From: Zhongshania sp. R06B22
GTDB lineage: Bacteria > Pseudomonadota > Gammaproteobacteria > Pseudomonadales > Spongiibacteraceae
NCBI RefSeq assembly: GCF_040892595.1
Contig: NZ_JBFRYB010000001.1
Coordinates: 1,612,001 to 1,676,000 of the forward strand
Length of the DNA: 64,000 nucleotides
Direction of reading: 5' to 3'
Position 1 is the stretch's first letter. Every line of letters begins with the position of its first letter. Below are positions 1 through 64,000 of the stretch, one piece after another. A model generated the notes under the pieces. That model was not told where the DNA came from and ran no database searches. It saw only the letters and a list, made by a program, of their open reading frames with translations. The translations under genes and the position numbers were made by a program.

Positions 1-2502
1 GCGTGGGTGAGTTTTGATGCTCAGGACAATCAGTTTTATCGTTTCCTTTCCTATGTGCTGGCTTCATTACAGCAGGTTAGCGCACTTAAGCGAGAGTGGC
101 GTGACTTACTACTAGACACGTATTTGGAGGATCAGGGAGACCATTTGTTGTCAAGTTTGATAGAGGAGCTATCAGATAGTGACAATGATTTGTATCTTAT
201 ATTGGATGACTTCCATCATATTCAGGACCGGCAGATACATGATTTCCTGAAACGCCTACTCGACTATGCACCTTATAACTTTCATTTGATTATAGGTTCG
301 CGACAGCGCTTAGACGTCAGTTTCTATCGAAGTGTTCAGCATAGTACATATGTAGAAATTGGTTCTAGTCAGTTGCAGCTAAACTTGACGGATACACAGC
401 ATTTTTTTAAAGATTGTTGTGATATGGAGCTGTCGCCAGCGGAAGTGGAGCGTTGGCATCGAGATACTGAAGGATGGGTATTTCCCCTTAAATTAGCCAG
501 TATCTCTATTAAACAACGGCCTGGTTTTGCGCTGGGTGATTTATTACAAAAAGACCGAGGTATTTCAGAATACCTTAGCGATGAAATTTTAGCGGGTATG
601 TCTAAGCCATTTGCAAATTTTCTTATGGCTATAGCTGTACCCGATATATTTTGTATTGAAGCCTGTGGTTATATTGCTGGGGTCGCTAATCCTCATGAGT
701 TTCTAGAGCAGGTGCAATCTCAAAATCTTTTTATTGAGCGCTTGTCGAGTGACGGAGAGTGGTTTCAACTCCATCCATTTTTCCGAAGTTATCTCGAAGC
801 GCGCCTAGCTAAGGAATCTCCGGGCTTGTTAATTAGCCTGCATCGTAAATCGCGAGAGTGGTTTGAACAGAATAATATGCCTAGCTATGCAATAAAACAT
901 GCCATAGATGCAGGTGAAAGTAAGCTATTAGCTAGCCTATTAGAAAAGAGTTGTTACGACCTACTATTAAATGGCCAGTATATGGAGCTAGTAGGGTGGG
1001 CTCAATTATTGGGGGATGAGGATACCCGATCTCGGCCGAAACTATGTTTTGCGGTGGCTTTTAATTACATTTTAATGCATCGGTTTGAGGACGGACGCCG
1101 CCTTATTGAGTCATTGACAGATTCGGCAAAATTACGCCGACAATTGGGTGAGTTTAGCGATGGCTTGCCGATACTTTTGGGCTTGGATGCGGGATTTCGG
1201 GATGATGTAGATGCTGCTATGACACACTGTCGAGATTGGCTTAAAACTATCGAATCGCCGAGCAAAACCTTGCCACTTTTATTGATTACTGGCTGTAATA
1301 TTCTTAGCTACTGTATGCTTTATAAAGGGCGATTTGCAGAAGCTTTAGATGTGCAAGTATCTTGGAAGGCAGTGCCAGAAAATGAACTTCCCGCCTACGG
1401 TATTGCATACGCCAATTGTTTAGAGGGCCTAGTAAAACTTCACTCGGGTGACATTGCTGAGGCAGACCGAGCTTTTATTAGGGCAGGTAAGGTCGCTGTG
1501 GAGAAGCTGGGAGAGTTTTCAATTTATTCATCCTTTCCAACGGCGTTTCTCTGCGAGATACGCTATCAGCAAGGCGATTTTCGTTTTTTGTTGGAGGAAG
1601 TGCTGCCGAGCTTGGATACGATCAGTAAGATTGGTCTAGTCGATTCCCTAATACACTCCTTTCCCTTGGTCGCCTCTGCCCTGCATTTTAATGGTCGCTA
1701 CGTGGAGGCTAATGAAGTACTCGATAGGGCCGAATCTATAGCTAGGCTTTGCGGATGGCCGAGATTGGCGCTGGCATGTATGCATCAAAAGTTACGTTAT
1801 GCGATTGAGAACCGCGCTTCTATTGATCGTCAGTTGATCAATAGCAAAGTTGAGAAAATTGAGGTAGATGCCGGCAAGCGACTTAATATCAGCGCTCAGT
1901 ACTATTTGGTATTAATTAAAGCTGAGAGTTGTGCTGCTACTGGTCAATTTAATGACGCCATAGATTTGGTCTTTTCTTTCCATAACGTGTTGATTGAAAA
2001 GAGTTTTTTGTATCTCGCTTTTTTGTGTAAAGTCAGGTTGGCTTTCTTTTATGACATAAATGGTGATCAGGACAAAGCTATTAATGTACTAAAAGAGTGT
2101 TTTGATTTTGCCGCTTCCGCCAAATTGACCCAGGCATTTGTGGACGCCAGTTACATTAGCCCAAGTTTACTGAAGGTTTACGGTAATTCGACGGTCCTTG
2201 GCAGCCATGTTGAGATGCTGACTGAAATAAATAGTCAGATCAGTAGCCATGGTAAGCTCAAAGACAGTTCGCATGAAGCAAAGCCAGTTGACAGTGTGGA
2301 AATAGATCTCAACGTCAGTGAGCGTGAAGTAGAGATTCTAGAATTACTTGGTCAAGGCTTAACGAACAAGCTTATTGCTCGATCCCTCAGTATTGGGCAA
2401 GAAACAGTCAAATGGCATATTAAAAATATTTTCGGTAAGTTGGAAGTGAACTCTCGCGTCAACGCGGTCCAAAAGGGGCGTCGTTTAGGCCTTATCGCAT
2501 AG
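1..2502 (+). CDS. LuxR-family regulator, MalT-like (LAL) type, 5'-truncated by window edge
   Basis: This is a large ATP-binding LuxR regulator of the MalT/LAL type. The reading frame is open from base 1 (Ala-Trp-Val-Ser-Phe-Asp), matching the AWxSLDxxDN block that follows the P-loop in this family. The GTG at position 7 is therefore internal, and the Walker A part lies outside the window. Visible parts are a Walker B-like LILDDFH near residue 65, a long middle region rich in TPR-like helices, and a C-terminal LuxR helix-turn-helix (LNVSEREVEILELLGQG, then TVKWHIKNIFGKL). Such proteins are ligand- and ATP-controlled activators. It lies 281 bp upstream of a codirectional acyl-CoA operon, so control of that locus is a reasonable inference. 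Confidence 0.9.
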   Translation, partial: AWVSFDAQDNQFYRFLSYVLASLQQVSALKREWRDLLLDTYLEDQGDHLLSSLIEELSDSDNDLYLILDDFHHIQDRQIHDFLKRLLDYAPYNFHLIIGSRQRLDVSFYRSVQHSTYVEIGSSQLQLNLTDTQHFFKDCCDMELSPAEVERWHRDTEGWVFPLKLASISIKQRPGFALGDLLQKDRGISEYLSDEILAGMSKPFANFLMAIAVPDIFCIEACGYIAGVANPHEFLEQVQSQNLFIERLSSDGEWFQLHPFFRSYLEARLAKESPGLLISLHRKSREWFEQNNMPSYAIKHAIDAGESKLLASLLEKSCYDLLLNGQYMELVGWAQLLGDEDTRSRPKLCFAVAFNYILMHRFEDGRRLIESLTDSAKLRRQLGEFSDGLPILLGLDAGFRDDVDAAMTHCRDWLKTIESPSKTLPLLLITGCNILSYCMLYKGRFAEALDVQVSWKAVPENELPAYGIAYANCLEGLVKLHSGDIAEADRAFIRAGKVAVEKLGEFSIYSSFPTAFLCEIRYQQGDFRFLLEEVLPSLDTISKIGLVDSLIHSFPLVASALHFNGRYVEANEVLDRAESIARLCGWPRLALACMHQKLRYAIENRASIDRQLINSKVEKIEVDAGKRLNISAQYYLVLIKAESCAATGQFNDAIDLVFSFHNVLIEKSFLYLAFLCKVRLAFFYDINGDQDKAINVLKECFDFAASAKLTQAFVDASYISPSLLKVYGNSTVLGSHVEMLTEINSQISSHGKLKDSSHEAKPVDSVEIDLNVSEREVEILELLGQGLTNKLIARSLSIGQETVKWHIKNIFGKLEVNSRVNAVQKGRRLGLIA

Positions 2503-2609
2503 CGCACTGCCAGATAGCCTGCTATTTCACTGATCGCTTACTATTCTCGCGCGGTATAGCCAACGTCGTTTACCGCTTAATTCTCAAATTTCCCCAACCA
2601 TTCCCTCTA

Positions 2610-2630
2610 CCCCCCCCATCACTGGTGGGG
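2610..2630. promoter_or_regulatory. C-run/ATC/G-run inverted element upstream of the acyl-CoA operon
   Basis: A run of C, then ATCACTGGT, then GGGG forms an imperfect inverted repeat about 155 bp before the acyl-CoA dehydrogenase start. A block AAATCTATAGTCTAGAT follows at 2643-2659. A very similar arrangement precedes the TonB receptor gene on the other strand (14120-14170). It could be the operator of the adjacent MalT-like regulator, whose E. coli relative binds G-rich boxes, but that link is inferred. The rest of the 2503-2783 intergenic region shows no gene. Confidence 0.4.
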
Positions 2631-2783
2631 ATATTTCTCTCAAAATCTATAGTCTAGATAGTCGTCATCGAATCTAAGACAGGTTTTGTGAACATCAAAT
2701 ATAGATCGTAGAGCAGGTCAAAAAATAATGTCGAGTCAGTATACGCTCGCTTGGTAAATTGAAATCTAAACCGAGGAAAAACA

Positions 2784-4070
2784 ATGTTTGCTTTCGAAAA
2801 AGTAGAATTGCCTGTATTGGGCTTGCGTGGTCTTGAGGCGGATCTCTCTGAAGAAGAAAGGGCAATACAAGAAAATGTGCATAGGTTTGCCCGTGATGTT
2901 ATGCGACCGATTGGTAAGAAATTGGATGCTATGTCGCCCGAGGAAGTCATCGCAGAAGGCTCGCCATTACACGACTATATGGCACAAATGTATGCCAGCG
3001 GTATATTGGATTTAGGTGCGCTCGACAGTATGAGCGATCTGGAAAAAAGCCGTATTTTCCCGATTATTTTTGAAGAGTTAGGCTGGGGTGACTCTGGTTT
3101 GGCAATAGCGACCCTTGCATCGGCGATACCGGCATTTACAGCGCACACTACCGGTGATCCAGAGATTATTGAGCGTTTTGGTAGTCTTCCTGGCTGCTGG
3201 TTGGCGACACAGCCAGATAAAGGCAGTGAAGTAGTAGATATGGATGCGAGCAATGTCCATCCTGGCGGCCAACAGAACAAGGGTAATATTGGGGTTCGAA
3301 AGGAAGGAAATGAGTATGTGATTAATGGGCAGTCGTCTGCGTGGGTGTCATACGGGCCATTAGCCCAGACCGCCATGGCCTATCTTCCCTGTGATTACGG
3401 TGAAGGAACATTTAAAGAAGGTACACAGGGGCTAAATTGGGTTGGGGTTCTGATTCCTCTTGATCAACCGGGTGTCTCCAGAGGTAAGCCTTTAGATAAA
3501 ATTGGTCAACGTCCTTTACCCCAAGGCGAAATCTTTTTTGACAATGTTCGTATCCCTGAAAAATTTGCTATTGCTACCGGAGAAAAAGCGATTGGTCAGA
3601 TGATGGCAACACTGACTTTTGCCAATATGGAAATGGCAGCCACCTTTACTGGCGTTGCGAGAGCCGCCTTCGAGCACGCCTTAGAATACGTCCACGAACG
3701 CAAGCAAGGTGGTACAGCAATCATAAACCACCAATCTGTACAGACTAGAATTTTTTCTTTGTGGCAAAAAGTTGAAGCGGCACGGGCCCTGTCTCATCGC
3801 GTTTTTAGCTACAACTATTCAGCGCATGGCCCACATTTGTTGGCATCCGTTACGTCTAAAACCTTTGTTACAGATACCACGTTTCAGGTTGCCAGTGATG
3901 CGCTGCAGCTGTTTGGCGGCAATGGCTTAACGAAAGAATATCCCATGGAGAAACTGATGCGCGATGCCCGCGCAGCGATGATCGAGGACGGTGAAAACAC
4001 GATCCTTGGCCTGAAGGGAGTGACGTGGTTAAGCTGTTGGTATCAGGATAAAGCAGGTATTTCAGTTTAA
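2784..4070 (+). CDS. acyl-CoA dehydrogenase family protein
   Basis: A 428-residue flavoprotein of the acyl-CoA dehydrogenase family, which forms an alpha,beta double bond in an acyl-CoA using FAD and passes electrons to ETF. The N-terminal helical domain, central beta domain and C-terminal domain follow the family order. The C-terminal signature is clear (ALQLFGGNGLTKEYPMEKL, then RDARAAMIEDGENTIL). The ATG has an AGGAAAAAC leader just upstream. It is the first of three codirectional genes spaced 40 and 30 bp apart, with a reductase and an acyl-CoA ligase, so it probably acts on the acyl-CoA made by that ligase. The substrate cannot be read from the sequence. Confidence 0.88.
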   Translation: MFAFEKVELPVLGLRGLEADLSEEERAIQENVHRFARDVMRPIGKKLDAMSPEEVIAEGSPLHDYMAQMYASGILDLGALDSMSDLEKSRIFPIIFEELGWGDSGLAIATLASAIPAFTAHTTGDPEIIERFGSLPGCWLATQPDKGSEVVDMDASNVHPGGQQNKGNIGVRKEGNEYVINGQSSAWVSYGPLAQTAMAYLPCDYGEGTFKEGTQGLNWVGVLIPLDQPGVSRGKPLDKIGQRPLPQGEIFFDNVRIPEKFAIATGEKAIGQMMATLTFANMEMAATFTGVARAAFEHALEYVHERKQGGTAIINHQSVQTRIFSLWQKVEAARALSHRVFSYNYSAHGPHLLASVTSKTFVTDTTFQVASDALQLFGGNGLTKEYPMEKLMRDARAAMIEDGENTILGLKGVTWLSCWYQDKAGISV

Positions 4071-4110
4071 TAAGATTAGTACTTCAAATATTTAATAAAG
4101 GATAAAGATC

Positions 4111-5217
4111 ATGGCTAAGAAACCTGTCGTTGTTTATGGCGCTAGCGGTTACACCGGTAAATTGATTTGTGAATTTTTGCGCGAATATCAAATCCCCTTC
4201 ATAGCAGCGGGTCGTAGTCGGGCGCGCATTGAAGAAGCGTTAATCACTGTCCCTGGTATTGAGACCGCCGACTATGAAATAGTGGAAGTCGAGCACAGTG
4301 TTGCCGCATTGACCGAGTTATTAACGGGCTGCGAAGTTCTCTGTAATACCGTGGGTCCATTTGAATACTTTGGCGAAGTAGCTGTTGAAGCGGCAGCGAA
4401 TGCCGGTGTTCACTATATGGATACCACCGGTGAACAATCTTATATGATTGATATGCGTAACAAATTCCATGAGGTCTTCAAAGCCAATGGTAAGATTTTG
4501 GCGCCCAGCACTGCATATATGTACACACCACTCGATATTGCGATGAATATGGTTTTGGAAGATGGCAGTATCGATACCATCGAAGCGGGCTGCCTGGCAG
4601 CGGGTGTACCAACTTACGGTTCAACGCAAACAATTTTTGCTATGTTCAAAGCAGAACACCTGTATTTAGAAAATAATAAAATGTTGCCATGGGAAAAGGG
4701 GCGTGGTTTTGAAATGGCTGTACCCGGTAAGATGATGACCCAGCTTGCTCATCCCTGGGGTGGCGGCAGTGTTCCGATGTGGTTGGAAAATGACTACCGT
4801 GTACACAGTGCGCGTCAGCTGACCGCATTCACCAATCGAACTATGTACGAACAGTTAATCGCTCTACAGAAACATTACGAAGATAATATCAAGCCACTGC
4901 CGCTTGATAAGCAGGAAGCTGCGCTGAAGGAAATCGCTGAAGGTATGCAGCCCGGTATGCCGCCTCGCGAAAATAGAACGGTACAACGTACGACTGATTT
5001 CGTTCATGGTATAGGTACTGGGGTGCGTAAAACCTGCGTAATTCATACCGCTGCGCCATACCAGTTAACGGGTGTTGTGCAGGCTGGCCTCGCGTCCTAT
5101 TTGCTAAGCGAAGCGCCGCGTAAAACGGGCTTTGTTTCCTCATGTCAGGCAGTTGGTCACGAGGTTATGTTGGGTGCTATTAAGAAGTTCCTGCCAATTC
5201 AAGTCGACATGTACTAG
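4111..5217 (+). CDS. saccharopine dehydrogenase-like NAD(P)-binding oxidoreductase
   Basis: A 368-residue protein with an N-terminal Rossmann motif (VVVYGASGYTGKLICEFL) typical of the saccharopine dehydrogenase-like family. That family includes the mycobacterial trans-acting enoyl reductases. Supporting segments are NTVGPFEYFGEVAVEAA and GVHYMDTTGEQ in the nucleotide-binding half. Function within the family is diverse. Its place between an acyl-CoA dehydrogenase and an acyl-CoA ligase favours reduction of an acyl or enoyl intermediate over lysine metabolism. A GGATAAAG leader precedes the ATG. Confidence 0.75.
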   Translation: MAKKPVVVYGASGYTGKLICEFLREYQIPFIAAGRSRARIEEALITVPGIETADYEIVEVEHSVAALTELLTGCEVLCNTVGPFEYFGEVAVEAAANAGVHYMDTTGEQSYMIDMRNKFHEVFKANGKILAPSTAYMYTPLDIAMNMVLEDGSIDTIEAGCLAAGVPTYGSTQTIFAMFKAEHLYLENNKMLPWEKGRGFEMAVPGKMMTQLAHPWGGGSVPMWLENDYRVHSARQLTAFTNRTMYEQLIALQKHYEDNIKPLPLDKQEAALKEIAEGMQPGMPPRENRTVQRTTDFVHGIGTGVRKTCVIHTAAPYQLTGVVQAGLASYLLSEAPRKTGFVSSCQAVGHEVMLGAIKKFLPIQVDMY

Positions 5218-5247
5218 TTTTAGCAAATTGATGAAAGAGATATAACC

Positions 5248-6810
5248 ATGAGAATGATCGACTACTTTGACAATGGTGCGAAGTACTATCCAAACAATAT
5301 TGCCTTTATCGATGTTGATTGCGGCGATGCCAGCATTACCTATGCAGCGGCCTCTGCGGTGACCCATCGTATAGCGGCGGCGATTCGAGGTAATAGCTAT
5401 CAGCAGGGCAGTCACATTGGCATATTAGCGCCAAATTCGACCATCGCATTTTTGACGCTATTGGGCTTGTTTCGCGCTGAGGCGGTTTGGTTGCCGATAA
5501 ATCCTCGCAATACGGTTGCTACGAATGTCGATCTTCTTACCCGCTTTGACGGTGATCTGCTGTTTTATCACAGTGATTACGCCCAAGAAGCGCAACAAAT
5601 TATGGACGCGGTACCAAATATACGCGAAGCAGTGTGTATTGATGGTGACGCGACGGTAGGCAGCACACTTGAAAATTGGAGTGAGGGCCACCCTGAAACT
5701 CACCAGATGGGTCCTGCAGATTTGGAGGCGACCTTTGCGGTATTTCCTACCGGTGGTACTACAGGGAAATCCAAAGGCGTGGTGTTGAATCATCGTTCGA
5801 TATACACCATGTATCAGAACTTCTACGCACATTTTAATTATCACGATGAGACCTGCCATTTAGTTGTTGCGCCAATGACGCATTCGGCTGGGATCATAGG
5901 CGGATTACATTTTGCTCGTGGCGGCACGAACGTAGTTATGAGCAAAGCTGCGCCGAATTTAATTTGCGATGCCATTGATAAGTACAGTGTGTCGCATCTC
6001 TTTCTACCGCCGACGGTTGTATACATGATGCTGGCGTTGCCAGATGTAAAAGATCGCGACTACAGTTCACTGCAGCATTTCTTGGTGGGTGCAGCGCCTA
6101 CGTCTGTAGAAAAACTAAAGGAAGCTGTCGCTGTTTTTGGGCCTGTTATGACGGAAGCCTTCGGTCAGTCAGAAGCGCCGGCGGCAATTACCGCCAAAGC
6201 TCCTTGGGATTATATAGATAAAGACGGGAATATTAATGAGCGTCGGCTTGCGTCGATTGGCCGACCCTGCGTCAATAATCGTGTAGCGATTCTTGACGAA
6301 GACGGGAAGGAGCTTAAGCGCGGACATGCAGGCGAAATTTGTATCCAAGGGGATTTGGTCTCGCCGGGCTACTATAAAAATCCCGAAGCCACTGCAGAGG
6401 TTAGGCAGTTTGGCTGGCATCATACCGGCGATGTCGGGGTGATGGATGATGAGGGTTTTATTACCATTGTCGACCGTAAAAAAGACATGATCATCACTGG
6501 TGGCTTTAATGTATTCCCTAATGAAGTTGAGCAGATCTTAAATTCTCATTCTGCGGTTCAGGATTGCGCTGTTATCGGTGTTCCCGATGACAAATGGGGT
6601 GAGGCAGTTAACGCCATTGTTCAATTAAAAGCCGGGCATGAATGCGATGAGGAAATTTTAATCGCATTATGTAAGCGGGAACTAGGTGGTGTTAAGGCCC
6701 CGAAGGTCGTTGAATTTATAGACGATCTGCCACGTAGTTCGGCAGGGAAAGTGCTTAAAACCGAGCTGCGTAAAAAATATTGGGAAGGCAGAGAGCGAGC
6801 GGTAAACTAG
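5248..6810 (+). CDS. class I adenylate-forming acyl-CoA synthetase
   Basis: A 520-residue AMP-dependent acid:CoA ligase that would activate a carboxylic acid through an acyl-adenylate. The ATP-binding P-loop is FPTGGTTGKSKGVVL. The A5 motif is EAFGQSEAP, the hinge region is WHHTGDVGVMDDEGFITIVDRKKDMI-like, and the C-terminal catalytic lysine motif is SSAGKVLKTELRKK. Length and motif order are normal for fatty or aryl acid ligases. It is the last gene of the three-gene operon and is followed by a long inverted repeat. Substrate is unknown; its neighbours suggest the entry step of a beta-oxidation-like route. Confidence 0.87.
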   Translation: MRMIDYFDNGAKYYPNNIAFIDVDCGDASITYAAASAVTHRIAAAIRGNSYQQGSHIGILAPNSTIAFLTLLGLFRAEAVWLPINPRNTVATNVDLLTRFDGDLLFYHSDYAQEAQQIMDAVPNIREAVCIDGDATVGSTLENWSEGHPETHQMGPADLEATFAVFPTGGTTGKSKGVVLNHRSIYTMYQNFYAHFNYHDETCHLVVAPMTHSAGIIGGLHFARGGTNVVMSKAAPNLICDAIDKYSVSHLFLPPTVVYMMLALPDVKDRDYSSLQHFLVGAAPTSVEKLKEAVAVFGPVMTEAFGQSEAPAAITAKAPWDYIDKDGNINERRLASIGRPCVNNRVAILDEDGKELKRGHAGEICIQGDLVSPGYYKNPEATAEVRQFGWHHTGDVGVMDDEGFITIVDRKKDMIITGGFNVFPNEVEQILNSHSAVQDCAVIGVPDDKWGEAVNAIVQLKAGHECDEEILIALCKRELGGVKAPKVVEFIDDLPRSSAGKVLKTELRKKYWEGRERAVN

Positions 6811-6927
6811 CTATTTTGAGGTGCTTATTGTCTTCTAGTGTGGGAATACTATTTTTTCGTAGTGATTCCCATCAAATTTAATCAAATTCTGGGGCTAGCT
6901 AAACTGAATAGCTTTTCATGAATTTTT

Positions 6928-6965
6928 AATATGATCCATCTGCTAGCTAGTAGATGGATCATATT
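6928..6965. terminator. 14-bp inverted repeat between convergent genes
   Basis: AATATGATCCATCT at 6928-6941 is perfectly complementary to AGATGGATCATATT at 6952-6965, leaving a 10-base loop. It sits between the plus-strand ligase stop and the minus-strand COQ4-like stop. It is probably a bidirectional terminator, although no strong T-run follows on either strand. Confidence 0.6.
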
Positions 6966-6970
6966 TGGAT

Positions 6971-7708
6971 TTACGCGGCAAGAGAGAGCGTGCTTGGCAG
7001 TGTGCCCGCTTCTGAGATACCGAGTTCTTCGCGTAATTCATCCAGATTTCGATGATATATATTTTCCCAGTCTAAGCCGACGACACATTTTGCCTTGCTA
7101 CCAATATCGTAGCCCTTACAGAAGGCGCGAACAATGTCACCCAAGCTGTCACGTTTTTTCCAAACGTGTTGCAGGGTCAAAATAGACAGAAAAAACGCAA
7201 AGAATGAAAACTTGGGCATTTGCGCCATGTAGAATCCGGAGACCCCGTATTCACCGTTCATATTGAAATAGTGCCCGGTTAAAACATGCCAAAAGTCATG
7301 CGTTTCGTACAGGTGAGCCATTAACCAGTCGCCATCAGTATTTCCTGGTATTGGTTCGACAATATTTGGATCGATACCGCGCTCAAGAGATAAACTTGCG
7401 AAAGTATGACCAAAACTGCCAACAGGCATGCTTGCTAAGTGCTGTTGATCGATACGTTTCAGCCTGCGTCTGCTTTTCATGGCCTCTGCGACTTCAGGGT
7501 GGTCTTCTAGAAGTTCTTCGGCTAGTAGATCCCAGCGAGCGATTTTCTTACCGAACTTTGAGCGATTAAAATAGATTTCGACAATTGCAGCTTCATCTAC
7601 ATTCGCCTCCAAATCGTCAGGATCTTTAAGAACCCGCCATGTGGCGAGTACCGCTCTAAAGAAGCCACGAGGCTTACTCGAGTATTTGTAACCTTCCTGA
7701 ATTTTCAT
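6971..7708 (-). CDS. COQ4-family protein
   Basis: A COQ4-like protein of 245 residues from the chosen ATG at 7708, which has AAGAGAG seven bases upstream. The ATG at 7714 is too close to that site. The family's metal motif HDxxHx11E is intact: H-D-F-W-H, eleven residues, then E (HDFWHVLTGHYFNMNGE). Eukaryotic COQ4 takes part in coenzyme Q biosynthesis, with recent work assigning oxidative decarboxylation at ring C1. Gammaproteobacteria normally make ubiquinone without it. Lying with a PF10118 protein, an FAD monooxygenase and acyl-CoA genes, this copy may act on a quinone-like or aromatic catabolic intermediate (inference). Confidence 0.85.
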   Translation of the reverse strand: MKIQEGYKYSSKPRGFFRAVLATWRVLKDPDDLEANVDEAAIVEIYFNRSKFGKKIARWDLLAEELLEDHPEVAEAMKSRRRLKRIDQQHLASMPVGSFGHTFASLSLERGIDPNIVEPIPGNTDGDWLMAHLYETHDFWHVLTGHYFNMNGEYGVSGFYMAQMPKFSFFAFFLSILTLQHVWKKRDSLGDIVRAFCKGYDIGSKAKCVVGLDWENIYHRNLDELREELGISEAGTLPSTLSLAA

Positions 7709-7744
7709 AGACATACTCTCTTTTATTATTGCTATGCAAGACAG

Positions 7745-7777
7745 TTGCGTTAAGGTTTATTGAAAACCTTAGCGCAA
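7745..7777. terminator. 14-bp stem-loop between PF10118 and COQ4-like genes
   Basis: Arms TTGCGTTAAGGTTT (7745-7758) and AAACCTTAGCGCAA (7764-7777) pair along their whole length with one G-T wobble and a five-base loop. The hairpin lies after the stop of the PF10118 gene and before the COQ4-like start. It may end, process or attenuate the upstream transcript. Confidence 0.55.
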
Positions 7778-7793
7778 GTTAACTTTTTATTTT

Positions 7794-8678
7794 TTAAACA
7801 ACCAGATTTTGCGGCGCGTATATTTCCTTTTCATATTTCTGAATTAGGCTAGTGTTCTCATGCCCGAATGTTAGTTTATAGCTAGGCGACATGTACTCTG
7901 CCATCCGCACAGCCATCTGCCGGTATATGCCAGGGGTCGCCCATTGGTACTTTAGCAGAGCTATGCGGTTCTTGACGGAGCGGGAGTGCCCAAATCCCTC
8001 CGCAAATATGTCTAATGCGCCGTCGACGAGATTGAATACGTGTTGTGATGCGCGCAGTGCTGTCTTCATGCGGTGGCTGTAGGCATTACCCATAAAGTAG
8101 CGATATTGGTCGTGACTAACTGCACCGTGCTCGGCCTCTTCCATAAAATGCCAAACAAACAGACGCCTTGCTTGAGGATGAATTTGCGCTTGCATTGCGC
8201 GGTCATTCAGTAGAATCATTGCGAAGGAGTAAAGCCCGTGCTCTGCAGCGGAAACGAAACCCAGCTGGTCGATTGGTGTAAATCCAGCAACCATTTCCTT
8301 TAACTTATTGTCGAAGTATTGGGTTGCGCCATCAATATCGTAGCCAAGCTCTTTTAAACGATTATTGAATTTTCGGTGAGTAGAGGAGTGTAATGCCTCC
8401 TGTTTAATCATCGCATCAACATCACGTTTTAATTTGTCATCCCCAACAATGCTGTCTAGTGTGGGTTTAAGTGATTTTATGAAAAAACTTTCTATGGGAG
8501 TGGCTCCGCATGAGAATGCGGCATACAGGTAACTTAGGAATATATCGCCTTCTACAAATTGGCGTTCTACTTGGGAGAAGTCCCACTCCAAATCCCGGCG
8601 TACCGGTATATCGAACGGTGTCTGTGAGATCGTTTGTGTCTGGTTTAGGTCGTCTAAAGGAATACCGCTGTTACTCAT
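7794..8678 (-). CDS. PF10118 'metal-dependent hydrolase' family protein, di-iron-like motif (paralogue A)
   Basis: A 294-residue member of the family usually named predicted metal-dependent hydrolase (PF10118). The conserved acidic and His residues are E63 (PIESFFIKSL), E94-A-L-H97 (QEALHSSTH), E146 (AAEHGLYSF) and E181-A-E-H184 (EEAEHGAVSHDQYR). This E / ExxH / E / ExxH spacing is the classic ligand set of ferritin-like di-iron enzymes, so an oxidase or oxygenase role fits at least as well as hydrolysis (inference). A close paralogue lies at 16541-17407. The gene is codirectional with the AraC gene upstream and the COQ4-like gene downstream. Confidence 0.82.
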   Translation of the reverse strand: MSNSGIPLDDLNQTQTISQTPFDIPVRRDLEWDFSQVERQFVEGDIFLSYLYAAFSCGATPIESFFIKSLKPTLDSIVGDDKLKRDVDAMIKQEALHSSTHRKFNNRLKELGYDIDGATQYFDNKLKEMVAGFTPIDQLGFVSAAEHGLYSFAMILLNDRAMQAQIHPQARRLFVWHFMEEAEHGAVSHDQYRYFMGNAYSHRMKTALRASQHVFNLVDGALDIFAEGFGHSRSVKNRIALLKYQWATPGIYRQMAVRMAEYMSPSYKLTFGHENTSLIQKYEKEIYAPQNLVV

Positions 8679-8760
8679 AACTATTTCCTATTTTCATGGT
8701 CCGTTGCAATAGTACGAACTTTTTATTATTTCTAGGATAGAGGTGGGAAGGATGGAGCGG

Positions 8761-8779
8761 AATGTCTATATTCGACATT
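8761..8779. promoter_or_regulatory. AATGTC-N7-GACATT inverted repeat upstream of PF10118 gene
   Basis: AATGTC (8761-8766) and GACATT (8774-8779) form a perfect inverted repeat 83 to 101 bases upstream of the PF10118 start. A G-rich stretch (GGTGGGAAGGATGGAG, 8741-8756) lies between it and the gene. It is a candidate operator, perhaps for the AraC regulator encoded just upstream. A related half-site pair occurs at 10111-10127. Confidence 0.35.
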
Positions 8780-8869
8780 GTCTTGGTCATTCTGACAAAT
8801 ATATTTGCTAGGCAGATCGCCGTTCACAAATGTATAACCATCGCTGTTGCTAAACATGACGGCAGCAAA

Positions 8870-9877
8870 TTACTTGGATAACAGCTCTCTTTGGAATTCG
8901 GTTGGACTCTTTCCTGTCCACCGTTTAAATCCATGATTGAAGGCGGTGATGTCGTTATATCCGAGCTTCCGGGCAAGCTGAGATATATTCATTCTTGGGT
9001 TTCTTAGCTGGGTGCGGGAATACTCAACTCGACAACGCATTAATAATTCGCGATAGCTGGTACCTTCTTTGGTCAGCGCGAATCGCAACTGACGATCAGA
9101 AAGATTTAGTTGTAAGGCAAGATCGTGCATATTTGGGGGCTGAGAGATCTGGGAAGTTAGTATTCCGCTGATTTTTTCGGAAAGCTGACCGGTAATTCTG
9201 CTGTCTTTTAATTGTTGTTCATACTCTACGCCATAGCGTTTAAACGAGGCTCGGTCAGCAAAGGGATTTGGCGTCTCTAACACTTTCTTGGGAATCACAC
9301 CTGTATTTTCACTTAAATTGATGTCAGGGCAAATGGCAAAGAACTTTTTGTACATTGCTAGATAGGTATCTGTGCAATTTCGAAGTTTTATACTGTGGAA
9401 ATTATGGCTGCCGCCAGTGACTAATGAGAGCTCAGCGGAAAGTGCAGAAAATACAGCGGCGGTGAGAAATATTTCCGCTGTTTCAGATGTCGGCAATCTG
9501 AAATCCAACGCGAAATAGCCGAAATGTTCATCTTGAGTGAAATCGAAAGTGATCAACGGTGCCTGAAGCTTCACATAACGTGCAAGAAAATGCAGGCTGT
9601 CGCCAAGCGTTGGTGCAAACTTCATGGGTATTGCGAGCGGCGCGTAGGCAGTTAGCGGAATTTGCGAACCGGCTAGAAACGCTAGCTCATGTCCTAGGGG
9701 CAGCTCAGCCATAATTTCGAAAAGACGACGTGCTTGCTCGTGCTGATCGGCGAATGGATTTTTGGCAAAGCTTTGGACTAGTTCATTTAGCTCGCCGCGG
9801 ACCGGGCTTTCGGGAGGTATCGCGTTTTCCAATATCTCCTGCAGATATACCCAGAACGTTGAGAGTGAGCCTGACAT
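8870..9877 (-). CDS. AraC-family transcriptional regulator
   Basis: A 335-residue AraC/XylS regulator. The N-terminal two-thirds resembles the arabinose-binding-like sensor domain found in many 330-340 residue AraC proteins. The last 100 residues hold two helix-turn-helix units: DLALQLNLSDRQLRFALTKE, then ISQLARKLGYNDITAFNHGFKRWTGKSPTEFQ, which matches the family signature. It is encoded 191 bp upstream of the PF10118 gene on the same strand and is a likely local regulator of it. The inducer is unknown. Confidence 0.88.
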   Translation of the reverse strand: MSGSLSTFWVYLQEILENAIPPESPVRGELNELVQSFAKNPFADQHEQARRLFEIMAELPLGHELAFLAGSQIPLTAYAPLAIPMKFAPTLGDSLHFLARYVKLQAPLITFDFTQDEHFGYFALDFRLPTSETAEIFLTAAVFSALSAELSLVTGGSHNFHSIKLRNCTDTYLAMYKKFFAICPDINLSENTGVIPKKVLETPNPFADRASFKRYGVEYEQQLKDSRITGQLSEKISGILTSQISQPPNMHDLALQLNLSDRQLRFALTKEGTSYRELLMRCRVEYSRTQLRNPRMNISQLARKLGYNDITAFNHGFKRWTGKSPTEFQRELLSK

Positions 9878-10277
9878 TGCAAAGCCTTTGTTTGTTGATT
9901 TTATGAGGGCAGAAATTATTCTACCATTTAGGCATCACGGGCTAGAACTGTCAATAAGACCAAGTACTTGTTTATTATGACGCACTCTCACCGCATTGCG
10001 TACGGTCCAGGAAATGATATGTTTTTCATTCCAAATAGTAGGCATCGTTGCTGGGAGCGCTTAGATGAGAGTTGATGTATCTGCGGCTTGAGTAGACTTT
10101 GCCGTAAATGGACATACTGTTTATGTCAGGTAAAGGGTGCCCTTAGCTAAATTCACCCACGATCCTGTCATTACATTGCTTGGTGTGCGTCACGATTGAC
10201 CTTATCGATAAGTCGATATTGAAAGATGCCCGCTTTTTTATTATAGATATGCTTGGACAAGCTCCGATTCGCTAGAG
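9878..10277. other. 400-bp intergenic region upstream of the AraC gene
   Basis: No convincing gene is visible. It holds a 12-base perfect palindrome CTTATCGATAAG at 10201-10212 and an inverted repeat GACATA-N5-TATGTC at 10111-10127. The latter uses the same GACAT half-site as the repeat at 8761-8779 but in the opposite orientation. The region must carry the AraC promoter and the 3' end of the FAD monooxygenase transcript. Confidence 0.4.
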
Positions 10278-11501
10278 CTACTTCATATACCAGTTTTTAC
10301 CCTCTAGCATCGATTGCCACCATTGGTTCATCTCGGTTTCAGACATATCGTTCCATATCGGTGCGGATGTGACTAGTCCGTCGCCGAGGGTTCTAGAAAG
10401 GGTGACCTGTTGCCGAAGCTTGGGTGATTCCTGCAGCTGCCAGCTTTGTAAATTGTCTGAGATTGACGATGATGTGCTTTGCAATGCCTGCGCAAGGCTC
10501 AGGGCATTGTCGATGGCTTTTACCGCGCCTGAGGCTGCGTGTGGCCGAAGTACCGCTGCTGCGTCACCGATAAGTACAATGTTGCTAGTTACTAATTTCT
10601 TTGCATCGAGATCTACAATTGCTTGAACAAAAGGGGCAGATGTTTGGCGAAACAGGTTTGCGCTTAAGGCGGGAATATTATTCAGTAAGTTGCGCAGATG
10701 CTTTTTGGCAGAATCATTTAGTGAGTGTGCCGAGCTTGCTTCAGGGCTTTTCGCGTCAGGTAATAGTTTGCTAAGAAGATCGATATCGACCTTGTCGTAG
10801 ATTCCCCAGTTTAAGGTATGTTTTTGCGTTGAGGCCGAGTGTTCGCTCGCAGGAATGACATAACAGCCAGCCATTCCGCCGTTGTATGGGTGCCAGAGAA
10901 CATCGTTTTGCGGTGTGGGTATTTGCCACGCGGGCGCTGATGTTTGGTCTAGTAGCCCGCGCCATAGCACATACCCCGAATAGTTAATCTTTGTTGGGCC
11001 ATTGACTAGATCGCGGGTCCGAGAGTGGATGCCGTCTGCTGCGATCACAAGGTCTGCGAGATAGGTAGAGCCGTCGCTTAATGTGAGTACTTGGCTCTGA
11101 TCGTCATTTTGTTTGATGTCCAGGACGTCAATACCATTGATGTAGTCTTGCTCAAATACCCGTTTCCTTAGTTGTGCAAAAAGGTGGCCCCATCGCATCG
11201 AAACTGCGTCGAGTGGGCGGTGCCATATCGAACGGCCTTCTTCGGCATTGCTAGCGTCTTTTACTCTATAGCTCATACCACTTAGCGGGGTATGTGGGGT
11301 GTCTTGGTCTAGCCATTGCTGTTCCTTGAGAGACTCGAATAACGGTGTGGGTATCACGATCCCGGCGCCGCGATCCTGTAATTTACTAGAGGAGCGCTCA
11401 AAAATTTGAACATCGTGGCCGTTTTTGGCGAGTGCAATCGCCGCACTGCAACCAGCGATGGAGCCACCTACGATTGCGATTCGATATTTTTTATTTCTCA
11501 T
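10278..11501 (-). CDS. FAD-dependent monooxygenase (UbiH/PHBH-like)
   Basis: A 407-residue group A flavin monooxygenase. It shows the N-terminal FAD dinucleotide motif (IAIVGGSIAGCSAAIAL followed by an acidic EIFERS-like strand end), the DG motif (VIAADGIHSRTRD), and the GD motif (NIVLIGDAAAVLRPHAASG). Such enzymes hydroxylate aromatic or other unsaturated rings with NAD(P)H and O2, often as single components. It is followed by a TonB receptor gene upstream on the same strand (212 bp gap). It may hydroxylate the substrate or an intermediate of this locus; the substrate itself is not identifiable. Confidence 0.85.
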   Translation of the reverse strand: MRNKKYRIAIVGGSIAGCSAAIALAKNGHDVQIFERSSSKLQDRGAGIVIPTPLFESLKEQQWLDQDTPHTPLSGMSYRVKDASNAEEGRSIWHRPLDAVSMRWGHLFAQLRKRVFEQDYINGIDVLDIKQNDDQSQVLTLSDGSTYLADLVIAADGIHSRTRDLVNGPTKINYSGYVLWRGLLDQTSAPAWQIPTPQNDVLWHPYNGGMAGCYVIPASEHSASTQKHTLNWGIYDKVDIDLLSKLLPDAKSPEASSAHSLNDSAKKHLRNLLNNIPALSANLFRQTSAPFVQAIVDLDAKKLVTSNIVLIGDAAAVLRPHAASGAVKAIDNALSLAQALQSTSSSISDNLQSWQLQESPKLRQQVTLSRTLGDGLVTSAPIWNDMSETEMNQWWQSMLEGKNWYMK

Positions 11502-11660
11502 AAGGATTGGCGACTACCTTGGCGTCTCGGTGGCAGAAAGTTCTACGATAAGCGAATAAGATAATTTGGATTACATATCTTGGGCTGTTGAGTCTTTGCC
11601 GTTGTAATGGAGTTGCTTCTAAGAAGCGCTGGGAGGTTGAGGTAGTGCAGGTCAAACGGG

Positions 11661-11700
11661 CAAATAGCCGACACCATTTTGCGATGATGTCGGCTATTTG
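11661..11700. terminator. 13-bp inverted repeat downstream of the TonB receptor gene
   Basis: CAAATAGCCGACA (11661-11673) pairs perfectly with TGTCGGCTATTTG (11688-11700), loop of 14 bases. It lies 14 bases past the receptor stop on the minus strand, where a transcription terminator is expected. No clear T-run follows. Confidence 0.6.
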
Positions 11701-11713
11701 CCTTAGCAAAGGC

Positions 11714-14074
11714 CTAGTAGCGGTAAGATACCGTGGCAAAGAAGTAGCGCGGATTGTTGGTGCTGGCAAAGTGCCCGCCCGAGGCTAGGATGGCATCACC
11801 ACTCCACAATTTAATCAGCTCGTCGCTTAGATTCTTACCGTGAACTTCAACGCGCCATGTGTCTAGCTGACTTTTTATGCCAATACGGGCGTTGTACAAC
11901 CAATGCGCTTCCTGGCTGTCTAGTGGATCGAGGTCAGAGTCGAATAACTCGTCGCCCTTAAAGGTTGCGTCAACACCAGCGAATAGATCGACACCCCAGT
12001 TAAATGGTTCGAACACATAGTCGAGACGGATACTACCGTTCCATTTAGGCGCGCGATGTAGGTCGCGACCACTGAGGTCGCAAACCTCATTGCTGTTGGT
12101 GGCGCTGCCAAGCAAAGCACCGGGATCTTGTGATACAGATTTTGTAGGGCAGCCACCATTGGTGTGTTTAATGAATTTTGCGTCGTTATAGCCGACGTTA
12201 CCATTCAGGATCAGCCCGGGTAGAAGCATGAGGGTACCATCGGCCTCGACGCCTCTAGATTCTACTTCTTCAGCGTTCGAGGTTATGTAGCCCAAGCCTA
12301 TAAAAGTACTGATTTGGTAGTCTTGATAGATAGTTTGGAACAAGCCGACATTCAGTCTTGCTGCGCCACCCAGTAATTCGGTTTTTACACCCAGTTCATA
12401 GGTATCTGAAGACTCGGCGTCGAATAGCACTTTGTCTGGGAAGGTTGCGCCGTTATTGAAACTACCTGCGCGAAAGCCTTGTGCATAGGTGGCGTAAAAG
12501 GTCGCTTCATCAAATGGTTCCCAGCTAAGTGAGACCTTGGGTGAGAAGTCTTTGTCAACAACCTTGGCTTCCACTTCAAAATCAACACCCGTTAATAGTG
12601 GAAAGATTGGTGCGGGTCCAGTGGAATAGGCGCCGTAGAAGCCGTCTTTCACGTCGCGAGAATATCGAGCACCTACTATTAGAGCTAATTCGTCTAACAT
12701 TTGCCATTTGGCTTGGCCAAATATAGCGGCAGACGTCGTGGAGATATCATTTAATTCAACCAGCGAGTCGACTTCATCTCCGGAGCTCCCTGTAGGAACA
12801 AGTGGAGATATTAGCCCTAAAATATCCCCGACAATGGGGAGGGAGTCGCCTAGTAGAGTATCCCCAAGGTATGTGAATACTGTGTTAGCACCTAAATAAA
12901 GAGGCAAGCTAAGTTCGGTATCTTGCTGGGCTGTGAAGTAATAAAGTCCTGCAATATACTCGAAGTCGCCCGGTGCTGAAGTGAAGCGCAGCTCCTGACT
13001 GAATTGACTGTTTTTCATGTGTATCGGCAATGCTGCTATATCAGCGGCGGTGTTGTCTATGTCACCACCCTGATTGTCTTCCAGTTCCGCGATTGAGGTT
13101 ATTGACGTAATGGTGCTGTCACCGACATCAATATTTATGGTTAGCGGAATCATATAGCCGTTACCATCAAATTGGCTATCATTGGGTGCACTGGTTCTAC
13201 GATCAAGAGTTGTTTCTAGTTTGGGGTCGAGGGTACCAACCACTAATCCTAGGTCAGTAGGGTATTCGTGATACTCATTGCCAAGCCACGTTTCAATGCG
13301 GTAGCCAAACTTCGTCGCTCCGAGGGTAATATCGAAGTTTGATTCTGGGTTGTAGCGCAGTATTAGCCGTGTTTGCTCAAGATCGCGATCACCCAGTGTT
13401 TCATTGTCGGTAACACTGTAGGTGCTGCCATCCTCAGTGCGACGTTTGGCTGCAAAGCGAAAAGAGAAGTCATCCGAGAGTGGGCCGGAGATCATTACTT
13501 CACCTTCCTGAATATTGCGCTCACCACCTGTTAGGGTGACCGAGCCTATCCATTCGTCCGAAGGTTGGCCGTTGGTAATATTAATAACACCACCTGATGC
13601 GTTCCGACCGAAAAGTGTCCCCTGTGGCCCTTTGAGGACTTCAATGCGCTCTAAATCCATAAAGCCGGGTTTGAGATAATCGCCACGTGGCAAATAGACA
13701 CCATCAAGAATAAATGCAATTGCTTGCTCACCGACTGGATTCAGCTCTGGCGAGCCGATCCCCCTCACATAGAGAGAGCTGGAGCTGTCATTCAAGGAAA
13801 TATTAGGCATGAAGCGCGCCATATCGTTAAAGCTTTTAATACCTGCGTCGCGCATATCGTCGCCACTCATGACGGCTAAGGACATTGGAACATCGCGAAC
13901 ATTTTCAGATCGCTTCTGAGCAGTAACAACGACTTCCTCGAGCCGCATCGACTGAGATCTTTTTGTTTCATCTGTCTGCGCATAGCTCGCGTTAGATAGC
14001 ATGAGGAAACTTTGTGTTAGAGCAATAGTGAGTCCGATGCTTTTTTTAGATTTAGCGTTGTATATTGGCGTCAT
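11714..14074 (-). CDS. TonB-dependent outer-membrane receptor
   Basis: A 786-residue TonB-dependent receptor. It has an N-terminal signal peptide (hydrophobic IGLTIALTQSFLML, ending near ASYAQ), then a TonB-box-like stretch and plug domain (RLEEVVVTAQKRSENVRDVP, with LERIEVLKGPQGTLFGRNA). A 22-strand-type barrel region follows, ending in an aromatic-rich last strand (FFATVSYRY). The family imports siderophores, vitamins, sugars or hydrophobic compounds across the outer membrane using TonB energy. Position beside the monooxygenase and acyl-CoA genes suggests uptake of the catabolic substrate of this locus (inference). Confidence 0.93.
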   Translation of the reverse strand: MTPIYNAKSKKSIGLTIALTQSFLMLSNASYAQTDETKRSQSMRLEEVVVTAQKRSENVRDVPMSLAVMSGDDMRDAGIKSFNDMARFMPNISLNDSSSSLYVRGIGSPELNPVGEQAIAFILDGVYLPRGDYLKPGFMDLERIEVLKGPQGTLFGRNASGGVINITNGQPSDEWIGSVTLTGGERNIQEGEVMISGPLSDDFSFRFAAKRRTEDGSTYSVTDNETLGDRDLEQTRLILRYNPESNFDITLGATKFGYRIETWLGNEYHEYPTDLGLVVGTLDPKLETTLDRRTSAPNDSQFDGNGYMIPLTINIDVGDSTITSITSIAELEDNQGGDIDNTAADIAALPIHMKNSQFSQELRFTSAPGDFEYIAGLYYFTAQQDTELSLPLYLGANTVFTYLGDTLLGDSLPIVGDILGLISPLVPTGSSGDEVDSLVELNDISTTSAAIFGQAKWQMLDELALIVGARYSRDVKDGFYGAYSTGPAPIFPLLTGVDFEVEAKVVDKDFSPKVSLSWEPFDEATFYATYAQGFRAGSFNNGATFPDKVLFDAESSDTYELGVKTELLGGAARLNVGLFQTIYQDYQISTFIGLGYITSNAEEVESRGVEADGTLMLLPGLILNGNVGYNDAKFIKHTNGGCPTKSVSQDPGALLGSATNSNEVCDLSGRDLHRAPKWNGSIRLDYVFEPFNWGVDLFAGVDATFKGDELFDSDLDPLDSQEAHWLYNARIGIKSQLDTWRVEVHGKNLSDELIKLWSGDAILASGGHFASTNNPRYFFATVSYRY

Positions 14075-14119
14075 GTCAGTTCCAGCGATGTTGATGTTGT
14101 TATTTTAATAACTTAGTTA

Positions 14120-14170
14120 ATCGAGTCTGACAGATTTAGGTGACGATAGCCTCCCCCCGCGATGGGGGGC
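14120..14170 (-). promoter_or_regulatory. G/C-run element with downstream block, TonB receptor promoter region
   Basis: CCCCCC-GCGAT-GGGGGG at 14153-14169 is an inverted repeat about 80 bases before the receptor start. Read on the minus strand it gives CCCCCCATCGCGGGGGG, closely matching the element at 2610-2630. A downstream block AAATCTGTCAGACTCGAT (14137-14120, minus strand) resembles AAATCTATAGTCTAGAT at 2643-2659. The spacing between element and block is 15 bases here and 12 at 2.6 kb. This suggests shared control of the two units. Confidence 0.4.
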
Positions 14171-14673
14171 ATGTTTGACCAAGGATTTGTCCATAATAGC
14201 CATTCTTCTAGATAATATAGGCCTCTATTATGGCTGAAAATATTGCATCTACAGTCTGTAGGGGATCTTCCGCGAAAAGTCATCTGGTCGTGTTTAGCCA
14301 GAGGAAGTATGACATATTCGACTATAAGGCGGCTTTTAACGCTTGCATTGTCGTTGAAGTTACTTCGATATTTGGCCATTGTAGCTCAGGCTCACTCAAA
14401 CGAGTGGATACTTGTGCGAGATATTCGAGAGTAAACCAAGCCGGTGCTGGGTCAGAGCTATACACCATAAAAGGATGTGACTGCGGTAGAAAGTAATCTA
14501 GTGAAGCTTGTTTACTTACACCGCAAGATGTCGTGGTTTTATTGCTGTTGATAACTTCACTGTCCCATGAGTTGCCGGGTGATGTTTTCAAGCAAGTAAA
14601 AGCTTTGGTTAGTGCAAAAAGTATAAAAAAAACACCAAGTTAAGTTTGTTCCAGAACGCGATGGAGAGCGCTC
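14171..14673. other. Intergenic region with a possible decayed hotdog-fold remnant
   Basis: No intact gene is recognised. An inverted repeat CCATAATAG (14191-14199) / CTATTATGG (14225-14233) lies near the TonB receptor promoter. On the minus strand, 14322-14591 encodes 89 residues containing LPQSHPFMVY and, soon after, PAWFTLEYLAQV. Both resemble ApeP/FabZ-type hotdog dehydratase motifs, but the roughly 30 residues normally between them are missing. It may be a deleted remnant or chance. Confidence 0.3.
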
Positions 14674-15072
14674 ATGAGTTTACATAAGGTAGGGCGCATT
14701 GTCGTGGCGGTAGTTGCTGCAATGTTGATACTTATTGGTCTTGCATACTTACTTTTTCCGATGGAGATTTTATCACTTACCGGGCAGTTCACTATCGATG
14801 GCGATGCATTAATCGATGTTCGCGCGACCTACGGTGGTATTCAGTTGGGTTTAGGGTTGTTTTTGGGTATTCAGCTTATTAAGCGAGAGAATATTATATT
14901 CTCGCTATTTTTGTTGGCGGTGATATTTACTTCGGTTGGCGGTATCCGCTTGGTGAGTGCTCTTGTTGAGGAAGACCTGTCCTATCTCCACATGCTTGCT
15001 GCTTTGGCTGAAATAGCTAGTGCTGCAGGCTGCATGCTCTTATCGAAGAGTATTGCAAAGAAAACTAATTAG
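14674..15072 (+). CDS. DUF4345 family membrane protein
   Basis: A 132-residue integral membrane protein with about four hydrophobic helices (residues 10-28, 48-66, 72-92 and 104-122). The segment DVRATYGGIQLGLGLFLG is characteristic of DUF4345 proteins. The family has no established reaction. GGAGAG lies a few bases before the ATG. It follows the divergent TonB receptor region and precedes the DUF445 gene by 134 bp; membership of the lipid-catabolic locus is possible but not shown. Confidence 0.75.
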   Translation: MSLHKVGRIVVAVVAAMLILIGLAYLLFPMEILSLTGQFTIDGDALIDVRATYGGIQLGLGLFLGIQLIKRENIIFSLFLLAVIFTSVGGIRLVSALVEEDLSYLHMLAALAEIASAAGCMLLSKSIAKKTN

Positions 15073-15206
15073 CACGCCTTACAAGGTTTACAACTTCTCA
15101 TTTAAGGGGCGTATCTCTAGATTTCCCTCTTTAGTGCGTCCTATTAAATCTCTTACCTTTTTGGCGGTGCTTTGTGAATGCCGGCCCGACGCATCCGGAG
15201 ATGCTT

Positions 15207-16418
15207 ATGTCTTGGAATGAGTTAATCCCCTATTTAGTCATTGCCCCCATGACAGCCGGTGTGGGTTGGTTAACCAATTTGCTTGGCATAAAAATGATGT
15301 TTTACCCTGTTAATTTTGTTGGGGTTGGTCGTTATTTTGGCTGGCAAGGGATTATTCCACGTCTGCGTATTCGTCTCACGCGGAATTTGGTGAATATCTC
15401 TATCGCAAAAATATGTTCCCCCAAGGAGGTCGTGATGGCCCTTGACGATGGTGACGCCATCGAAAATATACAACAGTTAATTTCGCCATATATTGATGAT
15501 TGGATTGAAGATGTATTAGTGGAACAGAATGTCCAAGCATGGCAGTACACGCCAGAAAGGGTGAAGAAAATGGTTTTTGCTCGGGTCCAGGACAAGCTGC
15601 CTGGGGTCGCGCAGGCCATACTGGCAGAATTTGCGGATCGCGCCGATCAGCTTGTCGACTTTGCGCAGCTTGCTGAAAACCAGGTACGGGATAAGCCTGA
15701 ATTACTCAATGAATTGTTTCTTCGCTGCGCCGGTAGTGAGCTGCGCTTTGTGATTCGTTCTGGCTTGATGTTTGGTTTCCCCTTGGGTTGTGTGCAGGCC
15801 TTGATTTGGTATTTCTATCCTTATACTTGGGTATTACCTGTTTTCGGTGTATTTGTTGGCGCCGGTACTAATTGGATTGCACTCAAGATGATTGCGCATC
15901 CCGCTGACCCTGTCATGGTTGGCCCATTCAAGCTGCAAGGCTTGTATTTACGAAGACAGCCTGTGGTTAGTCAGGAATTTGCCGAAATTTTTACCAGTAG
16001 TTTTATGAGTCCCAAAGCCTTTATGGATTATTTATGGTTGGGGCCAAAGAGTATGGAAGTGCACAGAATTGTCCATCGCCATGTTAGAAAGGCCTTGGAT
16101 AAAAATATGTTGGGTAAAATCGCCGCGCAAATGGCGGTAACGACGGACGGCTTTGAAAAGCTGAAAAAAACGTCGGTGGAATATACCGCTGATCGGATTA
16201 TGGAAACGATAGACAACCCCGAGGCAAATCGTAAATTAGCGCTGCCGATAGTCGATCTGATCGCTAGGCGGATGTCTGCCTTGAAACCCAAGGAATTCCA
16301 GCAACTTTTATTACCTGCTTTTGAGCAGGACCAGATGTTAATTGTATTGTTGGGTGGTGTTCTTGGCGGTTTAGTCGGGTTTGCGCAGCTTATCTGGTTG
16401 TTTGGTGTTTCGATTTAA
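15207..16418 (+). CDS. DUF445 family membrane protein
   Basis: A DUF445 protein of 403 residues from the ATG at 15207, which has GGAG six bases upstream; GTG at 15174 and ATG at 15201 are poorer starts. It begins with a hydrophobic helix holding the family-type sequence TAGVGWLTNLLGIKMMF. It has a second hydrophobic pair in mid-protein (FPLGCVQALIWYFYP and GAGTNWIALKM) and ends in a membrane helix (LLGGVLGGLVGFAQLIWLF). The repeated TN-type motifs (TNLLGIKM, TNWIALKM) mark an internal duplication seen in this family. Function is not established. Confidence 0.8.
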   Translation: MSWNELIPYLVIAPMTAGVGWLTNLLGIKMMFYPVNFVGVGRYFGWQGIIPRLRIRLTRNLVNISIAKICSPKEVVMALDDGDAIENIQQLISPYIDDWIEDVLVEQNVQAWQYTPERVKKMVFARVQDKLPGVAQAILAEFADRADQLVDFAQLAENQVRDKPELLNELFLRCAGSELRFVIRSGLMFGFPLGCVQALIWYFYPYTWVLPVFGVFVGAGTNWIALKMIAHPADPVMVGPFKLQGLYLRRQPVVSQEFAEIFTSSFMSPKAFMDYLWLGPKSMEVHRIVHRHVRKALDKNMLGKIAAQMAVTTDGFEKLKKTSVEYTADRIMETIDNPEANRKLALPIVDLIARRMSALKPKEFQQLLLPAFEQDQMLIVLLGGVLGGLVGFAQLIWLFGVSI

Positions 16419-16540
16419 GGGTCATATTCAAGCGGGCTCTATGGCCAAGTATTTGTTCGATGTGACCATTCTTATGAAGGCTACGTAGTGGCAACATCTA
16501 TATCATCAAATAATTAACAATAGTTATGGAGCTCAGACCA

Positions 16541-17407
16541 ATGCAACATGCTGACCCGCAAAGCAAGCCTAGCCTATCCCAAACTCCCTTCGATATTCCG
16601 ATTCGAAGGGATCTGCGCTGGGATTTTTCTGAGGTTCCCGCAGATTTTGTAAAAGGTGGGAATCCGCTTATCAGCTATTTGTGGGCGGCCATGTCGGCAG
16701 GCGCTACGCCGATAGAAAGTTTTTTCATTAAAGCGCTATTACCTACGCTTGAAACGATAAAAGACGATGACAAGCTATTGAAAGATGTTCGGGATATGGT
16801 TGCCCAAGAGGCGCTACATTCTTCTGTGCATAATAAGCTAAATAAGCGTTTGGAATCCCAAGGCTACAATATTAAGGCTGTCCAAGAAAATTTTGGCAAA
16901 GTGCTAGGCAAGATGACCGATGGTTTAGACTCTGTAGGTATGCTGGGCGTTGTGGCGGCAGGCGAGCACTCGCTTTATTCCTTCGCGAAAATCTGGTTTC
17001 AGTGTCCAGAGATGCGTCATGATATGCATGAGCAGGCAGCTCGAGTTTTCCATTGGCATTTCTTGGAAGAAGCCGAGCATGGCGCCGTAAGCCACGACCA
17101 GTATCGCTACTTCGCACACAATAATTACTGGCATCGCCTGAAAACCACGTTTCGTGCGAGATATGTCTTTTCTATGCTTACCGACGCCATGGATATTATG
17201 GCTGAAGGCTTCGGATACAAACCTACCCTAAAGGATCGCTTCGGCTTGTTTTATTACAAGTGGTTCAAGCCTGGATTGTTTCGTCTGATGGCATTCAGAA
17301 TGATGGAATACTTGTCTCCTAGGTATGCCCTTACTTTTGAACACGATGATATAGAGCTTATGCGCCAGTGGAGTAAAGAGGTTTACGCAGATCAGCCATC
17401 TGCTTGA
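16541..17407 (+). CDS. PF10118 family protein, di-iron-like motif (paralogue B)
   Basis: This is a close paralogue of the product at 7794-8678, sharing SQTPFDIP, TPIESFFIK, QEALHSS and EEAEHGAVSHDQYRYF. Numbering from the upstream ATG at 16526, the putative metal ligands are E64, E95xxH98, E147 and E182xxH185, the same spacing as paralogue A. The ATG at 16541 is preferred because GGAG lies eight bases upstream; the ATG at 16526 has no ribosome-binding site. Two copies bracketing the TonB receptor and monooxygenase genes suggest duplication for related substrates or conditions. Confidence 0.82.
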   Translation: MQHADPQSKPSLSQTPFDIPIRRDLRWDFSEVPADFVKGGNPLISYLWAAMSAGATPIESFFIKALLPTLETIKDDDKLLKDVRDMVAQEALHSSVHNKLNKRLESQGYNIKAVQENFGKVLGKMTDGLDSVGMLGVVAAGEHSLYSFAKIWFQCPEMRHDMHEQAARVFHWHFLEEAEHGAVSHDQYRYFAHNNYWHRLKTTFRARYVFSMLTDAMDIMAEGFGYKPTLKDRFGLFYYKWFKPGLFRLMAFRMMEYLSPRYALTFEHDDIELMRQWSKEVYADQPSA

Positions 17408-17425
17408 GCCCTAAGCTACCATTCG

Positions 17426-17480
17426 AGCCTCTACTCAAAAGTAGAGGCTAAACGGCAGCCAATGAAAGCTTTCATTGGCT
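17426..17480. terminator. Hairpin followed by a 24-bp perfect palindrome
   Basis: AGCCTCTACT (17426-17435) pairs with AGTAGAGGCT (17440-17449) around a CAAA loop, 19 bases past the PF10118 stop, and is probably its terminator. Seven bases later is a perfect 24-base palindrome, AGCCAATGAAAG and its complement, at 17457-17480. The rest of 17481-17735 shows no gene; it leads to the small gene at 17736. Confidence 0.6.
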
Positions 17481-17735
17481 AGAAGGCAGCGTGTTGCTAG
17501 GTTGAAGAAAGGTCCAATACAAAAAATTTGGCGCGCGCATCGACGCCCGCCGAACAGCTTTTACGCCTCATCTGTGTAAGTCAAAAACTGACCTTTGGGT
17601 TCCAAGGGTTTAATTTATATTTGTGACAAAATCGCGCGGCCCATGCCAACACCATCGCTGCGGTGCAAATCATCATTTGGTATTTGCCGGAAATCGGGGT
17701 GGGGGTGCTAGCGCGCCTAGAGCGGAGCTTTGAAG

Positions 17736-18158
17736 ATGGCTAATGGATTGAATCTTGATGTTCGCGGACTCAAGTTAATGAGCGCTAATGAGCTTAAAAA
17801 TTGCTTTCAATCTGCGCCCGCAGCGGAAATGGTTTCTGGCGTTTACAGCGGCGGATCTTTAGTTCTCTCGGGTACTCGGGTCGGCCAAGTTGTAAATGCG
17901 CTGCTACAGATGATCTGGCAAGGAAAGAATATCGACCTTGAGTCATCCTTCATTTACAACAGGGTTACGCCTTTCGGCTTTTCGCTGCTACGCGGGTCGC
18001 TATCACATGGTCTTGGATTAGACGGAAAGCCCAGCACTATAATCACTTATCCAATTTTGGGTGCAGGCGATGAGGTTCGCCAAGTTGGACCAAAAACGTT
18101 CTTGGGTCGCGGTACGCGAAATGGCCAATACGTGGTCTATTTTTACCTCGCTTGCTAG
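17736..18158 (+). CDS. hypothetical protein, unrecognised family
   Basis: A 140-residue protein from the ATG at 17736, with GGAG eight bases upstream. The earlier TTG at 17730 would overlap the ribosome-binding site. I do not recognise the family. It has no signal peptide or membrane helix. It is glycine-rich in the second half (GVYSGGSLVLSG, SHGLGLDGKPS, FLGRGTRNGQYVVYFYLAC), which suggests a small beta-rich fold. A stem-loop follows the stop (18159-18185). Function cannot be assigned. Confidence 0.6.
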   Translation: MANGLNLDVRGLKLMSANELKNCFQSAPAAEMVSGVYSGGSLVLSGTRVGQVVNALLQMIWQGKNIDLESSFIYNRVTPFGFSLLRGSLSHGLGLDGKPSTIITYPILGAGDEVRQVGPKTFLGRGTRNGQYVVYFYLAC

Positions 18159-18185
18159 TCAGGAGGCAATGAACATTGCGCCTGA
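18159..18185 (+). terminator. stem-loop after the 17736 gene
   Basis: GCAATG and CATTGC pair around AA, with outer TCAGG/CCTGA pairing across a small internal loop. It begins right at the end of the small plus-strand gene. Confidence 0.45.
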
Positions 18186-18273
18186 TGGCTTTTAGAAGTA
18201 CACGCAGAGCAGCCTTGGTATCGCGCTTGGTAAATAAGGAGGAATTCAATAGTATTCCCCTACTTGCCAATGC

Positions 18274-19545
18274 TCAGCTCAGGTTTTCGATGCAGCGCAC
18301 AACTTCGATTTGATAGGCTTTGCCGCGCTCATTAACTAAGTCGAGGATGTTCAGTGACGTGGGTACATAGCCAAAGCCGATTCGGTGCTGCGGGTGCCAT
18401 TGAAAGATAGATCCGCCTAGCCCCATCCAGCCATAAAAGCCTTCGCGGCCATAGTTTAAGCCGTTGTCGAATGCGCTAGCCTTCGGACCTTGTTGTGCAA
18501 ACTCTGCCAGACCGCCCTGGGTAAAGGCGACATTCATTGCCAGCATATTGCGGCCGATAGCTGCTGCGTGCAGTGCTGCATGGGCCGAGTCGCCCATAAG
18601 TTGCTGCCCCTTGAGGCTGCCACCGTTGGCCATGACTGCTGCCAGTTTTGCTAAACCGCGGGCTGAGCCCTTAGCGCCTGCTGACGGTGTTTCGCCGCTT
18701 GATACCAAGGGTGAATTAATAGTGTGTAGATTGTTCATGCCAGTAATGGCTTCCGGTGCACCTCGGGCAGTAGAGTTTCTCAGGCTTGAAAATATGTGGA
18801 AAATTCTAGTAATAATTTGCAGTAGATTGAGTTCCATTTTACGGCCAAAAATCCGTGGGATAAGACCTTGTAAGAACTGGTATTTGAAGCTGAGTACTTT
18901 TACATTGCTAACGCGCTGCAGTTCGGTTTCTTGCAGGCCTATATAGACATCGGCGTCAAAGGGAGTGCTGATTTCCTGACGTAGGAATTCGCCCATTGTG
19001 CGGCCACTAGGTTCCACTCGCCGGAATACTTCATTGGCGACCCAGCCACGTGTTAAGGCGTGGTATTCACGCTGATTATTACTACCTTCACGAAACCTAG
19101 GCGTTTGGCGCTCGATAATGGCGCCGATGGCATTTTGCTTGATGGCGCTGGTCTGTAGCTCGTCCGGTTTGATGGTTTGATCAAACACAGGCAGACCTGC
19201 TTCATGGCGCATCAAATCTGCGACTGTAAGATCACCCTTGCCATGAGCACTGAATTCGGGCCAGTAGTCGCTTATAGGCTTATTCAGGTCTAGCAAGCCG
19301 CGATCAATCAACATGCCGAGCAGGATAGGCTCTAGGCTTTTTCCACTGCTCCAGATATTGACGAGCGAGTCTGCAGAGAATGTTGCATCGTCTATGGCAG
19401 ACGCCCACAGGTCAACCACACACTCCTCGCCGACATAGATACATAGCTGGGTGTTGCGCTCAGTTAGGGTGTTCATATTGTGTTGGTATAGCTGCTTGAC
19501 CGACTCATAGCCCGGTGCAACGGTGCCGTTAATTTGTATATTCAT
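18274..19545 (-). CDS. serine hydrolase, beta-lactamase/EstB-like family
   Basis: A 423-residue protein of the class C beta-lactamase-like serine hydrolase family (PF00144), whose members include esterases and peptidases. The nucleophile motif SxxK is seen as S-S-G-K in NIWSSGKSLEP near residue 66. The Tyr motif region is EYHALTRGWVANEVFRR, as in EstB/LACTB-type esterases rather than true beta-lactamases. No signal peptide is visible, so a cytoplasmic esterase is likely. It is monocistronic, and the substrate is not evident. Confidence 0.85.
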   Translation of the reverse strand: MNIQINGTVAPGYESVKQLYQHNMNTLTERNTQLCIYVGEECVVDLWASAIDDATFSADSLVNIWSSGKSLEPILLGMLIDRGLLDLNKPISDYWPEFSAHGKGDLTVADLMRHEAGLPVFDQTIKPDELQTSAIKQNAIGAIIERQTPRFREGSNNQREYHALTRGWVANEVFRRVEPSGRTMGEFLRQEISTPFDADVYIGLQETELQRVSNVKVLSFKYQFLQGLIPRIFGRKMELNLLQIITRIFHIFSSLRNSTARGAPEAITGMNNLHTINSPLVSSGETPSAGAKGSARGLAKLAAVMANGGSLKGQQLMGDSAHAALHAAAIGRNMLAMNVAFTQGGLAEFAQQGPKASAFDNGLNYGREGFYGWMGLGGSIFQWHPQHRIGFGYVPTSLNILDLVNERGKAYQIEVVRCIENLS

Positions 19546-19775
19546 TGCTGGTATCGCTTAAGGAGGTGAGGGTGATACTAACATTTCGCCCAGGCAAAGA
19601 AACCACCGCTTTGGCTTGTGAATCAATAGTGATTGAACGTCTTACTTTGTCTCGCGCTCCGAACGCGCAATGATTAGAATCGTAGCTTGCCTGAAGCGGG
19701 GGATTAACCGTGGACACGCAACTGTAACGGCAGTTTTTGGGGCTGCTAGCATGGCTATTGCTCAGTGGGGCCTAC

Positions 19776-20639
19776 TTACTGTGCGGACCCACAGTCGCGG
19801 GTACTTAAGCGTGTAATATCGTCTGTGATTTCACCGAGCTCAACGAGTAAATGCTCGCGCTGACGCTTGCTCAAAGAGCGGTCTAGGGCTTGTAGAAGTC
19901 CTCGCGCAGATTGCTGGCTGGCCGCAAGCCGACCGCGCTCGTCCTCAGTCAACAATAATTCCGGGCGTAAAAACAGCTCGCTTAAATCGACTTTAAAATT
20001 ATCGTAGGGCCGTTTTGAAAATATCTCCTGCAGCCGATCTCGCCAGTGTAAGCGCCGAGTAAAGATCAAACCGTAGATATTATCGCTGCTGCGCGCCCAC
20101 TCTAGGGCTAGCTGTTGCTGCCCATCGTCGATGCTGCCAGCCCAGCGTTTCATGGCGTCGCGGACACGCTCCACGCGCAGCTTTTCGAGCTCTGTGGCAT
20201 TCAGTGCAACATACTCTTTCTGGAAATGCTTATTCCTGCTATCGAGCTCTTCTAGAAATTGCGCTACTTGCTCATCGCTAAGACTTTCAAGTATTTTTGG
20301 TGTCTTGATCAGTGCGCGTGAAAGTGAGGCGGTCCAAGCTTCGCTTGCGCGCTCAGAAAAGCCCAGCAAGGAGGTGTCGCTTATACGCAGCTCGTCCTTA
20401 GAAAGTACGGCGGATAAATCTTGCAAATACTCGCCGTAGCGGGGTAGTTCTGCGCTGCAATGCCAGTCAAGCCAATCCTCCAGGGCCGCGTCGAATAGAG
20501 TTTGTTGCTCGCGATCAAAGGAAATATAGTCATCTACCGCCCAATTGATAAACCAATCAGCGCGCTTGTAGACAAAACTAGCACTACTGCACGCTGTCAG
20601 GAGTAGCAGAATAAGGGGGAGAATGATTAGTGTGCGCAT
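19776..20639 (-). CDS. DUF6279 family lipoprotein
   Basis: A predicted lipoprotein. From the ATG at 20639 it starts MRTLIILPLILLLLTACSSA, a signal peptide with lipobox LTAC. The TTG at 20657 would only add six residues. The mature part is helical and rich in Leu, Arg and Glu, and matches the DUF6279 type (ADWFINWAVDDYISFDREQQ near its start). Function is unknown in the family. It is likely anchored in the inner or outer membrane facing the periplasm. Confidence 0.75.
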   Translation of the reverse strand: MRTLIILPLILLLLTACSSASFVYKRADWFINWAVDDYISFDREQQTLFDAALEDWLDWHCSAELPRYGEYLQDLSAVLSKDELRISDTSLLGFSERASEAWTASLSRALIKTPKILESLSDEQVAQFLEELDSRNKHFQKEYVALNATELEKLRVERVRDAMKRWAGSIDDGQQQLALEWARSSDNIYGLIFTRRLHWRDRLQEIFSKRPYDNFKVDLSELFLRPELLLTEDERGRLAASQQSARGLLQALDRSLSKRQREHLLVELGEITDDITRLSTRDCGSAQ

Positions 20640-20948
20640 GGCAGTGATGTCACTCAAAAAAGTCTATGGTAGCTGTGTGGAGGGCGCACCGCGAGCAACC
20701 GTTGCTGATGGCTTCCATGTCCCGCGCAATTGAACGCTAGCCTGAGTTTAGCGCTCACTGGCTTCTCGTAACTATATCCTTACCGATACAAACCTTTAAA
20801 CATACTGCTTATGCCCCATTTAAGGCGCTGACAAACTAAAATGTTGAGCGCTAATCAAGTCGTATAATCACATATAGTCACAGCGTTACACTTATGGATA
20901 AATTATAGGTTGTAATCAGGATTTCCCTCACTAGCGTAGGCCTACAGC

Positions 20949-21389
20949 ATGTCTTTGTATCAACTTATTTATTGCAGTAAGCGGGTCATTTCTGCAGAGG
21001 ATGATAGCGGGGTCACGGTGGACGTCGAGCAGTTACTCATTCAAGCGCGCCGAAACAATGAATTAGTTGATGTTAGTGGGCTATTGTACTTTGGTAGTGA
21101 ATATTATCTGCAGTGTCTTGAGGGTTCACCTAGCGCTGTTAACTCTGTATATAACAAAATTATTAGCGACTCTCGCCATAGTGACATTGTCCTAATTGAT
21201 TACAGGCAAATAGCAAAACGTGCCTATTCCAATTGGGATATGGCCTATGTAAAAGAATCTTCTATGACCGAGTCTTTAATAAAATTATATGCTGGCGGAT
21301 CGAAATTTAATCCACTTGATATGTCAGTGGAGAGTGTTATGCAGTTGATGCAAACGTTCAAGAGTTGCCTGACTGTTGTCGACGCTTGA
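20949..21389 (+). CDS. BLUF-domain blue-light sensor protein
   Basis: A 146-residue stand-alone BLUF protein that senses blue light through FAD. Key residues fit the family: Y8 (LIYCSK), N36/N37 (RRNNELVDVSGLLYF) and Q55 in YYLQCLEG, then IDYRQIAKRAYSNWDMAY. The BLUF fold covers about residues 1-95; the remaining 50 residues are a short helical tail with no output domain. Such short BLUF proteins act through protein partners. The neighbours give no clear target. Confidence 0.9.
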   Translation: MSLYQLIYCSKRVISAEDDSGVTVDVEQLLIQARRNNELVDVSGLLYFGSEYYLQCLEGSPSAVNSVYNKIISDSRHSDIVLIDYRQIAKRAYSNWDMAYVKESSMTESLIKLYAGGSKFNPLDMSVESVMQLMQTFKSCLTVVDA

Positions 21390-21510
21390 AGCCTAAGACT
21401 CGATCACTGTTCTGTATGGCGATTTAATTCTTAAGCTCAGTTGAATGCGGAAGGACTGACAGGCGCGAACATGAATGTTCACACCTTCTCAGCTATTGCA
21501 GCATTACTCG

Positions 21511-22737
21511 CTAACGAGGATATAGCTTTACGGGCATTTCTTTAAAGCCATTCGCCATATTGGAGCGAATCCGCACGGCTTTTCCGCTTAGTTCAATCCC
21601 TGAAAATAGTTTAAAGAATTCTTCAAAGAAAATGCGTGTTTCCATACGAGCTAGATTGGCCCCTAGGCATAAATGAATGCCGTGACCAAAAGCCATATGC
21701 GGGTTGTGTGAGCGATGAATATCGAAGACTTCTGGGTTCTCAAAAACGGTATCGTCAAAGTTAGCAGAGCTATATAGCATAACGACTTTGTCATTTTCTT
21801 TGATCTGCTGCCCGCCAATTTCGGTATCGCAGGTGGCAGTGCGGCGGAAGTAATGCAGGGGGCAGGTCCAGCGCAGCATTTCTTCGATGGCGCTTTTCAT
21901 TAACTCCGGGTTCTCTAGGTGCTTTGCTTCCAATTCGCGATAGAGCTCTGGACGCTGTATCAGTTCGTACATGCCGCCGGAGATTAAGGCGCGGGTTGTT
22001 TCATTGCCGGCTACGGTGATCTGCACAAAGAGTGAAGCAAACTCCATTTCGGAAACCTGGTGGCCATCCACCTCCACATTCACCAATAGGGAGATCAGAT
22101 CATCACCGCCCTTATCTTTGCGTTCTGCAGCTAACATATAGCCATAGGTTCCCATTTCTATTGATGCCGCTTGCACCTCTTCTGGGGTGCCGCCAATATC
22201 TGGGTCACTGGCAGACGTTTGCATATCTGACCACTCACGCAACTGGTGCCACATATCTTGCGGTACGCCCATCATCGAGCCAATAACCGACGTTGGTAGT
22301 TCTCCCGCGACATCGTAGACAAAATTACATTCGGGCTTTTCCAGTGCTGCCAGTAAAATAGTGCGAGTGATGTCACGCACTTTAGGCTCTAACTCGGCCA
22401 ACATTTTTGAGGTGAAGCGGGTGATCACCGAGCGCCGAAGGGGCCCGTGATTTGGTGGGTCCATACCGAGTAGCTGGCCTTTAACCTGTTCTAGAATCTC
22501 TGGGGGCAGATCATCTACCAGCACAAAGCCACGCTCTGCGGAGAAGGTCTTATTATCACGGGACACCTTCATCACATCTTGATGCCGGCTTATCACCCAA
22601 TAGCCACCGCCATCGGGATGCGAGTGCCAGTAAACCGGCGCCTCATCACGCAATGTTTTAAAGTCTGCCAAGGGCACGGCGTCAACATAGTTATCGGGGT
22701 CGTATATGTCCAAATTTTCTAGGGTCTTGGCATTCAT
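21511..22737 (-). CDS. cytochrome P450 (bacterial class I)
   Basis: A 408-residue soluble P450. The haem-binding loop is HMAFGHGIHLCLGANLARME with Cys357. ExxR is E286-M-L-R289, and the oxygen-activating I-helix reads AGNETTRALISGG (residues 243-255). AGNETTR is common in P450s acting on steroids, terpenoids or long-chain compounds, but the substrate is not determined. It needs a ferredoxin and reductase, which are encoded at 56491-58055. A cupin gene lies 41 bp upstream on the same strand. Confidence 0.92.
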   Translation of the reverse strand: MNAKTLENLDIYDPDNYVDAVPLADFKTLRDEAPVYWHSHPDGGGYWVISRHQDVMKVSRDNKTFSAERGFVLVDDLPPEILEQVKGQLLGMDPPNHGPLRRSVITRFTSKMLAELEPKVRDITRTILLAALEKPECNFVYDVAGELPTSVIGSMMGVPQDMWHQLREWSDMQTSASDPDIGGTPEEVQAASIEMGTYGYMLAAERKDKGGDDLISLLVNVEVDGHQVSEMEFASLFVQITVAGNETTRALISGGMYELIQRPELYRELEAKHLENPELMKSAIEEMLRWTCPLHYFRRTATCDTEIGGQQIKENDKVVMLYSSANFDDTVFENPEVFDIHRSHNPHMAFGHGIHLCLGANLARMETRIFFEEFFKLFSGIELSGKAVRIRSNMANGFKEMPVKLYPR

Positions 22738-22778
22738 AATAGGGTTTCAACTAGGCTGTGGATAAAGGTGACGAGTAT

Positions 22779-23273
22779 TTAAAGAATGCTCTCGGCCGAA
22801 ATGTTGTGGCCTTGCTCTTTACCCAAACGGATATACTCTGCCAATTGAGTATGGCCATCGGAAATGCCCCAAATGGTGCCGTCTTCGGTGTAATTCACCA
22901 AGCTGCCTTCAATAGTGAAGAAGACAACAGTTGGCTCGCCTGCGTCATCAGCTACCTTCAGCGTATGTGCGGTGTTGGCCGGTTCCATAATAATTGAGCC
23001 CGCTGTGGCGGTGAAATTACTTTCCAGGTAACCCCATTTTCCCTGCAGGGTATAGGCTTTTACGACACCGCTATGCCGATGGGTTGGCAGCTGCGTGCCA
23101 GGCGCAAAACGGTTCATAATAATCCAGCTGCCGGTGACGTTGCAGACCTGTAAGACTTTGACTTCAATACCCCAGCCCTGATCGACCCATGGGAAGTCAT
23201 TGTGATTAAGGTGACCTGATTCCAGCGGGGTTTCAGGCAGAGTAGTGATGTTGACGGGCTCAGGTAATTCCAT
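22779..23273 (-). CDS. cupin protein, 2,4'-dihydroxyacetophenone dioxygenase-like
   Basis: A 164-residue cupin. Metal-binding motif 1 is PGTQLPTHRHSGVVKAYTLQGKW, with His-x-His and a Lys/Tyr region. The second motif includes GSIIMEPANTAHTLKV. The layout matches the 2,4'-dihydroxyacetophenone dioxygenase-like cupins, which cleave C-C bonds with Fe(II) and O2. The true substrate is open. It is codirectional with the P450 gene (41 bp apart), suggesting a small oxidative unit. Confidence 0.75.
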   Translation of the reverse strand: MELPEPVNITTLPETPLESGHLNHNDFPWVDQGWGIEVKVLQVCNVTGSWIIMNRFAPGTQLPTHRHSGVVKAYTLQGKWGYLESNFTATAGSIIMEPANTAHTLKVADDAGEPTVVFFTIEGSLVNYTEDGTIWGISDGHTQLAEYIRLGKEQGHNISAESIL

Positions 23274-23519
23274 GGCGCTGCTCTCTATTTGGCTTGTTAC
23301 TGTTATCTTTATAGGTTGCAGAGTATTTCATTGCGCAGCCTTGTAATCAATTCTTAAGGATTACCATTTAGTAAGCTAGCTCGGCTGCGTGCCACAGTGA
23401 ATGAGTCTGTCCCGTCGGATGCAAAAGGCGATCGCTTACCTGGGTAGGTATTGATATTAAAAGGCGTCGCAATGTGATCGTGCTAAAGCTGATAAACTAG
23501 CGACCGGCGTAGAGCAATA

Positions 23520-23906
23520 ATGGGGCAGGGAGCAGTACAAAAGGTGGATAGTGTTTACAATAATCGAGATATTATCGCGCGCTTACGCGAGCAAATTCCG
23601 TCCTTCGAGTGTGTGCCGGGTTGCCACGATTGCTGCGGTCCGGTAACGACCTCTTCGGAAGAAATGTCGCGGTTGCCAGAGAAAACCGACGCCGAACATG
23701 ATGCCGCTTTAAATGACTTTAGCTGCGTACACTTGGGTCCAAAGGGTTGCACTGTCTATGGGGAACGTCCCTTGATTTGCAGATTGTTTGGTACCACCCC
23801 GCGCATGCCCTGCCCAAATGATCGTCGTCCAGAAACCATGATTGACTCTAAAATTGAGGATCAGGTTCATCACTACATAGCAAACACCCGGCAAGTCTTG
23901 GTGTAA
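23520..23906 (+). CDS. YkgJ-family cysteine-cluster protein
   Basis: A 128-residue protein with the Cys-rich metal-cluster signature of the YkgJ/UPF0153 family (PF03692). It has CVPGCHDCCG in the first third and FSCVHLGPKGCTVYGERPLICRLFGT in the second. The Cys spacing suggests binding of a metal ion or Fe-S cluster; the cellular role is unknown. It is monocistronic and followed by a strong hairpin shared with the convergent operon. Confidence 0.8.
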   Translation: MGQGAVQKVDSVYNNRDIIARLREQIPSFECVPGCHDCCGPVTTSSEEMSRLPEKTDAEHDAALNDFSCVHLGPKGCTVYGERPLICRLFGTTPRMPCPNDRRPETMIDSKIEDQVHHYIANTRQVLV

Positions 23907-23970
23907 GTTATGTCTAAAATTTTTTAATTTAATAGAGTGCGCTGAAGTCATAATAAATGACGTAGCGCAG

Positions 23971-24000
23971 AGCTAGCACTGATTAATCTCAGTGCTAGCT
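23971..24000. terminator. 12-bp bidirectional stem-loop
   Basis: AGCTAGCACTGA (23971-23982) pairs perfectly with TCAGTGCTAGCT (23989-24000), loop TTAATC. It lies between the convergent YkgJ-family gene and the aldehyde dehydrogenase gene that ends the ectoine-degradation operon, and probably ends both transcripts. Confidence 0.7.
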
Positions 24001-24008
24001 TATGCCGG

Positions 24009-25370
24009 TCACTTCACCCAAATCTGCTTGCTATTCACAAATTCCCGAATGCCATGTGGCCCGAGTTCGCGGCCATAGCCAGAGCCTTTTATACCGCCGC
24101 TGGGTAAGCGTGAGTCAGTTTTGACGATGCCGTTGATAGCGACTTGGCCGGCTTCAAGACGATTGGCGATATTGGTGGCTAGCTCCGCATTGCTGGTCCA
24201 GACGGCGGCACCTAGGCCGTAGGGCGTTTCATTGGCGAGCTGCACCGCTTCTTCCACATCGGCCGCCCGTATCACCACCATAATCGGACCGAAGGTTTCT
24301 TCTTTAAACGCGCACATGCCTTCGGTGACATCAATGAGCAGGGTCGGTGGATAAAAGAAACCGGGGCCATCGCTTAGCTCACCGCCCAATAGGCATTTGG
24401 CACCGGCGTTAATGGTTTCTGTGACCTGGCGATGCAGGTTTTGCCGCAGATCCTCGCGGGCGATAGGACCAACGTCGGTGTCTGCCAGTAGTGGGTCACC
24501 GGATTTGAACTTGGCCATGCGACTTTGGAGTTTTTCAACAAAGACATCGTATACCGAGTCTTCGACAATAATACGTTTTGCGGCAATACAGGACTGCCCG
24601 GCATTAATCATTCGGGACAGGGTGGCAATGTCGGCTGCGGCTTCTAAGTTTGCATCTGCAAGTACGATGCAGGGGTCTGAGCCGCCTAACTCCAATACCG
24701 TGGGTTTTATTTCTGAACCAGCTACGGCGGCAACTTTACGGCCTGCGTTGCCAGAGCCTGTGAAGGATACCGCGGCGATGCGAGGGTCGCGGATGGCGGT
24801 TTCTATGGTGTCGTTATCTATGGGTAGATTGACCACAATATTTTCTGGCGCACCGGCGTCGGCAAACACTTTAGCGATGGCAATGGCGCAGGCTGGCACG
24901 TTGGGGTCGTGCTTCATTACGCAGGTATTACCGGCCATTAATGCGGGCGCCAAGTAGCGAAAGGCCAGCCACAGCGGCGCATTCCAAGGCAGAATGCCAA
25001 GTAAGGTACCCAGTGGCGGGTGGCAAACGTAGCTGATGCTGGCGTCTGAGGGCAGAGTTTGCGGGGCCAAGTGCTCGGCGGCGTGTTCTGCATAATACTC
25101 TGCGCAGCCAGCAGCCTTTTCAACTTCAGCGATACCTTCTTTGAAGGGCTTGCCCATTTCAAGGGCCATTAATTCTGCCAGCCTGTCTTTTTGTTTGCGT
25201 AGCTCGGCGGCGACGGCTGTCAGTGTTTGTCCTCGCTCTTGGTAGCTTAGCGCTTGCCATTGGTCTGCCGCGCGGAAGGCGTCGCCAATCCGCTCGTGAA
25301 GTTGGGTGTTATTGAGGGTGGGGTACTCGGCAATGATTTTACCGGTACACGGATTCTTCGCTATCAGCAT
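24009..25370 (-). CDS. doeC: aldehyde dehydrogenase, probable DoeC-type (aspartate-semialdehyde to aspartate)
   Basis: A 453-residue NAD(P)-dependent aldehyde dehydrogenase of the succinate-semialdehyde dehydrogenase type. Catalytic residues are present: N130 (LPWNAPLW), K153, E227 (LELGG) and C261 (NAGQSCIAAKR). By context, as the last gene of an ectoine-degradation operon, it would oxidise aspartate-beta-semialdehyde to aspartate (DoeC). By sequence alone it could also use succinate semialdehyde. It lies 56 bp after the doeA-like gene, and a GAGG motif precedes its ATG. Confidence 0.75.
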   Translation of the reverse strand: MLIAKNPCTGKIIAEYPTLNNTQLHERIGDAFRAADQWQALSYQERGQTLTAVAAELRKQKDRLAELMALEMGKPFKEGIAEVEKAAGCAEYYAEHAAEHLAPQTLPSDASISYVCHPPLGTLLGILPWNAPLWLAFRYLAPALMAGNTCVMKHDPNVPACAIAIAKVFADAGAPENIVVNLPIDNDTIETAIRDPRIAAVSFTGSGNAGRKVAAVAGSEIKPTVLELGGSDPCIVLADANLEAAADIATLSRMINAGQSCIAAKRIIVEDSVYDVFVEKLQSRMAKFKSGDPLLADTDVGPIAREDLRQNLHRQVTETINAGAKCLLGGELSDGPGFFYPPTLLIDVTEGMCAFKEETFGPIMVVIRAADVEEAVQLANETPYGLGAAVWTSNAELATNIANRLEAGQVAINGIVKTDSRLPSGGIKGSGYGRELGPHGIREFVNSKQIWVK

Positions 25371-25426
25371 AGCTACCTCGTTGTGATCTTGATTCAGGCT
25401 TTTATTGCCATGAATAAATGTGTGGT

Positions 25427-26698
25427 TTACTCGCCGTTTTCTGTTTTTACATCGTCTGAACTTTTAATACTGTCAGACTTTTCCTTTTTGTTTTTTCGTG
25501 CTTCGTCAATCTTTAGCATTGCTGGTTTTCCGGCTTCAGGCTTTACGGTGAAATCTCTGTCCATAGTGAAAAATGATTCACAGCCGGTGTCGGTGATATA
25601 AATGGAATCTGATATTCCACAAGTCTTATCGCCGTCTACACCCCACATCCACGGAATAATATGGAAGGTCATGCCTGGTTGTAGCACAGCGGATTCGCCC
25701 TGTTTAAGACTGACGATATAGCCTTCGTCCCAGCTGGGTGGAAAGGCGATACCGATAGAGTAACCTGAGCGGGTTATGAGCCGCGCGCCACAGTCGTTAT
25801 CAGTAATAATATTGCGCACTAGATTATCGGCATCAGAGACCGTCATTCCCGGCTGGAATTTTTCATGAACAGCGTGCAGGGCGTGATTCATTTTCTCTTG
25901 GGCGTGATGCATAGAATCACTGAGCTCACCGAGTATCACGGTGCGCATCATGGCGGTGTGATAGCGGCGATAGCAGCCGCCAACCTCTAAGAATACGTGC
26001 TCGCCGGGTAACACGGTACGGCCTTCCCAAGTGGCGTGACCGATCATGGAGCGCGGGCCTGAGGTCACATAAGGCATAACCGCAGGGGGTTCGCCGCCGG
26101 CGCGGAACATGGCCGCGCTGATGGCAGCACCTATTTCGTTTTCAGTGACACCCGGCTGGCAGGCATCTATTCCGGCCCGCATACCTGCTTCGGTGGCAAA
26201 GGCTGCTTTTCGCATAATTTCAATTTCTGCTGGCGATTTACAAATACGTCCCTGTTCAACAATACCAAAACAGTCGAGTAATTTTGCTTCCGTGAGCGTG
26301 GTGTGCACGCGGTCCTGTTGGTAGGCAGGGAAGAAGTAGCTATTGCGCTCATAGCCAATACGCTTTTTGGCCAAACCGAACTCTCGTAAAGCATCTACCA
26401 ACATTTGAATAGCGTCGCCGGTATCTGGGTAGGGCCGTGTGCGCTCCACCCATGTGCGGGCAATAATATTCGACTCTTCCAATGCCCTTGTAATCATAAA
26501 GGGTTCATCTTCCAGCGGCACAACTAAAGCTTGGAAGAATGAATAGCCGGTGGTTTGGTAGTCGGTTAGATACATGATGTTTTCTGGATCAGAAATCACC
26601 ACCGCGTCTAACCTTCGGTCGGCAATACGCTGCCGCAATCCGGATAAACGACGCTCGTATTCTTCAAAGGGGAAGGTCATGTCGTCGCGCTGAATCAT
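25427..26698 (-). CDS. doeA: ectoine hydrolase, DoeA-like (M24/creatinase fold)
   Basis: A 423-residue protein of the M24 aminopeptidase/creatinase fold, most like DoeA/EutD, which opens the ectoine ring to give N-acetyl-diaminobutyrate. Diagnostic segments include VGGCYRRYH, SGYSIGIAFPPSW and PGMTFHIIPWMW. The five M24 metal-ligand positions appear replaced (E238, A249, Y313, I348, S363), as in metal-independent creatinase-fold enzymes. The C-terminus has a Lys/Asp/Ser-rich tail of about 35 residues. GGAGG lies seven bases before the ATG, which overlaps the stop of the upstream transaminase gene (ATGA), implying translational coupling. Confidence 0.82.
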   Translation of the reverse strand: MIQRDDMTFPFEEYERRLSGLRQRIADRRLDAVVISDPENIMYLTDYQTTGYSFFQALVVPLEDEPFMITRALEESNIIARTWVERTRPYPDTGDAIQMLVDALREFGLAKKRIGYERNSYFFPAYQQDRVHTTLTEAKLLDCFGIVEQGRICKSPAEIEIMRKAAFATEAGMRAGIDACQPGVTENEIGAAISAAMFRAGGEPPAVMPYVTSGPRSMIGHATWEGRTVLPGEHVFLEVGGCYRRYHTAMMRTVILGELSDSMHHAQEKMNHALHAVHEKFQPGMTVSDADNLVRNIITDNDCGARLITRSGYSIGIAFPPSWDEGYIVSLKQGESAVLQPGMTFHIIPWMWGVDGDKTCGISDSIYITDTGCESFFTMDRDFTVKPEAGKPAMLKIDEARKNKKEKSDSIKSSDDVKTENGE

Positions 26699-27933
26699 GA
26701 GATGGCCTCCATCACTTTGGTGGTATGCCGTACCAGAATGTCTAAGCCTTCTTGAAGGTCTTCATCGGGAATAGTTAATGGAGGAATCAATTTAATAACT
26801 CGACCACCGGTACCGCAGCTGGCAATGAGTAGACCGGCAGCAAAGCAGCTATCTACAATTGCTTTGGCTTGCTCGCCGCTGCCTACATCTAAGCCGAGAA
26901 TCATACCCTTGCCGCGCACCGCAATCGCCTTAAAGTTCTTTTCCAGCGGCGCCAGTGCTTTCGCCATGACCTCGGCTTTTTCTGCCACTTCGGTCATTAG
27001 TTCATTGTCCTCGAAATACCCCAATGCTTCACTGCCGGCGACAAACGACAGTGATTGGCCTCGGAAAGTACCGGTGTGTTCGCCGGGTGACCAATAGTTA
27101 TCAATGGCGGGCTTAACGAGATTGAGCGCCATGGGTGTACCCATGCCGCCAACGCCTTTGGCGAGACAAATGATGTCGGGATCGAGACCCATGCCATCGA
27201 AGCTAAAATAGCTACCGGTACGGCCACAGCCTACTTGAATGTCATCAACAATAAGCAGGGCGCATACGTCTTCAGCGAGTTTGGCCAAGGCGTGTAGCCA
27301 CTCTTTACTGGCGACGTTCACGCCGCCTTCCGCTTGTATCGTTTCTACTAAAAACGCGGCGGGGGGAGCAATGCCGCTAGACGGATCAGCGTAGTGTGCC
27401 GCCAGTTGTTCGAGGGATTCAAGACATCCAAATTTATGATGTGAGACATGATTAAGGGGCACGCCCGCGGCGCCGCGAAAATACGAATTAGCGGTGCAGG
27501 CTAGCGAGCCCAGTGTCATACCGTGAAAACCGTGGGTGAAGGCTGCTATCTCTTGTCTTTTGGTGGCGCGCCGCGCAATTTTAAGGGCAGCTTCGACCGC
27601 ATTGGTGCCAGTCGGTCCCATAAATTGCATTTTATGGGGCATATTGCGTGGCTCAAGAATCGTCTTTACAAAGCGCTCCATAAAGTCGCGCTTGGCGGTG
27701 GTGTGCATATCGAGGCTATGGGTAACGCCATCCGATTCTAGATAGTCGATCATGGCCTTTTTCATGCGTGGGTTGTTATGTCCGAAATTTAAAACCCCAG
27801 CACCGGCAAAAAAATCGATGTACTGTTTGCCATTCTCATCGGTTTGACGGGCGTTGGTGGCTTTGTCGAAGACCACTGGGTAAACCCGGCAATAGGCGCG
27901 GATACCTGATTCACGTTCTTCAAAAATACTCAT
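26695..27933 (-). CDS. doeD: diaminobutyrate--2-oxoglutarate transaminase, DoeD-type
   Basis: A class III PLP aminotransferase of 412 residues from the ATG at 27933, which is preceded by AAGGAG. The longer frame upstream lacks support. It starts with EERESGIRAYCRVYPVVFD, as in EctB/DoeD enzymes. It has the PLP-lysine motif CLAKGVGGMGTPMAL and the phosphate-binding GPTGTNAVEAALK. It would convert L-2,4-diaminobutyrate to aspartate-beta-semialdehyde. The enzyme family works in both directions, but no ectA or ectC lies nearby and the neighbours are degradative, so DoeD is favoured over EctB. Confidence 0.83.
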   Translation of the reverse strand: MSIFEERESGIRAYCRVYPVVFDKATNARQTDENGKQYIDFFAGAGVLNFGHNNPRMKKAMIDYLESDGVTHSLDMHTTAKRDFMERFVKTILEPRNMPHKMQFMGPTGTNAVEAALKIARRATKRQEIAAFTHGFHGMTLGSLACTANSYFRGAAGVPLNHVSHHKFGCLESLEQLAAHYADPSSGIAPPAAFLVETIQAEGGVNVASKEWLHALAKLAEDVCALLIVDDIQVGCGRTGSYFSFDGMGLDPDIICLAKGVGGMGTPMALNLVKPAIDNYWSPGEHTGTFRGQSLSFVAGSEALGYFEDNELMTEVAEKAEVMAKALAPLEKNFKAIAVRGKGMILGLDVGSGEQAKAIVDSCFAAGLLIASCGTGGRVIKLIPPLTIPDEDLQEGLDILVRHTTKVMEAIS

Positions 27934-27980
27934 GCGAACTCCTTCGTGTAAATAAAGTTCGTCGACGTGTCGACGGTTTA

Positions 27981-29180
27981 CTATTTTAAAATGGTTTGTT
28001 TTGCAGGTTTTTCGGGCGTCGTCACACCACATAGGCGAGAAAATAAATTGCTCACCAAGGGAATTAGTTTGTCGTTAAAATCATAGTGGGGGCTGTGACA
28101 GGGCACTTGATGGTGCTCGTCGCCATCATCTGCGCCGATCAGCGCAAACGCGCCGGGAATTTCCCGCAGATAATAACTAAAATCTTCAGACGCCATAATT
28201 GGAGTCCGGACGTTTTGATCGATCGCGTCGGCACCATAGCTTTCTTGCCATAACTGCCGAACGTGGCCGGCTTGAGCGGGGTGATTGATAGTCGCGTGAT
28301 AGCGAGGCGTAATTTCCACGCTGCATTCCACGCCATAGCTACGCGCGGTTTGCTGGCTTACCTCGGTGATGAGAGCGTTAATTTGATCCCGTGTGTTCTG
28401 ATCCGGCACTCTTATACTGCCGCCCAATACCGCTTGTTGCGGAATAATGGTGGGTCCGCTATCAGCCATAAATGAGGTTACGCTGATCACCGCGGCTTGT
28501 TGCGGCGCCAAGCGGCGACTCACGATCTGTTGTAGAGCAAGGGTGATAGCACTGGCGGCAAGCACTGGATCGCGGCAGAGTTCAGGTTGACTGGCATGCC
28601 CACCTTTGCCAGTAACGGTAATAGAAAAGGTGCCGTTGCCACACATAACAATATCGTCAGGACAGACCAGCTTGCCGAAGGGGATCGCTGGCCAGTTGTG
28701 CCAGCCGTATATTTCGTCGATACCGTCTAATGCGCCCTCATTTATCATTTCCCGCGCGCCATGTCCGCCTTCTTCTGCTGGTTGGAATAACAATGTGACA
28801 GGGTGGCTTAGGCTTTGTTCATTGTGTTTTAACCACCGCGCGGTGGCTAATAATGTGGCGGTATGTCCATCGTGGCCACAGGCGTGCATGCAGCCAGTAT
28901 GGGTAGATGACCACGCCTTACCGGTTTGTTCAATAATAGGAAGGGCGTCGATGTCACCCCTGAGAGCGATGTGTTTAGCGCCAGCTTGAGGTGTGGCTGT
29001 CGCCAAGGTGGCTATGGTGCCAGTTCCCGCGCATTTGCGCCATGGTATAGCTAGTTGGTTGAGGGTGTTACGCACGGTTTCAGCGGTACGGACCTCGTGC
29101 CAGCCAGGCTCGGGGTGGGCGTGTAGGTCGCGGCGTAGGGTCTGCGCGGCGGCCATTGTATCTAGCCAGAAATCAGTCAT
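27981..29180 (-). CDS. doeB2: N-acetyl-diaminobutyrate deacetylase, DoeB2-type (M20 amidohydrolase)
   Basis: A 399-residue M20D amidohydrolase. Metal-binding residues are visible: C101-G-H103-D-G-H106 (HACGHDGHTATLLA), E136/E137 in LLFQPAEEGGHGA, and a C-terminal IMASEDFSYYL. The middle segment GKGGHASQPE marks the dimerisation domain. In this operon it fits DoeB2, the deacetylase for N-acetyl-L-2,4-diaminobutyrate, the step after ectoine ring opening. The family also includes hippurate and IAA-amino acid hydrolases, so the role rests on context. It is the first gene of the operon. Confidence 0.78.
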   Translation of the reverse strand: MTDFWLDTMAAAQTLRRDLHAHPEPGWHEVRTAETVRNTLNQLAIPWRKCAGTGTIATLATATPQAGAKHIALRGDIDALPIIEQTGKAWSSTHTGCMHACGHDGHTATLLATARWLKHNEQSLSHPVTLLFQPAEEGGHGAREMINEGALDGIDEIYGWHNWPAIPFGKLVCPDDIVMCGNGTFSITVTGKGGHASQPELCRDPVLAASAITLALQQIVSRRLAPQQAAVISVTSFMADSGPTIIPQQAVLGGSIRVPDQNTRDQINALITEVSQQTARSYGVECSVEITPRYHATINHPAQAGHVRQLWQESYGADAIDQNVRTPIMASEDFSYYLREIPGAFALIGADDGDEHHQVPCHSPHYDFNDKLIPLVSNLFSRLCGVTTPEKPAKQTILK

Positions 29181-29573
29181 TACGTTTTTACTGTCGCACA
29201 GCTTTTGTGTTGGGGCAAACTTACTTTTGACTATTTTTATGAAATTTGTCGGGCGGTCAATTTTGGTGCGCTTTTTTAATTTACTGATGTGCTAACGACT
29301 GAGCAGTAGTGGGATTTAAATTTTTTGATAAAATTTCTTTTTTTTTAAACATGGCTATGGGCGCCAATGGTGGCGCTTTTAGCGAGCTTGTTATGGAATG
29401 CTGATTTGTAGTCGGCACAATCCCTGCATGTATCGCTGTGAAACTTTACACAGCTGAACTATTTAAATCATTGTGTGGTTTGGCTGTGTAGTATGTTGGT
29501 GTTATGAACTTTTTATAACAGCACCCGGAGTCTGGTGGGAGCTGGGCTCTGCGATTAAACGCAGGTATTACTA
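29181..29573. promoter_or_regulatory. Divergent control region between the ectoine operon and ggpPS
   Basis: This 393-bp region separates divergent osmolyte genes and holds no recognised gene. It contains small inverted repeats: GCGCCA-ATGG-TGGCGC (29361-29376), GCTGTG-N8-CACAGC (29435-29454) and TGTTAT-N9-ATAACA (29500-29520). It also has an A/T-rich stretch at 29310-29350. Both promoters must lie here. The repeats near 29435 and 29500 are placed where a regulator of ggpPS could bind, but no regulator gene is adjacent. Confidence 0.4.
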
Positions 29574-31850
29574 ATGCTTTTAGCAACAGATTTAGACGGT
29601 ACATTTCTCGCTGGCGATAACGAGCAACGCCACAAGCTTTATCAGTTGATTGCAGCGCACCCCGAAATCAAGCTGGCCTTTGTAACCGGTCGTGGACTTG
29701 AGTCCGTATTGCCGCTGCTTTCCGATCCGACTATTCCAGAACCCGATTATATTATTTGCGATGTAGGTTGCACCGTTGTTGATGGGCACACGCAACAAGC
29801 TATCCAACCACTGCAGGGCGATATTGATAAACGCTGGCCCGGTGAACATGTGGTTGAGCAAGCCGTTGCCCATATCCCCAATTTACAGCGTCAGGATGTT
29901 CCACAAGAACGGCGCTTTTCCTTCTTTTGTGGCGCGGATGCCGTTACTAGTGAACTCGAAGAAGTGGTTCGTGACTTGGATTGCGAGCTCCTGTATTCGG
30001 CAGGCTTGTATCTGGATATTTTACCCAAGGGGGTCAACAAGGGCTCTACCTTGCGAGGCTTGGTAGAGCTGCTTGATATTGGCGACGAAAATGTATTGGT
30101 TGCTGGCGATACCTTAAATGACCTGTCAATGTACGAGCACGGTTTTATTGGTGTTTGTGTGGGTGAGTCCGAAGCCGGCTTATTGAAAGAGACTGAAAAT
30201 CAGGCGCGGGTGTATCACGCTGACCATCCGGGATGCGGTGGTATTCTGCAAGCCTTCGAGTATTTTGGTTTTTTGGGCACAGCGGGTATGGAGGCAGAGC
30301 AGCGCGATGTAGCGGTGCCGGGAAAGTCTGACCTGGTGATTGTATATCACCGGCTTCCCTATGAAGAATTTCGTGAGGATGGCGTCACGGTTCGTCGCAA
30401 GCCCACCTCACCAAACGGTATTATCCCTACCTTGATGAGCTTTTTTGCGGATGGGCGTGCGGGTTCATGGGTGGCGTGGTCAATTCACGAACCTGAGGAC
30501 GGCAAGTTTGAAACCCATACCGAGGTCGATACCGCGCAGTATCCTAACTTGGTGGCGTCGCGGGTTGCCTTGAGCAAAAGGGATGTCGATATTTTTTACA
30601 AGAAATTTTCCAAAGAGGCATTCTGGCCAACACTGCATACTTTTTGGGAACGAGCGACCTTCCGCGAAGATCATTGGCAGGTGTTTCTTGATGTGAATCG
30701 ACGCTTCGCGGAAGCGGCGGCGGCAGAGGCCGCTGAAGGCGCAACGGTTTGGATACATGATTACAATTTGTGGATGGTGCCGGCCTATTTGCGCGAGTTG
30801 CGTCCCGATGTTGTTATCGCCTTTTTCCATCACACATACTTTCCCTCAGCGGATGTTTTCAATGTTATTCCCTGGCGCCGAGATATTATTGGCAGCCTAT
30901 TACAATGTGACTATATCGGCTTCCATATTCCGCGCCAGTCCGAAAATTTTGTCGATGTGGCAAGGGGTGTCACGCCCCTAGAAGTGACGACGAAAATGAA
31001 CTGTGCTCCGCGTTTCTTTACCTATGGCTGCGCGGTAGGCCTGGATGAAATGACTACCGAGATAAAGGTCAATGATCGCCTTATCCGCTTGGGGGCACAC
31101 CCGGTTGGATTGGACTTGAAACGGGTAGAGAGCGCACTCAAGGACGAGAAAATTCAGCGGCGCATGGATGAGCTTAGGCTTGAGTTGCATGGCACCCGGA
31201 TGATTTTATCGGTGGGCAGACTGGACTATACAAAAGGCATATTAGAACAGCTTGAGGCCTACGAACGCTTGCTGGATGAATACCCGGATTTGCACGACAA
31301 AGTTACTTTGATGATGGTGTGTGTGCCGGCTGCTAGTGAAATGGCGATTTATCGCGATTTACAAACTCAGATTGAGCAGGCGGTGGGGCGGATTAACGGC
31401 CGATTTGCAAAAGTTGGCTGGACGCCGCTGCAGTTTTTCTTCCGCAGTTTGCCCTTTGCCGAATTAGTGGCTTATTACAGCATGGCAGATGTGATGTGGA
31501 TTACACCGCTGCGCGACGGGCTTAACTTGGTGGCCAAGGAATATATTGCCACCCAGGGTATGACGGATGGCTCGGGCGTATTGGTATTGTCTGAATTTGC
31601 CGGTGCGGCTGCTGAATTGCGCGGCCCGATCTTGGCTAATCCACATGACCGCAATGAGATGGTTAGAACCTGCTATTTGGCGTTAACCCTAGAGCGGGAA
31701 GAGGCGCGTAGCCGCATGCGTGAAGCCTACGATGTGGTTCAGCACTATGATATTAAGGTGTGGAGCGACGAGTTTATGAACGCTGTGGATGCCTGCCGAA
31801 GTGGCGATAGTGCGTTGCCGTCAAGTGACCTAGCATCTAAAGTGGCTTAG
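29574..31850 (+). CDS. ggpPS: bifunctional glucosylglycerol-phosphate phosphatase/synthase (GgpPS fusion)
   Basis: A 758-residue fusion. Residues 1-250 form a HAD phosphatase (ATDLDGTF with D6 and D8; VAGDTLNDLSMYEHG near 180). Residues from about 256 form a GT20 glycosyltransferase starting LVIVYHRLPYEEF, with KPTSPNGIIPTLMSFF, VGRLDYTKGI (548-556) and TPLRDGLNLVAKEY (644 on). The YHR/SPNGI signature is that of glucosylglycerol-phosphate synthase rather than trehalose-phosphate synthase. It would join ADP-glucose and glycerol-3-phosphate, then dephosphorylate to the compatible solute glucosylglycerol. Such fused enzymes are known from Azotobacter and Stenotrophomonas. Confidence 0.9.
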   Translation: MLLATDLDGTFLAGDNEQRHKLYQLIAAHPEIKLAFVTGRGLESVLPLLSDPTIPEPDYIICDVGCTVVDGHTQQAIQPLQGDIDKRWPGEHVVEQAVAHIPNLQRQDVPQERRFSFFCGADAVTSELEEVVRDLDCELLYSAGLYLDILPKGVNKGSTLRGLVELLDIGDENVLVAGDTLNDLSMYEHGFIGVCVGESEAGLLKETENQARVYHADHPGCGGILQAFEYFGFLGTAGMEAEQRDVAVPGKSDLVIVYHRLPYEEFREDGVTVRRKPTSPNGIIPTLMSFFADGRAGSWVAWSIHEPEDGKFETHTEVDTAQYPNLVASRVALSKRDVDIFYKKFSKEAFWPTLHTFWERATFREDHWQVFLDVNRRFAEAAAAEAAEGATVWIHDYNLWMVPAYLRELRPDVVIAFFHHTYFPSADVFNVIPWRRDIIGSLLQCDYIGFHIPRQSENFVDVARGVTPLEVTTKMNCAPRFFTYGCAVGLDEMTTEIKVNDRLIRLGAHPVGLDLKRVESALKDEKIQRRMDELRLELHGTRMILSVGRLDYTKGILEQLEAYERLLDEYPDLHDKVTLMMVCVPAASEMAIYRDLQTQIEQAVGRINGRFAKVGWTPLQFFFRSLPFAELVAYYSMADVMWITPLRDGLNLVAKEYIATQGMTDGSGVLVLSEFAGAAAELRGPILANPHDRNEMVRTCYLALTLEREEARSRMREAYDVVQHYDIKVWSDEFMNAVDACRSGDSALPSSDLASKVA

Positions 31851-31872
31851 CTAATTTGGGCCGCTTAAGGTG

Positions 31873-31928
31873 TTTTATCTTTTATCTTTTATCTTTTATC
31901 TTTTATCTTTTATCTTTTATCTTTTATC
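31873..31928. repeat. (TTTTATC)8 tandem heptanucleotide repeat
   Basis: Eight perfect head-to-tail copies of TTTTATC cover 56 bases with no interruption. They lie 22 bases past the ggpPS stop and 49 bases before the stop of the convergent TetR gene. The array is non-coding. On the plus strand it gives a U-rich RNA, so it could affect transcription ending or transcript stability. Perfect copies suggest recent slippage and likely length variation between strains. Confidence 0.97.
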
Positions 31929-31977
31929 TTGGTCGCTGAAATTGGCTGTCAATGTTGATGGTGGCGCTTTACTGTGA

Positions 31978-32619
31978 CTAACTTTTTTGCCCGGCAATAA
32001 TACGTTCTAAATACGCGATCATGGCTGCGGCGCATTCGCGCCGATAGGCTGGTGTGATTTCGCCATGCAGAAAATATGACAGCCGCAAGCAGGCGGTACC
32101 CAACTCGACAACAAGCGCTTTGGCGTCAGGATTTTCATCCGCCAAGGTCACACCGATGGCGCGCATTAAGGTGTCGACGTGGCGGCCGATATGAGAAATG
32201 GTCAGGTGCAAAGCCTGATGACTTTCATGACTTGCCACGCTGCCAAGTATTAGTATGCCAGCAGCTTGATGGTGGTTGTAATAGTTGGCGACAATGTCTG
32301 CGACCTCACTAATAACTTGCTGCCATGGTTTGCCTTCTATGGCATAACTTAGTTTTTCAACTTCCTCTTCCAGTGTGATTAAGTGTCGCCGCGTGAGTTC
32401 ATTGAGAATGGCATAGGGGCTGGGGAAAAAATGGTAAATACTGGTTCGCGTACAATTCAGTGACGATGCTAGTTCTGGAATCGAGAAACTGCTTAAGCCC
32501 CCCTGAATTAACTGCGCCTCAGCGGCTTCGAGAATGCGCTCAAATCGCTGGCGGCCGCGCGCTTGTTGCGGGGGTCTAGCAGCTGATGGGGCAGAAGTGA
32601 TGGCGGTAATTTCAGTCAT
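31978..32619 (-). CDS. TetR-family transcriptional regulator
   Basis: A 213-residue TetR regulator. The N-terminal helix-turn-helix covers about residues 20-70 (RFERILEAAEAQLIQGGLSSFSIPELASSLNCTRTSIYHFFPSP). The rest is the all-helical ligand domain. It is divergent from the di-haem lipoprotein gene, with a 123-bp shared region containing two near-identical 18-base palindromes. Repression of both its own gene and the lipoprotein/P450 genes is the natural expectation. The ligand is unknown. Confidence 0.9.
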   Translation of the reverse strand: MTEITAITSAPSAARPPQQARGRQRFERILEAAEAQLIQGGLSSFSIPELASSLNCTRTSIYHFFPSPYAILNELTRRHLITLEEEVEKLSYAIEGKPWQQVISEVADIVANYYNHHQAAGILILGSVASHESHQALHLTISHIGRHVDTLMRAIGVTLADENPDAKALVVELGTACLRLSYFLHGEITPAYRRECAAAMIAYLERIIAGQKS

Positions 32620-32635
32620 GGCGGCATCATATCAC

Positions 32636-32689
32636 TTGACTCAAATATCATACAAATGTACAAATAACAAAATCATACAAGTGTACGAT
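32636..32689. promoter_or_regulatory. Promoter with two TetR-type operators
   Basis: Two copies of an 18-base site, ATCATACAAATGTACAAA (32647-32664) and ATCATACAAGTGTACGAT (32672-32689), lie 25 bases apart centre to centre. The second is nearly palindromic. A plus-strand promoter reads TTGACT (32636-32641), 17 bases, TACAAA (32659-32664), so the first site covers its spacer and -10. They sit between the divergent TetR and di-haem lipoprotein genes and are probably the regulator's operators. Confidence 0.65.
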
Positions 32690-32742
32690 ATTGCTCCAAG
32701 CACAAAGATAAAAATAAAAAAGTAAGATGAGGCAGCGTTCAA

Positions 32743-34824
32743 ATGCAGAAAAGTCTATTGGTTTTGGCGGCATATTCCCTGTTGCTGCTGGCGGCATGCG
32801 GCGGTTCATCGAGTAACCCATCACCGCAGGTACTTAATCCCGGTGGTGACGACACTAGCGGTGATACTGGCTCGGACACTGATACGGAGTCGTTGTCACT
32901 GCTAGTGAGTCGGCGCGGCGGCCATTATTGGCATGATTACTGTGCCGATAAACCTGATAACACAGCTGTGCCTGCCGATCCCCGTGAAATGGTGGTGCCG
33001 GGTGTTAACGAAAATAAGGCCGTGTTGATGAATGCATGGTGGCAAACTTGCCAAGAAGATAATCAGCCGGCCAATTGTGGTGAGCTTCGTCAGCGTGCAG
33101 AGCATGGTCTGGCCTTGGTTGCCGCCGAGGGGCGACCTGGCGCTGCTAGTTTCTTTTCCGGTGACGCTAGTGAGTCAGGATTTTCGTTTCCCGCTGATGC
33201 CTATGCAGAGATGTGGAAATCGATTTGGGGCCTGAGTGAGCGCCCGCTTCAGTACGATGAATTAGTCGCCCAGCGCTGGGGTATGCCGCTGTCAGTTGTT
33301 CGCAACCCCTATCCCTTGCCTGGCGAAGATCCAAATCTAAGTGATGGCGGCAGCGGTCAGCTGCCAATGGGAGTGACCCAGCTCCGCGAGGCCAACGGAA
33401 GCTGGACCGGACAACTCAATGTCACTTGCAGTATTTGTCATGGCGGGGCGGTGGGAACGGCTGATGAAGCTGAGGGGCTGGGGGCAATGTATGGCAATAA
33501 TAGTCTCAGCGATATTACCGTGATGTTTTCTGAACTGGCGCGTTTGGCGCCGCAGCAGGCGGCGCTGGCGATCATCTCTCAGAATAAGGTGCGCGGCACA
33601 GGTAATATCACTAACTTTCAACTTTTCGGCACGCTGACGCTTGCTGATTACGACACCATTCCGTCTTATCTCACTATTCAGGCTGAGCCTTCTACCGGCA
33701 CCGAAGATCCGCCTGTGTGGTGGAATGTGGGCAGTCGCAGCGCGAAATTCTATGACGGTGGTCAGGTCGTCGATGCCAAACGCATTGAGCTGTCGTTTCA
33801 CTTTCCTGATTTCTTCAATGATATTGAAGGTGCCAAACAATGGATATTGGATAATCAGCAAGATAGCGATGCGTGGATTAGCTCGCTTAAGTCACCGCCG
33901 TGGCCAGAATCGGTGTTAGGCAGTGTAGATAGATCCTTGGCGGAAGCTGGCGCGGTGCTATTTCATGCTAAAAATTTATGGGCGCCGAGTTTGAATAATC
34001 CCACACCGCGTCCGGAAGGCGGCAATGGATCGTGTGCAAGCTGCCATGGTGCGTACTCACCGCGCTATGTTAATGATCCCACTTACTTAGATTCGCCATT
34101 GTTAGATGGGGTGGCGGCGTATATCACACCCATTAATATTATTGATACGGATCCGGCGCGCCTGAATGGCAACTCCCCACGGGTGGCGGAATATTCGAAA
34201 AACAATTGGTTTGCCTATTCGGAGGGGCCATATAACGATGACGGCGTATCGCTATGTGGTAACTGGGCTGATGAGTCTTTGCGCGGTGATCGCGAACTGG
34301 GCTATTTAGCGCCGCCGCTTTATGGGGTATGGGCTACGGCGCCATATTTCCATAATGGCTCGGTGCCGAATATCGACGGTGTCCTAAATCCGGCCGTGCG
34401 GCCCACCATTTGGCGTCGGCTTTCGAAGGATGCGCCGACAGACTTAGCGGGGCAGGTGGTAATGGGCTTTGATTACAGTCTTAAAACTGGATACGACGCT
34501 GAAAAAATAGGGTGGCGTTATGACGAGCTGGAATGCGGCTCGGGTTTGGCATTACCATTAATTGGTGCCGCTACCCCCGGTGTGGACTGCAATCCACTCG
34601 ATTCTAGCGGCCCAGTTTTACAAGATGCATTATCGGTGCTTTGGGGTAACGGTGGTCTGGCATGGAATTTATTGAATGTGCCGATTGTGAGCGATCAGCA
34701 GATTGAAGAGCGAAAAATCTATAACACTAAACTCTACAGCCAAGGTAACGGTGGTCATGAATTTACCAGTGTGCTGAATGACACCGAGCGACGTGCTATT
34801 AAAGAATATCTTAAAACCTTATAA
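32743..34824 (+). CDS. di-haem c-type cytochrome lipoprotein, RoxA-like
   Basis: A 693-residue exported lipoprotein with signal peptide and lipobox (LLLLAAC-GGSSS), then an Asp/Ser/Thr/Gly linker. It has two haem c sites, C229-S-I-C-H233 and C431-A-S-C-H435, about 202 residues apart. This length and spacing resemble RoxA/RoxB rubber oxygenases more than the shorter di-haem cytochrome c peroxidases. The C-terminal APPLYGVWATAPYFHNGSVP is shared by di-haem peroxidase-type proteins. It may oxidise or cleave an unsaturated substrate outside the cytoplasm, or simply transfer electrons. GAGG precedes the ATG. Confidence 0.75.
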   Translation: MQKSLLVLAAYSLLLLAACGGSSSNPSPQVLNPGGDDTSGDTGSDTDTESLSLLVSRRGGHYWHDYCADKPDNTAVPADPREMVVPGVNENKAVLMNAWWQTCQEDNQPANCGELRQRAEHGLALVAAEGRPGAASFFSGDASESGFSFPADAYAEMWKSIWGLSERPLQYDELVAQRWGMPLSVVRNPYPLPGEDPNLSDGGSGQLPMGVTQLREANGSWTGQLNVTCSICHGGAVGTADEAEGLGAMYGNNSLSDITVMFSELARLAPQQAALAIISQNKVRGTGNITNFQLFGTLTLADYDTIPSYLTIQAEPSTGTEDPPVWWNVGSRSAKFYDGGQVVDAKRIELSFHFPDFFNDIEGAKQWILDNQQDSDAWISSLKSPPWPESVLGSVDRSLAEAGAVLFHAKNLWAPSLNNPTPRPEGGNGSCASCHGAYSPRYVNDPTYLDSPLLDGVAAYITPINIIDTDPARLNGNSPRVAEYSKNNWFAYSEGPYNDDGVSLCGNWADESLRGDRELGYLAPPLYGVWATAPYFHNGSVPNIDGVLNPAVRPTIWRRLSKDAPTDLAGQVVMGFDYSLKTGYDAEKIGWRYDELECGSGLALPLIGAATPGVDCNPLDSSGPVLQDALSVLWGNGGLAWNLLNVPIVSDQQIEERKIYNTKLYSQGNGGHEFTSVLNDTERRAIKEYLKTL

Positions 34825-34837
34825 ATAAAACTTAGAA

Positions 34838-34861
34838 AAACCGCAGTGCTAACTGGGGTTT
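34838..34861 (+). terminator. stem-loop after the di-haem lipoprotein gene
   Basis: AAACCGCAGT pairs with ACTGGGGTTT across four bases with one mismatch. It lies between the lipoprotein stop and the P450 start (34897), so it may reduce read-through rather than fully stop it. Confidence 0.4.
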
Positions 34862-34896
34862 AGTATTCAAGCTATTCGTTATTAAAGGAAATGATT

Positions 34897-36138
34897 ATGG
34901 GCGGTCTCAGTGACTCAATACTTAGCGATGCAATGTCTTACACGCGTCCTGCGGACATTAGCGCTAAATTAGCGGAATTGCGTGAGCATCGGCCGATCTG
35001 TTTGATCGAGCCTGAGGATATTCGTCCGTATTGGGCGATAACCCGTTACGAAGATATTCGCTATATCGAATCGAATCCTGAGCTATTTAGCGCAGAGCCC
35101 AGAGCGGTCTTAATTTTAGAGGCCTTAGAAAAATTAAATCAAGAGCGCTTCGGTGAAATCATGGGGGTGAAAACCCTGGTTCACATGGATGGTGAGCGTC
35201 ATTTAGCCCTGCGTAAAATTACCCGTGATTGGTTTATGCCGGCCAATATTGCCAAAATGCGCGGTCATGTTGCCGAGCTGGCAGAAAGCTTTATCGAGCG
35301 AATGAAAGATATGGATGGTGAGTGCGATTTTGCCAGTGACATTGCTTTTTGGTATCCCTTGCGGGTTGTGCTGCAGCTGATCGGTATTCCCGAGAGCGAT
35401 GAGGCCCATATACTAGATTTAACCCAGCGCCTCTTTGCTCCAGAGGGTTTTGCTAGCGCCGAAAAAGATTCCATGACCGTGTTTATGGAGTGCGTGCAGG
35501 CAATGGCGGAGTATTTTACGGTGCTAGCAGATGATCGCCGCGCCGCGCCAAGAGACGATATTGCCAGCGTGCTAGCCAATGCAAGACTCGACGGTGAATT
35601 GATCGATCCGTTTACCCTGACCTCGTATTTTGTGTTGCTAGCTACTGCGGGTCACGATACCACTAGTGCAACGATCGCTGGCGGCTTGCAGGCCCTTATT
35701 CAAAACCCGGCGCAGCGTAAAGCTTTACTTGATGATCCTAGCCTTTATCCAGCCGCTGCCGATGAGTGTGTTCGCTGGGTGACACCGGTGAAGCACTTTG
35801 CGAGAACCGTGCTTGCGGATACCGAGCTACGTGGTGTGAGTCTTAAAAAAGGCGATACCGTTGCCATGTTTTTTGAAGCGGCCAATCGGGATGGTGACGC
35901 CATCCCGCAGCCAGAGGTTTTTGACGTGTCGCGCAAGGCAAGTAAGCATCTGGCATTCGGCCAAGGCCGTCATAACTGTTTGGGTATGCATTTGGCAAGA
36001 ATGGAAGTGGAGACATTTTTGCGTTTGCTGCTGCCCCAGCTGGAAAGCATTGAATTGAATGGCGAGCCTGCCTATATTCCAAGTCATTTTGTGAGTGGCT
36101 TAAGCTCATTACCTATTAAATATAAATTTAAAGCCTAG
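34897..36138 (+). CDS. cytochrome P450 (bacterial class I)
   Basis: A P450 of 413 residues from the ATG at 34897; AAGGA lies seven bases upstream, while the ATG at 34891 is only one base from it. Numbering from 34891, the haem loop is HLAFGQGRHNCLGMHLARME with Cys363, ExxR is E292-C-V-R295, and the I-helix is ATAGHDTTSATIAGG. It differs from the P450 at 21511 in I-helix and haem-loop detail, so it is a different family. It follows the di-haem lipoprotein by 72 bp and may share its TetR control. Redox partners are probably those at 56491-58055. Confidence 0.9.
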   Translation: MGGLSDSILSDAMSYTRPADISAKLAELREHRPICLIEPEDIRPYWAITRYEDIRYIESNPELFSAEPRAVLILEALEKLNQERFGEIMGVKTLVHMDGERHLALRKITRDWFMPANIAKMRGHVAELAESFIERMKDMDGECDFASDIAFWYPLRVVLQLIGIPESDEAHILDLTQRLFAPEGFASAEKDSMTVFMECVQAMAEYFTVLADDRRAAPRDDIASVLANARLDGELIDPFTLTSYFVLLATAGHDTTSATIAGGLQALIQNPAQRKALLDDPSLYPAAADECVRWVTPVKHFARTVLADTELRGVSLKKGDTVAMFFEAANRDGDAIPQPEVFDVSRKASKHLAFGQGRHNCLGMHLARMEVETFLRLLLPQLESIELNGEPAYIPSHFVSGLSSLPIKYKFKA

Positions 36139-36483
36139 GCTGGCTTGATGATTTAATGGCAATTTTTTAGCGTCGGGAATGACATCGATAAATGATTTTT
36201 TATTGCTGTGATTTCCGATTTATTTTTTCGATAATCAAGACTGCCATTAATGTATCTAGATACGTTTTTCTGGGTTTAATTTCCTCCGCCTGTGAAGAAA
36301 TGACTGTGTGTTAATTTAGTTATTGCTTTTCCTGCTAAGCACAATGAAGTAGGGCTCTTTCTCCAGATATTGTGATCTGGTCCTGAAAATACCGACATTC
36401 TGGCCATGGAATGCCGCTGTTAGTTTGCATGCTTGCTGGTCAATGGTTATGGTTATGTATCCCTGATAGACCGGAGCCGTCGT
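36139..36483. other. Upstream region of the GH13 phosphorylase
   Basis: A 345-bp region with no recognised gene. It contains a perfect 12-base palindrome GTATCTAGATAC at 36252-36263. A ribosome-binding site GGAG at 36473-36476 fixes the start of the next gene at 36484. The promoter is expected here but no convincing -35/-10 pair was picked out. Confidence 0.4.
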
Positions 36484-37926
36484 ATGGCCTTGCGCAATGC
36501 TGTGCAGTTAATTTGTTATCCCAATCGTCTTGGTAATAATCTTAAAGATTTACACACTGTCATTGAGAAGCATTTTTCGGAAGCGATAGGTGGCGTGCAT
36601 ATACTGCCTTTTTTTCCGTCCAATGCTGATGCGGGATTTTCGCCATTGACCCACAAAGAAGTCGATCCGGAATACGGTGATTGGGACGATATAGAGCGAA
36701 TTTCGGTAAAATATGACCTCTGTTGCGATGTCACCGTCAATCATATTTCTGACGAATCTGAGGAGTTTAAGGACTTCGTTGCCAAGGGCTACGATTCTGA
36801 ATATGCCGATCTCTTTGTGCATGTCGATAAGTTTGGTGAGATCAGTCCTGATGATCTAGCAAAAATTCATATCCGCAAGGAGAAGGAGCCGTTTCGGCGG
36901 GTGGACTTTGCCGACGGCAGCACCGGCCGAGTTTGGTGTACCTTTACCGAGCATCAGATTGATTTAAATTATGAATCTGATCAGACCTTTCAGCTGATGG
37001 AGAATTATATCGGTTTTCTCGCCCAGCGCGGGGTGAAGTTATTCCGCCTTGATGCCTTTGGATATACGACCAAGCGTATTGGCACGAGTTGTTTTTTGGT
37101 TGAACCGGATGTCTACCGCAACCTCGATTGGATCAATAGTGTTGCCCAGTTGCACGGCGCGGAGGTCTTGCCAGAGGTGCATGATCACAGCAGTTATCAG
37201 TACGCTATCAGCCGCCGTAATATGCATCCCTATGGTTTTGCCTTGCCGCCGCTGTTGCTGTTTTCGCTACTTGATGCCAATAGCGTTTACCTAAAGAACT
37301 GGCTGCGAATGTGTCCGCGCAATATGGTCACGGTGCTTGATACCCACGACGGCATTTGTATTCCGGATGTGGAAGGGGTGTTGCCGGAAGAAAAGATCCG
37401 CGCCTTGATCGATAATATTTCCAGTCGCAGTGCCGACCCCATACTGCGGCGCTCGGCGGCTAATATTCACAGTGTTGGCGCTATCTACCAGCTGACGTGT
37501 ACCTTTTACGATGCCTTGATGCGCAACGATGATGCCTATTTGGCAGCGCGTGCGATCCAGTTTTTCTCGCCAGGTATTCCGCAGGTTTACTACGTTGGCC
37601 TGTTGGCGGGCTGCAATGACAATGAATTGATGGAGGAGACGGGTGAGCTACGGGATATTAACCGTCATTTCTATACAATGAACGAAGTGGATGAGGCAGT
37701 TGAGCAGCCGGTGGTGCAGCGATTGCTTGCTCTGATGCGCTTTAGAAGTAATTACCCCGCATTTGATGGTCATTTTGAGCTGGGCTACTCCAATGATTCC
37801 AGCGTCTCAATGGCATGGCGGCATGGCGATTATTACTGCCATCTCTTCGTCGACTTGAATTTTAATACTTCTAGCATTACTTATCTGGATGAGGAGTCCT
37901 TGGCGGAATGTCGCCTGCAGTGTTGA
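36484..37926 (+). CDS. GH13_18 sugar phosphorylase, probable glucosylglycerol phosphorylase
   Basis: A 480-residue GH13 subfamily 18 enzyme from the ATG at 36484, with GGAG seven bases upstream. The TTG at 36433 lacks support. It begins with the family form NAVQLICYPNRLGNN. The nucleophile region is GVKLFRLDAFGYTTKRIG, the acid/base region AEVLPEVHDHSSYQYA, and the stabiliser region TVLDTHDGI. The subfamily includes sucrose phosphorylase and glucosylglycerol phosphorylase (known from Marinobacter). With ggpPS 4.6 kb away, reversible phosphorolysis of glucosylglycerol to glucose-1-phosphate and glycerol is the best guess. Sucrose is the alternative. Confidence 0.82.
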   Translation: MALRNAVQLICYPNRLGNNLKDLHTVIEKHFSEAIGGVHILPFFPSNADAGFSPLTHKEVDPEYGDWDDIERISVKYDLCCDVTVNHISDESEEFKDFVAKGYDSEYADLFVHVDKFGEISPDDLAKIHIRKEKEPFRRVDFADGSTGRVWCTFTEHQIDLNYESDQTFQLMENYIGFLAQRGVKLFRLDAFGYTTKRIGTSCFLVEPDVYRNLDWINSVAQLHGAEVLPEVHDHSSYQYAISRRNMHPYGFALPPLLLFSLLDANSVYLKNWLRMCPRNMVTVLDTHDGICIPDVEGVLPEEKIRALIDNISSRSADPILRRSAANIHSVGAIYQLTCTFYDALMRNDDAYLAARAIQFFSPGIPQVYYVGLLAGCNDNELMEETGELRDINRHFYTMNEVDEAVEQPVVQRLLALMRFRSNYPAFDGHFELGYSNDSSVSMAWRHGDYYCHLFVDLNFNTSSITYLDEESLAECRLQC

Positions 37927-37943
37927 TACTCATTTCTTGATTT

Positions 37944-37979
37944 CTGTGTAAACCCTGCTTTTATAAGGGTATTACACAG
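37944..37979 (+). terminator. Hairpin after the GH13 phosphorylase gene
   Basis: CTGTGTAA-ACCCT (37944-37956) pairs with AGGGT-TTACACAG (37966-37979, one bulged A). This gives 13 base pairs, 17 bases after the stop. There is no T-run, so it may be a processed or Rho-assisted end. Confidence 0.5.
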
Positions 37980-38185
37980 GGATTTGCTTGTGATAAAGGG
38001 TAGACAAGCACGGAAATGTCTATATACTCACTCCCAGCTAGAAAGTTCGACCTATATTTATGTACACCATTTCGAAGTCCTGTCTGTAGTTTTCGTCCTG
38101 TACTTCATAAGTAATAGAATCACTTCCAGCCTAATCGGTCTGATTTCAGATCAAAATTACCTTTGAATATATCAGGAATAAAATT

Positions 38186-38392
38186 ATGTCTACTACTACT
38201 GGCACAGTAAAATGGTTCAACGAATCTAAAGGCTTTGGCTTCATCGAGCAAGAATCTGGCCCAGACGTTTTCGCTCACTTCAGCGCAATCTCTGGTTCAG
38301 GCTTCAAAACTTTGGTTGAAGGCCAGCGCGTACAGTTCACTGTTACTCAAGGACAAAAAGGTCCTCAAGCAGAGAACATCGTAGCACTGTAA
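38186..38392 (+). CDS. cold-shock protein, CspA family
   Basis: A 68-residue cold-shock domain protein. RNP1 is KGFGFIE and RNP2 is DVFAHF, in the usual order after [10 protein letters not shown]. It binds single-stranded RNA/DNA as an RNA chaperone. Codon use is strongly biased (ACT, GGC, TTC, GTT), as in highly expressed genes. The 259-bp upstream gap leaves room for a long leader, as is common for csp mRNAs. AGGAA precedes the ATG and a strong terminator follows. Confidence 0.95.
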
Positions 38393-38452
38393 TTTGCTAT
38401 GGGCTGGGCCTTCGGGTTCCAGCCAGCTTCAAACCCTTGTGGATTGAATGCT

Positions 38453-38486
38453 AAAGGGGCAGGACCTATGGGTCTTGCCCTTTTTT
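38453..38486 (+). terminator. Rho-independent terminator of the csp gene
   Basis: GGGCAGGACC pairs with GGTCTTGCCC across a short loop, followed directly by TTTTTTC. It is a textbook terminator 60 bases after the csp stop. Confidence 0.85.
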
Positions 38487-38567
38487 CTTTTCAGAAGCAC
38501 TATTTTTATTTGCGTACATTGCGCCACCGCCGCGTGTTTATTCTGGCGGTATTACAGGAAAAACACC

Positions 38568-39956
38568 GTGAGTCAGCTAGAATTTTCTACCCTTCCCTTA
38601 AATCCCGCTTTATTAGATAACTTGAATTCATTGGGCTATACCGAAATGACCCCGATTCAAGCCAAGGCCTTGCCGCACACCTTGCATGGCAAAGACGTGA
38701 TTGCGCAGGGGAAAACCGGCTCCGGGAAAACCGCTGTATTCGGTTTGACGCAGCTGCAAAAGCTCGATGTTAAACGTTTTTATGTGCAGTCATTGGTCTT
38801 GTGCCCGACCCGTGAACTGGCCGACCAAGTTGCCAAGGAGTTACGCAAGCTAGCGCGTACCATCCACAATATTAAAGTGCTTACCCTCTGTGGTGGCATG
38901 CCCTTTGGTCCGCAAATTGGCTCGTTGGAGCACGGCGCTCATATCGTTGTTGGCACGCCAGGAAGAATTGAAGAGCATGTTCGCAAAGGCACGCTTAAGT
39001 TAGAAAACGTCAATACTCTGATATTGGACGAAGCTGATCGTATGTTGGAAATGGGTTTCCAAGATTCACTCGATACTATTATTGGCTATATTCCCAAAGA
39101 GCGTCAGACTTTACTTTTTAGCGCGACTTATCCCGACGAGATTCAGGATGTGGCGATGCGGATCATGCAGCGTCCCTTACTCGTGAAAGTAGAGTCTACC
39201 CATGATAATGAGAGTATTGCCCAGCACTTTTTTAAAGTCGCAGATAATACCCAGCGCATTGTTGCCGTTAAATTACTATTACTTCGTTACCGCCCTGATT
39301 CAACGGTGATATTCTGTAATACCCGTCATGAAACCCAGCAGGTGTGTGACGATTTGCGCGAAGCCGGATTCAGCGTGTCGGCCTTACACGGCGATCTAGA
39401 TCAAAAAATGCGTGACCAAACCTTGGTGCGTTTCGCCAATAAAAGTGTGTCGGTGCTAGTTGCCACTGATGTGGCCGCACGCGGTTTGGATATAGATGCC
39501 TTGGATGCGGTGATTAATTACCATATTGCTCGCGATGCTGAAGTGCATATTCACCGCATAGGCCGTACCGGGCGAGCGGGCGGAAAAGGGATTGCCTGCA
39601 GTCTCTATACCGAGCGCGAAAGTGCCAAAATTGCTCGTATTGAAGAGATGCGTGGCAGCAAGGTAGTTCCTGAGGCGCTGCCCAATATTAATCATCTAGA
39701 TAAACCTACCTTTAAGCCGCCGATGGCCTGCCTACAGATTGATGGTGGTAAAAAGCAAAAGGTACGCCCCGGTGATATCGTTGGTGCCCTTACCGGCGCA
39801 GATGGTATTGAAGGTACTGATGTTGGGAAAATTCATGTCTTTGACAATACCGCCTATGTGGCGGTGCGCAATGATGTGGTGGCCGATGCGCTGCGTAAAT
39901 TAAGTGAAGGGCAACTCAAAGGTCGCAATTTTAGAGTGCGCCGTATTCGCGGTTAA
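38568..39956 (+). CDS. dbpA: ATP-dependent RNA helicase DbpA
   Basis: A DEAD-box helicase of 462 residues from the GTG at 38568 (AGGAAAA upstream). The longer frame starting within the csp terminator is not credible. Motifs are GKTGSGKT (I), DEAD (II), SAT (III) and [10 protein letters not shown] (VI). The C-terminal domain CLQIDGGKKQKVRPGDIVGALTG is diagnostic of DbpA, which binds hairpin 92 of 23S rRNA and acts in late 50S subunit assembly. It follows csp, which is a reasonable pairing for cold growth, but the terminator between them suggests separate transcription. Confidence 0.93.
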   Translation: MSQLEFSTLPLNPALLDNLNSLGYTEMTPIQAKALPHTLHGKDVIAQGKTGSGKTAVFGLTQLQKLDVKRFYVQSLVLCPTRELADQVAKELRKLARTIHNIKVLTLCGGMPFGPQIGSLEHGAHIVVGTPGRIEEHVRKGTLKLENVNTLILDEADRMLEMGFQDSLDTIIGYIPKERQTLLFSATYPDEIQDVAMRIMQRPLLVKVESTHDNESIAQHFFKVADNTQRIVAVKLLLLRYRPDSTVIFCNTRHETQQVCDDLREAGFSVSALHGDLDQKMRDQTLVRFANKSVSVLVATDVAARGLDIDALDAVINYHIARDAEVHIHRIGRTGRAGGKGIACSLYTERESAKIARIEEMRGSKVVPEALPNINHLDKPTFKPPMACLQIDGGKKQKVRPGDIVGALTGADGIEGTDVGKIHVFDNTAYVAVRNDVVADALRKLSEGQLKGRNFRVRRIRG

Positions 39957-39990
39957 GCTGCGTATACGGATGCCGTACTGTTAAGCAGGT

Positions 39991-41094
39991 ATGAATAGAA
40001 TACTGTTTAATATCCACCGAGTATTGGCATTTCTTATCTGCCTGCCACTGTTGCTGATTTGCGTTAGTGGCAGTGCGCTGGTGTTTAAGCATGAATTAGA
40101 TTCGATATTGATGCCCGAGCGCGTTCTTGTTGGTGAAGCGACCGCGACGCGCTTGCCCTTCGATACACTGCTACAGTCATTTAATAGTCATTACCCCGGC
40201 TACGAAGTCACTGGCTGGCGAATTTTTGCGAAGCCAAATCGATCTGATTTGGTTTATGTGATGGCCCATGGCGGCAGCGATTGGTCTTCGCTGTTTGTCG
40301 ATCCCTATACCGCTAAAATATTGTCACCGCCGCAGCCGCCGCGATATTACTTAACTGATGCGCTGCGTGAACTCCATTACCAGTTATTGCTAGGTAAGGT
40401 GGGTCTATTTATTGCTGCCTTGCTTGCAGTGTTGATGTGCTTGCAAGCAATCACCGGCTTAATTCTGCATCGCAAGTTTTGGAAAGTCTTATTCACCCTT
40501 CGTTTTCAGGCGCGACCGATTATCTATCTGGGCGATATGCACAAATTGGTCGGTGTACTGGTCTCGCCGGTGCTTCTAGTGCTGGGGGTAACGGGGGCTT
40601 ACTGGAATATCAATCAGCTGATCTACAGCGTCGCTCAGCCTCTTGCCGCGCCATATATCGTAGATCAGCGGCTGTACAATTCAAGTCTGTCTGTGGACGC
40701 CTTGGTGGCGGAAAGTCGTAAACGCTTTCCTGGCTTTGAGGTGAGTTTTATTGCTCTTCCCGCCAAACCCGGCTATGCCATTAATGTGCTAGGTGGCCGT
40801 GACCGGCAAAACCCTTTCTTCAGTGAATTTTCTGTTTCCTTGAGCTACCACGCTCAAACTGGTGTCCTGATTACGGCGCGGGACATTCAGGATGCTGAGC
40901 TTGGGGATCAGATCACCCATAGCTTTCGACGCCTTCATTTCGGCGATGTTGCCGGTTTAGGCAGTCGGATGATATGGGCATTGGTGGGTTTTAGCCCGCT
41001 GGCATTGATGCTGAGCGGGCTGTCGATGTATTACTTGCGCAGACCGGTGCGAAAGAGGATAGCAGAGCGGCGGCGTGAAGGCCGAGCGCAATAA
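39991..41094 (+). CDS. PepSY-associated transmembrane protein
   Basis: A 367-residue inner-membrane protein with four membrane helices: near residues 12-32, 128-150, 185-205 and 325-345. The N-terminal helix HRVLAFLICLPLLLICVSGSALVF and the following periplasmic stretch match PepSY-TM proteins. Members of the family include iron-uptake-related reductases and proteins of unknown role. Conserved His residues in HKLVGVLVSPVLL and RRLHFGD could bind haem (inference). It starts 34 bp after dbpA and may be cotranscribed. Confidence 0.8.
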   Translation: MNRILFNIHRVLAFLICLPLLLICVSGSALVFKHELDSILMPERVLVGEATATRLPFDTLLQSFNSHYPGYEVTGWRIFAKPNRSDLVYVMAHGGSDWSSLFVDPYTAKILSPPQPPRYYLTDALRELHYQLLLGKVGLFIAALLAVLMCLQAITGLILHRKFWKVLFTLRFQARPIIYLGDMHKLVGVLVSPVLLVLGVTGAYWNINQLIYSVAQPLAAPYIVDQRLYNSSLSVDALVAESRKRFPGFEVSFIALPAKPGYAINVLGGRDRQNPFFSEFSVSLSYHAQTGVLITARDIQDAELGDQITHSFRRLHFGDVAGLGSRMIWALVGFSPLALMLSGLSMYYLRRPVRKRIAERRREGRAQ

Positions 41095-41234
41095 ATGCGA
41101 TTGGCTGAGCGCGGTAAGGTCTTTAAATGATTTTTTAGGGGGCTTTATTGGGCCTGCCTCGGCTTTTTTGCGCTGGTAATTTTCATAAATAAGACTAGAA
41201 TTAGATCAAAGTTTAACCAGTTTGAGGCGTGGCG

Positions 41235-42257
41235 ATGAATCCGGTAGCCGGCTCGTCGATTAATCCTATATCTCGGCCCAGTTTACGGCCAGTGACGCCG
41301 GTGGAATTGGCTTCTTCCTCGGCGGGCGCAAATGTAGCTAATACAAAGCCCATCAACACCGCTCTGCCTAGGCCTGTCACTGCGCCTGAGTTTGAAGAAG
41401 CTCCCCTAAATCTACTAAGACCCTCTAAAACCGCTGAATCAATTTTCGCCGAGCAGGGGGTATCTCCCGCCAAAATGGCAATATTGTCGGCAAAACCGGT
41501 ATTACTTGCAGAAGCAATATTGTCGCCAGAAGGCATGATATACGCCGTGGATACGGGTGGCCGGGGTCGGTCCGCTGAAGGTCAAAGCGAGGCCGCTAAA
41601 CAGCTTGGTTTATCCGCTACGGTAGGTGATGGTTCGCCGAATGAGCAAGAAAGTCGGGCGGAGAGCGCAGAAAAATCATCCAGCGCCGCGCAGAGCCGCG
41701 AGCAAGAGCAGGACATTCAAGCTGAGGTGCGCGATCTAGCCGCCCGCGACCGCGAGGTGCGTAATCACGAGCTTGCTCACTCAGTAGCGGGTGGGCGTTA
41801 CAGTGGCTCGCCCAGTTACGAGTTTAAGCGCGGCCCTGATGGCAATAATTATGCAGTGAATGGAGAGGTCAGCATCGATTTGGCTAGAGCCGCGACCCCT
41901 CAAGCTACCATTGAGAAGATGGAAATTGTCCGCCAGGCAGCCTTGGCGCCGGCGGAGCCGAGTAGTCAAGACCGTCAAGTTGCGGCTGAGGCGGCTCGAA
42001 TTGGAGCTCAGGCGCGTCAAGAGTTGCTTGCTGAATCGAGTCAGACTTCTCAAAACACGGTGAGCACTACTAGCGTGGGAGCTGTGCAGCAAAGCTTGGA
42101 AAGTGAGTCGAATTCATTGCGCGACGGTCAGCAAAGCGAGGCTCAACAAAGAGCAGATGTCGACACGCTTAAAGCTCGGCGAGTTAGCAGTCTGTATTCA
42201 GAAAATAGCGGCTTATTCGAGCGCGAGCCGGCAGGGGTGGTAAACAGTCGGGCTTAA
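41235..42257 (+). CDS. putative metalloprotease, CJM1_0395/SprA-related family
   Basis: A 340-residue protein from the ATG at 41235, with GAGG seven bases upstream; the GTG at 41229 is a weaker start. The core at about residues 165-225 has RNHELAHSVAGGRYSG, an HExxH zinc motif (H-E-L-A-H), then GPDGNNYAVNGEVSIDLA, as in the SprA-related (CJM1_0395) family. The flanks are low complexity, rich in Ser, Ala, Glu and Gln. No signal peptide is seen. Substrates are unknown. Confidence 0.78.
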   Translation: MNPVAGSSINPISRPSLRPVTPVELASSSAGANVANTKPINTALPRPVTAPEFEEAPLNLLRPSKTAESIFAEQGVSPAKMAILSAKPVLLAEAILSPEGMIYAVDTGGRGRSAEGQSEAAKQLGLSATVGDGSPNEQESRAESAEKSSSAAQSREQEQDIQAEVRDLAARDREVRNHELAHSVAGGRYSGSPSYEFKRGPDGNNYAVNGEVSIDLARAATPQATIEKMEIVRQAALAPAEPSSQDRQVAAEAARIGAQARQELLAESSQTSQNTVSTTSVGAVQQSLESESNSLRDGQQSEAQQRADVDTLKARRVSSLYSENSGLFEREPAGVVNSRA

Positions 42258-42288
42258 GAAGCGACATGTAGTTAGTGTGAATGAGTAG

Positions 42289-42320
42289 GGGCGCGTCAGT
42301 GATTGGGACGCGCCCTTTGT
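42289..42320 (+). terminator. Terminator between convergent metalloprotease and RhlE-type genes
   Basis: GGGCGCGTC (42289-42297) pairs perfectly with GACGCGCCC (42307-42315), then TTTGTCTTT. It lies 31 bases after the metalloprotease stop. Confidence 0.75.
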
Positions 42321-42340
42321 CTTTGCGGAGCCTAGTTAAA

Positions 42341-43642
42341 TTAGACTTTTGGTGCCGAAGAGCGAGCGCGATTACCGTTGCTGTTGCCATTGCCACTTGG
42401 GCGTCCGCTACGGCGGGCGGCGGGGCGCTGACCATCGCGGTGTTCAGTGTGGCTTTTGGGTCTAGGCTTCCGTGCTGGGCGTTGATTTAAACGTGACTCT
42501 GGCAGAGCGTGAGTTGGCTCAAAGCCAGCCAGTGTTTCCCTTGGCAGCACTTCTTGAATTAGACGCTCGATGTCGGCTAATAGTTTAAAGTCATCCGAGC
42601 AAACCAAGGATACCGCGCTGCCGACTGCACCAGCGCGACCGGTACGACCAATACGGTGTACATAGTCTTCTGGAACATTCGGTAAATCAAAATTGACCAC
42701 CTGTGGAAGTTGGTCAATATCTAAACCGCGGGCGGCGATATCGGTTGCGACTAAGGCGCGCACTGCACCGCTTTTAAAGTCGGCTAAGGCCTTGGTGCGC
42801 GCGCCCTGGCTTTTATTGCCGTGAATCGCTGCGGCGCCGATGCCTGCTTTTTCTAAGTGCGCAGCTAGGCGGTTGGCTCCATGCTTCGTTTTCGAGAATA
42901 TAAGAACCTGTTGCCAGTTATTGCTGTTAATCAGATGCGTTAATAAGGCTGGTTTCTGACTTTTATCAACCGGATAAATTGACTGAGTAACGCTTTTGGC
43001 GGTTGTGATTTCTGGGTTAATAGAAATTTCCACCGGGTTGTTTACCAAGCCTTTCGCGAGTTCGCGAATATCACCAGAGAAGGTGGCGGAAAACATCAGG
43101 TTTTGACGCTGCTTTGGCAATACCGCCAGAATTTTACGAATGTCGTGAATAAAGCCCATGTCTAGCATGCGATCGGCTTCGTCCAATACTAAAATTTCCA
43201 GCTGCTTAAATTTGACGGCGTTTTGATTGTACAAGTCTAATAGCCGACCGGGGGTGGCAACTAACACGTCTACGCCACGGCGTAATTTAATCATTTGCGG
43301 GTTGATTTTAACGCCGCCAAATACCACCGCTGAGCGCAGCGGCAAATGTTTGCCGTATGTTGCTACGCTCTCGCCCACTTGCGCGGCAAGTTCGCGGGTT
43401 GGCGTTAAAATTAAAACACGAGCTTGATTCGCCTGAGCGCGCTCGCCTCGGGATAGTAATTCCAAAATAGGCAGCGTGAATCCCGCTGTTTTGCCGGTGC
43501 CGGTTTGCGCTGCGGCCATAACGTCACGGCCTTCTAATACTGCTGGAATGGCCTGTGCTTGAATGGGGGAAGGGGTGTCGTAACCTTGCTCGGCAACAGC
43601 CGCCAAAATTTGGGCGGATAAGCCCAGGGAGGTAAAACTCAT
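42341..43642 (-). CDS. rhlE: DEAD-box RNA helicase, RhlE-type
   Basis: A DEAD-box helicase of 433 residues from the ATG at 43642 ([13 protein letters not shown], the usual RhlE start). Motifs are [33 protein letters not shown] and [10 protein letters not shown]. The C-terminal tail is basic and Arg/Gly/Asn-rich (residues about 385-433), typical of RhlE helicases that act in ribosome assembly or RNA decay. It is divergent from prfC; the 300-bp gap between them shows no gene. Confidence 0.9.
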
Positions 43643-43942
43643 AGAATCTATCATCTCAAAAATGTCGCATGTCGCGGCGTGATGCTCGTTGCCAGAGTGA
43701 CAGCGGGCGTGCATCTTACTGGATTAGTGGCTTTGGCGCCAGAGTTGTGGTGTGTGAATAGGGCGGAGTACCTGGATGAGGGGCGTTGTGGCGATGATTT
43801 TGGTCTGTCTGAGTTTTCTGGGTGAGTGCTAGTTATTACTGAGTATGATTCGTGAAAAAACAGCGTAAATAACGTAGAATCGCGCCTCCGCCGCGACAGT
43901 CTTTAGATCGCGCCCATTATTTAAGCCAGAAGACCCATTCAG

Positions 43943-45529
43943 ATGTCGAAATCGTCTTTACAGCAGGAAATCGCCAAGCGCCGCACCTTTGCGATTATTT
44001 CTCACCCCGATGCCGGTAAAACCACTATCACTGAAAAGTTGATTCTGCTCGGGCAGTTGATTCAGGTGGCGGGTACAGTTAAGGGCAAGAAGAATGACCG
44101 CGCTGCTACGTCTGACTGGATGACACTGGAAAAGGAGCGGGGAATTTCTGTTACTTCCTCTGTTATGCAGTTTCCTTACCGCGATCGAATCGTTAATTTG
44201 CTCGATACGCCTGGTCATGAGGATTTTTCTGAGGATACTTACCGCACCCTGACGGCGGTGGATTCGGCGCTGATGATTATCGATGGCGCCAAAGGCGTGG
44301 AAGATCGCACGATTAAACTGATGAATGTCTGCCGCCTTCGCGACACCCCTATCTTGGGTTTTGTGAACAAGATGGACCGGGATATCCGTGACCCGATTGA
44401 GTTATTGGATGAAGTGGAAAGCGTATTAGGTATTGCCGCCGCGCCCATCAACTGGCCGATTGGTATGGGTTCAGATTTTAGGGGTGTTTATAATCTTTAT
44501 ACCGATACCATTCATGTGTTTACCAAGGGTAAAGGTTCAGTGATCGCCGAAGACATCCAAATCAAGGGTTTGGATAATGACGAAGCGCGCAAATTACTTG
44601 ATGATGAATACGATAACTTCTTAGAAGAAATTGAGTTAGTTCGTGGTGCCAGCCATTTCTTCGACCGCGACGCGTATTTAGCAGGTAAGCAGACTCCGGT
44701 GTTTTTTGGTACTGCCCTGTCTAATTTCGGTGTTAAGGAAATGCTTGATGGCTTTGTTGAATGGTCACCAGAGCCGCTGGATCGTGCTACCGACAATCGT
44801 GAAGTAAGCGCCAAGGAAACCGAGTTTTCAGGCTTTGTATTTAAAATTCAGGCGAATATGGACCCAAGGCATCGGGATCGTATCGCTTTTATGCGTATTT
44901 GCTCAGGCACCTATACCAAGGGCATGAAAATGCGTCATGTGCGGCTGGGTAAGGACGTCAAGATAGTGGATGCGGTGAGCTTTCTGGCCGGTGATCGGGA
45001 GCTGGTGGAAGAAGCGGTGTCTGGGGATATTATTGGTCTGCACAATCACGGCACCATCCAGATTGGCGATACCTTCTCTTCAGGTGAGAACTTCAAATTC
45101 ACTGGCATCCCGCATTTTGCTCCAGAGCTGTTTCGGCGCATTCGTCTGAGTGATCCCTTAAAAGGTAAGGCATTACAAAAAGGCTTGCAGCAGCTTTCCG
45201 AAGAGGGTTCTACCCAGGTGTTTATGCCGCAGCGCAATAGCGATCTGATCGTGGGCGCCGTGGGTAATTTACAGTTTGAGGTGGTGAGTTACCGCCTCAA
45301 AGATGAGTACAAGGTAGAGGCTCTATATGAGCCCATTAATGTGTACACCGCTCGTTGGGTTGAGTGTGATGATCCTAAGAAATTTGAGGAGTTTAAGCGT
45401 AAATGTGCGGATAATCTCGCGATTGATGGCGGTGGACATTTAACCTATCTGGCACCGACTCGGGTTAATTTAGCGCTGACCGAAGAGCGTCATCCTGAGG
45501 TACGCTTCCGGGCGACAAGAGAGCATTAA
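43943..45529 (+). CDS. prfC: peptide chain release factor 3
   Basis: RF3, a 528-residue translational GTPase that recycles RF1/RF2 from the ribosome after termination. G1 is SHPDAGKTT, the switch I region includes [22 protein letters not shown]3 is DTPGHEDF and G4 is NKMDR. Length matches E. coli RF3 (529). The C-terminal domain ([15 protein letters not shown]) is intact. It is monocistronic, with an AGAAG ribosome-binding site before the ATG. Confidence 0.97.
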
Positions 45530-45695
45530 TTTAATCTCTGGCTTGATAGAGGCTGACTCGGGGCTGAACAGGACCGTAATCTTATAAAAAAGTTGCGGTG
45601 AAAATTACGCGATTGATTACTTGTCACACCGGAATGCTTCTCTACAATGAACACCACATAACAAGTGTGACAAAACAAACGGGGAAGATATCACC

Positions 45696-46175
45696 ATGAA
45701 AATGAAAAATATTGTAATCGCAGCTACATTAGTGGGTTTGAGTGGCAGTGTAATGGCAGCTGAAGGCAGCTTTTTAAGCCGTATTGGTCTCGGTAGTGAT
45801 GACTCTAAATCAGAAGCCAAAGCAGAAGCCAATATCAGTGTTGACACCAATATCGATGCTAAAGCAGCCGAAGCGAAAGCCAATGCTGAAGCTAAGCGTG
45901 ACGAGATGAAGGCCAATGCTGAAGAGCAGAAAGCCGAAGCGAAAGCTAAGCGCGAAGAAATGAAAGCCAAAGCAGAAGCTGAAAAAGCTGAGCGAAAAGC
46001 AGCCAAAGAAGAGCGTGATGCGCAGGCTAAAGCCGATGCCGAAGCTCGGGAGCAGAAGCGCGCCGAAGCCAAAGCCGAAGCCAAAGCAAGTATGGAAGAG
46101 AAAAAAGCGGCCTTGCGCAGCCTGACTAATATTAAAATTAATGCAAACGTTGAAGCCGGTGCGGACGCTCAGTAA
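45696..46175 (+). CDS. secreted Ala/Lys/Glu-rich coiled-coil protein
   Basis: A 159-residue protein with a clear Sec signal peptide (MKMKNIVIAATLVGLSGSVMAAE, cleavage after AMA-like VMA). Residues 40-140 are an almost pure Ala/Lys/Glu helix with repeated AKAEA and KREEMKAKAE units, a predicted long single helix or coiled coil. The N-terminal SFLSRIGLGSDDSK and the C-terminal NIKINANVEAGADAQ flank it. The mature protein should be periplasmic. I do not recognise the family. Long open frames antisense to it are a by-product of the repeat composition. A strong terminator follows. Confidence 0.8.
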   Translation: MKMKNIVIAATLVGLSGSVMAAEGSFLSRIGLGSDDSKSEAKAEANISVDTNIDAKAAEAKANAEAKRDEMKANAEEQKAEAKAKREEMKAKAEAEKAERKAAKEERDAQAKADAEAREQKRAEAKAEAKASMEEKKAALRSLTNIKINANVEAGADAQ

Positions 46176-46201
46176 ATCTGACCCAAGCAAGACGTGAAAT
46201 A

Positions 46202-46230
46202 AAAGGGCCTTTAGGGCCCTTTTTTTATTG
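46202..46230 (+). terminator. Rho-independent terminator
   Basis: AAAGGGCC pairs with GGCCCTTT around TTTAG, followed by a run of T. It lies 27 bases after the coiled-coil gene. Confidence 0.88.
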
Positions 46231-46293
46231 CCTGCTTGAAGCGTCAGAGTAGTTACCCGACAATACCGGCATTATTTAAGGGCGCTAGGATTT

Positions 46294-47022
46294 GTGAAGA
46301 CTTCTAACAAGCCAATACGCTTGGACCGCTATCTGGCCAGCGTGACTGATTATTCCCGCAGTGATGCCAAAAAACTGATTAAATCCGGTGATGTTCGCGT
46401 TGATGGTAGTTCGGTCCGCGATCCGGGGCAGCTGATACCGGCCGAGGCCGGTGTCACTCTTATGGGGAGTCTGTTACGTCCTCTTGGTCCGCGATATTTA
46501 ATGCTCAACAAGCCCCAAGACGTTGTCTGCGCCGCGCGCGATCGTCGTCATTCCACCGTGCTGGATTTATTGGATGAAGATAATCCAGAGCATTTACACG
46601 CAGCCGGAAGGCTAGACATAGATACAACGGGGCTGGTGCTACTAAGCGATGACGGCAACTGGTCGCATGCAATAACCTCACCCCAGCGCAAGTGTTGGAA
46701 AACCTATTACGTAGAAACTGCCGACCCTATTCCAGAGCACACCGTAACGCAGTTTGCGCAGGGTGTGTTTTTAAAAGATGACAAAGCGCGGACCCTGCCA
46801 GCGCAGCTGACGATTTTGGATGAGCGTATCGCAAGATTGAAAATTTGTGAGGGCCGCTACCATCAGGTGAAACGTATGTTTGGCGCAGAGGGCAATGCGG
46901 TTGTCCGTTTACACCGAGAGGCAATTGGGGAGATTCACTTGGATGCCGAACTGCTGGAAGGTGAATACCGCGCCTTAAGCGCGGAAGAAATTGCTAGTGT
47001 TTACCACACTGAGACTAAGTAG
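46294..47022 (+). CDS. rsuA: 16S rRNA pseudouridine(516) synthase
   Basis: A 242-residue RsuA-type pseudouridine synthase. The N-terminal S4 domain (LDRYLASVTDYSRSDAKKLI) is followed by the catalytic motif HAAGRLDIDTTGLVLLSDDG with the nucleophilic Asp. GPRYLMLNKPQDVVCA and SEGRYHQVKRMF-like segments match RsuA rather than RluB/E/F. It modifies U516 in 16S rRNA. It starts with GTG. The next gene, an rRNA methyltransferase, lies 42 bp downstream, so the pair may be cotranscribed. Confidence 0.9.
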   Translation: MKTSNKPIRLDRYLASVTDYSRSDAKKLIKSGDVRVDGSSVRDPGQLIPAEAGVTLMGSLLRPLGPRYLMLNKPQDVVCAARDRRHSTVLDLLDEDNPEHLHAAGRLDIDTTGLVLLSDDGNWSHAITSPQRKCWKTYYVETADPIPEHTVTQFAQGVFLKDDKARTLPAQLTILDERIARLKICEGRYHQVKRMFGAEGNAVVRLHREAIGEIHLDAELLEGEYRALSAEEIASVYHTETK

Positions 47023-47064
47023 GCGGGTTCTGTTTATTGACAGGCGCTGCGCCACAGGAAAGAA

Positions 47065-48177
47065 ATGACCATGTCTAAATCGAAGCCTAAAGCTAAGTCG
47101 AAATCTAAAACTGGAGAAGGTTCGATGGGCAGTGAGGGACGTACTGCGGATACCGCACTAGCGGCGCTTTATCGGCAATTTTCTCCGCTACCCTCTCCGG
47201 TTTGGTGGTTTGCTGATGAACATATTGCTGGTTTTGCCCTGCCACCAGCACAGAGCGATTGGCAATGTTTTACCAATCGCTGTGATATCGCCGATCAATT
47301 GCGAGAGGGCGGATATACAACGCAGCTGGGTGACTTTGATATTCCTATGGATATGGCTCAGCCACAAACAGTGTGCTATCGCGTATCCAAAGAAAAGGCC
47401 TTAGTGCATTACATTATTAATCAGGCTTTAGTGCGTTTACCGGTGGGCGGTAGCTTGCTACTCAGCGGCCACAAAAATGATGGCCTGCATAACTATGCAA
47501 AGAAAACGGCGGCGTTGATGGGCTGCAGTGCGGATATTAAAAAGCATGACGGAGCTGCGTATGTGGCGACAATTATCAAACAGCAGGCGCCAAGCTCACT
47601 GCTAGATGACAGCCAATACACCTTGATTCGGGAAATTGCGCTAGTCCCACAGTTATTCAGTAAACCAGGGGTATTTGGCTGGCAAAAGCAGGATCGCGGT
47701 AGCACCTTGCTTATAGAATATTTGCCGGACTTTTTAAGTAAATTTGATAGCCCGCCTGCCCGGGTTGCCGACCTTGGCTGCGGTTATGGCTTTATCTCGG
47801 TGATGGCAGCGCAGTGCTTGCCAGACGCACAATGGCTGTTAACGGATAATAATGCCAGTGCGATATTAGCCGCCGAAAAAAACTGTAGTGTCCACGGATT
47901 AAGGTCTGAGTTGGTATTGGCAGATTGCGCCGCCGGTTTGCAGGGTCCCGTCGATATGGTGCTATGTAATCCGCCATTTCATCAGGGTTTCGCGGTGGCG
48001 GGTTCCTTGACTGATCGTTTCTTAGCCGCAGCCCATCGTTTATTAGCGCGGCAGGGCCGAGCGCTATTTGTCGTTAATCAGTTTATCCCCCTTGAGCGCA
48101 AAGCCCTGGGTTTGTTTAGTGCTAGCGAAGTGCTACTTGAACACGACGGCTTTAAGCTGGTCTGTCTGCACAAGTAG
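47065..48177 (+). CDS. rRNA guanine-N2 methyltransferase, RsmC/RlmG family
   Basis: A 370-residue two-domain methyltransferase. The C-terminal SAM site is VADLGCGYGFISVMAA and the catalytic motif is NPPFHQG, typical of RsmC (16S G1207) and RlmG (23S G1835) enzymes. NPPFHQ leans to RlmG, while the following segment leans to RsmC, so I leave the symbol open. A Lys/Ser-rich N-terminal extension of about 20 residues is unusual and may bind RNA. It follows rsuA, and only six bases separate its stop from the convergent AsmA stop. Confidence 0.85.
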   Translation: MTMSKSKPKAKSKSKTGEGSMGSEGRTADTALAALYRQFSPLPSPVWWFADEHIAGFALPPAQSDWQCFTNRCDIADQLREGGYTTQLGDFDIPMDMAQPQTVCYRVSKEKALVHYIINQALVRLPVGGSLLLSGHKNDGLHNYAKKTAALMGCSADIKKHDGAAYVATIIKQQAPSSLLDDSQYTLIREIALVPQLFSKPGVFGWQKQDRGSTLLIEYLPDFLSKFDSPPARVADLGCGYGFISVMAAQCLPDAQWLLTDNNASAILAAEKNCSVHGLRSELVLADCAAGLQGPVDMVLCNPPFHQGFAVAGSLTDRFLAAAHRLLARQGRALFVVNQFIPLERKALGLFSASEVLLEHDGFKLVCLHK

Positions 48178-48183
48178 TCGCCG

Positions 48184-50904
48184 TCAAGGCATCGCTGACT
48201 GTATTGATGTAGCGGTATTTTGATCGCCTTGTGGCAACGTGCCCTCTGGTCCACGGGGGTTCAAAATTTCATCCGGCAGTTCTTCCACCGTTGGGATGTC
48301 ATCGATATCACCGTCGCAGGCACTACCTGCGTAGATCGCCCGCTTGATCAGGCCCTGTGCGAGCAGCGACAGCCCGCCGGTGTAAATGGCGGCGCCGGTC
48401 GACAAACTCGAGGTGAACATGCCGGCAGGGTCGGCGACAATCTTGGGCTTACTAAAGGTGCCACCCAGTCTAACTAAACCTGCCGCCGCACCAACATTAA
48501 TACCAACTCCTGTGCGGGCGATAGGGGAAACCCCGAGTAATAACTCTTCCTTGCCGATATCAATATTGCCGGTGCCGATGATTTTGGTTTGCTTAGTTTC
48601 TAAGGCAATCCCATCGTCGCTAAAAAACTTACCCTTACTACCTTTAAAATGCACCGCAACGCATTCTATCTCGGTGCTCGTTTTCGCTTCGGAAAAGGGG
48701 TTGAGCTTGTCGATGGTTTCGCTAAGAACGTCAGAGCCGATAAGATTTAGGGCATTGCCTTGAGCTAGCAAGTCAGTAATTTTTATATCTAATTTGCCGT
48801 TCATATTGGCGGCTAATTGATGTGGGCTAATGCCTTTACTGTCGGCGTCTAGACGAATGCGACCCTTGCCCTTGTCGATGCCAGCCGCTTTATTTAGGCC
48901 CAGCTTGCCGTAGTCGTCGGCATCGACACTGAACCGAATATCAAGCTCGGGGATGGTTTTACTCGCATCGAGTGTCAGCGCAACTTTGGCTTCGCCGCCA
49001 TCAAAGTTGACAGTGGTATCTTTGAGGTGCAGCAAGCCATTTTGCAAAGTGGGCTTTAATTTCGCCGTTTTAATAAAGTTATAGCCGGTGTCGATATCTT
49101 CAAGCTCTATTTGCAGCTTGGCATTGATGGACTTTAAAGCCTCTAGCGCTAAGGGATCGTTACTAATCATTTTTGTCTTTGACGATTTAGCCGGCGATTT
49201 GGTTTCAGTATTATTATTATCGGCACTGACCGGCGCCGAGAGAAAGGCGAGGTCAATTTTACGCAAGGCGACGCTGCCGCTCAGTGCGGGTATCTCTTCA
49301 GGCCTTATGGCCGGTGTAAAACTGAGATCGAGGTCGCTACTTTGCTGACCTAGCCGACCGCTACCTTTAAGGGCGTAGCTGTCGTCGCTGGTTTTAACAG
49401 TGGCTGCTATTGATAGCTTGCCGGCCTCCTGCCAGGGAAGTTGGGCGAGGGTCCAAACCGCTTTGCTGGCCTCGGCATCCGCGTTTACTTGCAGCTCAGT
49501 TCCTGGCAGGCCATTAAGATTAAGTTTGCCAGTGACGGTGGCGGCGATGCCTTGTTGTTTGGTTTTTAGGGACAGCTGCACGTCGGGGCCAGAGGTCTTT
49601 TTTGATAGGGGCTGTAGGCGAATGTCGGCTGAAAAATCATCTATGTCGCGTTTGCTCGCCAATTCTGAAATTTGGCTGGCGCTCACTTTGACATCGATGG
49701 ACTGCTTTAGTGTGATGTCGGAATTTAGCTTGGTCAGTTGCCAACCCACGGCCTTGAGTTTTTCAATATTAAGTTTGAGTTTTACATCGGTTTCGTCCAG
49801 CCATGCCCAATCGATTTCCGCTTCTTTTACTGGGGTATTACTTTGCGCCGCCGGGCTGGGTGACGAGGAGTTTGGTGACAAGGTGTTTTTGGCAGTATTA
49901 GTATTCTCCTCAGTCTGGGCTGGCGGGGACGGCAATAAGCTATCTATATCCAGCATCGCGGAGCGTAAGCTTGCGTCAACAGCAGAGCTTTCTGCATTAA
50001 CGTTAACGTTGCCCTCAATGATATTACCGTTTAGCTGAAGGACGATATCGCGTAGTTCGTAATTTGGCGTAATCGCGATATTGCTTGAGAATTTTGTTTT
50101 TGGTAGTACAGGGATTTCAGTATTTACTAATGTGGCAAGTGCATCGGCGCTGCGCAAATCGATATCAATTGATAGGGTGCTGCCACTTAAATTTGGGTTG
50201 AGAAATAACTTACCCTTGCTCTTAATATCAAGGTCTTGATGGTGTAGTGATAAATCGTAGCCGAGTATCCCCTGTAAGGGGTCGAATAGGGTAATCGCGC
50301 TATTTAACTCAATATGTTGTTCTAAGTAGTCTAGGCCAATATAGAAATGGCCGTTGCCGGCTTCAATTCGCTCTGCAGTAACTTCCGGCAGGTAAACATG
50401 GCTTCGATTATCTTTTTTATCTCTCCAGTTTAGGGTGACGTCCTTGATAACGATGCGATTGAAATTGAAATCCCCGGGGAGTTTCGGGCCACTGCTGATC
50501 TCCTCAGGAATCGGAGTGTCGACCTCAGGTTTTAATTTACTGCTTATCCAATTAAGTTCACCGGCTTTATTTTGCTCTAGGTTGATATCTAATTTCTTGG
50601 CGCTAAGTTCCCAAAAAGCGAGATGACTAAAGGGGCTTTGGGTGAGAGCAATAGTGATGTCGGCTAAGGCCAGTAGTTCAGGTCGTGGCCATTCGGGATT
50701 ATTAATACGCAAGCCGCTGATTTCAAAGCGCAATGGTTTGAGGTGGGATTGAATGTCGTAAATCTCCACTTCAAGCCCGGCAAAACGTTGGGCGCTGCTG
50801 CCGATTAATCCTCGCAATAAGTGAGGTTGTATTAGCCCTATACAGATTACCAATACCATAATAAGTATAAGTAGGCCGAGGCCTAGTAAAAATTTCTTAA
50901 TCAC
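48184..50904 (-). CDS. AsmA family protein
   Basis: A 906-residue AsmA-like protein. One N-terminal membrane helix (FLLGLGLLILIMVLVICIGLI) anchors it in the inner membrane. The rest is a periplasmic beta-rich repeat of the chorein/RBG type, with the AsmA C-terminal region (LDIKITDLLAQGNALNLIG and GNIDIGKEELLLGVSP). A Ser/Pro/Asn-rich low-complexity insert lies near residues 325-365. Such proteins are linked to phospholipid transport to the outer membrane. Start codon is GTG. Confidence 0.88.
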   Translation of the reverse strand: MIKKFLLGLGLLILIMVLVICIGLIQPHLLRGLIGSSAQRFAGLEVEIYDIQSHLKPLRFEISGLRINNPEWPRPELLALADITIALTQSPFSHLAFWELSAKKLDINLEQNKAGELNWISSKLKPEVDTPIPEEISSGPKLPGDFNFNRIVIKDVTLNWRDKKDNRSHVYLPEVTAERIEAGNGHFYIGLDYLEQHIELNSAITLFDPLQGILGYDLSLHHQDLDIKSKGKLFLNPNLSGSTLSIDIDLRSADALATLVNTEIPVLPKTKFSSNIAITPNYELRDIVLQLNGNIIEGNVNVNAESSAVDASLRSAMLDIDSLLPSPPAQTEENTNTAKNTLSPNSSSPSPAAQSNTPVKEAEIDWAWLDETDVKLKLNIEKLKAVGWQLTKLNSDITLKQSIDVKVSASQISELASKRDIDDFSADIRLQPLSKKTSGPDVQLSLKTKQQGIAATVTGKLNLNGLPGTELQVNADAEASKAVWTLAQLPWQEAGKLSIAATVKTSDDSYALKGSGRLGQQSSDLDLSFTPAIRPEEIPALSGSVALRKIDLAFLSAPVSADNNNTETKSPAKSSKTKMISNDPLALEALKSINAKLQIELEDIDTGYNFIKTAKLKPTLQNGLLHLKDTTVNFDGGEAKVALTLDASKTIPELDIRFSVDADDYGKLGLNKAAGIDKGKGRIRLDADSKGISPHQLAANMNGKLDIKITDLLAQGNALNLIGSDVLSETIDKLNPFSEAKTSTEIECVAVHFKGSKGKFFSDDGIALETKQTKIIGTGNIDIGKEELLLGVSPIARTGVGINVGAAAGLVRLGGTFSKPKIVADPAGMFTSSLSTGAAIYTGGLSLLAQGLIKRAIYAGSACDGDIDDIPTVEELPDEILNPRGPEGTLPQGDQNTATSIQSAMP

Positions 50905-51177
50905 AATGAATACTCTTTTACAGCACGTTGTTGTTTTTATACTAGGGTGTTGCTCGTAAATTACACATAAAAATCCTACGGTAATTAACGCCTTGCAGAT
51001 GTTATCGATTAGGTTCTTGAAGCACTCACATTAACATTGCTATGTTCGAGATGGTACAGATTGACGCATTGGCGGCGGGAATGAGGCACTGTTCTGGCGT
51101 GGAAAATCGTGGCTTGGTGGGGCATAAGGTATGATTGCGGTTAACCCCCCTTTTTTTGAGTTGTGACGGAGTATGGC

Positions 51178-51888
51178 GTGAAGTGGCCTGAAAGATTAGT
51201 GCAAGGGCACTTATTAAAACGCTATAAGCGTTTTTTAGCCGATGTGGTTTTGGACAGTGGCGAGGAATTAACGGTGCACTGCCCCAACACCGGAGCCATG
51301 ACGGGGTGTGCGGTGGCGGACAGTCGTGTGTACTTACTAGATAGCCACAATCCTAAGCGCAAGTATGCTTACACGTGGGAGCTTGTTGAAAGTGATTCTG
51401 GGGCGATGATATGCATTCATTCAGCCCGCGCGAATGGCTTGGTGGCTGAGGCTTTGGCGGCGTCCAGAATAGCGCCATTAGCTGCTTACACCAATATTCA
51501 CCGTGAAAAGACCTTGGCGTCTGGTAGTCGCATAGATTTCTTTTTATCTTCTCCCAAGACGGCCTTACCCGACTGCTATATTGAGGTGAAGTCGGTGACC
51601 TTGCATTGCGGTGAGGGCATTGGCGCTTTTCCCGATGCGGTCAGTACCAGAGCTGTGCGTCATATTGAAGACTTGCTTGATTTGCGGCGACAAGGCGCTA
51701 GAGTAGTCCTGTTGTTTGCGGTCCTGCATGAGGGGATTGATGTTGTGCGACCTGCTGCGGAAATTGATCCGGTGTATGCGCAAACACTTAAATTAGCGGC
51801 GGAGCATGGGCTTGAGGTGCTTGCCTATAAGGCCGTCATTAATGAGTCTGAAATTTTTCTGGCAGACCCGCTTCCCGTGATTTTGTGA
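51178..51888 (+). CDS. sfsA: DNA/RNA nuclease SfsA
   Basis: SfsA, 236 residues from the GTG at 51178, which has GGAG six bases upstream. The GTG at 51163 is inside the leader. The sequence carries the family blocks RYKRFLADV, VHCPNTGAMTGC, KRKYAYTWELV and CYIEVKSVTL. E. coli SfsA binds DNA, and family members have nuclease activity. Length matches the usual 230-240. It is convergent with the Rieske gene, 36 bp away. Confidence 0.95.
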   Translation: MKWPERLVQGHLLKRYKRFLADVVLDSGEELTVHCPNTGAMTGCAVADSRVYLLDSHNPKRKYAYTWELVESDSGAMICIHSARANGLVAEALAASRIAPLAAYTNIHREKTLASGSRIDFFLSSPKTALPDCYIEVKSVTLHCGEGIGAFPDAVSTRAVRHIEDLLDLRRQGARVVLLFAVLHEGIDVVRPAAEIDPVYAQTLKLAAEHGLEVLAYKAVINESEIFLADPLPVIL

Positions 51889-51924
51889 GCTAGCTCCGCT
51901 GAGTGACTTAGCTTACCACCTACG

Positions 51925-52251
51925 TTACGTAAAGTTATCTATGAGGATCACGCAGTCGTTTTCGATTTTACTGGCCACGAATTCAAGTGTTTTGCCGTGG
52001 CATGGCCCCGCAATACATTCCCCCGATTCAATAATGAACAAGGCGCCGTGGGTCGCACACTGAATAAGTGAGTTGTCGAAGTCGAGAAATTGATCGTCCT
52101 GCCAATTTAGTTCGATGCCGAGGTGAGGGCAGCTATTTTGATAGACAAAAACCTGCCCTCGCTGGCGCACGGCGAATAGGGATTTGTCTTTAAATTTAAA
52201 CCCTTTAGAGCCAGGTTCGGCTATATCTTCAAGTCGACAAAGTATATGCAT
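51925..52251 (-). CDS. Rieske [2Fe-2S] domain protein
   Basis: A 108-residue Rieske protein of the small ferredoxin or NirD-like type. The cluster motifs are C-P-H (NSCPHLGIEL) and C-A-T-H (IQCATHGALF), 17 residues apart. No membrane helix is present, so it is a soluble electron carrier or an oxygenase-associated subunit. No oxygenase component lies beside it. It is 40 bp downstream of the patatin gene on the same strand. Confidence 0.88.
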   Translation of the reverse strand: MHILCRLEDIAEPGSKGFKFKDKSLFAVRQRGQVFVYQNSCPHLGIELNWQDDQFLDFDNSLIQCATHGALFIIESGECIAGPCHGKTLEFVASKIENDCVILIDNFT

Positions 52252-52291
52252 AATGAAATATAAACTGTTTGAATTTGTTTGTTGTGCTGCG

Positions 52292-53350
52292 CTAGTCAGT
52301 GGACTCTAGGAAGCGATCGTCACCTTCACTGTTAAACGCATGGCGAATGGCGGGTAACATTCTATCAACCGCGTCGCGGCCTTCTACAATGGCCTCTGCA
52401 GCACTGCTGAATTCCAGTAAGCCAATATGCCCAAGTCGCGGCCACAACATAATATCAGCGGGCTCGCCGGCGAGGCGACTGCGGGTAATTCGATCCTGCA
52501 TTATATTAATGGCGCTCATCATCACGCTCATGGTGTTGGGCGGCTCTGGTTTTTTCGTCGCGTCTGAACTACGGAAATTGTTGGCCGCGTCTTTGATTGA
52601 GGCCGCAAGACGACCGAAGGCTGCACCTAGGGATGGGTCATCTTCGGCATCTGCCGCTATTATTAATGCTTCCTCTTCAGATTCCTCTTCTTCGATGGTC
52701 TCTTCGTTTGCGGGCACCTTGGCGTCGGTCATCACCCTTTGACGGCCAATTAAATCGCTATTGAGGTCGACGCCGATAATAATGTCGGCACCCAAGGCGC
52801 GGCATACCGAGACCGGGACCGGATTAACCAAGCCGCCGTCTACCAGCCAGGAATCGCCGAATGCTACAGGCGTCAAAATACCCGGAACAGCCATGGATGC
52901 GCGCACCGCATCCCACAGCGGGCCACGCTGTAACCAAACTTCGCGACCGCGTATTAGATCGGTGGCGACGGCGGCAAAAGGGGTGTTCAAATTTTCTATA
53001 TTGGGGTCACCGTATTCTTTTACAAAGAACTCTATGAGCCTAGTGGCCTGGGCAACACCGCCAGTGGCCGTCAGGCTGACACTCATATAATGCAGTACTT
53101 GTGCAGTGCTGAGGGACTGAATCCAGTCAGTGAAGTGCTCTAGCTTGCCGGTGAGGTAGCATCCCGCGATAACCGAGCCGATAGAGGTGCCACAGATAAT
53201 ATCGGGTTTAATGCCCAGTTCCTCTAGACGCTGAATAACGCCAATATGAGCCATGCCCCTTGCCGATCCACTGCCGAGAGCGAGAGCGATTTTCTTTTTT
53301 CCTAGCGGGGCGTTTTCCACGTCGTTGTTCTCCGGAATTTCAACACACAT
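52292..53350 (-). CDS. patatin-like phospholipase, RssA/NTE type
   Basis: A patatin-domain lipid hydrolase of 352 residues from the ATG at 53350; the TTG at 53386 would add 12 residues. The oxyanion loop is LALGSGSARGMAHIGV, the nucleophile elbow is G-T-S-I-G (CGTSIGSVIAGCY), and the catalytic Asp is in LVDGGLVNPVPV. An acidic Glu/Ala linker (EETIEEEESEEEAL) lies near residue 230. It probably hydrolyses phospholipids or lysophospholipids in the cytoplasm. Confidence 0.9.
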   Translation of the reverse strand: MCVEIPENNDVENAPLGKKKIALALGSGSARGMAHIGVIQRLEELGIKPDIICGTSIGSVIAGCYLTGKLEHFTDWIQSLSTAQVLHYMSVSLTATGGVAQATRLIEFFVKEYGDPNIENLNTPFAAVATDLIRGREVWLQRGPLWDAVRASMAVPGILTPVAFGDSWLVDGGLVNPVPVSVCRALGADIIIGVDLNSDLIGRQRVMTDAKVPANEETIEEEESEEEALIIAADAEDDPSLGAAFGRLAASIKDAANNFRSSDATKKPEPPNTMSVMMSAINIMQDRITRSRLAGEPADIMLWPRLGHIGLLEFSSAAEAIVEGRDAVDRMLPAIRHAFNSEGDDRFLESTD

Positions 53351-53417
53351 CAATTGCCGGTAGTATGATGCTTTGGCTAGCCACAACTCAACTGCCGGGA
53401 TAATTTCTACCTAAAAT

Positions 53418-54167
53418 ATGTTAAATCTGAATAGTCACGACATCAGCACTGAACTCCTGCTAGGACTCGATGAATCCGCGATGATTATGCTTGACGGTAT
53501 TCTGGTCCACCAGGATATTGTTGCGCCTTTAACATCGCTTAAAGCTGCTGCGGCTAGCTCAGGTTTTGAACTACGGATTGCGAGTGGTTTTCGCAGTTTT
53601 GAACGTCAACTGGCTATTTGGAATGCCAAGGCGGCGGGTGAGCGGCTGCTGTTAGACGATACGGGATTGGTCTTGGATTGGGCCTCTTTGTCTGAGCTTG
53701 AGCTAATGGCAGCTATTCTGCGTTGGTCGGCGCTGCCTGGAGCATCGCGGCATCACTGGGGCACGGATATTGACGTGTATGACGCGGCGGCGGTAGCTAG
53801 TGACTACCAAGTGCAATTAACGCCAGCGGAAGTGGCAGATGAGGGCGTGTTTGGGCCATTTCATAAATGGCTTGATGGTGAGTTTGCGGCGGGAAGGGGT
53901 AATGGCTTTTTCAGGCCGTATAATATTGATCGCGGTGGCATTGCGCCAGAGCGCTGGCATTTAAGCTATGCACCTTTGGCGGCGTTCTGTGATTTGGCAT
54001 TGCACGCTGAGCTTCTTCATCAGGCCTTGCAGCGGCGGGAAGACCTGTGTTTAAAAGACGCAATTTTGAGAGAGTTACCCCATATTTATAGACGCTATAT
54101 TGCGGTGCCAGCGAGTTGTTACCCAGCGTCCTATGCTGATGCCTTACGCGGTCGGGAGTTACTATGA
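53418..54167 (+). CDS. D-alanyl-D-alanine carboxypeptidase, VanY/M15B family
   Basis: A 249-residue M15B zinc peptidase acting on peptidoglycan stem peptides. Zinc and catalytic motifs are SRHHWGTDIDVYD and ERWHLSYAP, with IASGFRSFERQLAIW as the substrate-binding Arg region. No signal peptide is visible, which is odd for a peptidoglycan enzyme. Its stop overlaps the cysE start by four bases (ATGA), implying a translationally coupled pair. Confidence 0.85.
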   Translation: MLNLNSHDISTELLLGLDESAMIMLDGILVHQDIVAPLTSLKAAAASSGFELRIASGFRSFERQLAIWNAKAAGERLLLDDTGLVLDWASLSELELMAAILRWSALPGASRHHWGTDIDVYDAAAVASDYQVQLTPAEVADEGVFGPFHKWLDGEFAAGRGNGFFRPYNIDRGGIAPERWHLSYAPLAAFCDLALHAELLHQALQRREDLCLKDAILRELPHIYRRYIAVPASCYPASYADALRGRELL

Positions 54168-54955
54168 GTTTAAGCGTAAATGAAATGTGGTCTGCAATGA
54201 CCACTGAGGCCCGGGAATACGGCCGCAATGAGCCGGTTTTGGCGAGTTTCTATCACGCTAGCATTTTGAATCATGCAAACTTCGCCGATGCATTGAGTTT
54301 TCACATTGCAGCTAAGCTGGATTGTGATTCAGTACCGGCAATGTTGATTAGAGATGTGTTTAATGAAGCGTTTGCCAGTGATCCTAGCATCGTCGACGCG
54401 GCGGCTATGGATATCTGTGCTCATTTTGAGCGTGATCCAGCCTGTGATCACTACGGTATGCCGTTTTTATATTTTAAGGGCTTTCAAGCGATACAGGCAT
54501 ATCGTATTGCCCATTGGTTATGGTTGCAGGGGCGTGAGTCTTTGGCGCTATTCTTGCAGAACAGAATAGCCAGTGTCTTTGACGTAGATATTCATCCCGC
54601 TGCCGTACTTGGTTGTGGAATTATGGTGGATCACGCAACGGGCCTAGTCATTGGGGAAACCGCGGTTGTTGGTAATAATGTGTCAATGTTGCATTCGGTG
54701 ACCTTAGGCGGCTGTGGTAGTGGTCCAGGACCCCGTCATCCGCGTATCTGTGATGGCGTTTTGATCAGCGCCGGAGCAAAGGTATTGGGACCGATTGTGG
54801 TCGCTGATGGTGCAAAAATTGCGGCGGGTAGTGTGGTTTTGAACGATGTAGCGGCACATTCCACGGTTGCTGGGGTGCCGGCGAAACAAGTAGGCGCATT
54901 ATCGGCAGAGCTACCAGCTTTGAACATGGATCAATACGTCAACGAAGACACCTAG
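54164..54955 (+). CDS. cysE: serine O-acetyltransferase
   Basis: CysE, 263 residues: the first step of cysteine synthesis, acetylating serine with acetyl-CoA. The N-terminal helical domain (WSAMTTEAREYGRNEPVLASF) is followed by left-handed hexapeptide repeats (DIHPAAVLGCGIMVDHATG on, with active His in DHATG). GSGPGPRHPRI is the substrate loop. A C-terminal tail for binding cysteine synthase is present. It is coupled to the VanY gene by a four-base overlap. Confidence 0.94.
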   Translation: MSLSVNEMWSAMTTEAREYGRNEPVLASFYHASILNHANFADALSFHIAAKLDCDSVPAMLIRDVFNEAFASDPSIVDAAAMDICAHFERDPACDHYGMPFLYFKGFQAIQAYRIAHWLWLQGRESLALFLQNRIASVFDVDIHPAAVLGCGIMVDHATGLVIGETAVVGNNVSMLHSVTLGGCGSGPGPRHPRICDGVLISAGAKVLGPIVVADGAKIAAGSVVLNDVAAHSTVAGVPAKQVGALSAELPALNMDQYVNEDT

Positions 54956-55041
54956 CGCAGCTATATAATGGTGTCAGATTTATTAAATTACATATGTTAT
55001 ATTTCGGGTTATAGTGACGAAACAGGAAAAGCGAGGTTAAT

Positions 55042-55518
55042 GTGAGCGTTAAACTACTGGATAACAAAGCTTTCTATGGCTATAGGGTGCGTCGTACCGT
55101 GGCGGGTAAGTTGTATCAGGAGTATTTCTCGCTGAAAACCGGCGGTAGCCGTCTTGAAGGTAAGAAAAAGAAGGATATTGAGAAGGAAGCGCTAGCGCGC
55201 GATGTAGTATTGGAGGCGCAGCAGAATCGGTATTTAGATGAAACCAAAGAGGACCGTTGTTTTAAAAGCGATGGTACTGTGCGCGGAATTAGCTACCTAC
55301 TTAAGACAGAAAAAAGTGGCAACTTAACGCCTATTTTTCAGGTGGGGGTGGCTTCAAAGGTGGAAAATAAAACTGTTTGTACCAGTTTCTCTCTTAATGC
55401 TCATGGTAGTGATGACGCCTGGAACCGGGCAGTAGAAGCTTATGCGAAGCACAAAACGATTCGCAAAAATACCAAGCTTTATCAACGCTTATTAAAAGCG
55501 ATGCCAAACGTATCGTAG
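55042..55518 (+). CDS. hypothetical protein, AP2/integrase-arm-like
   Basis: A 158-residue basic protein. I do not recognise a named family. It has two segments with a three-strand/one-helix pattern: residues 10-60 (YGYRVRRTVAGKLYQEYFSL, then a Lys-rich helix) and 80-140 (GISYLLKTEKSGN, FQVGVASK, AWNRAVEAYAKHK). The pattern resembles AP2-type or integrase arm DNA-binding folds, but this is only a fold guess. It starts with GTG and has GAGG upstream. No phage or integrase gene is nearby. Confidence 0.55.
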   Translation: MSVKLLDNKAFYGYRVRRTVAGKLYQEYFSLKTGGSRLEGKKKKDIEKEALARDVVLEAQQNRYLDETKEDRCFKSDGTVRGISYLLKTEKSGNLTPIFQVGVASKVENKTVCTSFSLNAHGSDDAWNRAVEAYAKHKTIRKNTKLYQRLLKAMPNVS

Positions 55519-55670
55519 TGTTTTAATACTGCTGTCGGTCGATACTGGCAGGGTGATGGTAACGAGAGCGGGGTCTATTGTTAGGCGCCGTTTTTTTATG
55601 TCTGGATTTAACTATGATGAAAGGTTTTAGATTCTCGATGGCCTTGCTGGGTGTTGCTAGGCATGGTGCT

Positions 55671-55694
55671 ACGGAGCCGACAGCGCGGCTCCGT
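55671..55694. terminator. 8-bp stem-loop after ppa
   Basis: ACGGAGCC (55671-55678) pairs perfectly with GGCTCCGT (55687-55694), eight-base loop, nine bases past the ppa stop. Confidence 0.5.
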
Positions 55695-55702
55695 CGTCGA
55701 CC

Positions 55703-56230
55703 CTAGCCTTTGTAAGCTGCAGCAGCTTTCATGATTTCTGCTTTGGCTTCTTCGCTGCCAGCCCAGCCATCAATCTTAACCCATTTGCCTTTTTCCAGAT
55801 CTTTGTAGTTTTCAAAGAAATGCTCGATTTGCTGAATCAGCAGGGCGGGCAGATCAGAAGGTTCTTTCACGTCTTGATAAAGTACGCTCAATTTGTCGTG
55901 TGGAACGGCGACTAATTTAGCGTCTTTACCAGCTTCATCACTCATATTGAGGATGCCGATTGGGCGCGCGCGAATAACTGAGCCTGGCACGACGGGGTAG
56001 GGGGTAACTACAAGCACATCTAGTGCATCGCCGTCTTCAGACAGGGTATTGGGAATGTAGCCGTAGTTAGCTGGATAAAACATCGGAGTTGCCATGAAGC
56101 GATCGACCATCAGCGCATCGAATTCTTTCTCGATTTCGTATTTGATCGGGCTGCTATTCGCAGGAATTTCGATAGCAACGTAGATGTCATTAGGCAAATC
56201 TTTGCCAGCTGGAATTTGGTTGTAGCTCAT
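55703..56230 (-). CDS. ppa: inorganic pyrophosphatase, family I
   Basis: A family I pyrophosphatase of 175 residues from the ATG at 56230, matching the E. coli length. Longer frames upstream are non-homologous. It begins [20 protein letters not shown]. Active-site blocks are [12 protein letters not shown] and the metal-binding [14 protein letters not shown], with [14 protein letters not shown] near the end. It hydrolyses PPi to drive biosynthetic reactions in the cytoplasm. GGAAG precedes the start. Confidence 0.96.
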
Positions 56231-56449
56231 TGTGGGCTTCCATTTCAGATTGCGTTTGGGGTGGATAAATCTGCGCAGATTATAAACTGTGCGCGGGAGG
56301 ATTGCCAAAGGCTGGCATATATTGTCTGCCGAGTGCCCGGAATCAGTCCAGTGCGGTGGTCGAATCCGCTTGAAAAAGCCTATTTTAACCCGAGTTGGCG
56401 GCTCGCTTAGTTCAAGCGATCATTGGCGGCGGATAACAGGACGTGACTT

Positions 56450-56479
56450 TTGCATAGGGCTTTATTAAGCCCTATGCAA
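56450..56479. terminator. 13-bp perfect stem-loop downstream of the ferredoxin gene
   Basis: TTGCATAGGGCTT (56450-56462) pairs perfectly with AAGCCCTATGCAA (56467-56479) around TATT. It lies 12 bases past the ferredoxin stop on the minus strand. Confidence 0.7.
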
Positions 56480-56490
56480 TGGTGTGAAAC

Positions 56491-56811
56491 CTAGTATTGC
56501 GCCTTTGGCATGGTGATAACCATGCCGTCCATGTCATCAGTAATAATAATTTGACAGCTTAAACGGCTAGTTTCTTGCGGTTCTAATACGCACTCGAGCA
56601 TTTCGTTCTCAGTGCTATCGGCTTCGCCGGTTTTAGCCACCCATGCGGGATCAACATAGCAATGGCAGGTTGCGCAGCTGCAGCTGCCGCCGCATTCGCC
56701 AAGAATGCCGTCGATACCATTATCAACTGCTGCTTGCATAACACTGCCGCCCACTTCGGCGTGAACTTCTTGAATGTTACCGTCATGTGATGTGTAGAAA
56801 ATTAATGGCAT
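56491..56811 (-). CDS. adrenodoxin-type [2Fe-2S] ferredoxin
   Basis: A ferredoxin of 106 residues from the ATG at 56811 (an ATG at 56826 is also possible). Numbering from 56826, cluster ligands are C45-x5-C51-x2-C54 in GECGGSCSCATCHC, and C91 in RLSCQI, the adrenodoxin/putidaredoxin pattern. These carry electrons to P450s. Its gene sits directly after its reductase (gap about 23 bp). The P450s at 21.5 and 34.9 kb are the likely users. Confidence 0.93.
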   Translation of the reverse strand: MPLIFYTSHDGNIQEVHAEVGGSVMQAAVDNGIDGILGECGGSCSCATCHCYVDPAWVAKTGEADSTENEMLECVLEPQETSRLSCQIIITDDMDGMVITMPKAQY

Positions 56812-56834
56812 CGTCTGTGTTCTCATACTTTGAA

Positions 56835-58055
56835 TTAGTTGAATACGTCTTTCATCTCAATCGACTCGTCAGCGAGCTTCAGCGGATCAGCCGTCTGGCC
56901 GCTGCTGAGCGCGCGCTTACTCATCATGAATTCTTTCGGGCGGTTAATCGCATCGACCGCGATAAAACGACCTTCACTGAAATAGAATGCTGCAAAGCTG
57001 CGCCCCTCTTCACTGTTGCCGCGGATAATAACTTGGTCAAAACCCTGCGAGAGTCCCGCGATTTGGAGCTTTAGATCGTACTGGTCTGACCAAAACCACG
57101 GTAGAGCTGAATAAGCTTGAGGTTTACCACAGAGACTTTTCGCCGCGATCTTTGCTTGATCAGTGGCATTTTGTACGGATTCTAAGCGCAGCTTACGCAT
57201 GTAGATGGGATTGTAGTGATTGCTGCAATCGCCGGCAGCCACAATGTCGGGGTCATTGGTGGTGGCAAATTCGTCGACCACAATACCGTTGTCTATGTTG
57301 AGTCCCGCTGCTTCGGCTAGCTCGATGTTTGGGATAACGCCCACGCCAATGATGACCAGATCGGCGGGGATGGTGCTGCCATCGGCAAGGCGCACGCCCT
57401 CAACATGTTGATCACCAACAATGGCCTCGACACCGGCTTGGGTGCGAATATCGACGCCTTCTTCCCGGTGTATGCGGCTATAAAAAGCTGATACTTCTGG
57501 TGCGGTGACGCGTTGGAGCACACGCTCCATCGCTTCAATAACGGTGACATTCATACCGATTTTGCGCAGCGACGCCGCGGTCTCAAGACCAATATAGCCG
57601 CCACCAATAATGACCGCCGACTTGCCCGGACCAGTAAACTTATGGGTTTGCTTTACGTCGTTAAGATCGCGCATATAGAAGACGCCAGCAAGCTCGCTGC
57701 CGGTAAATGGGATCTTGCGGACCCGGGCACCGGTGGTGAGAGCGAGCTTGGTGTAGCTAATTTCAGCGCCGTCTTTGAGGGTGATTTTTTTTGCGTCGCG
57801 ATCAATGTGGGTAACCGCCGAGCCCAATAGCAGGTCAATATTGTTTTTGTCATAGAACTCAGCCGAGCGAATGAGCAGCTCATCTTCTGATTTTTCGCCG
57901 ACAAAAAATGCCTTTGATAAAGGCGGGCGATGGTAAGGCAGATAGGGCTCGTCGCCGACAATGGATATTCGGCCCTCCCAACCCTCTTGGCGAAGACTGC
58001 CGGCCAATTGGGCCGCAGCGTGGCTGGCGCCGATGATAATACAATGTTCACTCAT
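56835..58055 (-). CDS. NAD(P)H:ferredoxin reductase (putidaredoxin reductase-like)
   Basis: A 406-residue FAD enzyme. FAD binding is at CIIIGASHAAAQLAGSL, NAD(P)H binding at SAVIIGGGYIGLETAASL, and the second FAD motif is DPDIVAAGDCSN. It has the reductase C-terminal domain found in oxygenase-coupled reductases. It passes electrons from NAD(P)H to the neighbouring ferredoxin. The two genes form a compact operon. Confidence 0.93.
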   Translation of the reverse strand: MSEHCIIIGASHAAAQLAGSLRQEGWEGRISIVGDEPYLPYHRPPLSKAFFVGEKSEDELLIRSAEFYDKNNIDLLLGSAVTHIDRDAKKITLKDGAEISYTKLALTTGARVRKIPFTGSELAGVFYMRDLNDVKQTHKFTGPGKSAVIIGGGYIGLETAASLRKIGMNVTVIEAMERVLQRVTAPEVSAFYSRIHREEGVDIRTQAGVEAIVGDQHVEGVRLADGSTIPADLVIIGVGVIPNIELAEAAGLNIDNGIVVDEFATTNDPDIVAAGDCSNHYNPIYMRKLRLESVQNATDQAKIAAKSLCGKPQAYSALPWFWSDQYDLKLQIAGLSQGFDQVIIRGNSEEGRSFAAFYFSEGRFIAVDAINRPKEFMMSKRALSSGQTADPLKLADESIEMKDVFN

Positions 58056-58434
58056 AGCTATATTCCAAGAATCCTATGTTCAGCTTCATATTATCTTGCG
58101 GGCTGTCGCAAGACTTATGGATTATGTCTTATTTCTTGTGTACTTCTAAGAGTACGTTCATGGACGTTGCTGTATGAACAACAAATACCCTCAGCGCAGT
58201 ATTATCCCGCTGTCCAGTTTGTGGCGTCCAAAACATGATTGATTCCCAGACCGCGCCACAGCAGTTGTCTAATCAGGCAATGGAAACGGGAGCGCTATTG
58301 TCGGCGATTTCCCTTGTAATTGCATAGGCTGCAGGCAGTAAATCTGCTCAGAATATCCTGTGCGAATCTATCTGGGGTCTTTGCTGCCTGAGATTGCTTA
58401 GCGACGAGCGCATGGCGCCACGCCACTGCAGCTT
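58056..58434. other. Intergenic region upstream of ferredoxin reductase
   Basis: A 379-bp stretch between two minus-strand genes. I see no gene and no strong repeat. It must hold the ferredoxin-reductase promoter near 58060-58150 and the end of the enoyl-CoA hydratase transcript. Confidence 0.4.
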
Positions 58435-59232
58435 TTACTGGCCGGTAAATTTAGCCGCTCGTTTTTCAACAAATGCCGCAACACCTTCATCAAAATCGGC
58501 GGTTTGGCCGGCAATTTTTTGCAGCTCACGTTCTGTCTGTAATGTGGACTCCCAGTTGGAATCTACGGCTGCCCAAACGGCTTTACGAATTAGGCTCAGG
58601 GCAGTGGTTGGCCCGTTGGCGAGGGTGACGGCCATTTTAAAGGCTTCGTCTTCCAATGCTTCATCTGCGACAACGCGGTTAATGAGTGCCCAGTCCAGCG
58701 CTTTTTCGGCGCTGAGACGGTCTCCCGTTAACATTAACTCCATGGTGCGAGCTCGGCCAATGGTCCGGCTGAGGAGGTGGGTTGCGCCGCCATCTGGGAT
58801 AAGACCGATTTTGGAAAAGATTTGTATGAACGTGGCGTTCTCACTGGCGATGATCATGTCTCCGGCGAGGGCGAGAGAGGCGCCAAAACCTGCAGCGCTG
58901 CCGCGAACAGCGGTAATCCAAGGTATCGGCAGGTTTTTTAGTTTGATCATAATGGGATTTAAGTATTTTTCTAGAATTAAACCGATATCACGCTGGCTGC
59001 GATCAGATTCTATGGGTGTCAGCGGGTTGCTGGGGCTGAGGGATGCACCTGAGCAAAAGCCACGTCCTGCGCCGGTAATGATCATGGCACGGGCATTTTC
59101 AGCGAGGTAATCAATCGCGTTACTGACCTCTTTCACCATGAGGGGTGTCAGTGCATTGAGTGTGGTCGGTGCATTAAGTGTGAGGATGCCGACCGATTCG
59201 CGAATTTCAACGGTGATTTCTTGGAAATTCAT
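58435..59232 (-). CDS. enoyl-CoA hydratase/isomerase family protein
   Basis: A 265-residue crotonase-fold enzyme. The CoA/oxyanion-hole segments are ITGAGRGFCSGASLSP and RGSAAGFGASLALAGDMII, and a second catalytic region is FSKIGLIPDGGATHLL. The residue pattern in the last resembles PaaG-type isomerase/hydratases. It hydrates or isomerises enoyl-CoAs in beta-oxidation or aromatic degradation. It is alone, with no other beta-oxidation gene adjacent. Confidence 0.88.
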   Translation of the reverse strand: MNFQEITVEIRESVGILTLNAPTTLNALTPLMVKEVSNAIDYLAENARAMIITGAGRGFCSGASLSPSNPLTPIESDRSQRDIGLILEKYLNPIMIKLKNLPIPWITAVRGSAAGFGASLALAGDMIIASENATFIQIFSKIGLIPDGGATHLLSRTIGRARTMELMLTGDRLSAEKALDWALINRVVADEALEDEAFKMAVTLANGPTTALSLIRKAVWAAVDSNWESTLQTERELQKIAGQTADFDEGVAAFVEKRAAKFTGQ

Positions 59233-59598
59233 CTTTTATTATCCTTATGTAGGGGTATTTAGATTTGCGTGCACAGCGCTGCAGGCGTTTAGACCACGGT
59301 GCAGGGCAGTAAAGTCGCCCGTATTTTGCATGTCTTAGCGGCTGTATGCCATGTTCAATACCTTAGAATGAGCTAAAAGCAGATATTATTAGTGAAAATC
59401 GGTACTGAAAATAAGTCAAACTGGGCGCGCATCGTTCACACTGGACTTGATTTCCGGTGGCTCATAGCTATTCAAAGAGCTCGATATTGTTAGCGCTGGG
59501 TAATTCGGAAAAATTCACTAAACCTTGTTATCCTTCTCCGCCTATTGTCTTGGAAGAAATCAAATTACTTTTGTCATGACCTACTCATATTGCTCGCC
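59233..59598. other. Divergent intergenic region
   Basis: A 366-bp region between the divergent enoyl-CoA hydratase and UvrD-like helicase genes. No gene or strong repeat is seen. It should hold both promoters. Confidence 0.4.
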
Positions 59599-62037
59599 AT
59601 GCTGACGGAAGAACAGTTATTAGTGACTCGTCACATTCGCGGTCATGCTCGTGTGACTGCGGTCGCGGGTGCAGGCAAAACCACAACGATGGTGCGCTAT
59701 GTGCTAGAGCGTTTGCGATCTGGCATGGACCCGCGTCTAGTGCGGGTTGTGATGTTTAACAAGGCGGCCCAGGAAGATTTTAGCCGCAAGTTACAACTTG
59801 CTGTTGGTGGGGCATTCGGGCTGCCGCCGGTGCGCACGTTTCATGCAATGGGCCGTAATCTAGCCATTTCTTTGGCAAAGGAAGGATATTTACCGCCTTT
59901 TGATCCTACTCCTCTTGGTGATACTCAGATTGGAATAGAGATGCTGCGCGCGCTGCAAGCTTCAGCGGGGACATCGTCGCAGCGGGCCGCTATTCGCGAC
60001 GAGCAACAACAGTGGTTAGATGCTTTTGTGGGTTTTGTTGATTTGGCTAAGTCTAGCTTGCAAACACCGGAATCCAGTTTCTATGCTGGTGGCTATCCTG
60101 ATCAGTATGAACTATTTATAGAAGCGTTTGCGCGTTTTGAACAATGGCGTAAGGCCGCTGCCCGAGTGACATTTTCAGATTACCTGTACGACCCCTGTTG
60201 CGCTATTGCAGCCAATCCCGACTTGGCGCAATTTCTAGCCAACCGGGTAGAGCTATTTGTTGTTGATGAATTCCAAGATATTAATGATATTCAGTTTTTT
60301 CTGCTAAAAACCTTGGCGGGTGAGCGCGCACATTTACAAGTTGTGGGTGACACTGATCAGTGTATCTATGAATTTCGCGGCGCGCGCCCAGACTATATGC
60401 TCACTCATTTTGGTGAAAACTATCCCCATAGTAGCTATCAAATGTCGCGGACTTTTCGTTATGGGCATCGTCTGTCGCTGGCGGCTGCGCATCTGATCGC
60501 GCATAACCAGCGCAGGGAGCCAGTGCTATGCATTAGTGCTGACAACGCGCCGGCCACCAAACTTGAGCTTCGCCTGCAAACGGCTGACGGCTTTTCATTG
60601 GCCGATCTGTGTTTGGCTGAACACGCCAGTGGCAGGCCTTTCCGAGACATGGTGTTTTTATGTAGAACTTGGGCTCAGGCGGCGCCGGTTGAATTGGTAC
60701 TTTTACAGCGCGGTATACCAAACCGAATTACGGGTGGCAGTCGCGTGCTGGAGCGCCAAGAGATTAAAGTCTTGCTGGTGTTGTTGCGGATTATGTCAGG
60801 ACGTTTTAACGAGCAGAGTCCGGCGGATTGTCAGCAGCAAGTTTTTGATCTTCTGCGATTTTGTGAGTTAAAAATCAAGCATGAAGTGTTGCGTCGCTAT
60901 GCGCAAAGAGTCCTTAGTGACGGTCATGGATTTACCGCTTTAAAGCTGTCTGATGACGGCTTGTCTATCTATCAGGAGCAGCGTTTGCAGCGGCTTGCAG
61001 TCGCACTCGACGGTATCGAAAAATCGGTGTCTGCGGGCCTTGGTTTAGAGACATTTCTAGCAGATTTAGATTTACTTAAGGCTATTCGCGACAATGCGCT
61101 GAGTAGTGAGGATGGCGAAAATAGAGCCGCGACTATCGGCGCGTTTGTAGGCTTTGTTGCAATGCAAGGCGATCAGAGTCCAGCTGCCGTTGTGGCTATG
61201 ATTGAGGGCCTTCGCGTTGCTGACGCGGATCCTAAACAAGGCGCGTCGGTGACTGATGCCGTGACCATCACCACTATGCATCGCAGCAAGGGGCTTGAAT
61301 GGCCTGTGGTTATTTTGCCGGGTTTGAGTGCGCATTACATGCCATATCAAGCCGGTAGACGGCGACGAGCTGATGAGGAGCAGCAGGAATCTGAGCGACG
61401 GCTAATGTACGTCGCCATGACCCGCGCGATAGATGCCTTATATTTATTTACCCCTAGCCTCGATTGCCATAAGGGTTGGGAGGGTGGCCTCAGGCCTGAG
61501 CTGAATATATTGCCCAGCCCATTTTTACGCGAGATGAATATTCCCTTGGCGGTTGAGCTGGGGGCCGTGCTAGAAGACGGCACGGGGAGCAGCAGGGCCG
61601 ATGCCGGCCTTGCGCTAACGAGCACGGCAAGGAGCTACCTAACGGCATTGGCGCTAGACGGAGAATTTTCGAGTGCCTTCCCCTGGGTCGATATATTCGA
61701 ATTTGGTGTTGCGGTACGTCATGATCTGCACGGTGATGGACGCATTGTAGCGCTTGATGAGCATGGTATAACGGTGAAATTTTCTGATAAGCAGGTGTAT
61801 TTCTCAGCGTTGTTAGTCGAGAAGGTTTTGCAGCTTATCGACTCGCCGCTTGAGGACCTAGCCACAAGGGAATTACACAGCGAATTTGTTAGCGGTGAGG
61901 TGTTGGCGCATAGTAAGTATGGACGAGGTATTGTTGCCGATGTTGATGCGCGTTTTATTCATGTCCGTTTTCGTGAGGGCAGCAAGAGTTTTCGCAAGGA
62001 TCTGTTCCGCGCCACCCGTATCACGGGGCAAAAATAG
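59599..62037 (+). CDS. UvrD/Rep-family ATP-dependent DNA helicase with tandem C-terminal Tudor-like modules
   Basis: A superfamily 1A helicase of 812 residues from the ATG at 59599 (TEEQLLVTRH). The TTG at 59545 is unlikely. Motifs are AVAGAGKTTT (I), VVDEFQDINDIQ (II), VGDTDQCIYEFRG (III), TTMHRSKGLEWPVVIL (V) and RRLMYVAMTRA (VI). No nuclease domain is seen. The C-terminus has two small beta modules: about 700-745 (VRHDLHGDGRIVALDEHGI) and 765-808 (AHSKYGRGIVADVDARFIHV). They resemble the single Tudor domain by which PcrA/UvrD bind RNA polymerase. The role is probably in repair or transcription-coupled conflict resolution. Confidence 0.9.
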   Translation: MLTEEQLLVTRHIRGHARVTAVAGAGKTTTMVRYVLERLRSGMDPRLVRVVMFNKAAQEDFSRKLQLAVGGAFGLPPVRTFHAMGRNLAISLAKEGYLPPFDPTPLGDTQIGIEMLRALQASAGTSSQRAAIRDEQQQWLDAFVGFVDLAKSSLQTPESSFYAGGYPDQYELFIEAFARFEQWRKAAARVTFSDYLYDPCCAIAANPDLAQFLANRVELFVVDEFQDINDIQFFLLKTLAGERAHLQVVGDTDQCIYEFRGARPDYMLTHFGENYPHSSYQMSRTFRYGHRLSLAAAHLIAHNQRREPVLCISADNAPATKLELRLQTADGFSLADLCLAEHASGRPFRDMVFLCRTWAQAAPVELVLLQRGIPNRITGGSRVLERQEIKVLLVLLRIMSGRFNEQSPADCQQQVFDLLRFCELKIKHEVLRRYAQRVLSDGHGFTALKLSDDGLSIYQEQRLQRLAVALDGIEKSVSAGLGLETFLADLDLLKAIRDNALSSEDGENRAATIGAFVGFVAMQGDQSPAAVVAMIEGLRVADADPKQGASVTDAVTITTMHRSKGLEWPVVILPGLSAHYMPYQAGRRRRADEEQQESERRLMYVAMTRAIDALYLFTPSLDCHKGWEGGLRPELNILPSPFLREMNIPLAVELGAVLEDGTGSSRADAGLALTSTARSYLTALALDGEFSSAFPWVDIFEFGVAVRHDLHGDGRIVALDEHGITVKFSDKQVYFSALLVEKVLQLIDSPLEDLATRELHSEFVSGEVLAHSKYGRGIVADVDARFIHVRFREGSKSFRKDLFRATRITGQK

Positions 62038-62134
62038 ACCTTATTGATGGTGTTGGCGAGCACGAACCTTATGACGGCAGAAATGTCTGATATAAACGCG
62101 ACGTTTATGCCGCTCTCATTCCCCAGAGGTGGAT

Positions 62135-62527
62135 ATGAATAGAACAATAATAAAGCTCAATGTGCTGATATTGTTGGGTTTCTCTCTGCTGGCCTGCACT
62201 GCGGTCATAGACGACGCCAAGGGCTTAGACGAACGTTTGGCGGAATACGGCTATCGTCCCGGTCAAAACGTCGATCAAATACACTCTTACCAGATCACGG
62301 ATTGGACGTATTTGGATAGTAGACACCTTATGTTTAGCAATGGCCGTGCTGAGCACTATCTTATTAGCTTGCAAGGCCCCTGTGCCGCCTTGCGGGGCTC
62401 AGAGATTCTGTTGTTTAAAACCCGCACAAATTCCCTTAGCAAATTCGATGAGCTCGTTGTGCCTGAGGATGGCGTGGCTAAGCACTGTAGTATTGAATCG
62501 ATGTCGAGACTGATTCGCGCAGAGTAA
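62135..62527 (+). CDS. DUF6491 family lipoprotein
   Basis: A 130-residue predicted lipoprotein from the ATG at 62135, with AGAGG five bases upstream. The signal peptide ends in lipobox LLAC (LILLGFSLLACTAV). The mature part has SYQITDWTYLDSRHLMF and a pair of Cys residues (CAALRG, KHCSIESMSR), as in DUF6491 proteins. Function is unknown. Confidence 0.75.
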   Translation: MNRTIIKLNVLILLGFSLLACTAVIDDAKGLDERLAEYGYRPGQNVDQIHSYQITDWTYLDSRHLMFSNGRAEHYLISLQGPCAALRGSEILLFKTRTNSLSKFDELVVPEDGVAKHCSIESMSRLIRAE

Positions 62528-62555
62528 CAGTAGCTGGTGTGAATACCGGATTAAC

Positions 62556-63242
62556 TTAATCTGGTAGTTGAATATCCGCGAAGCTATTAACGCTCTGGTG
62601 TTGAGCGTGGGTGCTAATTACTGCCGGAGCGCGCTGAACCCACGCGGTATGCATACCGGCGTCAGCGGCAGCATTAAGTTCTTCCACAATATCTGATAGA
62701 AACAAAATTTCCTTGGCGGCAATGCCAATGGCTTCTTGGATTAAGCGATAAGACTCTGCCTCGCGTTTAGGGCCCGTTGTGGTGTCAAAGTAGTCCTTAA
62801 ATAAATATTGTAAATCGCCACCTTCATTAAAGCCGAAAAATAGTTTTTGGGCGTGAATAGAACCAGATGAATACACGTAGAGATCAATGCCTTGCTGGTG
62901 CCACGCAATAAGCTTGCTGAGGGCGTCTGGGTAGATATGCGCTTGATAGTCGCCATGGCGATAGCCGTGATCCCACACCAGACCTTGCAGCGTTTTTAAT
63001 GCCGTTACTTTTTTATCTTCCGCGATCCATTGCAGCAGCTGCGCGATTAATTTTTCGGTGTCTTTGTTATCGAGACCCGCTTGGTCCGCGACGTCAGTTA
63101 AGGCGACTTCAACCGCCCTGTCGCCGCGATGTTGGCGAATAAAGTCGGGAAGTATTTTTGCGGCGTAGGGAAACAATACCTCATGCACAAATTGAATGGA
63201 GCTCGTTGTGCCCTCTATATCGGTAACAATAGCTTTGATCAC
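62556..63242 (-). CDS. mtnC: enolase-phosphatase E1 (methionine salvage)
   Basis: MtnC, 228 residues from the GTG at 63242 with AAGGAA upstream. Longer readings overlap mtnD. The HAD signature is AIVTDIEGTTSS (catalytic Asp and Glu), followed by VYSSGSIHAQKLFFG and FLSDIVEELNAAADAGM. It both enolises and dephosphorylates diketomethylthiopentyl-phosphate to give acireductone for MtnD. It is the third gene of the mtnBDC operon, 22 bp after mtnD. Confidence 0.95.
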   Translation of the reverse strand: MIKAIVTDIEGTTSSIQFVHEVLFPYAAKILPDFIRQHRGDRAVEVALTDVADQAGLDNKDTEKLIAQLLQWIAEDKKVTALKTLQGLVWDHGYRHGDYQAHIYPDALSKLIAWHQQGIDLYVYSSGSIHAQKLFFGFNEGGDLQYLFKDYFDTTTGPKREAESYRLIQEAIGIAAKEILFLSDIVEELNAAADAGMHTAWVQRAPAVISTHAQHQSVNSFADIQLPD

Positions 63243-63264
63243 GAAATATTCCTTTTGGCCGGAT

Positions 63265-63810
63265 TCAAGCGTCGAGCCGCGAGTAGCGGTTGGCGATATC
63301 GTTAGCGGTATAGTTGGCAACCCAGCCCTCGGGATTGTTAAAAAAACGAATCGCGACTAGATCAGGTTGCGGGCCTAAATCAAACCAGTGACTGGTGTTA
63401 GCCGGCACGCTTAGTAGATCGCCCTTTTTACAGATTATTTCAAACACCTTGTCGCCAATGTGCAGTGCAAATAATCCTTGGCCTTGCACAAAAAAGCGCA
63501 CTTCGTCTTCGCTGTGAGTGTGCTCATCTAAAAACTTTAGTCGCAATGCGTCTTTCTGAGGATGGTCGTTGGCAATACTAATCACGTCGACACACTGGTA
63601 ACCCTGCTCGGCAATGAGGCGTTTAACGTCGCCATCGTAAGCCTGTAGTACGGCTTCCTGGCTATCGCCGGCGGCAATGTCATCTCTAGTTTGCCACTGT
63701 TCAAAGCGAACGCCGACGGAGTTCAGCTGCTCGCAAATCTCCTTGGCGTCATGAGTGTTAAGTAGTGCTTGGCTGTTGTCAGTATCAGAAAAAATAGTTA
63801 ATTGACTCAT
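63265..63810 (-). CDS. mtnD: acireductone dioxygenase
   Basis: MtnD, 181 residues, a cupin dioxygenase. With Fe it makes 2-keto-4-methylthiobutyrate; with Ni it makes methylthiopropionate, formate and CO. Metal ligands lie in DEHTHSEDEVRFFVQGQG (His, His, Glu) and ANTSHWFDLG (His). Length is normal. It starts 18 bp after the mtnB stop and precedes mtnC. Confidence 0.96.
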   Translation of the reverse strand: MSQLTIFSDTDNSQALLNTHDAKEICEQLNSVGVRFEQWQTRDDIAAGDSQEAVLQAYDGDVKRLIAEQGYQCVDVISIANDHPQKDALRLKFLDEHTHSEDEVRFFVQGQGLFALHIGDKVFEIICKKGDLLSVPANTSHWFDLGPQPDLVAIRFFNNPEGWVANYTANDIANRYSRLDA

Positions 63811-63828
63811 TGGAACTCCTTGCCGTTC

Positions 63829-63999
63829 TTAATGGCTAAGACGCATTAGCTCTAGCTCGCAGTGCAACAGGCAATCTAAGGCTTCGAGATTGCGCATAGT
63901 ACTCTCCAAATCTTTACCCCAGCAATACACACCGTGGCCGCGTATTAAATAGCCGGGGCAGTGTGGCTGTTCTGCCAAATAGGCATCTACTTGATCGGC
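63829..63999 (-). CDS. mtnB: methylthioribulose-1-phosphate dehydratase, C-terminal part
   Basis: The last 56 codons of MtnB, cut by the window edge. The translation includes GYLIRGHGVYCWGKDLESTM and LECELELM-like HCELELMRLSH, matching the C-terminal aldolase class II-like fold of MtnB (metal-binding His in RGHG). It dehydrates methylthioribulose-1-phosphate in methionine salvage. The stop is 18 bases upstream of mtnD. Confidence 0.9.
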   Translation of the reverse strand, partial: ADQVDAYLAEQPHCPGYLIRGHGVYCWGKDLESTMRNLEALDCLLHCELELMRLSH

Positions 64000-64000
64000 T

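Follow-up and report, generated by a model that had tools for sequence, protein, structure and literature searches.

Proteins of the Pfam family PF10118 (Metal_hydrol) are named as metal-dependent hydrolases, and two of them are encoded within the 64,000-nucleotide stretch of Zhongshania sp. R06B22 DNA analyzed here (hereafter the window). The question raised by this locus is whether the name describes their chemistry. A sequence-only reading had argued that the name is without clear support, that both proteins carry the standard carboxylate-bridged di-iron ligand set in four helical segments, and that an O2-using oxidase or desaturase role would fit a locus that also encodes a flavin monooxygenase and a COQ4-like protein. 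Our literature search, with subscription journals and Pfam clan notes outside its reach, returned one incidental mention of PF10118 and none of a di-iron role.

Two PF10118 proteins with identically spaced candidate ligands

Both window proteins, copy A (P0002) and copy B (P0001), exceed the PF10118 gathering score of 33.2 bits (160.8 bits, E 6.3e-47 and 142 bits, E 3.4e-41, respectively), and they share 54% identity. The coordinates of the genes, their candidate ligands and their neighbors are collected in Table 1; for copy B, an in-frame ATG further upstream, at 16526, would yield a protein of 293 amino acids. Neither the PF10118 proteins nor the COQ4-like protein match any NCBIfam model. 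Likewise, a sequence search of the PDB gave no match for P0002, and the PF10118 family profile recovered chance matches only.

Table 1. Positions in the window of the two PF10118 genes, their candidate ligands and their neighbors
Feature	Position	Strand	Remarks
COQ4-like protein (PF05019)	6971..7714	minus	HDxxHx11E motif at residue 139; about 80 bases downstream of copy A
PF10118 di-iron protein copy A (P0002)	7794..8678	minus	294 aa
HxxEExxH motif, copy A (H177 E180 E181 H184)	8127..8150	minus	helix 168-196
E146, copy A ligand	8241..8243	minus	in helix 135-158
QExxH motif, copy A (Q93 E94 H97)	8388..8402	minus	helix 81-110
E63, copy A ligand	8490..8492	minus	in helix 46-74
AraC-type regulator (Arabinose_bd + HTH_18)	8870..9877	minus	
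FAD-dependent monooxygenase (PF01494, PRK07236-like)	10278..11501	minus	not BVMO type
TonB-dependent receptor	11714..14074	minus	
PF10118 di-iron protein copy B (P0001)	16541..17407	plus	288 aa
E59, copy B	16715..16717	plus	
QExxH motif, copy B (residues 89-93)	16805..16819	plus	
E142, copy B	16964..16966	plus	
HxxEExxH motif, copy B (residues 173-180)	17057..17080	plus	

The residues E63, E94xxH97, E146 and E181xxH184 of copy A lie exactly where the sequence-only reading had placed them. Their equivalents in copy B are E59, E90xxH93, E142 and E177xxH180, and the spacings, which had been described as near-identical, are in fact identical in the two proteins (31, 52 and 35). The assignment to the standard carboxylate-bridged set needs revision. 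A ferritin-like di-iron pattern is indeed present, but H177, which precedes E181 by four residues, and the conserved Q93 had been overlooked, and we have therefore changed the class from two histidines and four carboxylates to a three-histidine pattern of the AurF/CylC type. Also beyond the original six residues are an invariant E180 and the near-invariant residues H101, N105 and H147.

Conservation of the ligand set across PF10118

Of 127 dereplicated PF10118 proteins, sampled across Zhongshania and other Pseudomonadota, with contigs classed as viral and a single mycobacterial plasmid in addition, 126 retain the full set of seven AurF-type ligands. The lone exception is an open reading frame that lacks the first Glu through an N-terminal truncation. 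In the same set, Q93 is found in 124 proteins, whereas E180 and the third histidine (HxxxExxH) are found in all 127. In an earlier alignment of 68 proteins, the six original residues likewise never varied except where a sequence had a gap. Among 34 members aligned at a mean column identity of 29%, no more than 12 columns are invariant (E63, Q92, E93, H96, E144, W174, H175, E178, E179, E181, H182 and D188, numbered as in the first member). Because all seven ligands are among these few columns, the pattern represents more than chance.

Together with a Z. antarctica protein, the only other member seen, the window copies form a small, divergent subfamily. A profile scan of genome contigs with the subfamily alignment recovered the Z. 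antarctica copy alone, and a class-wide search found the subfamily to be rare. Since every ligand is kept despite this divergence, the window copies are unlikely to be degenerate, as judged from their sequences.

Predicted fold and structural matches

An AlphaFold2 model of P0002, built from 49 aligned sequences from the window and the retrieved loci, has a mean pLDDT of 87.9 and a pTM of 0.87, and it places E63, E94/H97, E146 and H177/E181/H184 in separate long helices with local pLDDT values of 94-97. The model of a canonical PF10118 member has the same ligand layout (pLDDT 92.2, pTM 0.90). Thus, in two confident models each ligand group is predicted to occupy its own helix, in agreement with the proposal of four helical segments.

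Foldseek searches of the PDB matched P0002 to R2lox, CmlI, AurF, RNR R2, acyl-ACP desaturase and UndA, and matched the canonical member to R2lox, AurF, RNR R2, CmlI and cADO. Nearly all of the top 50 matches are ferritin-like di-iron oxidases/oxygenases (FDO), RNR-R2 or ferritin-like proteins; the 50th match of the canonical member is an unrelated cyclohydrolase (probability 0.14). The best matches have probabilities of about 1.00, but their E-values are weak (best 0.011) and their TM-scores are about 0.4-0.5. Therefore, the fold class predicted by the models is clear, and it is without a close solved relative. No other hydrolase family was found for the window copies in Pfam or among the top Foldseek matches of P0002, and the zinc-hydrolase signature HExxH is absent from both window proteins. 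We judge that PF10118 proteins are very probably di-iron proteins of the ferritin-like type.

Distant homology to AurF

Comparison of the PF10118 alignment with that of the AurF family (PF11583) by hhalign gave a probability of 82 and an E-value of 1.1e-5, as against 0.078 for the best of 30 column-shuffled controls and 0.23 for the reversed alignment. In this alignment E63, E94, H97, H177, E181 and H184 coincide with AurF-type positions, and E146 lies one residue off the AurF ligand, in a helix flanked by gaps. Individual proteins do not reach this family in Pfam: P0002 scores 13.2 bits (E 0.049) against PF11583, below the gathering cut-off of 29.6 bits, and no match is listed for P0001. These profile comparisons point to a significant, distant relationship between PF10118 and AurF.

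Like PF10118, AurF and CmlI (PF11583) have a ferritin-like bundle and three histidines, and present E, ExxH, E and HxxxExxH in the same order with similar spacing. However, Q93 and E180 stand in place of D135 and D226 of AurF (PMC12101540), such that the second-sphere Asp pair of AurF (DExxH, HxxDExxH) is represented in PF10118 by QExxH and HxxEExxH. The corresponding stretches of AurF (3chh) read VDESFH and LHLRDETAH. PF10118 proteins also carry near-invariant residues beyond those of AurF (H101, N105, H147 and D190), and their genes lie in SDR/BVMO contexts rather than in the arylamine biosynthesis contexts of AurF and CmlI.

A glutamine also replaces AurF D135 in the CylC/NocO halogenases, which carry QExxH and HxxDExxH (PMC12101540), and alanine variants of all nine of the residues concerned are inactive in NocO (PMC12101540). 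By published motifs, these halogenases share QExxH, HxxxExxH and two further glutamates with PF10118. They differ in the Asp of HxxDExxH, which is Glu in every one of the dereplicated PF10118 proteins, and in the distance between the two motif glutamates, which is about 87 residues in PF10118 versus about 154 in NocO (from the published Q128 and D282). Furthermore, PF10118 clusters are without the carrier-protein and fatty-acid ligase genes of the CylC/NocO systems. Judged by these defining motifs, PF10118 is neither AurF nor CylC/NocO; it combines a CylC-type Gln with a Glu for the second Asp. R2lox and RNR R2 are the best structural matches, yet they are only about 8-16% identical over the matched region. 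Both have two histidine ligands, and the predicted PF10118 site, with three histidines as in AurF, is unlike that of R2lox.

Recurrent gene clusters predicted to consume an alcohol

The Zhongshania genome encodes 12 PF10118 paralogues in nine independent clusters. A BVMO-type or FMO-like gene lies within 4.5 kb of six of these nine clusters, an arrangement equaled in none of 200,000 permutations. Among 21 genomes that carry the family, 32 of 70 PF10118 clusters are near an FMO-like or BVMO gene versus 1.2 expected, although many of these clusters are orthologous and thus not independent. In the PF10118 tree, the members linked to a BVMO do not form one group but fall into several clades. The clustering of PF10118 with BVMO genes is non-random.

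The recurrent gene set is PF10118-SDR-BVMO, often with an alpha/beta hydrolase (esterase). It was found at eight loci (L206, L207, L209, L210, L211, L179, L181 and L200), several of which include the alpha/beta hydrolase. The BVMO and SDR labels are motif-based, with Pfam confirmation for part of them; the BVMO near a further locus (L208) comes from a genome search only, and neighboring genes outside annotated records were called with a codon-position score and are approximate. On a plasmid of Mycolicibacterium (M. chubuense NBB4), PF10118 is accompanied by an SDR, an AurF-like hypothetical protein, two FMO-like enzymes and an alpha/beta hydrolase. Because the SDR-BVMO-esterase series consumes a secondary alcohol, the step unaccounted for in these clusters is the hydroxylation that makes it. 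No conserved redox partner of PF10118 was found.

In the M. chubuense cluster, a 307-amino-acid protein (L218:9636-10559) gives a partial AurF match below the cut-off (E 4.4e-4), and this operon possibly encodes two di-iron proteins.

The window locus and its Z. antarctica relative

The flavin monooxygenase and COQ4-like neighbors named in the sequence-only reading are both real, as evident by their Pfam matches and by the HDxxHx11E motif of the latter. However, COQ4 was rejected as a functional clue, being present in only one of the 21 family genomes. The argument for an oxidase role from this locus thus loses COQ4 as a general partner, and the SDR-BVMO-esterase clusters, together with the Z. 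antarctica cluster, provide a better basis for it.

The AraC regulator and the TonB receptor of the window are 51% identical and 46% identical (over 218 amino acids), respectively, to their Z. antarctica counterparts, which lie beside the PF10118 gene of that organism. These are followed by genes for a PQQ-ADH, an ALDH, an SDR, an acyl-CoA dehydrogenase, a thiolase and an enoyl-CoA hydratase, and no other oxygenase is encoded on the contig. As read from its genes, this cluster is a predicted alcohol-to-acyl-CoA degradation set, which would be without a first oxidation unless PF10118 provides it. Zhongshania includes degraders of aliphatic hydrocarbons (PMC8478444).

The interval between the COQ4-like gene and copy A contains a 14-pair stem-loop (7745-7777) that, read on the plus strand, has a T-rich tail. 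We considered it as evidence against co-transcription of this minus-strand pair and rejected it, because it is terminator-like on the plus strand only. Copy B is adjoined by a gene for a DUF445 membrane protein (15174-16418), and on the Marinobacter plasmid pHP-187 another DUF445 protein (L219:8422-9132) is encoded two genes from PF10118.

Proposed function and alternative explanations

Considering both the site and its genetic surroundings, we judge it probable that PF10118 proteins are O2-dependent di-iron hydroxylases that make an alcohol consumed by neighboring pathways. Four helices would supply E63, E94xxH97, E146 and H177xxxE181xxH184 to form a three-histidine, four-carboxylate site for two irons. 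In its di-ferrous form, this site would activate O2, with electrons coming from a reductase, and would then hydroxylate a hydrophobic substrate, aliphatic or alicyclic, at a C-H bond. In the main family clusters, the alcohol would pass to the SDR, BVMO and esterase (subterminal oxidation). In the Z. antarctica relative it would instead pass to the PQQ-alcohol dehydrogenase, aldehyde dehydrogenase and beta-oxidation, and the window pair may perform the corresponding step in a catabolic locus that is under AraC control and has a TonB receptor for uptake.

The fold and the site are strongly supported, and it is the two irons, the use of O2, the reaction and the substrate that we infer; overall, a hydroxylase role seems reasonably likely. 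Several observations weigh against it. The flavin monooxygenase of the locus, or the P450-like genes that the window carries away from it, could perform the oxidation instead. The window pair is not itself beside a BVMO or PQQ-ADH gene, a redox partner is not a conserved neighbor, and the structural and profile comparisons include the weak E-values and the displaced E146 described above.

Chemistry of another kind at the same ferritin-like di-iron site, namely desaturation, oxidative decarboxylation or C-C cleavage, AurF-like N-oxygenation or CylC-like halogenation, appears unlikely, even though the nearest site patterns are those of an N-oxygenase (AurF) and of halogenases with QExxH (CylC/NocO), and even though copy A is closely followed by a relative of COQ4, a factor in oxidative decarboxylation. 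Both the SDR-BVMO-esterase and the ADH-ALDH-beta-oxidation clusters need a reaction that forms an alcohol, and among the neighbors identified in the recurring clusters we found no genes for amine substrates or carrier proteins. The suggestion of an O2-using oxidase or desaturase is upheld in part: the fold, the Foldseek matches and the AurF homology indicate that the proteins probably use O2, but a desaturase is not the closest analogue. It seems less likely still that these are di-metal ferritin-like proteins without oxygenase turnover, such as an R2lox-like Mn/Fe oxidase, a peroxidase or peroxide scavenger, or a metal store. R2lox, whose physiological function is unknown, does provide the top Foldseek matches; the predicted site, however, has three histidines as in AurF and unlike R2lox, and the association of the 12 paralogues with differing catabolic clusters and regulators points to substrate-specific enzymes.

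It is very improbable that PF10118 proteins are the metal-dependent hydrolases of their name, which might, for instance, hydrolyze the ester or lactone product of a BVMO. The database name and the adjoining BVMO genes would agree with such a role, but it explains less, because several clusters already contain a hydrolase (the alpha/beta hydrolase of L206, L209, L210 and the M. chubuense cluster). In fold and ligands, the proteins match di-iron proteins that activate oxygen, and our literature search returned no paper on hydrolase activity. Thus, the earlier doubt about the name was justified, as the ferritin-like di-iron fold, the ligands and the profile homology to AurF all point away from a hydrolase.

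If the hydroxylase reading is extended to the family as a whole, PF10118 may represent an unrecognized class of soluble, single-subunit, three-histidine di-iron C-H hydroxylases that start aliphatic or alicyclic catabolism upstream of SDR/BVMO/esterase or ADH/ALDH steps in Proteobacteria and mycobacteria, with 8-12 copies in some genomes and further members on contigs classed as viral. We propose this broader description tentatively, with somewhat less than even confidence. The AlkB, CYP153 and sMMO-like hydroxylases resemble PF10118 in the proposed first C-H oxidation and in having ADH, ALDH, BVMO and AraC regulator genes as neighbors; they are either membrane or haem proteins with no relationship to PF10118, or di-iron enzymes of several subunits whose site has two histidines. 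Should the family consist of oxygenases, the opening reaction of many catabolic clusters would be supplied, and alkane or cycloalkane hydroxylases may come in one more type. The three-histidine site of AurF/CylC, to date associated with N-oxygenation and halogenation, would then reach into catabolism as well.

Distribution of PF10118

This family is widespread under a misleading name: PF10118 was found in 44 of 299 sampled genomes of the phylum, with up to 12 copies per genome. It is also present on at least 50 contigs classed as viral (IMG/VR, L072-L145), some of them 259-345 kb in length, and in phage records (H1-H12) that comprise Acinetobacter phage MD-2021a contigs, Pseudomonas phage OQ658364 and Synechococcus phage BUCT-ZZ01. 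Some A. baumannii records have 8-9 places that match P0002, and in one record of this species (L222:5886-7879) a tandem PF10118 pair lies between tuf and rimI. Two further arrangements, both in the Zhongshania genome, involve small proteins with no Pfam match. At L213:4605-7582, a head-to-tail PF10118 pair has a 162-amino-acid protein of this kind on each side, and at L212:13453-14824 another PF10118 gene overlaps the gene for one of 158 amino acids.
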